A model generated the notes under the pieces. It was given only the letters and a program-made list of their open reading frames with translations. It was not told the origin of the DNA and did no database searches. Both the position numbers and the translations under genes were made by a program. Of a stretch of DNA of 38,247 bases, positions 1-38,247 are shown one piece after another. The stretch's first letter is position 1. Each line of letters begins with the position of its first letter. The DNA is from Candidatus Parabeggiatoa sp. nov. 3 (GTDB lineage Bacteria; Pseudomonadota; Gammaproteobacteria; Beggiatoales; Beggiatoaceae). The DNA lies in assembly GCA_003645185.1 (NCBI GenBank), contig QNEL01000009.1, forward strand, positions 1 to 38,247. Direction: 5' to 3'.

Positions 1-100
1 GTAGGGTGGGTAACGGTTTTTTGTTGCCGGCCCCATTTAAGCTTCCTTTCTTGTAGGGTGGGTAACGGTTTTTTGTTGCCGGCCCCATTTAAGCTTCCTT
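1..100. repeat. Two direct copies (1-48, 53-100) of a 48-bp unit of the GTAGGGTGGGTAACG...GTTGCC hairpin repeat family
   Basis: gtagggtgggtaacggttttttgttgccggccccatttaagcttcctt occurs twice. Confidence 0.9.
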
Positions 101-1001
101 ATAACGGAGCCGTATAAGTTTTAATGCGATTTTTCCAGCCAGGCAACCAACGAGATTCATTCCTGGCTGGAGGCGCATTTTTAATGCGACGCTTAAGAAC
201 AAATTCGGCAGATTCTGCAAACTCAGCCATCACATTGTCACTATCCCTCATGTTTTCTAATACCTGCAATAACCCCCAGCCTTGCCCTTGATAACGCTCA
301 CGAGGTGAAGTGCCCTCGCCTTTGAAATTCACATAATCAATTAAAGCATAAACCCCCGCCGATTGTTGTGCCACACGATAAAACTGTTCACGCACTTGAG
401 TACGTTGTGCCTCAGTTGGCAAACTTTCCAACATCTTAGGCAAAGCCAGCTCCAAGCGCCTGATGATAAATTGCACTTGTTCAGGAATGGTATTGACAAG
501 CAAAGTGCGTAATTGTTTCATATCAGCACTTTGTTCGTCGCGTTTAAAAGCAGTGTACGACTTCCAAGGGGGTGTCTTTTGCAACCAAGTTGGTATTTCA
601 ACCCCTTGCTCTTGCAAAAAAACAATCAGTTCCGGAAACGTTTCCTTAAACGAACCCTCTTTACCCGCTGGATACCAGATAAAATGACCAATACCGAGAG
701 ACGCAAAATTCTCGCCTTGGTTCCAAATCGTCAAATTTTTGATCTTGCCAGAACCCTCATTCATCCAAATTTTTTTGCCAATCCGATCAGCATCACGTTC
801 AGCAACTTGGATATATTTAGGCTTCGGTTTTTCTACCGGCTTCACAGGCACTGCCTGTTCCGGTTCAAGTTCAGGTTCAGATTTTTGCGGTGCTTTAGTC
901 GCACAAGATGACACCACTAACACACTCGCTGCCAACATCATTAAATGACTGTTTTTAAAAGCAATATTCATAAACATCCTCCTAATATTAAGGGCAACCA
1001 C
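99..1001 (-). CDS. Putative lipoprotein of unknown function (paralog of the neighbouring gene)
   Basis: 300-aa ORF, signal/lipobox-like VLVVSSCATK; strongly similar to ORF 1059-1910 (e.g. FASLGIGHFIWYP, QPAGVYALIDYVNFKGEGTSP-type segments). Confidence 0.8.
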   Translation of the reverse strand: MVALNIRRMFMNIAFKNSHLMMLAASVLVVSSCATKAPQKSEPELEPEQAVPVKPVEKPKPKYIQVAERDADRIGKKIWMNEGSGKIKNLTIWNQGENFASLGIGHFIWYPAGKEGSFKETFPELIVFLQEQGVEIPTWLQKTPPWKSYTAFKRDEQSADMKQLRTLLVNTIPEQVQFIIRRLELALPKMLESLPTEAQRTQVREQFYRVAQQSAGVYALIDYVNFKGEGTSPRERYQGQGWGLLQVLENMRDSDNVMAEFAESAEFVLKRRIKNAPPARNESRWLPGWKNRIKTYTAPL

Positions 1002-1058
1002 GAGGGTTTGCCCCTACATGACGTGATGTAGGGGCGAACCTGCGTGTTCGCCCAGAAC

Positions 1059-1910
1059 TTACAACTCGTAAGTATACGTTTTAAGACGATTTCGCCACCC
1101 CGGCAACCAACGAGATTCATCCTTAGGCGCATTGTCTACCCGGCGCGTCAATACTTTGTCAGCGGCCTGAGCAAACTCAACCATAACCTTATCCGAAGTA
1201 CCAGACATATTTTCTAATACTTGCAGTAATCCCCAACCTTCGCTTTTATAACGCTCTTTTGGAGAAGTGCCCTCGCCTTTAAAATTCACATAATCAATTA
1301 AAGCATAAACACCTGCCGGTTGTTCTGCCACGCGATAAAACTGTTCACGTACATGAGTACGCTGTTTTTCGGTAGACAAAACATCCATCATTTTCGGCAA
1401 AGCCTGCTCTAAGCGTTTAATAATAAACTCCACCTGCTGAGAAATCGTGTTTTTCAGCAAATTGCGTAAGCTAACCATCTTCGCAGTATCGATCTGATTA
1501 TAAAAGGCAGATCGAGTAGCCCAAGGACAATCAGGTATACTTTGCAACCACTCAGGCAGCGCAATACGCTGCTGTTGCAAAAATTTGAGTAAACCCGGAA
1601 ATTGTTCATCATAAGGCCCCTCTTGGCCTACCGGGTACCAGATAAAATGACCAATACCGAGAGAGGCAAACGTCTCGCCCTTATTCCAAACCGTCAAATT
1701 TGAAACCTTAGCCGCCCCTTCATTCATCCAAATTTTGTGTCCAATCAGGGTAGCATCTTGCTTTGTGATATGAATGTATTGCTGCTGTTTCGGCGAAGGC
1801 GGCTCCACTTCAAGCTTTTCAAATTGAGGTTCACTATCAGTGGCACAAGATGACAGTAGAATAGTTGCTAACAAGGGTAAAAAAATAGTTTTTGTCGCAA
1901 TATTCATCAT
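1059..1910 (-). CDS. Putative lipoprotein of unknown function (tandem paralog)
   Basis: 283-aa ORF, lipobox-like LLSSCATD, tandem with and similar to 99-1001. Confidence 0.8.
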   Translation of the reverse strand: MMNIATKTIFLPLLATILLSSCATDSEPQFEKLEVEPPSPKQQQYIHITKQDATLIGHKIWMNEGAAKVSNLTVWNKGETFASLGIGHFIWYPVGQEGPYDEQFPGLLKFLQQQRIALPEWLQSIPDCPWATRSAFYNQIDTAKMVSLRNLLKNTISQQVEFIIKRLEQALPKMMDVLSTEKQRTHVREQFYRVAEQPAGVYALIDYVNFKGEGTSPKERYKSEGWGLLQVLENMSGTSDKVMVEFAQAADKVLTRRVDNAPKDESRWLPGWRNRLKTYTYEL

Positions 1911-2058
1911 TTAAAATATCCTATTCAGTCATTTAGAAAATCAGATTGTTCAAGCGTTCATATAAAATTATTCCCTTCCAATTTGTGAACGCCATTATTA
2001 ATTAAATAGTTATCCCTAACCGTTTTGTTGGTAACATTTAATGAAAGTACCATTCCTT

Positions 2059-2092
2059 GTAGGGTGGGTAGCGTCTTTTTGCTGCCCACCAT
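2059..2092. repeat. GTAGGGTGGGTAGCG(T)nGCTGCCCACC hairpin repeat
   Basis: GGTGGGTAGC / GCTGCCCACC arms around a T-rich loop. Confidence 0.8.
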
Positions 2093-2717
2093 CACTAACT
2101 TTTTACTCTCCAACTTTTCGAAAGTAATTAAAACTTCTTTATTATCCAATTTTTTTCCTTTTTCCATTAAAATCTTATGAAAATGGAACAATTGAACACT
2201 CATTGGCCCCTAGTTGATATTTTAAAATTGAACAATTGAACACTCATTTCACCCATATTGACCTCTAAAACTGAACAACTGAACATTAAAAAATATTTAA
2301 CAAAATCAACTACTTATTTTTATTCTTCTTTCTGACATAACAGTACAACAAAACGTCGTTAAGCGTAGCGAATCAAGAAATAAACGACTACTACAAATTG
2401 GCATTCTAAACAGACTCTATTCTGAGTGCAAAAAAATCGCCATTAGTTATAACTACAAGGATTGTTTGCTTATGAAAGGATTAGAACGTAGTGCTACTAG
2501 ATTTAAATCTATTTATACGTCAAAATATTGGCGTGAAATCTTATAGACAACCCTTATCATTATGATTTAAAAGTTATCAGTTATCAATTATCATGATTGA
2601 CAGCTGATTTTTTTAATCAGTATTAATCATGACAATCAGTTTAATCAGCGTTCTATAACTCAAATCCAAAGTTCTTGATAACTGATTTAGCGTAGCCCAC
2701 CTTCGGTTCTTTGCCCC

Positions 2718-2737
2718 AGTTTTTGCGCGCAAAAACT
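2718..2737. repeat. Perfect 20-bp palindrome AGTTTTTGCGCGCAAAAACT
   Basis: read directly; related palindrome at 37702-37721. Confidence 0.85.
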
Positions 2738-2749
2738 TTTGCGTGGAAC

Positions 2750-2790
2750 TGACAACTGATAACTGATAACTGATAACTGACAACTGATAT
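2750..2790. repeat. Tandem (TGATAACTGA)n-type short repeat
   Basis: aactgacaactgataactgataactgataactgacaactgata. Confidence 0.8.
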
Positions 2791-2817
2791 GATAGCTGAA
2801 AAAAGGAGAACAACATA

Positions 2818-3738
2818 ATGGGAATGGCAGATCGCGATGGAGTCATTTGGTTTGATGGTGCAATGGTGCCTTGGCGCGAAGCGAAAATACATGTATTAAC
2901 ACACTCATTACATTACGGCATGGGCGTATTTGAAGGAATACGCGCCTACAAAACCGATCAAGGCACAGCGATATTTCGTTTACAAGATCATACCCAACGC
3001 TTGTTTGAGTCAGCACACATCTTAGGCATGCGTATCCCTTATGACAAGCAAACCATAAATGAAGCCATTTGTGCCGCAGTAAGCGAAAACGGTTTAGACA
3101 GCGCCTATATTCGCCCCTTATGTTTTTACGGATCAGAGGGCATGGGGTTACGCGCCGATAATTTGCAAGTTCATACCAGTATTGCCGCATGGCAGTGGGG
3201 ATCTTATCTAGGTACCGAAGGCATAGAAAAAGGCATTCGCATACACACCTCCTCATACACCCGCCACCATGTCAACATCACCATGTGTAAAGCCAAAGCC
3301 ACGGGTAACTATCTAAATTCCATGCTCGCTTTACAAGAAGCCTTATCATCTGGTTATGACGAAGCCTTATTACTAGACACCGAAGGTTATGTTGCCGAAG
3401 GCAGTGGTGAAAATATTTTCATAGTGCGCCAAGGTATGCTTTACACCCCAGACTTAACCTCCGCCCTAGCCGGCCTCACCCGCGCCACCATTGTCACCCT
3501 AGCCCAAGAATTAGGGTTAACAATACGCGAAAAACGTATCAGCCGCGACGAAGTCTATATAGCAGACGAAGCCTTTTTTACCGGCACAGCGGCAGAAGTC
3601 ACACCGATTCGAGAACTAGATGGCCGCACCATCGGTGCCGGCACACGCGGCCCCATCACAGAGCAATTACAAACACTCTATTTTGATATCGTGCATGGCC
3701 GCCATAACACACACAAAGAATGGTTAACATTTGTTTAG
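2818..3738 (+). CDS. ilvE: Branched-chain amino acid aminotransferase
   Basis: 306 aa; fold-type IV transaminase motifs: WFDGAMVPWREAKIHVLTHSLHYGMGVFEGIRAY, YDEALLLDTEGYVAEGSGENIFIV, DEAFFTGTAAEVTPI. Confidence 0.95.
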   Translation: MGMADRDGVIWFDGAMVPWREAKIHVLTHSLHYGMGVFEGIRAYKTDQGTAIFRLQDHTQRLFESAHILGMRIPYDKQTINEAICAAVSENGLDSAYIRPLCFYGSEGMGLRADNLQVHTSIAAWQWGSYLGTEGIEKGIRIHTSSYTRHHVNITMCKAKATGNYLNSMLALQEALSSGYDEALLLDTEGYVAEGSGENIFIVRQGMLYTPDLTSALAGLTRATIVTLAQELGLTIREKRISRDEVYIADEAFFTGTAAEVTPIRELDGRTIGAGTRGPITEQLQTLYFDIVHGRHNTHKEWLTFV

Positions 3739-3945
3739 TAGGGGCAATCCCTTGTGGTTGCCCACGATATAAATATCAAGGTAGGGCCAATCCCTTGTGG
3801 TTGCCCACGATATAAATATCAGGGTAGGGGCCAATCCCTTGTGGTTGCCCACGATATAAATATCAGGGTAGGGGCAATCCCTTGTGGTTGCCCACGATAT
3901 AAATATCAGGGTAGGGGCAATCCCTTGTGGTTGCCCAATATATCA
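3739..3945. repeat. Five tandem copies of a ~43-bp unit (GTAGGGGCAATCCCTTGTGGTTGCCCACGATATAAATATCAGG)
   Basis: read directly; each unit has a GGGCAA...TTGCCC hairpin. Confidence 0.9.
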
Positions 3946-3991
3946 ATAATTTTATTTGAAAATAGCCTCAACCGATGAAAAGGAAAATCTT

Positions 3992-4186
3992 ATGCTTCAA
4001 ACCGGAACAACCACGCCAAACGCTCAAAAACAAACCCAAGTAACTAAAAAGGACTTACCACTGCATTGTCCAATGCCAAACATGAGTTTATGGGATTCAC
4101 ATCCTCGCGTCTTTCTGCCCATCGAACAAGCAACAGAAGGCAAAATCAAATGCCCCTATTGTGGTACAGACTACCACTTATCTTAA
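3992..4186 (+). CDS. Zinc-finger (zf-CHCC-like) domain protein
   Basis: LPLHCPMPNMSLWDSHPRVFLPIEQATEGKIKCPYCGTDYHL; likely start ATG 3992. Confidence 0.75.
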   Translation: MLQTGTTTPNAQKQTQVTKKDLPLHCPMPNMSLWDSHPRVFLPIEQATEGKIKCPYCGTDYHLS

Positions 4187-4218
4187 TCAATAGTTTGTCC
4201 AAGTCCGTCTCTTTTTTG

Positions 4219-4251
4219 TAGGGTGGGTAACGTCTTTTTGTTGCCCACCAT
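4219..4251. repeat. GTAGGGTGGGTAACG...GTTGCCCACC hairpin repeat
   Basis: GGTGGGTAAC gtcttttt GTTGCCCACC, 10-bp stem (one G-T wobble). Confidence 0.85.
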
Positions 4252-4329
4252 TCCCGCTCATTAAACTTTAGCGTCAAAGCGCGTCAAAGCGCGTCAAATT
4301 CATTCATCCTTCATCCTTCATCATTCACT

Positions 4330-5112
4330 ATGACAGAAGAAAATATCAGAACAATCAACATGCAGCAATGGATAAAGATAATCTTTATCTCATGCATACT
4401 AGCGCAAATTTTTCTCATAATTTGTGATTACGTCTTCAACTACCAAGATATTTTTGAAGACAAAAGCATTCGTAGAATTTGGAACATAGCGCGTGAAAAT
4501 TCAATACCCACATGGTTCGCAGCCATGCAAGCTCAAGCATTAGGCATAACCGTTTTCCTCATTGCAAGCATCCAAACCCCCTCTATTTCAAGGTTAAAAC
4601 TATGGATATGGATTCTAATTGGGATGTTTTTTTTATGGATAGGAATTGATGATATGGCCGAAATCCATGAAAAGCTTGGAGGCGCCATTGAACGCATGAT
4701 TAGCAAAAATGGTCAAGAAGAATGGGGTGGGCTTATTGGAATTCTATTAAAAAATCCTTCTTTTGCTTGGCACGCCTTTATTGCGCCATTTTTTGCCGTT
4801 TGTGGATTGCTAATCGCCCTATTTTTATGGACAGCTTTTTGGCAGCACAATCTAACTCGTTATCTTGTGTTAGGATTTGGATGTTGGATAATAGCGCAAG
4901 GAATTGATTTTACAGAAGGATTAGAAAACATAGATGATTTTTATCTTTATCTAAAAGACAGTTTAGGTATTGAAGAAAAATATGGCGTTTCACATACCAT
5001 CAAACTTATTGAAGAAGAATTAGAAATGCTAGGAACCACCCTCTTGTGGATTGGCTTCCTACATTATTTTGCCAATATTGCTAATGGAATACACATTAAA
5101 TTAGTAAAATAA
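4330..5112 (+). CDS. Multi-pass membrane protein of unknown function
   Basis: 260-aa ORF with several hydrophobic segments. Confidence 0.6.
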   Translation: MTEENIRTINMQQWIKIIFISCILAQIFLIICDYVFNYQDIFEDKSIRRIWNIARENSIPTWFAAMQAQALGITVFLIASIQTPSISRLKLWIWILIGMFFLWIGIDDMAEIHEKLGGAIERMISKNGQEEWGGLIGILLKNPSFAWHAFIAPFFAVCGLLIALFLWTAFWQHNLTRYLVLGFGCWIIAQGIDFTEGLENIDDFYLYLKDSLGIEEKYGVSHTIKLIEEELEMLGTTLLWIGFLHYFANIANGIHIKLVK

Positions 5113-5194
5113 ATACGTCATTTTCGTAGGGGCGAACCTGTGTGTTCGCCCTTATGTATTCGCCAAAATTGATTTTGTTGCCCAATTTTCAAAC

Positions 5195-5305
5195 CCAATT
5201 GATTTTGCGGCCGCTTTTCGTTCCAAATTTATTTTGCCTCGGCCCGAATGGAGTGCAAAATTTATTTTGCATCAAGGCGATTGGAGTGCAAAATTTATTT
5301 TTAAA
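5195..5305. repeat. TTCCAAATTTATTTTGC / GCAAAATTTATTTTGC repeat cluster
   Basis: several copies of (A)AATTTATTTTGC with near-palindromic GCAAAATTTATTTTGC. Confidence 0.8.
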
Positions 5306-5334
5306 ATGATTCTTCTGAACTACAATACAAAACC

Positions 5335-7883
5335 ATGACAACCATCACCATCCGCGAACAACCCAATAACACTCAAAACGAATACCAAGCAACCGTCAGT
5401 TTCAACAAAGACGAATTTCAGTGTACCATCAATAATCCCTGCACAAATGAGCAACTATCTGATTTAGAATGGTATTTTAAAGAATACCCCCATGATCCTG
5501 ATGATGAAGACAAGGAAAGGGCAAAATCAGTTGCAGCCAGCATTAAAAAATGTGGTACACAATTATTTGAGCAAGTGTTTTGTAATAGAGCCTTAACGCG
5601 GCGTTATGATCAAGAAAAACACACCGGCATTCAGTGTATTGAGATTATTAGCTTGCCTAACTCGCCCGCATTTCATAGTTTGCCCTGGGAAACTTTACAT
5701 GATCCAGATGATTTGCAACCACTCGCTTTAAACATCCCTATCATTCGTCAATACACATCAGAAACTAAGGTATTAAACGTCCAGCCATCACCAATTATTA
5801 ATTTACTCATTATCACAGCCCGCCCCCATCGGGAAAAAGATATTAATTATCGTGCCATCCCCCCTTAGTCGAAAGTTTACGCCAAGCAAAGTTGCGCGTG
5901 AATATCACTATTTTGCGCCCCAGCACCTATCGCGCCCTCAAAGATCACCTGAGTACCCGTCTTGGGTATTATCACATTATCCATCTAGACGTACACGGCG
6001 CCTTATTGGAGAAGAATAAAAGCGTTATCTATCTGGAAAGTACCGAAGCCGATCATCGCGCCGATCCCATCGAAGCCACTCAATTAGCCCAACTACTGGT
6101 TCAACACCAAATACCAATAACCCTCCTCAACGCCTGTGAATCGGGCAAACAAATCGGCCTCACCGAAACCAGTTTGAGTGGCCAATTTATGGAAGCGGGG
6201 GTACCGTTGGTATTAGCCATGCGCTACACCGTCACCCTTGGGGCCGCCACCTTTTTTATGAAAACCCTATATCAACATTTATTCGGTGAAGGTGAAGGGC
6301 ATAATCAATCAAACCATGACATAGCCACCGCCATCCGTTATGCGCGAAAAACCCTCTATAATAATAAAGAAAGGCGCAGCACCTATAATGAACTGATTGA
6401 ATTAGAAGAATGGATCATACCCGTCGTTTATCAAAATACCCCGACTTTTTCTTTACCCCTGCGTGACTTTCGCCCAGATGAACAAACACAACGCGACGCT
6501 TATGATGCCCGCACCTTTCATCAAAACCCGGCACCGCCGGATCAATTTATCGGGCGAGACTTAGAAATATTAGAAATCGAAACCCAAATCGCCCAGCGCA
6601 ATAGTTTATTAATACGCGGAGGCACAGGAATAGGCAAAACGACTTTACTCCACCACTTAGCTTGGTGGTGGCAAAATACCTACACAGTCGATAAGGTATT
6701 TTATTTCAGTTATGCTGAAAAGCGGATTACACAGCAACAAGTATTACAAACCATAGCCCAAGCCTTATTCGGCACCGAAAAACCCCAGGGTACAGTAGTC
6801 AATCGCCTCATTAAGGAACGGCACCTGCTCATTTTTGACGCGCTAGAATGTATCAATAAATCAGAACAAACGGCCCTCCATGATTTTTTGATGCGTTTAG
6901 ATAATGGTAAGTTATTGATATTACTAGGTTCACAGCAAAAAGTGAAATGGTTAGCAAAAGGCACTTTTAAGGATAATGTCTATAAACTCACCGGCATTGA
7001 CAATACCTCAGCCAATATTTTAATGAAAAGTACGCTCAAGCGTCATAACATTTCAGATAGGGATTATGACATTCCTAATTTATATTCACAATTAGAAAAA
7101 AATCCATTGTTATTAGAAATAGCGATACAGGCAATATTGAAAAAACAAACCGCCCTGTTATCCACCTTACAAACAGCCATCACGGAGACAGATAAACAAG
7201 GCGAGGCAAAACAGCACAGTATTTTACAGGCCGCCATCAATTTTATTGACAACACGCTCACGCCTAATGAACAAAACTTGCTATTATGTTTAGCCCCGTT
7301 AAAGTTCGCTATTAACACCAATACCTTATCGGAATATAGCCAGCGACTACAGCAACACACCGTTTTAGCGAATTTACCCTTTAATGATTGGGAAAAAGTC
7401 TTAGAAAAAATGGCGGATTGGGGATTATTGCGCCTTTATCCTGAAGTGCTTTTACAATCTGCTTTTGCAGATTTTTTACGCAGTCGCTTAAGTGAAAAGG
7501 CGTCGTTACAGGGTGCAATTGAAATAGCATTTGCTCAGTATAGTGATAACGTATCAAAAATTGATTCTGTCACACAACCTAAAATGTCAAATCAAAACGA
7601 TATTCAAACACTAACACCAAATGATAAGGAGACATCATTAGTGGTATCCGGTAAAATCAAAATCCAATTCTGCCGTCGATTAGGAAACGATTGGCAAGAT
7701 TTAGCCACCAGTCTTGATATCCCAGCACACCGCCGTAATCAATTTCCGCAAGGGCGCGAATGCCATGCCATTTGGGAATGGTTGGAAGAACGAAAGCAAT
7801 TGCACACTTTAAAAGAAGCGTTAGGCGATTTAGATCGCCAAGATTTAGTTGAGTTATTGAATACAAACAACAAGGTAAGTTAG
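5335..7883 (+). CDS. CHAT-family (caspase-like) protease - STAND/AAA NTPase - death/EAD-like domain protein; one apparent frameshift at 5859-5865
   Basis: ORFs 5335-5868 and 5892-7883 are contiguous across a C6 run; CHAT His (YHIIHLDVHG) and Cys (LLNACESG); P-loop GGTGIGKTT; Walker B-like HLLIFDALE; C-terminal FCRRLGNDWQDLATSLDIPAHRRNQFPQGRECHAIWEWLEER. Confidence 0.85.
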
Positions 7884-7897
7884 GAGTTTATGCCACT

Positions 7898-10705
7898 ATG
7901 TCGTATTCAGGTCAAAGCAAAATAGCGTTTTGTCGTCGATTAGGAAACGATTGGCAAGATTTAGCGACTTGTCTTGATATCCCAGCACCTCGCCGTAATC
8001 AATTTCCACAAGGGCGTGAATGTCATGCCATTTTGGAATGGTTAGAGGAAGATGATAAGAGACTTCAAAAATTATCCGAAGCTTTAAGAGTTCTTGAGCG
8101 TGATGATTTATTATCAGTTCTTGAGTTATCACAATCTATCAGCCATGAAGAAGTTATGCAGGAGAAAACCACTTCCGCATCAACACCTGATAATCAAATC
8201 GACAAGCAACGTTTAATTACTCTATTGCTTGACTGTCCAAGTCTTAGGGATACAGGTACTCGTAGTTCATTGTTGAAGATGTTACCCCATCACATCGTTG
8301 ACCATATTAAAGTGGGTAATACCATTAAAGAATATGTGATTAATATTGTCGATGGGTGTATGGATTTTGCGGATGGTTTACAACATTTGTTTGCTGCCAT
8401 CCGATTTTTTGATGAAAAAACTATTCAGTTTCAGGCACTTATTGGTGAGTTCAATTTAGATAAAGATAAGAATGAAACACCGCCGCCAGTTATAGGAGAT
8501 ATAGAAAAAACCATCACGGCACTGATGGCGCAATTGCATTTATCACCACAAATGCGAGCCTGTGATGAGTTTACGCAACATAATCAGGATAGTTTGCAGT
8601 TGATTCGAGAGGCAATGGTGCAATTGAAACAGTTGTCACCCCAAACCCCTGAATATGGGCGCGTGTCTCTTAGCGTGGGGAGTGCGTTGGCTTCAACTGG
8701 GGAGTTGTTACAAGCGGAACGTTTATTTACCCAAATTATTGAAAACACAGATAAAAAACCGGAAAGGGCCATTGCTTATTTTAACTTGTTTCAAGTGCAG
8801 TTGCGGCGCGAAGTTTACCCAGAAGCTTTGGAAAATTTGCAAGCAGCGATTGCGATTAATCCGCACTATGCTTTGCATGATTTACAGAAGTATCCGCTTG
8901 AACGGTTATTGGGTGCTGGCGGAATGGGTTGTGTGTTTTTGTGTCAAAACCATAATCATTCAAATCGTCTCTTAGCTCAACATGAACGAGTTGTGGTCAA
9001 ATGTTTTTGGGAACATCCCAAGGCTAGGCTTGACGAAGTGTTCAAAGAACCATTTGCCATGCGTGACATTGCCGGTGATTATATTCCTGAACCGTTAGAT
9101 ATTGGTTATGCTGATACGATTAAACGGGAACGGGCTTATTTTGTCACAGCGTATATTGATGATGCGATAGATGGTGAAGCGTGGTTGGAAAAGTATGGCC
9201 CGCTGGATTTAGAGACTGGTTTACAGGTGGGGTTACAAATCGCTAATGGTTTGCAGATTGCTCATGCTGCGGGTATTTGTCATTTGGATTTGAAGCCAGC
9301 GAATATTTTGTTGAACCAAACGAATAATGAAATAGCGGTCAAAATTATTGACTTTGGTTTGTCTCAGGTGGTGCCATCATTGCAGCAAAAGGCGATGACG
9401 ATGCAACAAAGTCGTGCTGGATTAAGTCAATTTGGGCAAGCGATATTTGGCACTTTGGATTACGCGTGTCCTGAGCAACAGGGTTTTAGTCAATATGGTA
9501 AGCCGGGGGTGTTATGTGATGTATTTGCTTTTGGGATGACAATGTCGCGTTTTTTTACGGGTAAGAATCCGCGTTATGTTCGGGAACGGGATTTGCCAAA
9601 GGTAGAGGCGTTACGAGATTTGTTGGGTGATTGTGTTGAACAAGAACCTAAACAGCGTCCTGATTCAGCTAAACAATTGCTCAATGATTTAAAAGTTATT
9701 AAAGGCCCTGATAAAACTGAACAAAGACAAAAAGATGAATTTCCCCAACATCAAATTGAAGAAGGAAGAGAACAACAAGAGAAAAAACAAACATATTTAA
9801 ACGACCAGACATTTTTCCAAAAATATATCCAAATAACCAAAAAGTGGCTACAAATATCAAGATATGATAAACGGACCATACTGCAAATAAAAAAACAAGA
9901 AGCGAAATTTCAAGAAATTGGAATCTCTGTTAAACAGATCGTGATTATTATTTCTCTGGCATTAATAGGCCTAATAAGCGTACTAATAACAAGTATTTCA
10001 AGTACTATTTTTGATTTACTAAACTTGAGTTTGTTGCCAGATCAATATAAATATGTATATCAGCCAAATATATATGAGCCAAACCCGGTAAGAGTAATTG
10101 ATCTTATTATTAGCATTTTGCTATCCATTTTATTAATAGGGCAATATCTCTGGAGACACCGTCAAACTATATCCCATATTGCCATGATAATTGGGCTTAT
10201 TTGTATTGCTTTGGAGTTGTATTTCATATTAGCATGTTTTTTAGGTGGATTAGGCCTCATTTTTGGCAAAGCTTTTAATGCTGGTAAGGAGACACTTGGT
10301 GCCATTGTGAGTATTTTTCTTCCTCTTTCATTGTTAGGACAATATCTACTGAGGTATCGTCAAACTATACCTTATAGTGCTATGGTAACGGGGTTAATTG
10401 CTATAAGTTTTGGAATATATCTTATACCACTGGTTACCCTTACAAGCTTAGGATATGGAGAAATAAACGGGGCAATTTATGGTATTTTGCTTGCGATTTT
10501 ATTTTTGGGTCAATATTTATGGATGAATCGTCAAACAATACCTTATATTGCCATGATAATTGGACTGATTTTTATTGGTTTTGGAGTTTTTTTTATACCA
10601 ATGACAATATTTTTTTTATGTGTTACGTTTAGGAAAGTTCATAAGCACAGTTACGGGTATCTTGTTGTTTATATTATTGGTGGGGCAATATCTTTGGAGA
10701 CATAA
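7898..10705 (+). CDS. Death/EAD-like domains - Ser/Thr protein kinase - multi-TM membrane protein (C-terminus probably frameshifted; reading likely continues to 10796)
   Basis: N-terminal FCRRLGNDWQDLATCLDIPAPRRNQFPQGRECHAILEWLEE; second EAD-like segment ITLLLDCPSLRDTGTRSSLLKMLP; kinase LGAGGMGCVF, VVVKCF, HLDLKPANILL, DFGLSQ; C-terminal repeated TM modules. Confidence 0.88.
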   Translation: MSYSGQSKIAFCRRLGNDWQDLATCLDIPAPRRNQFPQGRECHAILEWLEEDDKRLQKLSEALRVLERDDLLSVLELSQSISHEEVMQEKTTSASTPDNQIDKQRLITLLLDCPSLRDTGTRSSLLKMLPHHIVDHIKVGNTIKEYVINIVDGCMDFADGLQHLFAAIRFFDEKTIQFQALIGEFNLDKDKNETPPPVIGDIEKTITALMAQLHLSPQMRACDEFTQHNQDSLQLIREAMVQLKQLSPQTPEYGRVSLSVGSALASTGELLQAERLFTQIIENTDKKPERAIAYFNLFQVQLRREVYPEALENLQAAIAINPHYALHDLQKYPLERLLGAGGMGCVFLCQNHNHSNRLLAQHERVVVKCFWEHPKARLDEVFKEPFAMRDIAGDYIPEPLDIGYADTIKRERAYFVTAYIDDAIDGEAWLEKYGPLDLETGLQVGLQIANGLQIAHAAGICHLDLKPANILLNQTNNEIAVKIIDFGLSQVVPSLQQKAMTMQQSRAGLSQFGQAIFGTLDYACPEQQGFSQYGKPGVLCDVFAFGMTMSRFFTGKNPRYVRERDLPKVEALRDLLGDCVEQEPKQRPDSAKQLLNDLKVIKGPDKTEQRQKDEFPQHQIEEGREQQEKKQTYLNDQTFFQKYIQITKKWLQISRYDKRTILQIKKQEAKFQEIGISVKQIVIIISLALIGLISVLITSISSTIFDLLNLSLLPDQYKYVYQPNIYEPNPVRVIDLIISILLSILLIGQYLWRHRQTISHIAMIIGLICIALELYFILACFLGGLGLIFGKAFNAGKETLGAIVSIFLPLSLLGQYLLRYRQTIPYSAMVTGLIAISFGIYLIPLVTLTSLGYGEINGAIYGILLAILFLGQYLWMNRQTIPYIAMIIGLIFIGFGVFFIPMTIFFLCVTFRKVHKHSYGYLVVYIIGGAISLET

Positions 10706-10841
10706 CAGGACTATGCTTAATTTTGCTACAACAATCGGATTTACTGGTATCGCTTTTGGACTTTTTGTTATGCTAATAATTGGTGAAAATTGGTGATGTC
10801 AAACTTTCCTTTAACACTTACCATTCAAATAAATGGGGGCA

Positions 10842-10926
10842 GCGAGCGTAGGGTGGGTAGGAACGAAGTGGAAACCCACCATTTCTGGTTACCCCTTTTC
10901 TCGTTCCCAAACTCTGTTTGGGAATG
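10842..10926. repeat. GCGAGCGTAGGGTGGGT...ACCCACC repeat followed by CGTTCCCAAACTCTGTTTGGGAATG hairpin
   Basis: same composite appears at 13994-14095. Confidence 0.8.
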
Positions 10927-10975
10927 TCTTCCTTGACGCTCAGCGTCGAACAGTCCATTACTACTGCTTTTTGGA

Positions 10976-11195
10976 TGAGTGGCGGTTGTTTGTTTGAATA
11001 GAGTACCACGAATGACTTAGATAAAAGAGTACAACGAATTACGGGGATAAACGAATTAATCATTAATTTAACCGACATGATTTTATAGGTTTATTAGTTT
11101 ATCTGCCCGTAATTCGCTGTACTATATACTCATGAGTGGCGGTTATTTGTTTGAATAGAGTTCCACGAATGACTTAGATAAAGGAGTACAACGAA
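10976..11195. repeat. Two copies of a ~65-bp element (gagtggcggttRtttgtttgaatagagtNccacgaatgacttagataaaRgagtacaacgaatt)
   Basis: copies at ~10976-11040 and ~11132-11195; partial third copy near 11411. Confidence 0.8.
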
Positions 11196-11505
11196 TTTGA
11201 AAAGCAAACAACGAATAAAGAGTACAACGAATTTGAAAAGCAAACAACGAATAAAGTGAAAAATGTGTTAAGTCATTCGTTGTGATTTTTTAAATTCGTT
11301 GTACTATTTTTTATTCTGTTAATTCTAAAATTCTGCAAATTCTGATTCAGACAATTAACGATGATTAATCCTGACAATCCGTAAAGAAGTGTAATCTTGT
11401 TCAAAATGCGGTGGCGGTTGTTTGTTTGAATAGAGTACCACAAATTAATTGTACTATACAATCCAGCGACATTAACTATTTCACAATTTACCCAGAAAAA
11501 AATCT

Positions 11506-11763
11506 ATGGCATTAACGATAAATCACCCAGAAGCAAATCTCTTGATTCAAGAACTGACAAGTTATACAGGTGAAACCCTAACACAAGCGGTTTTAAACGC
11601 TTTACGGGAAAGAATCAAGACAGAAAAAGAAAAACGAAAAGCGGCAATATCTTTAACAAATGAACTGTTACAAATTGGTAAAGAGTGTGCCGCATTACCC
11701 GTCTTGGATAACCGTACCCCTGAAGAAATTTTAGGTTATAATAACAATGGGGTAACAAATTAA
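11506..11763 (+). CDS. vapB: VapB/PSK-type antitoxin
   Basis: 85-aa MALTINHPEANLLIQELTSYTGETLTQAVLNALRERI upstream of and overlapping the PIN toxin. Confidence 0.8.
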   Translation: MALTINHPEANLLIQELTSYTGETLTQAVLNALRERIKTEKEKRKAAISLTNELLQIGKECAALPVLDNRTPEEILGYNNNGVTN

Positions 11764-12149
11764 TGGTTATTGATTCTTCAGCGGTTATTGCTATCTTATG
11801 TGATGAACCTGACGCAAAACATTTTACCACCGCTATTGAAGGTGATTCAATTCGCTTGATGTCTGCCGCTTCATTACTAGAAACTTCAATTGTGATTGAA
11901 TCCAGATATGGTGAAGAGGGTGGACGTAAACTGGATTTATTACTGTTAAAAGCGCAAGTCAAAATAGAACCCGTTACTTTGGAACAAGCGGAAACTGCTC
12001 GTATTGCATTTCGTATTTATGGGAAAGGGCGACATCCAGCCGGTTTAAACTTTGGTGATTGTTTTTCTTATGCCTTGGCAAAGGTTTTAGAAGAACCGTT
12101 ATTATTCAAAGGCAATGATTTCAGCAAAACAGACATTAAACAAGCCTAA
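11763..12149 (+). CDS. vapC: PIN-domain toxin, VapC family
   Basis: MVIDSSAVIAILCDEPDAKHF, LLETSIVIESR, LNFGDCFSYALAK, LLFKGNDFSKTDI. Confidence 0.92.
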   Translation: MVIDSSAVIAILCDEPDAKHFTTAIEGDSIRLMSAASLLETSIVIESRYGEEGGRKLDLLLLKAQVKIEPVTLEQAETARIAFRIYGKGRHPAGLNFGDCFSYALAKVLEEPLLFKGNDFSKTDIKQA

Positions 12150-12218
12150 AGATAAAAAAATAGCTCAAAGGTTTTACGATAGACAATCCAATGCTATGTG
12201 GTAGTTGTTTAAATAGAG

Positions 12219-12263
12219 TAGCAAGCGTAGGGTGGCTAGAGCGATAGCGAAACCCACCACCAC
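12219..12263. repeat. AGCAAGCGTAGGGTGG...GCGATAGCGAAACCCACC repeat
   Basis: similar to 13021-13062. Confidence 0.75.
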
Positions 12264-12404
12264 TTTAACCGTTGAAATCGTTACCAATGGTGGCGATAAC
12301 CTAGGAAAAACTTCAACATCCTCACTAAACTGTGTAATCTTGTGTAAGAATTGCACTACTTGCCATACAGTAATAACGTATAATTTGAAAAATGATAACA
12401 CTCA

Positions 12405-12711
12405 TTGAGTCTCCAGTATTTACTAAATATATGGCCAGATTATGGGTCAGAGGATGAACGTGGTGAATTTGCGGCTTGGTTAGCTGAAAACCCTTATGCT
12501 GGTGATGTTGTCCCAGGTTCAGGAGGAGTGCGAAAAGTTAGGTGGGGACGAAAAGCAAGGAAAAAGAGGTGGAATCAGGATCGTCTACTTTATTCAGTTA
12601 GGTAATGGACTTATTTGGTTGCTAACTCTTTACGCAAAATCAAAGAAAGAAAATATTCCAGCACATATTCTCAAAACATTGAAAGAGGAACTTGTAGATG
12701 GTTATGAATGA
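12405..12711 (+). pseudogene. RelE/HigB-like toxin with frameshift near 12545
   Basis: frame 1: FAAWLAENPYAGDVVPGSGGVRKVRWG; other frame: GDEKQGKRGGIRIVYFIQLGNGLIWLLTLYAKSKKENIP. Confidence 0.75.
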
Positions 12712-13006
12712 AATAGACTTAATTGAACGTGATTTGAAACGGGATATATGGCAAGAAACTTTAGATGCAGTGCGCGATATAAAAGCTGGTAAGGTTGGTC
12801 ATGTAAGGACAGTTGAATTACCGCCAGTTGTTGAAGCTCGTCAAAAAGTCGGGTTATCACAATCAAGATTTGCCGAGTTACTCGGTGTTTCAACTCATAC
12901 ACTTCAAGATCGGAAACAAAGTTGTTGCAAACCAAGTCGTACTGCTATATCGCTTATTCAAATCGCCAAACAACGTCCAGATGTAATCCGCGAAGTATTT
13001 GGATAA
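12698..13006 (+). CDS. HTH-type antitoxin (HigA/NadS-like), partner of the preceding toxin
   Basis: VEARQKVGLSQSRFAELLGVSTHTLQDRKQSCCKPSRTAISLIQIA. Confidence 0.82.
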   Translation: MVMNEIDLIERDLKRDIWQETLDAVRDIKAGKVGHVRTVELPPVVEARQKVGLSQSRFAELLGVSTHTLQDRKQSCCKPSRTAISLIQIAKQRPDVIREVFG

Positions 13007-13020
13007 ATAATTGGGGTCAG

Positions 13021-13098
13021 AGCAAGCGTAGGGTGGGTAAAGCGATAGCGAAACCCACCAAAACGAGTTGAAAGGGCCTTGCTTTTAATTCGCTTATT
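13021..13098. repeat. AGCAAGCGTAGGGTGGGTAAAGCGATAGCGAAACCCACCAAAACGAGTTGAAAGGGCCTTGCTTTTAATTCGCTT repeat
   Basis: close match to 13994-14067. Confidence 0.85.
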
Positions 13099-13349
13099 TC
13101 GTCAATTCGTTGTACTATGTTTTTGCTAATCTTAATAAAATAATAGGGTACATACCACATTTATTTTCACAGATGATGTTACCAATAAATTGTAGAAAAG
13201 TCCCCTATTTTCGTTCCCAGTGTATGGGTAATGACGACACTGGCGCGTGGGAATCAGATATTTAATATTTTTTGGAGTACAAAACTTTAGATTTGTAAAC
13301 AGATGATGCTGAAGCTTTGGACTCCATAATATTCTAACAAGGAGTTTTT

Positions 13350-13988
13350 ATGGCATTTAGCGAATATAAAGATTATATGGCTAGTGAGTTGGAGGTTTTT
13401 TTTAACATAAAAATTTGCGAACATGAGGATTTATTTACTAATTTTAAGTCTAGTGGTAAAAATTATGCTCCTCTTCAAGAAGATGTAAAAGATATGTTAT
13501 CACGTATTAAAATCTCTAAATCGGATAATGAAGCAACCAGAAGCAGCCTTTTAGTATCCCATGTTTTGTGGAAAGCCTGCAAAGTCTACAAATTAGGTAT
13601 TTTCTTTGAACCGGTTTTGGAGATTAACCAAGAAAAAACGCCTAACTTACCGCACCAATTAAATGGTAAATATGATGGTGCTTTAACTCTTGATATAAGA
13701 GATTTTGTACACCCTATAGTCTCAGTTGTTGAAGTTAAGAAAAGTAGCCTTTCTGATGGTTTGGGGCAGTGTCTAGCTGAAATGTACGCTACCCTAAAAA
13801 AATTTGGGCAGGATAGAGTATATGGTATTATAACAGATGGTGTAGAATGGGAATTTCTTTTATTAGAAGAAGCTATTCTATCTATAGATGGTGACGTTTA
13901 TTCTATACGCACCGTGTCTGATATTGTTGATAGAGTTGGCTATATAGCAGAAAAATTCAGAGAGGGATTTGAAGTCGTTCATACTTAA
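13350..13988 (+). CDS. Putative PD-(D/E)XK nuclease-like protein
   Basis: 212 aa; GKYDGALTL...PIVSVVEVKKSSLSDGLGQCLAEMY resembles D-x(n)-ExK plus downstream Q. Confidence 0.5.
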   Translation: MAFSEYKDYMASELEVFFNIKICEHEDLFTNFKSSGKNYAPLQEDVKDMLSRIKISKSDNEATRSSLLVSHVLWKACKVYKLGIFFEPVLEINQEKTPNLPHQLNGKYDGALTLDIRDFVHPIVSVVEVKKSSLSDGLGQCLAEMYATLKKFGQDRVYGIITDGVEWEFLLLEEAILSIDGDVYSIRTVSDIVDRVGYIAEKFREGFEVVHT

Positions 13989-13993
13989 ATTTG

Positions 13994-14067
13994 GCGAGCG
14001 TAGGGTGAGTCGAGCGACTTTGAACCCCACCAAAACAAGTTGAAAGAGCCTTGCTTTTAATTCGCTT
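13994..14067. repeat. Second copy of the 13021-13098 repeat, fused to CGTTCCCAAACTCTGTTTGGGAATG hairpin
   Basis: read directly. Confidence 0.85.
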
Positions 14068-14116
14068 TTCTCGTTCCCAAACTCTGTTTGGGAATGCCTG
14101 TAACAACGCTCCGCGT

Positions 14117-14229
14117 CGAGCAAGCATAGGCTGAATAGAACTTCGCTACACCCATCACAAACAAAGGAGTACTTGAGACAAAAAGCTCACAACGAATAAA
14201 CGAAGGTAGTCCTTTGGTATTCGTTGTGG
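14117..14229. repeat. Upstream copy of ~112-bp direct repeat flanking higBA
   Basis: gtcgagcaagcataggct...acgaataaacgaaggtagtcctttggtattcgttgtg, near identical to 14970-15082. Confidence 0.9.
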
Positions 14230-14277
14230 ATTTTAAAATTCGTTGTACTTGGTTTTTTACAGTATAAAAAGTCAATT

Positions 14278-14562
14278 ATGATTATAAGCTTTCGTGATAG
14301 AAAAACTGAAAAACTCTTCAACGGTGAACCCGTATCGAAACTCAATGAAAAATTAGCTCAAAAAGCTCGCCGTCGTCTTGAGTTGTTAAATGCCGCCCAA
14401 AAAATTGAAGATTTATATTTTCCGGCTTCAAATAAGTTTCATGCACTTGAAGGTTTTAATCCAAAGCGTTATGCTGTTTGGGTCAACAAGCAGTGGCGCA
14501 TCAGCTTTATATGGGAAGAAAGCAATAACGCTATAGACGTGTATTTTGAAGATTATCACTAA
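14278..14562 (+). CDS. higB: HigB-type toxin (RelE/ParE superfamily)
   Basis: MIISFRDRKTEKLFNGE...LHALEGFNPKRYAVWVNKQWRISFIWEE-type host-inhibition killer fold. Confidence 0.9.
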   Translation: MIISFRDRKTEKLFNGEPVSKLNEKLAQKARRRLELLNAAQKIEDLYFPASNKFHALEGFNPKRYAVWVNKQWRISFIWEESNNAIDVYFEDYH

Positions 14563-14604
14563 AATAGATTCCACTTTGGATAACCTGATAAAGGTAATAA
14601 CATA

Positions 14605-14913
14605 ATGATTCCAAAAAATAGACCAACCCATCCGGGTAAATTTGTTAAAGAAGACATCTTAAAAGAATTAAGCCTCACACCAAATCAACTGGCTAACGCC
14701 TTGGGGCTTCCATGCCATACAATAACTCAATTGGTTAATGAAAAATGTGATCTTACAGCGGATATGGCATTACGGCTAAGTCGATTTACCCAAACCACGC
14801 CGGAAATGTGGTTAAATCTGCAACTAGCGATTGAACTTTGGGATGCTTACCATTCACCTTGCGCTGAGAAAATTGAACAAATTCAGCCTTATACAACAAT
14901 GTGTTTAGCTTAA
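14605..14913 (+). CDS. higA: HigA-type HTH antitoxin
   Basis: RPTHPGKFVKEDILKELSLTPNQLANALGLPCHTITQLVNEKCDLTADMALRLSRFTQTTPEMWLNLQ. Confidence 0.93.
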   Translation: MIPKNRPTHPGKFVKEDILKELSLTPNQLANALGLPCHTITQLVNEKCDLTADMALRLSRFTQTTPEMWLNLQLAIELWDAYHSPCAEKIEQIQPYTTMCLA

Positions 14914-14969
14914 CTGCGATTTTCTCATTCCCAAACTTTGTTGCTTCAGTCCTGAAACGAAGCAATGCG

Positions 14970-15082
14970 TCGAGCAAGCATAGGCTAAATAGAACTTCGC
15001 TACACCCATCACTAACAAAGGAGTATTTGAGACGAAAAGCTCACAACGAATAAACGAAGGTAGTCCTTTGGTATTCGTTGTG
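14970..15082. repeat. Downstream copy of ~112-bp direct repeat flanking higBA
   Basis: read directly. Confidence 0.9.
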
Positions 15083-15150
15083 AATTTTAAAATCAAAGTA
15101 CTCGGTTATAGCATTCAGTCAGGTATGGTATGCAAAGCCGTTTCGATCCC

Positions 15151-15310
15151 ACCATTTCACAATGGTATAATACGTTCCACCGATTACGTTCCACCGATTT
15201 CATCGGTGGCTATTCACATTTAACCTTTTCGGGATATTACATTAGTGTAACGCTAGCGTAATATAACCCCTTTGGTGTAAAACGTGAATAGCCTTATGTG
15301 AAACATAAGG
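15151..15310. repeat. Cluster of nested inverted repeats (cruciform-forming)
   Basis: ACCATT-TCAC-AATGGT; CCACCGAT-TTC-ATCGGTGG; GGCTATTCAC(15208)...GTGAATAGCC(15293); ATATTAC...GTAATAT; CCTTATG-TGAAA-CATAAGG. Confidence 0.8.
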
Positions 15311-15398
15311 AACTTCAATTCGTTGTGGATTTTAAAATTTGTGCTACCCGATTATAATATTCGTGGTACTTTTCCTAAATAATCAATAGGTTTTTTAG

Positions 15399-15494
15399 AT
15401 GCCAGCCAAAGACACTATCCATGATGCCGTTAAAAATGCCCTCATCAAAGAGGGGTGGAAAATTACGCATGATCCGTACACGATTAAAATATGA
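15399..15494 (+). pseudogene. Truncated XisH-like (fdxN element excision controlling factor) N-terminus
   Basis: MPAKDTIHDAVKNALIKEGWKITHDPYTIKI* then repeat sequence. Confidence 0.75.
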
Positions 15495-15676
15495 AGAAGT
15501 GGGTAGTGGTGGGCAGCAAAAACACGTTACCCACCCTACATTTTCGTTTAATGAGAATGGTGGGCAACAAACTAAACTTACCCACCCTACATAAGTTGTG
15601 TTATGCCCATGTGCAGTATACCTGAAAATCGATAGAATCCATTGATAACGGATAACGGATAACGGAAAAAAAAGGG

Positions 15677-16672
15677 TTATTGCCAAGGCCGATGATAAGC
15701 CCCTAAAGTGGTTTGTGTGCCTTCTGAGACTTTACCAAGTTCGGCTAACCAACTGGCCTGAGGGGTATAGGCGCTTGGATTGCGTTCACAAGCATCTAAG
15801 GCCGCTCGCCAGACACGGGTAACTTGAGCAACATAGGCTGGGCTACGTTGGCGGCCTTCAATTTTAATAGCCTTGATTCCTGCTGAATGCAGTTTTGGCA
15901 GCATTTCTAAAGTGTTTAAACTGGTTGGTTCTTCAATGGCATAGTAGGTATCTTTACCGACATTAAAGCGCCCTTTGCAGAGAGTGGGATAGCCAGCATT
16001 TTCTCCGGCACCACGTCGATCAATTAAGATGCCGCCTAAACGTGTTTCTAAGCCTTTTTCTGTTTCACGCCATTCTACCGCGTGTGCAGGTGAACAGGCT
16101 CCAAAGGTATTGGGTGAATCCCCTGTGGCATAAGAGGAAAGTATACAACGCCCTTCTACCATGACACACAGGCTACCAAATCCGAAGAGTTCGACATCGA
16201 CGGGGCTATTTTCGACAACATGTTCCACTTGGGAGAGTGAGAGCACTCTGGGTAAAACGACGCGCCGAATGCCGAAGTGTTTATGGTAAAAACGAATCGC
16301 ATCATAATTGGTGGCGGAACCTTGTACGGAAAGGTGTCGGGGTAAATCGGGCCACCGTTCCGTCGCGTAATCCATTACCCCTATATCCGCTACAATCAGG
16401 GCGTTTACGCCTAATTCGGCAGCCTGATCAACGGCCTCGCTCCAGCGACTCCAACCTTTGGGTTGGGGATAAGTGTTAAGGGCTATAAAAACACGCACAT
16501 TACGTTCCTGGGCATAGCGAATACCTTGCTCCATTTTGGCCCGTGTAAAATTGAGGCCGGCAAAATGTCGGGCATTGGTATCATCACGAAAACCAATATA
16601 GACGGCATTTGCGCCGTTATCAACGGCGGCTTTTAATGAGGGTAAATTACCTGCTGGACAGACTAATTCCAT
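15677..16672 (-). CDS. ubiU: U32-family peptidase-like protein, O2-independent ubiquinone biosynthesis protein UbiU
   Basis: MELVCPAGNLPSLKAAVDNGANAVYIGFRDDTNARHFAGLNF; conserved Cys in FGACSP, LCKGRF. Confidence 0.88.
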   Translation of the reverse strand: MELVCPAGNLPSLKAAVDNGANAVYIGFRDDTNARHFAGLNFTRAKMEQGIRYAQERNVRVFIALNTYPQPKGWSRWSEAVDQAAELGVNALIVADIGVMDYATERWPDLPRHLSVQGSATNYDAIRFYHKHFGIRRVVLPRVLSLSQVEHVVENSPVDVELFGFGSLCVMVEGRCILSSYATGDSPNTFGACSPAHAVEWRETEKGLETRLGGILIDRRGAGENAGYPTLCKGRFNVGKDTYYAIEEPTSLNTLEMLPKLHSAGIKAIKIEGRQRSPAYVAQVTRVWRAALDACERNPSAYTPQASWLAELGKVSEGTQTTLGAYHRPWQ

Positions 16673-16820
16673 AATGTATATCTTAATTTAATTGAATCAA
16701 TGGGTAAAGAATCGTGATATTACAATCGTAGGGGGAATGGTGGGCTTTAAAAACACGTTACCTGCCCCCGACATTTATTTAAATTAATGGGGCCGGCAAC
16801 AAAAACACGTTACCCACCCA

Positions 16821-16861
16821 TTTCACGCTAAAGTTTCGCGGAGCGAAACTTTAGCGTGAAA
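16821..16861. repeat. Perfect 19-bp-arm hairpin TTTCACGCTAAAGTTTCGC-GGA-GCGAAACTTTAGCGTGAAA
   Basis: read directly; overlaps the 3' end of the YhcC-like CDS. Confidence 0.95.
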
Positions 16862-17782
16862 TATTGATTTAAATGGTGCGCCTTGTTGACTATTACGGCG
16901 ATGTAATTCGCTTGTGATGGCATTGAGTACGGCCCATTTTTGGTGACACCATTTTGGGGTGAGCAAAATGTCTCTTTGGGCGGTTGCGGTGACGCGATGA
17001 TAGATGATTTCAGGTGGTGTTCGTTCTATCATATCGGCAGCAATGGAAACATAACTGGAAAAGTCTAGGGGTTGATAGCTGCCTTCTCGCCATTGCTTGG
17101 CTAAAATGGTGTGTTTAACAACATGTAGGGGGTGTAATTTCAATCCTTCTACGCCAAGTGCTAAAACGCGATCTAGCGTGGTTAAGTTATGCCAACGTTC
17201 TTCACCTGGTAATCCGATGATCAAATGGGTGCAAATGGGAATACCCCGTTGTCGGGTAGCTTGGACGGCCTGTTGATAGCTTGCAAAATCATGGCCGCGC
17301 TGAATGCGTTCTAATGTGTCATCAAAGGCAGATTGTAAACCTAATTCTAACCAGATTTCATAACCCTGTTTTTGATAACCGGCTAATAAGTCAAGTACCT
17401 CATCTGAGAGGCAATCTGGCCGTGTGCCAATGGATAAACCAACAACATCGGGTTCTGCAAGGGCTTGTTCATAGAGCGTGCTTAAATACTGAAGATCGGC
17501 ATAAGTATTGGTATACGCTTGAAAATAGGCCAGAAAACGCCGCGCACCAGTGCGTTTAGCAATCACTTGACGGCCGCTATCCAGTTGGCTGGCTATGGAA
17601 GGGGGATGACGCGCATTGGGGTTAAAAGAAACGTTATTACAAAAAGTACAACCACCACGCCCTTTCGTACCGTCTCGGTTTGGACAGGTGAAACTGGCAT
17701 TGATTGTGAGTTTGTGTATTCGCTCGCCGTAGCGCCGTAATAAATATTGACCAAAAGTGTTGACGTAATCTGATAAAACCAT
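16823..17782 (-). CDS. yhcC: Radical SAM protein, TIGR01212/YhcC family
   Basis: YGERIHKLTINASFTCPNRDGTKGRGGCTFCNN, AYFQAYTNTYADLQYL, GLSIGTRPDCLSDEVLDLL. Confidence 0.93.
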   Translation of the reverse strand: MVLSDYVNTFGQYLLRRYGERIHKLTINASFTCPNRDGTKGRGGCTFCNNVSFNPNARHPPSIASQLDSGRQVIAKRTGARRFLAYFQAYTNTYADLQYLSTLYEQALAEPDVVGLSIGTRPDCLSDEVLDLLAGYQKQGYEIWLELGLQSAFDDTLERIQRGHDFASYQQAVQATRQRGIPICTHLIIGLPGEERWHNLTTLDRVLALGVEGLKLHPLHVVKHTILAKQWREGSYQPLDFSSYVSIAADMIERTPPEIIYHRVTATAQRDILLTPKWCHQKWAVLNAITSELHRRNSQQGAPFKSIFHAKVSLRETLA

Positions 17783-17976
17783 GTTGTTATTTTAAAATGG
17801 GTTGTTCTGCAATCGGGGTGATTATTGGGTTTGATATTTTCCCCTAGCCCTGCCCTCATACGGGTTTTATGTCAAATGCAACTGGTGAACTAGCGATTAA
17901 AAAATAAACGCGCTTTTTTGCAACAGACGCTGTCAAGATAAATGCGTCTCTTGCGCCTCTTGCGTTATAAATAATA

Positions 17977-18879
17977 TTATGCCGTACCTGCAATACGATC
18001 ATAATAACGCGCCCGATAAAGCAAACGTTGTTGATCCGCTTCTGTTGGATCAGTGAAGCCTGATCGATCATGTAAAACATTATTACAAATCAGGCCTTGT
18101 CCAGTTTGCAAAGTGCCTCGAAAAATATAAGGTGAATCGCTGTCTAACCGATTTTCCAAATATCGCACGGCCGCTTGCGTCATTTTGTCCTGTTTCCAAG
18201 TAATGGAGCGTGTCCGTTTGGTATAACGCATATGTAAATAACCGGAAGGGGTTACTGAAAAAACGGTACCGCAACGGGTAGGCCGAATTTCTTCGGCACC
18301 TGTTGTGATATTAGGCGGAATGCACATCACATTAGGCAGCATCAAGGCGCGGATATAATCTGGATTTTCATCTCGCAACATAATGTAAGCAATTTCGTGA
18401 TCGAGTAAGGCATTTTCTCCCCCCATTTGAGCAGAACGCACACAATGCAAGAGTAAGCCATAAATTTGTTTATCAAGCTCATTGTAATAGCCGTCAGTGT
18501 GCCAATGAATAGGCCGATTTGTGTAAGGAATATAGGTTTGCCGTTCCCCTTTCGATGCGACGGTTAGGGAAGTGATGCTATCATCATCCGCACACATATT
18601 GCTATCTAAGCGGGTTAAATTAAATTGTTCACCCAATTTCTTGGGAATGGCTTTATCCTCATTTTTCAGGGGGCTGACATAAATCGCCATATTGGCAACT
18701 TGGCAACGTGCTTGGATGGCTTCATGCTCTGCATGGGTTAATTGATGTGGATCATTCACTTCCACGATTAATTGCGATAAATCGCTTGGGTAATTTTCCA
18801 GTTTACGCACCCGCCAGGCTTGATAAGCGTTGTCATTATCCAGATTAAAAGGACTGTTATTGGGGATCAAGTTGTTCAT
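17977..18879 (-). CDS. TauD/TfdA-like Fe(II)/2-oxoglutarate dioxygenase family protein
   Basis: HWHTDGYYN (HxD) and distal CNNVLHDRSGF (H). Confidence 0.8.
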   Translation of the reverse strand: MNNLIPNNSPFNLDNDNAYQAWRVRKLENYPSDLSQLIVEVNDPHQLTHAEHEAIQARCQVANMAIYVSPLKNEDKAIPKKLGEQFNLTRLDSNMCADDDSITSLTVASKGERQTYIPYTNRPIHWHTDGYYNELDKQIYGLLLHCVRSAQMGGENALLDHEIAYIMLRDENPDYIRALMLPNVMCIPPNITTGAEEIRPTRCGTVFSVTPSGYLHMRYTKRTRSITWKQDKMTQAAVRYLENRLDSDSPYIFRGTLQTGQGLICNNVLHDRSGFTDPTEADQQRLLYRARYYDRIAGTA

Positions 18880-19015
18880 TTTATGGGTTTCTCAAATGTT
18901 ATACTCTGTGAACTTTGCAAAATTTTTGACAAACTGATATATATGTTCAGAGCATTATTTTCAAAAGGGCAACCAGATAGCAAAAATATCTGTTCACATA
19001 TTAACATATTCAACT

Positions 19016-19042
19016 GGCTTAGATTATAAAAGGGGCTAAGCC
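19016..19042. other. Conserved hairpin GGCTTA-GATTATAAAAGGGGC-TAAGCC
   Basis: covaries with 27026-27052. Confidence 0.6.
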
Positions 19043-19272
19043 GTCTATTGATAACTGATAACTTCAAATGAAAAATTAATTATTTATTTTATCACGCAAA
19101 GCCGCATCGAGCTAAGCATAATGACTTGACATGACAGCTTTGCGCCTTTGCGCCTTTGCGTGAGATAAAAAAAACGTCATAAGCCGGATTTTAGATTAAC
19201 TTCATTCCCTGATTTTTTATGAATATCAGTTAATATTAAAGAATAAAGTGTGTTTTTGAAAATATCCTAGAA

Positions 19273-19743
19273 ATGAGTAAGAACGACAGTTCAATGACGG
19301 AGATTGTGATGAAAGAACAGAGACGATTTATCAGACACCCAACTGAAATACCAATAGAATTATTGCATAAGACTTGTTCGGTCAGTGAAAAAACCCGTTT
19401 GAATGACATAAGTTTAGGTGGATTAGCATTTAGTTCCAATCAAAATTGGCAACCGGGTACTATTATTGGCATCCGTATTCCATTAATCGATCCGGAATTT
19501 GAAACCACCGGTAAAGTTGTTTGGTGTCAAAAAAAAAATACACAGTTTGATGTAGGAGTTGAAATTACAAATGCTTATGACGCTTTCAAGGTACGCATGG
19601 TAGAGCAGATTTGTCAAATTGAAAAATATCGAAATCAGCTTAAACGGCAAGGGCGAAACTTAAGTAGTGAGGATGCGGCTACGGAGTGGATCAAATGCTA
19701 TGCAGCTGAATTTCCGTCATTGGAAATGGGTAAAAAGCCTTAA
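19273..19743 (+). CDS. PilZ-domain protein
   Basis: MKEQRRFIRHPTEIPIELLH...LNDISLGGLAFSSNQNWQPGTIIGIRI. Confidence 0.85.
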   Translation: MSKNDSSMTEIVMKEQRRFIRHPTEIPIELLHKTCSVSEKTRLNDISLGGLAFSSNQNWQPGTIIGIRIPLIDPEFETTGKVVWCQKKNTQFDVGVEITNAYDAFKVRMVEQICQIEKYRNQLKRQGRNLSSEDAATEWIKCYAAEFPSLEMGKKP

Positions 19744-19974
19744 GGTTTTGCCTCGTTCCCAAATGACGGCACTGGGATCGCCCTCATGGGATTGATTCAA
19801 ATGAGGGCTTTTAGGATTGCCCAAGCCAACTACTCCATCAACTGACTCCTTCTAAAAAATACGTTGATTTCGTTAATTCGTTGTACGATAATTTTAAAAA
19901 TAAATATTTTAGTTGGAGTCTAATCAACGCCAAGGTTTTTTTTGGAAACCAGGGCGAACACGCAAGGGCAGCCC

Positions 19975-21081
19975 CTACTGCCCTAAATACGCTGCGCTCC
20001 TTATTTCGCCATTGCGGATTTTCTCAACAATGAATTCTGCCCCATCATCAATTTCCAAACCGTGTTTTTCAAACTCGCCCGTTTCGACACATTTCCAACA
20101 GATGGACTTTCTTTGCACGAAACGATAGGGACTCGGATCGTAAGCTAGGACGGCAAATTCCCGTTCTGTTGGTTGATGACAAGAGGCACAAGCAAAACCA
20201 AAAAAGGCATCACTATGATTTTGCCAACGTGACTTAGCCGGCGATAATGCCAGTCCCAATTTGTCATTCAAACACGATACCCGTTCTTTGGCTGTCATAT
20301 TACCCAAAGACTCGCCACATAACTCGTCTCCCCAATCTTGCAAACGGTGCCCCCACCATCGTGTCCAACCCTCACTAAAAATACCGGTGTACAGCACTTC
20401 ACCCGTTTTCAACAGTTCAAGTATGGCATCAACATCTTTTCCCGTTTTTGCCACACCGAGTTGGGCCAGCAGGTTATCTTTGTCCAACAACAACCCTTGT
20501 CTGTTTATGAGATAGCGCAAAATATCACGGGCAACTTGATGCGGTGCTTTGAGCTTGTCGAGTTCACGTATGGCTTGATAAGCCACTTCAACTTTTTCTG
20601 GTTGCGTCACGTCTAACAAGCTAACCCACCGTTCTGGCTCATTCCAATATTGAATCAGTTTTTTATAGCCCAAAACCAGCGATAAAATCTGATTCTGTGT
20701 GTTACCCTTAGCGAGGGTTTCTTTGCTAAAATGTGAATCAAATAAATCGTGGGCAGTCACATTTTCAAAGAAACGGCTGAGTTCATCTTGCTGAGAAACG
20801 AGAATAATGGGAAAATCTTCAGTGACGGTATCCATCACCGCATCACGCAGTAATTGTGCTAACGCGCCAGCTTTGTAAGACGATAGCGGTTTTTGTGGAT
20901 CCGCCAAACGATAATCCAATGCCACCAAGTCTGGCCGATGGGCCAGTATGTCTTGAGCGAGCATCATCAATTCTCTCGGTTTCTGAAAACTGATCTGAAG
21001 TCCATGCGATCCTGAAGTTGACATGAGTCCAGCAAACTGTTGAGCGCTGTCTTGATTGTCAATAAAAATACCTTGGTACAT
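19975..21081 (-). CDS. Receiver-like N-terminus plus C-terminal zinc-ribbon-like protein, function unknown
   Basis: DLVALDYRLADPQKPL, FPIILVSQQDELSRFF; C-terminal CASC...CWKC. Confidence 0.55.
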   Translation of the reverse strand: MYQGIFIDNQDSAQQFAGLMSTSGSHGLQISFQKPRELMMLAQDILAHRPDLVALDYRLADPQKPLSSYKAGALAQLLRDAVMDTVTEDFPIILVSQQDELSRFFENVTAHDLFDSHFSKETLAKGNTQNQILSLVLGYKKLIQYWNEPERWVSLLDVTQPEKVEVAYQAIRELDKLKAPHQVARDILRYLINRQGLLLDKDNLLAQLGVAKTGKDVDAILELLKTGEVLYTGIFSEGWTRWWGHRLQDWGDELCGESLGNMTAKERVSCLNDKLGLALSPAKSRWQNHSDAFFGFACASCHQPTEREFAVLAYDPSPYRFVQRKSICWKCVETGEFEKHGLEIDDGAEFIVEKIRNGEIRSAAYLGQ

Positions 21082-21422
21082 AGTGATAATCCTTTGATTT
21101 TATTTACATTGAGTACAACAGATTAATTGAGTACAGCTTATTACGAGGATAAACGAATTAGATTTTTCCCTAAATAAACATCAATCCTTGAAAATACTGA
21201 ATCAGCATCAATCATGATAATCAGCGCAATCTGCGTTCTATAGATTTTCAGAAAATTGGGCGAACACTGATGTTCGCCCCTACGAGTGCAATATAAGGGC
21301 GAACCTTTGTTATCGCCCTTTCAAATTTGAAAATCATTATCTGAATGTCTATATCACAAATTCATTCGTTTATCCCCGTCATTCGCTGTACTCATCGATC
21401 ATGATTTAATGAGGCAATTCAA

Positions 21423-22673
21423 ATGAACCCCATAACAAAAATCCATATTCAAGGCTTTAAATCCATTGTTGATCAAGCCTTTGAGCCGGGACAAATCAAT
21501 GTCTTAATTGGCGCGAATGGGAGTGGTAAAACCGCCCTTTTAGAAGCAATTGGCATGTTGAGCGCCGCCATGAATGGCAGAGTTGATAATAGTGCTTTGC
21601 AAGGGCGAGGGGTGCGTTTAGGAACGCCACAACTTTATAAATCAGCCTTTAAAGGGCATGAAGCTCAATCAATTCATTTATCTTTCCGGTGGCAGGATAA
21701 ACAGCGCAATGATAGCTTAGACTATTCTGTCACCTTAGAAAATGCGAATCAATCGCCTTCAGCTTGGTATTATCAAGCCGAAGATTTCCGTTTGAATGAT
21801 AAATTGATTATGCAACATCGCCCCTCTGAAGAAAGTCAAGCGTCTGAGGTGAATAACAGGAATCAAAAAGCAAGCGTTGATCTCGGAGTCAAGCATGGCA
21901 TTGGATTTGAGGCGATTTATCGTCGTGTAGAAAATAACCGCCTACAAGACTTTTTAGAGGCCCTGAAATCTTATGCGATTTATAGCCCAATGACTCCCGC
22001 ATTACGTGATTTAGTCACCGATATCACGCCACTCGAAACCGATTTTCCCATTAGTTTTTTTGGCAATCGACTAGCAGAAGCTATTGAAGATATCGTCGAT
22101 TTAGATCATGAAAAATACGGTCATTTAGATTTAGATGATGTACTGGATATGCTGGACTGGACTGATGAGATTGCAGCAGGTTCGGCTAATGCCCAAATTC
22201 TTTCTCCAGTCGTGCCGAGATTACAAAAAGTGATTCGTTTCAAGGATCGTTTTATGTCAGAAAAGAATAATGTGTTGACCGCTTATGATGCCAGTGAAGG
22301 CAGCCTTTATGTCTTATTTCTGTTGACGATAGCCATGCATCCTCATGCACCGCGCCTCTTTGCCGTCGAAAATTTTGATCAAGCCTTAAATCCGCGTTTA
22401 GCACGCGCAACGGCTGATTTATTTTGTCAAGCGATGTTTGCTAATCCCCGTCAACCAACCGCTTTTTTGACGACTCATAATCCTTTAGTGTTAGATGGTA
22501 TTGATATACTTGATGAAAGAGTGCGTTTATTTGCGATAGATCGTGATCCTAACGGCTATACCACGATAAACCGCGTGACAATCACAGAAGAATTATTAGA
22601 TAAAGGCAAACAAGGTTTGACACTCTCCGATTTATGGGTGATGGGATTATTAGGTGGTGTGCCAAGATTATGA
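21423..22673 (+). CDS. AAA (AAA_21/OLD-like) ATPase
   Basis: IQGFKSIVDQAFEPGQINVLIGANGSGKTALLEAIGML; LFAVENFDQALNP; AFLTTHNPLVLD. Confidence 0.9.
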   Translation: MNPITKIHIQGFKSIVDQAFEPGQINVLIGANGSGKTALLEAIGMLSAAMNGRVDNSALQGRGVRLGTPQLYKSAFKGHEAQSIHLSFRWQDKQRNDSLDYSVTLENANQSPSAWYYQAEDFRLNDKLIMQHRPSEESQASEVNNRNQKASVDLGVKHGIGFEAIYRRVENNRLQDFLEALKSYAIYSPMTPALRDLVTDITPLETDFPISFFGNRLAEAIEDIVDLDHEKYGHLDLDDVLDMLDWTDEIAAGSANAQILSPVVPRLQKVIRFKDRFMSEKNNVLTAYDASEGSLYVLFLLTIAMHPHAPRLFAVENFDQALNPRLARATADLFCQAMFANPRQPTAFLTTHNPLVLDGIDILDERVRLFAIDRDPNGYTTINRVTITEELLDKGKQGLTLSDLWVMGLLGGVPRL

Positions 22674-23364
22674 AAAGATTGAAGATTGGGATTGTTGCAG
22701 AAGGCCCGACTGACAGTTTGTTAATAGAATTATTAATCAACCAACTGCTTCAAACTGAACATCATTATCTTGAACTCCAACCTAAACAGTCCAAAACGGG
22801 TCATTCTGGTGATTTTGGTGTGTATGGTGGCGGTTGGAAAGGTGTACGTGCTTGGTGTCAGAGCTGTGAGGGTCAAAAACTCAAAGCGCATTTTCTTCAA
22901 TTGGACTTATTGATCATTCATATTGATGCTGACGTTGCATGTGGCGTGAGATTAATTGTGCCAAGCCTTGCCCTCCCGTTCAAGATACCTGCGAAGCACT
23001 GGCGCAATGTGTTATGACTTGGCTAGGTGAACCTGTGATTGATGAGAAATTAGTGTTCTGTATTCCGGCTGATAATACTGAAGCGTGGGTGCTGGCAGCA
23101 CACGATATTCAAACCGCTTATCATGATCCGCCTGATAAACCACTTGAGTGTGTGAATAAGCCGGATATGATTATCAGCAATCAACGCTATAAAAACCCTC
23201 GTCGTTTGTTAAAAAGAAAAGACGGTAAACCCAAAAAGACTCGGCGAGATTATCAACAATTGATACCAGTCGTATTAGACAACTGGGAAGACGTTAAACG
23301 TATTTGCAAACAAGCGGCACAATTTGAACAGGATTTGAAAGCCAAAGTAGGTGGCATCGAATGA
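22670..23364 (+). pseudogene. DUF4276/TOPRIM-like protein, frameshifted near 22935-22950
   Basis: MKRLKIGIVAEGPTDSLLIELLI...LIIHIDADVA; continues in another frame WREINCAKPCPPVQDTCEALAQCVMTWLGEPVIDEKLVFCIPADNTEAWVLAA; ATGA overlap with ATPase. Confidence 0.75.
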
Positions 23365-23639
23365 GTAGAAAGCCTTTCCCATTCTATTACTCTTAAAGAT
23401 TTTTGTGTAAATGAGTTATTTTTCACAGTTCATCTCGTAGGGTGGGATCGCTGTCGCCATGATTTTTGTTCCTTGCCCATCTCTTCCCGCCCGCTTGCCC
23501 ACCATGTAGCAGCCTCCTTTCCTTAAGTACTGAACCATAAATTTTCAGGTATTTTAATTAAAAGAAACAACCAAGAAGATGGGCAACCACAAGGGATTGC
23601 CCCTACGGGCGGTTCGTAGGGGCAATCCCTTGTGGTTGC

Positions 23640-23785
23640 CCCTTGAATTTATTTTGCGGCCTTTTGGGAATGCAAAATTTATTTTGCGGCCTTTTGGGAG
23701 TGCAAAATTTATTTTACGGCCTTTTGGGAGTGCAAAATTTATTTTGCGGCCCTCTTTTCGTTCCAAATTTATTTTGCGGTTAGAT
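23640..23785. repeat. Tandem 30-bp repeats (TTTATTTTGCGGCCTTTTGGGARTGCAAAA)n
   Basis: at least 3 consecutive copies. Confidence 0.9.
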
Positions 23786-23899
23786 TTGTTGGGTATGAGT
23801 GTACTGTATTCAATCGGAAAACGCTATTAAATAACCTCGTAGTAGGGTAGCGGGCGCCATGATTTTTGTTCCTTGCTCATCTCTTCCCGCCCGCTTGCC

Positions 23900-24172
23900 C
23901 ACCATTCTGCTGCGAGTCTTAATTCAATATAAGTTGCCTCAGCCAGCGTTAATTCTAAAAACTCATTAACCGTACCTATTTTCCAAGCTTTTGAGGCGAG
24001 TTTTGCTTGTTTGTCTTTATCCCTCTTTTTAAAGGCTTAACATGAGAACTTTAATATCCTCTTGTCATTCTTCAAGGGTTTCACCTTGACTAAAAACACC
24101 AGGTACATCTTTAAGATGCCCGACATACCAATTGTCTTCTATCCAATATTCCAGACGAAAATCTATTAACAT
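23900..24172 (-). pseudogene. Remnants of TA-type genes: HicB-like fragment (24065-24172) with premature stop and an HTH-antitoxin-like fragment
   Basis: MLIDFRLEYWIEDNWYVGHLKDVPGVFSQGETLEE*QEDIKVLM; downstream KLASKAWKIGTVNEFLELTLAEATYIELRLAAE. Confidence 0.55.
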
Positions 24173-24519
24173 GTTGTGGTTCCTTTTTTAATTGAGTACA
24201 GCGAAACTGCGTTCAGCGAAGCTAATTACTGGGATAAACGAATGTTAAGGCATAACCATAACCGTCTTGAAAATGCTGAGCCATTTCAGCAGCAGTGAAG
24301 GTAAAATGTGCTTTCAATAAATCAACGGCCTTTTTGGTATTCGTAACGCTGGCCAAATAGTCTACGATGGCACTGTTGAGTAGCGTCGATAGGGCCTGGC
24401 GGAAAAGGGTTGTTGACATATTTACAATATTTTTTGTATGGTATTTTTTGAATTATTTTTTCAACACAGAGTGTCACAGAGTATAAAATTTCGGTAAACA
24501 CGTTTTCCCAGCTACTCGA

Positions 24520-25101
24520 CTAAACACTCGCTTTTGCCGGATCATAAAAAGGAATCGCTTCTTCTCTTAAAACATTCTGAAATTTTTTGTCGGAAGTCAC
24601 CAGTGTTAAATCTAGCCCTTGGACTTCTCTAGCAACAAGGAGAGTGCCAGCTATCAAAGCATCGTGTGAACGAAAGTCATAACTGGCGGCATATTTCATC
24701 AAAAGTTGTCTGCCTTTTTCTATGGTAGCACTTTCTAATTTCAAAATAGTCGCTTGAATATCACCTCGTTGTGCTTCTATATCAGAAATTAATTTCTGCA
24801 TCTCTCGGAATACTTTTGGCTTCAATTTCTTAAAACTAGGCGATATCCAAGTGTTTGAACATTTTGTCATTTGACTCCCTTCGATAATTTGCCGTTCACA
24901 TTGATGATGTTGTGGTTGAGAGGGTTGTCTACGACGCTTTCCTAACACCGAATGGATTTCCAAAGAGGTGATTTCAGAAATGTAAAAGGATATCATTGTG
25001 CCAACTCGTATTTTTTGCATCAGATGAGTATAGGATACCGATTGTTCTGGCTCAAAGAGAAGATAATAAGTATCTGTATCCAGTAAAAATAATGCGGGCA
25101 T
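24520..25101 (-). CDS. PIN-domain protein
   Basis: FLLDTDTYYLLFE, ISEITSLEIHSVL, RSHDALIAGTLLVA, LTLVTSDKKFQNVL. Confidence 0.8.
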   Translation of the reverse strand: MPALFLLDTDTYYLLFEPEQSVSYTHLMQKIRVGTMISFYISEITSLEIHSVLGKRRRQPSQPQHHQCERQIIEGSQMTKCSNTWISPSFKKLKPKVFREMQKLISDIEAQRGDIQATILKLESATIEKGRQLLMKYAASYDFRSHDALIAGTLLVAREVQGLDLTLVTSDKKFQNVLREEAIPFYDPAKASV

Positions 25102-25103
25102 TT

Positions 25104-25556
25104 TCAGGGTTCCTCATGCAGATGGTTATCACGGAACAGGCCTTTGGGAAGTGCCTCAAGTAAATGAGAACGCTCTGCTGTTGAAAAAGGTGCTAATTTA
25201 GCTTTCACCTTTTCTACTATCTCCCATAAATCCGTATCGACACCCTTATTGATATATCCTTCCACGCCTATTTCGATCAAATTTTTCATCACAGTTGCGT
25301 TCATTTCTACGCTATAGATAATGACTCGGATATACGGTGCTATGCTTCTCATGTTTTCAAGTAATGCGTCGCCATGAATGTCTGGTAGTTTGATATCCAA
25401 GATAATCAGATCGAACCTTTCCTTTTTCACCTGCTCCAATGCTGAATTGCCCTCTTTTGCCCAAACAACATCAATACCTTCATATTCCATGGCTTTTATA
25501 AGCATTTTACCCGTCTTCTCTTCATCTTCTATGAGTAAGACTTTGTTTTTGTTCAT
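25104..25556 (-). CDS. CheY-like receiver-domain response regulator
   Basis: MNKNKVLLIEDEEKTGKMLIKAMEYEGIDVVWAKEGNSALEQVKKERFDLIILDIKLPDIHGDALL; start ATG at 25556. Confidence 0.92.
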   Translation of the reverse strand: MNKNKVLLIEDEEKTGKMLIKAMEYEGIDVVWAKEGNSALEQVKKERFDLIILDIKLPDIHGDALLENMRSIAPYIRVIIYSVEMNATVMKNLIEIGVEGYINKGVDTDLWEIVEKVKAKLAPFSTAERSHLLEALPKGLFRDNHLHEEP

Positions 25557-25924
25557 TAATTCAACCTCGCTTTCACCTGTTCTACAGTATGCCATAAATC
25601 GGCATCCGCACCCTTAGTAATATAACCGTCTATGCCTATATTGATCAGTTTTTTCATCACTGCTGCTTCTTGGTAATTGCTATAAACCATTACTTCTACA
25701 TAGCGATCTACGCTTCTAATGCCTTCAAGCACTTCTACTCCCGATATTTCGGGTAATTTGATATCCAATATAATGATATCGAATTTTCCCTTTTCCATTT
25801 TATCCAATGCCGATTTCCCCTCTTTTGCCCAGATCACCTCAATGCCTTCAGATTCCAAGGCTTGTTTCAGCATTTCTCCCGTTTTGGGTTCGTCTTCAAC
25901 CAATAAAATGGTGTTTTTTATCAT
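25556..25924 (-). CDS. CheY-like receiver-domain response regulator (paralog)
   Basis: MIKNTILLVEDEPKTGEMLKQALESEGIEVIWAKEGKSALDKMEKGKFDIIILDIKLPEISG. Confidence 0.93.
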   Translation of the reverse strand: MIKNTILLVEDEPKTGEMLKQALESEGIEVIWAKEGKSALDKMEKGKFDIIILDIKLPEISGVEVLEGIRSVDRYVEVMVYSNYQEAAVMKKLINIGIDGYITKGADADLWHTVEQVKARLN

Positions 25925-26751
25925 AAGGTTTCCTTTGTTTCAGATTGATTTTTAGGCATGGATATCAAAAAACGAGCGCCTTCCTGATATTGAGTATCTA
26001 AACTAATTTGGCCGCCTTGCATTTTCAAAATATTCCAGACAATAAACAACCCAAGTCCCTCGCCTTTGTCCGGTAATTTGCTTGTGAAAAAAGGCTCAAA
26101 AATTTTATGCTGATGTTTCGCTGAAATGCCAATGCCGGTATCTTTGAAAATGATGTTGATTTCATCGTCTTTTCCCGTCACTTGAATATTGATTTGATTA
26201 TCCTCTTGTTGTTTTTTTTCAGCAATGGCATCAATGGCATTAAATAACAGGTTACTGATCAATTGTTCAAATTTTACCGCATCACCTACCATATAGATGG
26301 GTGTTGAGGGTGAAATTTTGACTTGAATTTTGAAATGCTGTAAACGTATATTTTCAGCTTTCACTCGGTTTTGAATAATAGTCATTAAATTGTATGGTTC
26401 AATAATACTTTGACTAGAGGTTAATGGAGCCAGCCTTTTTATGAGTTTACCCATACGTTCTGTTTCTTCAAGTATGGAGTCAAAAATCTTGAAAACGAGA
26501 TCGAGATTCATCGTTTTCTCAAATAATTTTCTATAATATTGAACTGTGTAGCGAATATTGGTAATGGGTTGTCCCAGTTCATGTGAAATACCTAGCGTCA
26601 AATCACTGAGCGCGGCTTTTTGTTTTTGATGTTCTAATTCTGAATATAAGGTTTTTATTAAAGCAACAGCTTCGGCAAAATTTTCGGAGTGCTTTATCTG
26701 AAAAATTTTGGCCTCTATTTCTTGAGGAGATAGGTTTTCAAGTTTGTTCAT
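25921..26751 (-). CDS. Sensor histidine kinase
   Basis: LGISHELGQPITNIRYTVQYY (H-box), LISNLLFNAIDA (N-box), FKDTGIGIS, FEPFFTSKLPDKGEGLGLFIVWNI (G-boxes). Confidence 0.93.
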   Translation of the reverse strand: MNKLENLSPQEIEAKIFQIKHSENFAEAVALIKTLYSELEHQKQKAALSDLTLGISHELGQPITNIRYTVQYYRKLFEKTMNLDLVFKIFDSILEETERMGKLIKRLAPLTSSQSIIEPYNLMTIIQNRVKAENIRLQHFKIQVKISPSTPIYMVGDAVKFEQLISNLLFNAIDAIAEKKQQEDNQINIQVTGKDDEINIIFKDTGIGISAKHQHKIFEPFFTSKLPDKGEGLGLFIVWNILKMQGGQISLDTQYQEGARFLISMPKNQSETKETL

Positions 26752-26784
26752 TATAGTTTATAGCATTTTTAGATTAGGTTAAAT

Positions 26785-26890
26785 ACAAAAAAGCTTGCCA
26801 AGGCAAGTTTCGTTCCAAATTTATTTTGCAAGTGGAGTGCAAAATTTATTTTGCCAAGGCAAGTTTCGTTCCAAATTTATTTTGCATGCA
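26785..26890. repeat. GCAAAATTTATTTTGC repeats with CTTGCCAAGGCAAG palindromes
   Basis: read directly. Confidence 0.8.
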
Positions 26891-27000
26891 TCACGATGAT
26901 ACGATGATGGTGGGCAAGCAAGAAATCCGTTTATTTCGTTAATCCGCTGTACTATTTATTAATTCATTAATAAAAATAGCATAGTTAATTAAAAAAACAT

Positions 27001-27014
27001 TTGATATATATCAA
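27001..27014. promoter_or_regulatory. FNR/CRP-family box TTGATATATATCAA
   Basis: exact match to TTGAT-N4-ATCAA upstream of nrdD. Confidence 0.7.
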
Positions 27015-27025
27015 TTGAGTCTATA

Positions 27026-27060
27026 GGCCTAGATTATTAAAGGGGTTAGGCCGTTTTTTT
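27026..27060 (+). other. Conserved hairpin GGCCTA-GATTATTAAAGGGGT-TAGGCC followed by T-run (terminator-like)
   Basis: covaries with 19016-19042; followed by GTTTTTTTT. Confidence 0.6.
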
Positions 27061-27144
27061 TGTACTCTTTTGATTTCAAATCATTTTTTTTAAATGCTTT
27101 TAATATCAATCGTTTAGACGAAAAACTGCTTTAAAAAATTTTTT

Positions 27145-27158
27145 CTGATATAAATCAT
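27145..27158. promoter_or_regulatory. Second FNR-like box CTGATATAAATCAT
   Basis: core TGAT-N4-ATCA upstream of nrdD. Confidence 0.45.
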
Positions 27159-27281
27159 AAACATTCGCCATAATAACGATTTTATTTTTAGGTGAATCCT
27201 CTCATAAAATATGTCGTTTTTTCAACGGGTTTCCGCAATGCCCGTTCATAAGTCTTTGATAGTATTCAGGTTGACAAAAAA

Positions 27282-30236
27282 ATGCCATCTCTTTATAGTA
27301 ACGCCCCCTTTCCTTTCTCCCAATCCCTGCCTGTTTTAATCTATAACACTATGAAAAATAAAGAAAATAAGAGCCATTCGGCTCTCGTGAGTGAAAATGA
27401 ACAACCAGTTGATACTGATCGTAAAACCTTCATTGATGTCGCGGCATCGGTTGATGAATATCTTAAACGGGTTGATTGGCGTGTGAATGCTAATGCGAAT
27501 CAAGGCTATTCTATTGGGGGCCTGATTTTAAATGTATCGGGTAAAGTCATTGCGAATTATTGGCTTGATCAAGTTTATGCCCCTGAGATCGCTGAGGCCC
27601 ATCGCGCTGGCGATATGCATATTCATGATTTGGATATGTTGAGTGGCTATTGTGCTGGCTGGTCGTTACGCACTTTATTGACCGAAGGTTTTAATGGGAT
27701 TCCGGGTAAGGTTGAAGCTAAACCGCCTATACATTTATCCAGTGCGATTGGGCAGATGGTGAATTTTTTAGGGACATTGCAGAATGAGTGGGCAGGGGCC
27801 CAGGCCTTTAGTTCGACTGATTCTTATCTGGCCCCTTTTGTGCGAAAAGATAATTTATCTTATCGAACCGTTAAACAGTGTATTCAAGAATTGATTTATA
27901 ACTTGAATGTTCCTTCCCGCTGGGGTTGTGTGCCTTTGGATACTGAGATTTTAACGAAATCGGGTTGGAAGTCTAAAGAGGCGCTGTCGATATCGGATCA
28001 GGTTTATGGTTTTCAAGATGGATCGATTATTGATGATGAAATCTTGGCTATCAATGAATATGATTTTGACGGTGAGTTAATTGCTTTATCTAATCATTTA
28101 CAGGAGTTGTTATTCACACCTAATCATAGGGTGTTGAGATTCGGTGATAGCGATAATCAAGAAACGTTTTTTGTGGAGGAGGCTGAAGCTTTATTTGAAG
28201 CTCAAGCGTCTTTTAATATACCAGCAGCGGGGCATATTGAACGGGATGATTCTACGATTTCAGATGAGTTAATTAAGTTATATGCTTTGCGACAAGAATT
28301 GCCTATTGATATTTTGAGGCAGTGTTCAGAAAGGCAAATTAAGCGGTTTATTGATCTCTATCGATCTGGACAGACTAAGAAAAAACATTTCCGTCTTCTA
28401 ATTGAAGATAAGCAGATTGTTGATGGTTTTCAAGAATTAGCGGCTTTGGTGGGTTATGGCACTCAAGTTGTTGAATACAATACGATTCAGGGTAAGACAT
28501 CGTACTTGATTACGTTTGTCAAAAAGCGTTTTGGCGAAATTCAGTTGACGAGTCCGAAAAAGGTGCCGTATCAGGGTAAAGTGTGGTGTCCGACGACACG
28601 TTCAAGTTATTGGATTGCGCGTAGGGATGGCTGTGTTTTTATTACGGGTAATAGTCAAACGCCTTTTACTAACCTGACTTTTGATTGGGTGTGTCCAGAG
28701 GATTTGCGTGATCAAGTACCTTATCTTGGCGGGGAAGAAATGCCTTTCAGTTATGGCGATTTGCAGCCTGAAATGGATATGATTAATCGGGCCTTTATTG
28801 AGGTGATGACGGAAGGGGATGCGAAGGGGCGGATATTCACTTTTCCTTTGCCCACTTACAATATGACTGCTGATTTTCCGTGGGATAGCCCTAATGTGGA
28901 TTTGCTGTTTGAAATGACGGCAAAGTATGGTTTGCCCTATTTTTGTTTGGCAGAGGATACCGCTATTTTGACGGATAAGGGCATCAAAAAGATTAAAGAC
29001 ATTAGCTTGTCAGATCAGGTGATGGGTAGCGATGGGCAATATAAAGCGATCAAAAATCGCTTTCAAACCCGCCAACAATCGGGGATTGTCATCACGCTGA
29101 AAGTGGGGGAGAATATTTGTTGTTCTGAAAATCACCGTTTTCCGACTGCTCAGGGTTTAAAACGTGCCGATGCTTTGACTTTAGAAGATCACTTGATTTC
29201 AACTGAGGGTGAAGTGGAAATCATTGAATTAGAACGGATTAACCAAGAAATGAATATGGTTGATCTTGAAGTCGATAGTCAGGATCATTTGTTTGTACTG
29301 GCCAACCAAGTGTTGACGCATAATAGCAACTTCGTTAATTCTGATATGCAGCCGAATATGGTTCGCTCGATGTGTTGTCGCTTGCGGCTTGATATGACTG
29401 AATTGCTTAAACGTGGGAATGGGTTATTTGGTTCAGCTGAACAGACGGGTTCACTCGGTGTTCTGACAATTAATTGCGCTCGTTTAGGCTACTTGTATAA
29501 AGGTGATGAAGCGGGTTTATTTCAACGCTTGGATAGGCTACTTGAGTTGGGTAAAGAAAGCTTGGAAATCAAGCGTGCGGTGATTCAAGAACAGATGGAT
29601 AATGGCTTATTTCCTTTTACTCAGCGTTATCTAGGCACATTGCGTAATCATTTTTCGACATTAGGAGTTAATGGTGTCAATGAGATGATTCGCAATTTCA
29701 CGGCTGATCAAGAGGATATTACAACAGAATGGGGCGTTTCGTTTGCGATTCGTTTGTTAGAATATATTCGTAATAGGATGGTATTGTTTCAGGCAGAAAC
29801 TGGGCATATGTATAACTTGGAAGCGACACCTGCGGAAGGCACCACTTATCGCTTTGCGAAAGAGGATAAAAAACGTTTTCCTGATATTATTCAAGCGGGT
29901 ACGCCTGAACGGCCTTATTATACTAATTCTTCTCAATTGCCTGTTGGTTTGACGGATGATCCGTTTGAAGCTTTGGCACTTCAAGATGAGCTTCAAATTT
30001 TGTATACCGGGGGCACGGTTTTGCACCTATACATGAATGAACGCATTTCCAGCGCACAAGCTTGTAAGACGTTGGTACGGCGGGTGCTTGAAAATTACCG
30101 TTTGCCTTATATAACCGTTACCCCGACTTTTTCCATTTGCCCAGTGCATGGCTATTTAGCGGGGGAACATGAATTTTGTCCACTTTGTGATCAAGAACAC
30201 ATTAACCATAAAAATAACAAAAGGAAACTGAAATGA
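27282..30236 (+). CDS. nrdD: Anaerobic (class III) ribonucleoside-triphosphate reductase large chain, containing two inteins (possible alternative start ATG 27351)
   Basis: YSIGGLILNVSGKVIANYWLDQVYAPEIAEAHRAGDMHIHDLDML; SRWG/SQTPFTNLTFDW; C-terminal zinc site CPVHGYLAGEHEFCPLC. Confidence 0.95.
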   Translation: MPSLYSNAPFPFSQSLPVLIYNTMKNKENKSHSALVSENEQPVDTDRKTFIDVAASVDEYLKRVDWRVNANANQGYSIGGLILNVSGKVIANYWLDQVYAPEIAEAHRAGDMHIHDLDMLSGYCAGWSLRTLLTEGFNGIPGKVEAKPPIHLSSAIGQMVNFLGTLQNEWAGAQAFSSTDSYLAPFVRKDNLSYRTVKQCIQELIYNLNVPSRWGCVPLDTEILTKSGWKSKEALSISDQVYGFQDGSIIDDEILAINEYDFDGELIALSNHLQELLFTPNHRVLRFGDSDNQETFFVEEAEALFEAQASFNIPAAGHIERDDSTISDELIKLYALRQELPIDILRQCSERQIKRFIDLYRSGQTKKKHFRLLIEDKQIVDGFQELAALVGYGTQVVEYNTIQGKTSYLITFVKKRFGEIQLTSPKKVPYQGKVWCPTTRSSYWIARRDGCVFITGNSQTPFTNLTFDWVCPEDLRDQVPYLGGEEMPFSYGDLQPEMDMINRAFIEVMTEGDAKGRIFTFPLPTYNMTADFPWDSPNVDLLFEMTAKYGLPYFCLAEDTAILTDKGIKKIKDISLSDQVMGSDGQYKAIKNRFQTRQQSGIVITLKVGENICCSENHRFPTAQGLKRADALTLEDHLISTEGEVEIIELERINQEMNMVDLEVDSQDHLFVLANQVLTHNSNFVNSDMQPNMVRSMCCRLRLDMTELLKRGNGLFGSAEQTGSLGVLTINCARLGYLYKGDEAGLFQRLDRLLELGKESLEIKRAVIQEQMDNGLFPFTQRYLGTLRNHFSTLGVNGVNEMIRNFTADQEDITTEWGVSFAIRLLEYIRNRMVLFQAETGHMYNLEATPAEGTTYRFAKEDKKRFPDIIQAGTPERPYYTNSSQLPVGLTDDPFEALALQDELQILYTGGTVLHLYMNERISSAQACKTLVRRVLENYRLPYITVTPTFSICPVHGYLAGEHEFCPLCDQEHINHKNNKRKLK
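27927..28652 (+). other. Intein 1 (242 aa) in NrdD, extein junction SRWG|...|SQTPFTN
   Basis: begins CVPLDTEILTKSGW; block B-like LLFTPNHRVLRF; ends VWCPTTRSSYWIARRDGCVFITGN then Ser. Confidence 0.9.
28944..29324 (+). other. Intein 2 (127 aa, mini-intein) in NrdD, extein junction LPYF|...|SNFVNSD
   Basis: begins CLAEDTAILTDKGIKKIKDI; CSENHRFPT; ends VDLEVDSQDHLFVLANQVLTHN then Ser. Confidence 0.92.
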
Positions 30237-30439
30237 TTGAAATAGCATCACACTCTTTACCAAGCTATGATTTAACGGATTCACAAGGGCAGATACTTTT
30301 AGAAGCGTCAGAACGTACTAAAACGGAAGTATGGACTCGTGTTATGGGTTACCATCGGCCGGTTTCTGCCTTTAATCCGGGTAAACAAAGTGAACATGCG
30401 GAACGACTGCATTTTCGGGAAAGTCATCAAGTGCATTGA
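30233..30439 (+). CDS. Separate glycyl-radical-domain ORF of class III ribonucleotide reductase
   Basis: TEVWTRVMGYHRPVSAFNPGKQSEHAERLHF; ATGA overlap with nrdD stop. Confidence 0.82.
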   Translation: MIEIASHSLPSYDLTDSQGQILLEASERTKTEVWTRVMGYHRPVSAFNPGKQSEHAERLHFRESHQVH

Positions 30440-30477
30440 GTTTTAAATTTGAGGGCGATAACTGAGAGCTCAATCTT

Positions 30478-30511
30478 CGTAGGGTGGGTAGCGTCTTTTT
30501 GCTGCCCACCA
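30478..30511. repeat. GTAGGGTGGGTAGCG...GCTGCCCACC hairpin repeat
   Basis: identical family to 2059-2092. Confidence 0.85.
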
Positions 30512-30550
30512 TTTGATCTGTGTTCTATCTATTTATTATTGAGATAGGTT

Positions 30551-31264
30551 ATGTCTACAACCTCCCCCACCTTATCTATTGGCGGTTTAACCGCCTTCAC
30601 AACAATAGATTTTCCTGATCATTTAGCCGCTGTTATTTTTTGCCAAGGGTGTGCTTGGCGTTGCGGCTATTGTCAAAATACCTCTCTTTTAGATCGTCAT
30701 GTTCAGCCAACATTAACTTGGCAGCAAGTTGAAGCCTTTTTAGTACGTCGTCAAGGTTTACTTGATGCCGTTGTCTTCAGTGGTGGGGAACCGACTTTAC
30801 AGAAAGGTTTGTTAGAAGCTATGCAGCGTGTTCGCGATTTAGGGTTTAAAGTCGGATTGCATACGGCCGGTATGCATTCAAAACGTTTAGCCGAATTACT
30901 CCCCTTTTTGGATTGGATTGGTTTTGATATTAAAGCCCCTTTTCAGAATTATGCCGCAATTACGGGTGTCGCTAACAGCGGCAAACAACCCTTAGAAAGT
31001 ACGAAAAGGGTACTTGAATCGGGTATCGCCTACGAATTTCGCACCACAGTACATCCGCAATTGTTAAATGAGAGCGATGTGTTGGCATTAGCCACTTCAT
31101 TAGCTGATTTAGGGGTGCAACGATATGTTTTGCAAGATTGTCGTACACAACATTGCTTGGAACCCTCATTACAAAATCTGTCTTATAATGAAATACTCGC
31201 TAATGAGAATTTGATTCAAGCTATCCGAGTTTTGATACCTCAGATGATTATACGAAAAATGTAG
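30551..31264 (+). CDS. nrdG: Anaerobic ribonucleoside-triphosphate reductase activating protein (radical SAM)
   Basis: CQGCAWRCGYCQN, VVFSGGEPTLQ, adjacent to nrdD. Confidence 0.92.
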   Translation: MSTTSPTLSIGGLTAFTTIDFPDHLAAVIFCQGCAWRCGYCQNTSLLDRHVQPTLTWQQVEAFLVRRQGLLDAVVFSGGEPTLQKGLLEAMQRVRDLGFKVGLHTAGMHSKRLAELLPFLDWIGFDIKAPFQNYAAITGVANSGKQPLESTKRVLESGIAYEFRTTVHPQLLNESDVLALATSLADLGVQRYVLQDCRTQHCLEPSLQNLSYNEILANENLIQAIRVLIPQMIIRKM

Positions 31265-31281
31265 GGGCAATCCCTGCTATT

Positions 31282-31483
31282 TTTTTTTCAACACAGAGTT
31301 CACAGAGGACCACAGAGGACCACAGAGAATAAGTCTATGATTTTAAATGATATTTTGACATTAATAGAGATACTGAAAATAGGTGTGTTTTTGGCCAGAA
31401 TTTGAAAACGGATAGGTGGTAAGGTGAATGACTTATTCTCTGTGGCACTCTGTGCTACTCTGTGTTCTCTGTGTTGAAAAAAA
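31282..31483. mobile_element. MITE-like element with ~52-bp imperfect terminal inverted repeats
   Basis: TTTTTTTCAACACAGAG...CACAGAGAATAAG inverted as CTTATTCTCTGTG...CTCTGTGTTGAAAAAAA. Confidence 0.65.
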
Positions 31484-31517
31484 TTGTGATAATTGACGAA
31501 TTGATCTGATAGTTGAT

Positions 31518-32534
31518 ATGCGTGTATTAGGAATAGAAACGTCTTGCGATGAAACCGGTATCGCTTTATACGACACTGAACACGGTTTATTGGGACATGC
31601 CTTGTATAGCCAAGTTGATTTACATGCTCAATATGGCGGTGTTGTACCAGAATTAGCTTCCCGCGATCATGTTCGCAAAATAATTCCCTTGATTAAAAAA
31701 GTATTAAACGATTGCGATACAGCGTTTGAACAGATTGATGGGGTAGCGTATACGGCAGGGCCGGGTTTAATTGGGGCCTTATTGGTTGGCGCGGCCGTAG
31801 GCCGTAGCCTAGCTTGGACATGGCAAGTGCCCGCCATTGGTGTTCACCATATTGAAGGCCATTTACTGGCCGCACAACTTGAAGAGCCAGCTCCGACTTA
31901 TCCCTTTCTGGCGCTACTCGTTTCTGGAGGGCATACTCAATTGGTAGAAGTCGCCGGGGTTGGGCAATATACTTTGTTGGGAGAATCGGTAGATGATGCC
32001 GCTGGCGAGGCCTTTGATAAAACCGCAAAATTATTAGGGTTAAATTATCCTGGAGGCCCCGCTTTAGCGCGTTTAGCGGAACAGGGCAATCCTGATGTTT
32101 TTCAGTTTCCTCGCCCGATGACGCAACGCCCGGGTTTAGATTTTAGTTTCAGTGGCTTTAAAACATCTGTTTTAACGACTTGGCGAGCACAAGAACAAAC
32201 TGAACAAACTCGCGCCGATATTGCACGCGCCTTTGAAGAGGCAGTAATAGATACTTTAGCGATAAAATGTCGTCGCGCCTTACAACAAACGGGTTTAACC
32301 CGTTTAGTCATTGCAGGTGGTGTGGCAGCGAATCAACGTTTACGCACTCGCTTGACACAATTGGCCGATAAAATGGGGAATCGCGTGTATTTTCCCCGCC
32401 CAATCTTTTGTACGGACAATGGCGCGATGATAGCCTACGCAGGGGCATTACGTCTTGCGGCCGGCCAATGTGAACCGCTCAAATTTAACGCACATCCACG
32501 TTGGGCTATCACTGAATTGCCATTGTACGATTAA
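31518..32534 (+). CDS. tsaD: tRNA N6-adenosine threonylcarbamoyltransferase TsaD
   Basis: [48 protein letters not shown]. Confidence 0.97.
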
Positions 32535-32718
32535 ACTGTAGGGGCAATCCCTTGTGGTTGCCCCCCTTGTGATTGCCCCACTTGTGGTTGCCCCACTTGC
32601 CCTTTTTGGAAATGGCTTTGGATTGGTGCTTTGCCAATTCAAAATTGGGCCAAAAACTAACCGAAAACTTGAAAGAAATTAAAGCCTACTGGCTAACCTA
32701 ATCCGAAAGGATAAAAAA

Positions 32719-33555
32719 ATGATCAATCCCAAATCACACGATGTCTTGTTCAAATGGCTGATCACGGCATTTACCAAAGAATTTTTTGAACATTATTTTC
32801 CCGATATTGAAATAGGAGAATATACCTTTATCGATAAGGAATTTATCAGTAAATACGAGAGTCTAAAAGAGAGTCTGAAAGGCGATCTCTTTTTGACAAT
32901 GGAAGTTGAGATTGACGGCATACTCCAAGAAATCGTGATCCAGATCGAGCATCAGAGTGAAAGAGAGGATGTTTCAGAACGTGTTTGCGAATATGGCATG
33001 ATTGCTTGGCTGTTGAAAAAGAACCCTGTCTGGAGTATTGTGATTTATACGGATGAGGCTGTCTTGCAGAAGCCGGTGACTAACCGCTTTTGCTACGGCT
33101 TTAACAACCATCATGGCAAGCTGTATCGTTATTTTGATGTGATCAAGGTGAAAGCGGAAAAGAGTGGCGATCTCATCAAGAAGCATTCTCTGATGTGCAA
33201 ATTGCTGACGCTCAAAGCGGATGACAGGCAAACCGATCCTGATGAACTGGTTTCTGAAATATACCGCACTGCGGCAGCAATGAAAGATGAACTCACCAAT
33301 GAGCAATTGCTTCTGATTGATCAGTGGGTTAACTTTTACAAAAAAGTCTCTGAGAAGAGGCTTGAAACGATTAAAAAGGAGATATCCATGAGCTTTGTAG
33401 AAACCACAATCACGGAACATGTTTATAACGAAGGCAAAGCAGAAGGTAAGAAAGAGATGGCAATAAACTTGCTGAAAATGGGAATAGATGTGGAAACCAT
33501 CACTCAGGCAAGCGGCTTACAAAAAGAAGAAATCAAACAACTGACCAGTCAGTGA
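32719..33555 (+). CDS. Rpn-family recombination-promoting nuclease/putative transposase (PD-(D/E)XK)
   Basis: HDVLFKWLITAFTKEFFEHYFPD, VIQIEHQSE, C-terminal GKAEGKKEMAINLLKMG. Confidence 0.85.
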   Translation: MINPKSHDVLFKWLITAFTKEFFEHYFPDIEIGEYTFIDKEFISKYESLKESLKGDLFLTMEVEIDGILQEIVIQIEHQSEREDVSERVCEYGMIAWLLKKNPVWSIVIYTDEAVLQKPVTNRFCYGFNNHHGKLYRYFDVIKVKAEKSGDLIKKHSLMCKLLTLKADDRQTDPDELVSEIYRTAAAMKDELTNEQLLLIDQWVNFYKKVSEKRLETIKKEISMSFVETTITEHVYNEGKAEGKKEMAINLLKMGIDVETITQASGLQKEEIKQLTSQ

Positions 33556-33586
33556 GACGACTAACGGTTTCCATCTCAAGAAATCT

Positions 33587-33629
33587 TTTTCACGCAAAAG
33601 TACAGCTTCGCGAAACTTTTGCGTGAAAA
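33587..33629. repeat. Hairpin TTTTCACGCAAAAGT...ACTTTTGCGTGAAAA
   Basis: 15-bp arms; variant of the TTTCACGCTAAAGTTTCGC family. Confidence 0.85.
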
Positions 33630-33649
33630 GTTGTACTTTATCCCAATTA

Positions 33650-33815
33650 AAATACAAAATTTATTTTGCTGCTTTTGGAGTGCAAAATTTATTTTGCGGC
33701 CGTTGGAATGCATGTTATTTTTGCGGCCGTTGGAATGCATGTTATTTTTGCGGCCGTTGGAATGCATGTTATTTTGCGTATGAATGCATGTTATTTTGCG
33801 TTTTTCGTTCCAAAG
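33650..33815. repeat. Tandem 27-bp repeats (ATGCATGTTATTTTTGCGGCCGTTGGA)n plus GCAAAATTTATTTTGC
   Basis: read directly. Confidence 0.88.
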
Positions 33816-34645
33816 TGTACTTTATTCAATCGGGAAACGCTATAAAACGCGGATTTAAATGATTAAACTTGATTAACGCGGCTCAGTATTCTTAGCGTCT
33901 TTGCGCGAAGCGTGATTAACTTAGCAAACTCAAGTTGGAACGTGGAGCAATATAACACGATGTACAGAAACGGAATAGATAAATAATTCCATTGTCCAAG
34001 GCGGTTGGACTGGTTTGGGTAACCATAATCTGGCAACCGATCCCTTGTTTGCCGAACCGGTGACTGATCATATAACCACCCACACCACGATAGGCGATTT
34101 CCACCTCAAAGCGGGCTCACCAGCTATTAACGCCGGGGATAACAAGCTGATTCCACAAGACTTAGCCGATGCAGAATGTACTGGCGGGTTTGGTGATGGC
34201 AATGCCACTGAAATCGTGGATTTCGACTTTGAAGGCCGGACGCGCATTATTGGCGAAGTTGTCGATATGGGTGTCTATGAAGTACAAACGCTACCCGATG
34301 CGCCAATCCCAGAAACACTCAAATACACCCTAAGCGTTATCCTAACCGGTGAAGGCCAAGGAAGCGTTGCTTCCAATAAAGACGGTATTAGCTGCGGTAA
34401 TGATTGTAGCCAAGATTATTTAAGTGGCACAGCAATCAATTTGATTACGAACACCAAACCGGGTTCAATTTTTGGAGGCTGGTTCGGTGACTGTCGCGGT
34501 GATGAAGGCCATTTCATGGTAGAAATGGATGCCGCGAAACGGTGTACAGCCCAGTTTGACATCGCACCAATTGAAGAACCAGTCGTTCTGGAACCAGATG
34601 AATTTGCGTTACCCACGAATACCGTCGTTAGCACAGCCCCGGTTA

Positions 34646-35982
34646 GGAACGTGCATAAAATAAATTAGACAACTATGATATTAATGTGCTAGTCTAAAAA
34701 AAGCAGGCTACATTATAACAAAACCAAAAAACAATGATAGAACCTTATACGAAAGAAATTGAAGAACAAATGCAAGAACTGTACAATCGTCTTTCAGAAA
34801 GAAATAGACGTTTATATGCTGGAATTGAAGCTTTAAAATTACCTTATGGTGGTGTTAGTTATATTGCCCGCCTTTTTGATTGTTCACGTGATACCATTCT
34901 ACGTGGAATAAGAGAACTTAAAGAAGAGGAAACACTAGCTCCAAACTGTGAGAGAAAAGCTGGTGGTGGTCGAAAGCCTGTGGTTGAAAAATCTCTTGAT
35001 ATTGATGAGGTTTTCCTAATTTTGTTAAAAGAACATACAGCAGGTGACCCAATGGATGAAAAAGTAAAATGGACAAATTTAACTTGTTTCGATCTTGCAA
35101 ACTTATTATCAAAAGAAGGCTATAAAGTCAGTCGTAATATTGTCAGAAAATTACTGAAAAAACAGGGATATGTCAAACGTAAAGCATTGAAAAAGAAGTC
35201 TGCTAAAGAAAGTGTGAATCGTAATGCCCAGTTTGAGCGTATTGCGGAATTAAGAGCTTCATATAATGAAGAAGGCAATCCTGTAATAAATATAGATACC
35301 AAGAAAAAAGAAAAAATAGGTAATTTATTCCGTGAGGGTAAAATTTATACAACTGAAACGATTGAAGTCTTTGACCATGATTTTCCTTCTTTAGCAGAAG
35401 GGGTTGCCGTTCCTCATGTTCTTTATGATACTGAACGTAATGAAGCATCTGTCAGCATTGGTACAAGCCATGATACAAGTGAGTTTGCTTGTGATTCAAT
35501 TCGCTATTGGTGGTATAACTCTGGAAAATTGCACTATCCTGATGCCAGTTCTATTTTATTGTTGATGGATGGTGGTGGTAGTAATTCACCCAGACACTAT
35601 ATTTTCAAACAAGATTTACAAGCCCTAGTAAATGAAATTGGTGTTGAAATACGAATCGCACATTATCCACCATACACATCTAAATGGAATCCTATTGAAC
35701 ATAAAGTATTTCCTCATATCACTCGATCTCTACAGGGTGTTATTTTGACCTCCCATCAACTTATGAAAGAGTTGATAGAGAAAACAACCACAAAAACAGG
35801 ATTAAAGGTAGTTGCTACTATTTTCAATAGGGTTTATGAAACTGGCAGAACAGTTGCTACTAGCTTTAAAGAATCAATGCGAATTGTATTTGACGATTAT
35901 CTGGGGCAATGGAATTATACCGCTGTTCCTTTCGATGCAACTTTATTAAGTTGAGTTGTCTAAGTTATTTTATGCACGTTCC
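34646..35982 (+). mobile_element. ISAzo13-like insertion sequence, ~29-bp TIRs, 3-bp TTA target duplication
   Basis: left GGAACGTGCATAAAATAAATTAGACAACT; right end inverted AGTTGTCTAAGTTATTTTATGCACGTTCC; TTA at 34643-34645 and 35983-35985. Confidence 0.9.
34734..35954 (+). CDS. ISAzo13-family (Rhodopirellula-type DDE) transposase
   Basis: DGGGSNSPRHYIFKQDLQAL, IAHYPPYTSKWNPIEHKVFPHITRSLQGVIL. Confidence 0.88.
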   Translation: MIEPYTKEIEEQMQELYNRLSERNRRLYAGIEALKLPYGGVSYIARLFDCSRDTILRGIRELKEEETLAPNCERKAGGGRKPVVEKSLDIDEVFLILLKEHTAGDPMDEKVKWTNLTCFDLANLLSKEGYKVSRNIVRKLLKKQGYVKRKALKKKSAKESVNRNAQFERIAELRASYNEEGNPVINIDTKKKEKIGNLFREGKIYTTETIEVFDHDFPSLAEGVAVPHVLYDTERNEASVSIGTSHDTSEFACDSIRYWWYNSGKLHYPDASSILLLMDGGGSNSPRHYIFKQDLQALVNEIGVEIRIAHYPPYTSKWNPIEHKVFPHITRSLQGVILTSHQLMKELIEKTTTKTGLKVVATIFNRVYETGRTVATSFKESMRIVFDDYLGQWNYTAVPFDATLLS

Positions 35983-37501
35983 TTAATCAGTGTAATACTT
36001 CTAACAAGTTGACTGGCATCTGTCAGGCTCATGCAGGAAAAACGATTAGCTACGAAGAGATCGGAGAAGAGGATAGTCTCTCCAAAGGGACTTTAGATCA
36101 CCCACTGACCAGTAAAGGCCTGGTTGCCAACACAACCATTACCCCCAAGGGTCATTTGAAAGGTGGCAAAGTGTCCGGCTACACCCAGAATGAAGGGCTG
36201 ATAGAAGATGTTGAATTTGTTGGAATCTTAATCACCGGAAAAAATGAGGACGGTGAAATTAAAGGAACGCTTGGCGGTAAAATCACCCTTGCCAGTCAAG
36301 TCGGTGGTGTCGTTGAAGATGTCCGTTTAGCCCCTCATACTGAGATTGTAGGTAGCGGAAAACCAAAGCTGGGTTTTCTTCATCATATAAACCGTGATTT
36401 TCTTGGCGGAACCCTAATCGGTTCAAGCGAAAAACCCGCTATTTTGGACAGAGTGCATATCAGAGATAAAAGCCAGGTTTCCAATGTGATCATTCAGGAA
36501 AACGTGACGATTGGTGTGGATGTGACATTCACCAATGTTGAGTTCCGCACTCAAGTCGTGCGAAAAGTCACCGTAACCGGTCAGATTAGCGGTACTCGTT
36601 TCCAAAACACGTACACCAGATTAGAAAACGTCACCATTCGTGCGAACAGCCAAATGTCCAATGTGGTTATCGGCAAGCAGGTGAAATTTGAAGAGGGGGT
36701 AACGCTTGATGATAGCGTCACTTTTGAAGTTCACACCACCTATATGGAAACACACAACATCACGGTGCTACCCAAGCTTAAAGGCCTCGCGGCCCTTGAC
36801 AAACAAGGCAAGCGAGTTTCAACTTGGGCGAGAATAGAAGGCGGGGCTAGAATGGGCACTGATGGTAGTGGTAAAAAACGCTCTAGTAAGAAACTCACGC
36901 TCAAGAGAAACCAGCATAAAAACGTGGATATTCACGGTAATGTGCTAACCGATGTGAGACACATTGGAAAACGGGCCGATATTTTGGTCGTCGCTGCCCA
37001 CACTGCACCGGGCGCGACATCGCCAAACTTCTACATGCTAGACAAACCAGGTACGCCCAAGCCTTGGGATGGCGCGCTATCATCATTAGTGCCCTTCCAA
37101 TCTCGAACCGCCTTAGCGCCAGTTGTTTCCGTACCCATTTGGAACAAACCACTTGATATCGTTGGAGAGGTGCAAGTTTACTTGGGTTATAGACTGAATG
37201 ATGGTTTGATTGTCTATTCGCAAGAGGTGATTGAACTGACGTTGACTGAGTAGGTGTGTCGTGTTTAGTACAACTTCTGATTGACAAGCTTTTGAAAAGA
37301 AAATAACGCAAAAGGCGCAAGAGACGCAAGAGACGCTTCAGTCTGATATATTTGTTAAGAGGCCTCTTTAGCTCTGTCGGGTGGGTAAGTTTAGTTTGTT
37401 GCCCACCATTCTCATTAAAAAGTTTGTTACCCCCGCTAAGTATAATGCTTTTCAAAAAGGGCCCTCAATCGGGCCCAAACCCATGTTCATCTATAACTCT
37501 T

Positions 37502-38247
37502 ATGAAAAAAGTCGCTTCCTTACGCTACGGTGTGATTTTCAAAAAAGCGTTTTCTCAGCCGGATATTTTCAAAGCGTTTGTCAAAGATTTTATTGGAATT
37601 GAACTCAATTTCACGATTTCACGCTAAAGTTTCGCTTCGCGAAACTTTAGCGTGAAATTTCACGCTAAAGTTTCGCTTCGCGAAACTTTAGCGTGAAATA
37701 ATGTTTTTGCGCGCAAAAACATTTGCGTGAAATATTGATCAAGTGGAAATGGAAAAATCCTTTGATCCCCCGATTGGTAATGTTGATTCGCGCTTTGATT
37801 TATTTGCCGAAGATAAACAAAATCGGATTATTGTTGATATTCAGCATGTTCGTTATGCCGATCATTATGATCGTTTTCTGCATTATCATTGTGCCGCTTT
37901 GTTAGAGCAAGTGGCGAGTTCACAAGACTATCATCCCAGTCAGAAAGTGTTTACTATTGTGGTTTTAACTTCTGGTGATAGGCACAAAGTTGATATGGCC
38001 ACCATTGATTTTGATCCGAAAGATCGCAAGGGTAAACCTTTAAACGAAATTGGGCATAAAATTTTGTATATCTGTCCGAAATATGTCGCTGATGATACGC
38101 CGGAACCCTATCGAGAATGGTTACTAGCCATAGCCGATAGTTTGGATGAAGAGGTTGATGAAACCGCTTATCAACGTCCTGAAATTCAACGGATTTTTGA
38201 GTTGATTGCACGAGATTTAATCTCCCCGAAAGAATACGCTCGCATGA
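37502..38247 (+). pseudogene. PDDEXK_2-type Rpn/transposase-like nuclease gene disrupted by a ~118-bp palindromic insertion (3' end beyond window)
   Basis: MKKVASLRYGVIFKKAFSQPDIFKAFVKDFIGIELNFT / DQVEMEKSFDPPIGNVDSRFDLFAEDKQNRIIVDIQHVRYADHYDRFLHYH in different frames either side of the palindromes. Confidence 0.82.
37617..37721. repeat. Two tandem perfect 41-bp hairpins (37617-37657, 37658-37698) plus 20-bp palindrome TGTTTTTGCGCGCAAAAACA (37702-37721)
   Basis: TTTCACGCTAAAGTTTCGC-TTC-GCGAAACTTTAGCGTGAAA twice. Confidence 0.95.

Follow-up and report, generated by a model that had tools for sequence, protein, structure and literature searches.

Do the two adjacent genes between positions 5,335 and 10,796 of this contig from the giant sulphur bacterium Candidatus Parabeggiatoa encode a protease and a kinase that work together through a shared death-like adaptor, and are both genes still intact? 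Death domains serve in animals to unite proteases with kinases during cell-death and immune signalling. For the bacterial relatives of the Death domain, a place in networks of this kind has up to now been deduced chiefly from gene context. The window, meaning the whole stretch of DNA analysed, is 38,247 nucleotides long, and all features of the two genes given below lie on its forward strand.

The first gene has Pfam matches to CHAT (E = 2e-16), to a NACHT-type STAND NTPase (E = 3e-10) and to the death-like domain bDLD3 (Pfam: PF20690; E = 2e-29). Both catalytic motifs of a CHAT protease, HLDVHG (position 5,982) with the His and NACESG (6,129) with the Cys, are present at 5,982–6,146, in a gene whose reading frame is not continuous (break at 5,857–5,868). 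The NTPase carries a Walker A motif GGTGIGKTT (6,618) and a Walker B-like motif LLIFDALE (6,825), together spanning 6,618–6,848, and the bDLD3 domain occupies the C-terminus (7,650–7,865). Pfam and the motif positions thus agree with the domain content given in the initial annotation, which was a CHAT domain with His and Cys motifs, a P-loop NTPase and a C-terminal domain of about 70 residues. That annotation also had the NTPase respond to a trigger. The C-terminal, superstructure-forming sensor repeats of its STAND/NACHT relatives are absent from gene 1 and bDLD3 stands in their place, which weakens this proposal.

The ORF of the second gene (7,898–10,705; 935 amino acids) starts close behind the first, as had been noted, with a gap of 14 nt before its start codon, and its domain order is bDLD3-EAD2-TPR-kinase-TM. 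The N-terminal bDLD3 (7,910–8,125; Pfam E = 2.5e-24) is modelled by AlphaFold2 with a pLDDT of ~94. The next segment, previously described only as EAD-like, is effector-associated domain 2 (EAD2; Pfam: PF19956; 8,219–8,440; E = 1.4e-15), scoring 57.8 bits against a cut-off of 23.8, with an AlphaFold2 fold model of low confidence. EAD2 is present once in this genome, and a search there for an EAD2 partner found none. The TPR region has a weak Pfam match, and DNA comparison places the TPR-like linker and the kinase in one block (8,521–9,781) common to a large paralogous kinase family of the Beggiatoa group. The Hanks-type Ser/Thr kinase itself (8,897–9,688; Pfam: PF00069; E = 3e-24) is of the non-RD type (HLD) and contains VVVKCF, HLDLKPANILL (9,281) and DFG (9,350). 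With the Lys, catalytic Asp, Asn and DFG all present, the full kinase that had been predicted is indeed complete.

Hydropathy and direct repeats (10,100–10,234, 10,298–10,432 and 10,469–10,603) define transmembrane hairpins in units of ~170–200 nt at 9,908–10,639; these and the weak TPR match are in line with the helical TPR-like region and repeated membrane modules expected from the letters alone. The frame had been taken to reach 10,796. The ORF stops at 10,705, and the repeat pattern runs on in a different frame after a T8 tract (10,610–10,617), where a slip removes the last membrane hairpin. This fourth hairpin is recognised in the other frame at 10,605–10,796 by ORF frames, repeats and hydropathy. 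In HSG14, a genome assigned to the same genus (G329; coordinates matching Candidatus Parabeggiatoa sp. HSG14), a related kinase has unbroken copies of this hairpin repeat at its end.

The domain that both genes share is a death-fold adaptor, as profile search, AlphaFold2 and Foldseek concur, and the lack of a helical death-like fold is ruled out. The bDLD3 copies score 102 bits (gene 1) and 86 bits (gene 2) against a Pfam cut-off of 27.1, and 144 nt of them are 86% identical; with matches so far above the cut-off, chance is excluded as the source of their likeness. The family signature is a Trp in helices 2 and 4 and an RxD opening helix 6, as described by Kaur et al. 2021 (PMC8195603), and in the alignment both copies show the hallmarks DWQDL, EWLEE and DRQD or ERDD. 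A profile built from ten bDLD3 sequences and compared with solved structures retrieved 16 sequences with E no higher than 1, of which almost every one was a metazoan Death domain, including ankyrin-1, NRADD, p75NTR and FADD (best E = 0.005). AlphaFold2 predicts six helices for the gene 1 domain with a core pLDDT of ~90, and the first 18 Foldseek matches of this model are all Death domains, the best being Pelle with a TM-score of 0.75, at weak E-values that are usual for helical folds of ~80 residues. The outcome for the gene 2 domain was alike in both programs. When scanned as a fragment, each copy also scores above the cut-off of the metazoan Death model in Pfam.

Death-like domains of this family are rare and come in pairs. 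We found bDLD3 in 5 of 299 genomes of the phylum, each with two copies ~260 bp apart, and in 3 of 43 genomes of the order; in this genome (assembly 90% complete) the two copies of the locus are the only ones. A survey of 292 cyanobacterial genomes yielded one, the already-known Symploca genome. Among the loci that we fetched, the upstream bDLD3 lies on the C-terminal side of an enzyme (nucleosidase-like PNPase, caspase or CHAT-NACHT) and the downstream one on the N-terminal side of a core (STAND-TPR, VMAP, iSTAND or FGS), where the labels PNPase, STAND-TPR and FGS in the Magnetococcales and Symploca loci come from reading the translations and not from a Pfam scan. One HSG14 locus (L019) is an exception to the pairing, with a single copy. 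At another HSG14 locus (L021:6969-12385) three consecutive proteins carry the domain, namely a caspase-bDLD3, a bDLD3-AAA-TPR and a 374-codon bDLD3 protein. The expected conserved co-occurrence therefore divides: the tandem bDLD3 pair recurs, and the pair of CHAT protein and kinase was found in this genome only. The tandem-pair principle of bDLD3 is already known (Kaur et al. 2021). No relatives of the gene 2 N-terminus were detected in the viral contigs searched, and the plasmid search returned a single weak EAD2 match, in a caspase-family gene of Streptomyces.

Comparison with the relatives indicates that both genes are mosaics, joined at the borders of bDLD3. Collinearity with Marithrix extends from 5,309 to ~8,124, over gene 1, the spacer and the bDLD3 of gene 2 at 75.5% DNA identity, beyond which homology stops. 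Nucleotides 1–259 of gene 2 are 87% identical to a bDLD3-VMAP gene of HSG14 (L018). Over nucleotides 326–791 the match is to an EAD2-TPR gene fragment from a different Beggiatoa-group genome (L084; 75% identity), and over nucleotides 624–1,884 to the TPR-kinase family (71% identity). The joint of the domain swap can be placed at 8,126–8,222, since the HSG14 homology ends at 8,156 and the EAD2-TPR homology begins at 8,223. Those members of the TPR-kinase family examined in this genome have another N-terminus of ~200–350 residues and no bDLD3. Gene 1 likewise matches a CHAT-NACHT paralog of this genome up to 7,605, just short of bDLD3, and its more distant CHAT-NACHT relatives end in TPR repeats. 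What follows the second bDLD3 differs between the loci. In Marithrix (L017) it heads a gene of 362 codons, with an AAA ATPase and a caspase protein of 1,215 codons next in line; in HSG14 (L018) it heads the VMAP gene, and an AAA ATPase and a protein with an FGS domain come after it. The L084 fragment (L084:2231-4260; G332:C370) has lost its kinase and is divergent to a trypsin-EAD2 gene. Because of this arrangement, the window kinase probably derived from an EAD2-wired protease locus of the kind seen there.

The two bDLD3 copies have also exchanged sequence within the locus. Helices 1–4 of the gene 1 copy (approximate tract 7,659–7,772) resemble gene 2's, with 88% amino acid identity and 74% identity at third codon positions, whereas the rest of the gene 1 domain is 93% identical to gene 1 of the relatives and 52% to gene 2. 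MaxChi with permutation supports the tract, at p ~0.0004 when Marithrix is the comparison and at 0.0002, the lowest value that the test can give, when it is HSG14. To judge from these comparisons, partial gene conversion keeps the pair alike. Gene 1 was probably the recipient, since the bDLD3 of gene 2 remains close to its HSG14 relative. The tract suggests matched evolution of the pair.

Taken as a whole, the best reading is of a kinase plugged into a death-domain socket that is normally used by the core of a ternary conflict system, a function that we infer. We consider it about an even chance that the locus is a two-protein signalling unit of conflict or cell-death type, wired by its bDLD3 pair and built through module shuffling. 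In the intact ancestral form, the membrane kinase would sit in the hub position held in the relatives by the ternary-system core. On a cue from the membrane or envelope, its bDLD3 would recruit the CHAT-NACHT protein through death-domain contact; the NACHT domain would then oligomerise, and the CHAT protease would be activated and cleave its targets. Phosphorylation by the kinase may tune the assembly, and the outcome of the unit would probably be growth arrest or cell death. All of these steps past the anatomy we infer from the grammar of bDLD3 loci and from Kaur et al. 2020 and 2021. More tentatively, and at somewhat less than even chances, the second bDLD3 may be a fixed docking socket: the relatives would retain CHAT-NACHT-bDLD3 and the socket and exchange the module behind it, conversion would match socket and plug, and a Pelle/IRAK-like death-domain kinase would here be wired to a caspase-like NLR protease.

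The initial annotation presented an intact module, and its coordinates read through the frame breaks of both genes. The region 5,335–7,883 is not a single open frame. The first ORF (5,335–5,868; 177 amino acids), which holds the N-terminal half of the CHAT protein, ends at a TAG at 5,866–5,868, and the remaining ~670 codons (5,862–7,883) lie in another frame, which is open from 5,847 with its earliest ATG/GTG/TTG start at 5,892. Candidatus Marithrix has an unbroken ortholog of 794 codons, to which the two pieces align at 71–73% identity; the N-terminal ORF is 73% identical to its residues 2–169 over 175 aligned columns. Two CHAT-NACHT genes of this genome are 58–59% identical to the Marithrix protein. 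In one (G000:C48; L108:2865-6263) the gene is intact and a C-terminal region of ~365 amino acids with no assigned domain replaces bDLD3; the other (G000:C330; L109:3967-5625) is shortened, with a TGA inside the match. DNA comparison with Marithrix and these two paralogs locates the lesion ATCCCCCCTTAG at 5,857–5,868, where the frame is shifted by the loss of 4 nt from an ISRP/ISRH-LVE motif: ATCCCCCCTTAGTC stands at the break in place of the 18-nt ISRP/ISRH-LV stretch of the other three genes. With this frameshifting deletion in gene 1 and the last transmembrane hairpin missing from gene 2, an intact working module is not supported for this genome. On these frames the protease arm is probably inactivated in this assembly, with the kinase left over.

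Gene 1 may be a pseudogene and gene 2 a living general kinase, fused by recombination to a leftover bDLD3 leader, so that no protease-kinase system ever worked here; we regard this as rather unlikely. It would account for a deletion inside a conserved motif and for the state of the other copies. The HSG14 copy, upstream of the VMAP gene, is decayed and has lost its P-loop region, so that the CHAT-NACHT-bDLD3 gene is broken in two of three known copies, and one of the two near paralogs in this genome is interrupted too. The kinase family, with ~10 paralogs per genome, may have a role in ordinary signalling, and most of its members lack death-like adaptors. Homogenisation of the bDLD3 copies within the locus suggests, on the other hand, joint use after they came together. 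The dN/dS of gene 1 against Marithrix is low on either side of the break (0.23 before, 0.21 after), which indicates that the gene was under constraint until recently, and the bDLD3 and kinase frames of gene 2 are fully open.

Less probable still is that the breaks arose in sequencing or assembly and that the organism has both genes intact. Both breaks do lie at homopolymers (C6 and T8), and the low dN/dS continues across the break in gene 1. However, a gene that is 4 nt shorter than its ortholog and paralogs does not fit a simple 1-nt homopolymer slip, and the long housekeeping ORFs of the same contig are unbroken, so we judged a general indel error to be unlikely, a point that also fits genuine decay. 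It is highly improbable that gene 1 yields a low level of full-length CHAT protein through programmed -1 frameshifting at the C-CCC-CCT that immediately precedes the TAG. This heptamer has the form X-XXY-YYZ, and slipping by -1 there leads into the right frame. Against this, neither the ortholog nor the paralogs, each read in a single frame, have such a site; the Marithrix ortholog already contains the TAG, out of frame; and all-C slippery sites are poor in bacteria.

The sharp DNA joints in this locus and its two nearest relatives show that entire signalling modules are swapped at the adaptor. The locus lends itself to a direct test of homotypic docking: the two domains are small, and Marithrix supplies a defined relative that is intact. 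With its frames damaged, such a unit may be expensive to maintain or soon lost.

Between the kinase gene and a toxin-antitoxin-like pair, a TGGCGGTTGTTTGTTTGAATAGAGTACCAC-like sequence occurs three times (10,960–11,460), possibly as part of a small mobile element. The toxin-antitoxin-like genes directly downstream (11,506–12,149 and 12,698–13,006) are an Rv0623-like antitoxin with a PIN-domain toxin, and an MqsA/Xre-like antitoxin. A 212-aa ORF at 13,350–13,988 matches the PADLOC PD_DExK nuclease model (E = 1.5e-28), and a complete-looking DDE transposase (DDE_Tnp_ISAZ013, Pfam: PF07592) lies at 34,734–35,954.

Among known systems, PADLOC reported only general kinase matches (mad6 and PD-T4-6) and a weak SAVED-CHAT match; we rejected membership in each, as only the kinase or CHAT parts match. 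The locus shares its PF20690 family with the bDLD3 conflict systems of Kaur, Iyer, Burroughs and Aravind (2021, eLife 70394, PMC8195603). That article describes several copies per locus, one on effectors and one on the core, and records fusions of bDLD3 to a caspase and to an S/T kinase as well as a bDLD3-iSTAND in a Thiotrichaceae bacterium; a whole-word search of its main text found no CHAT domain named. The pair of CHAT-NACHT-bDLD3 and bDLD3-EAD2-TPR-kinase-TM was not found in the open-access literature, and the supplementary tables of that article may list one. Unlike those systems, the locus is without a MoxR-vWA core, and no MoxR AAA or vWA genes were detected in the window ORFs scanned (most ORFs >120 aa). 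The nearest HSG14 relatives (L018, L019), with the same bDLD3, are of the type of the MoxR-vWA ternary systems with VMAP or iSTAND (Kaur et al. 2020, PMC7159879), and the Marithrix gene order (L017) resembles such loci; in the window the kinase replaces the MoxR-like and core genes. The kinases of actinobacterial ternary systems are mostly disrupted (Kaur et al. 2020, PMC7159879), whereas that of gene 2 keeps its catalytic residues.

The CARD-NLR anti-phage systems (Wein et al. 2025, as cited in PMC13236601; LypABC) are analogous in that a death-fold adaptor joins a protease to an NLR-like NTPase. According to that citing article they use a CARD-like domain, a trypsin-like protease and gasdermin or nuclease-like effectors, whereas we see bDLD3 and a CHAT protease; the window ORFs scanned gave no Pfam match to a CARD-like domain, trypsin-like protease or pore-forming effector. 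CHAT-NACHT-TPR proteins of the same bacterial family (L111, L112, L113) have the same CHAT and NACHT domains, with 45–46% identity across a NACHT-spanning stretch, and end in TPR repeats where gene 1 ends in bDLD3. Metazoan Pelle, IRAK and RIPK1 are single proteins in which a Death domain is joined to a Ser/Thr kinase. Gene 2 is built likewise, and the Pelle Death domain is the best fold match; it differs in being bacterial, in its additional EAD2 and TPR, in its C-terminal membrane hairpins and in its CHAT-NACHT partner. The bDLD3 adaptor logic has already been described, and the combination of CHAT and kinase was not seen in the relatives checked.
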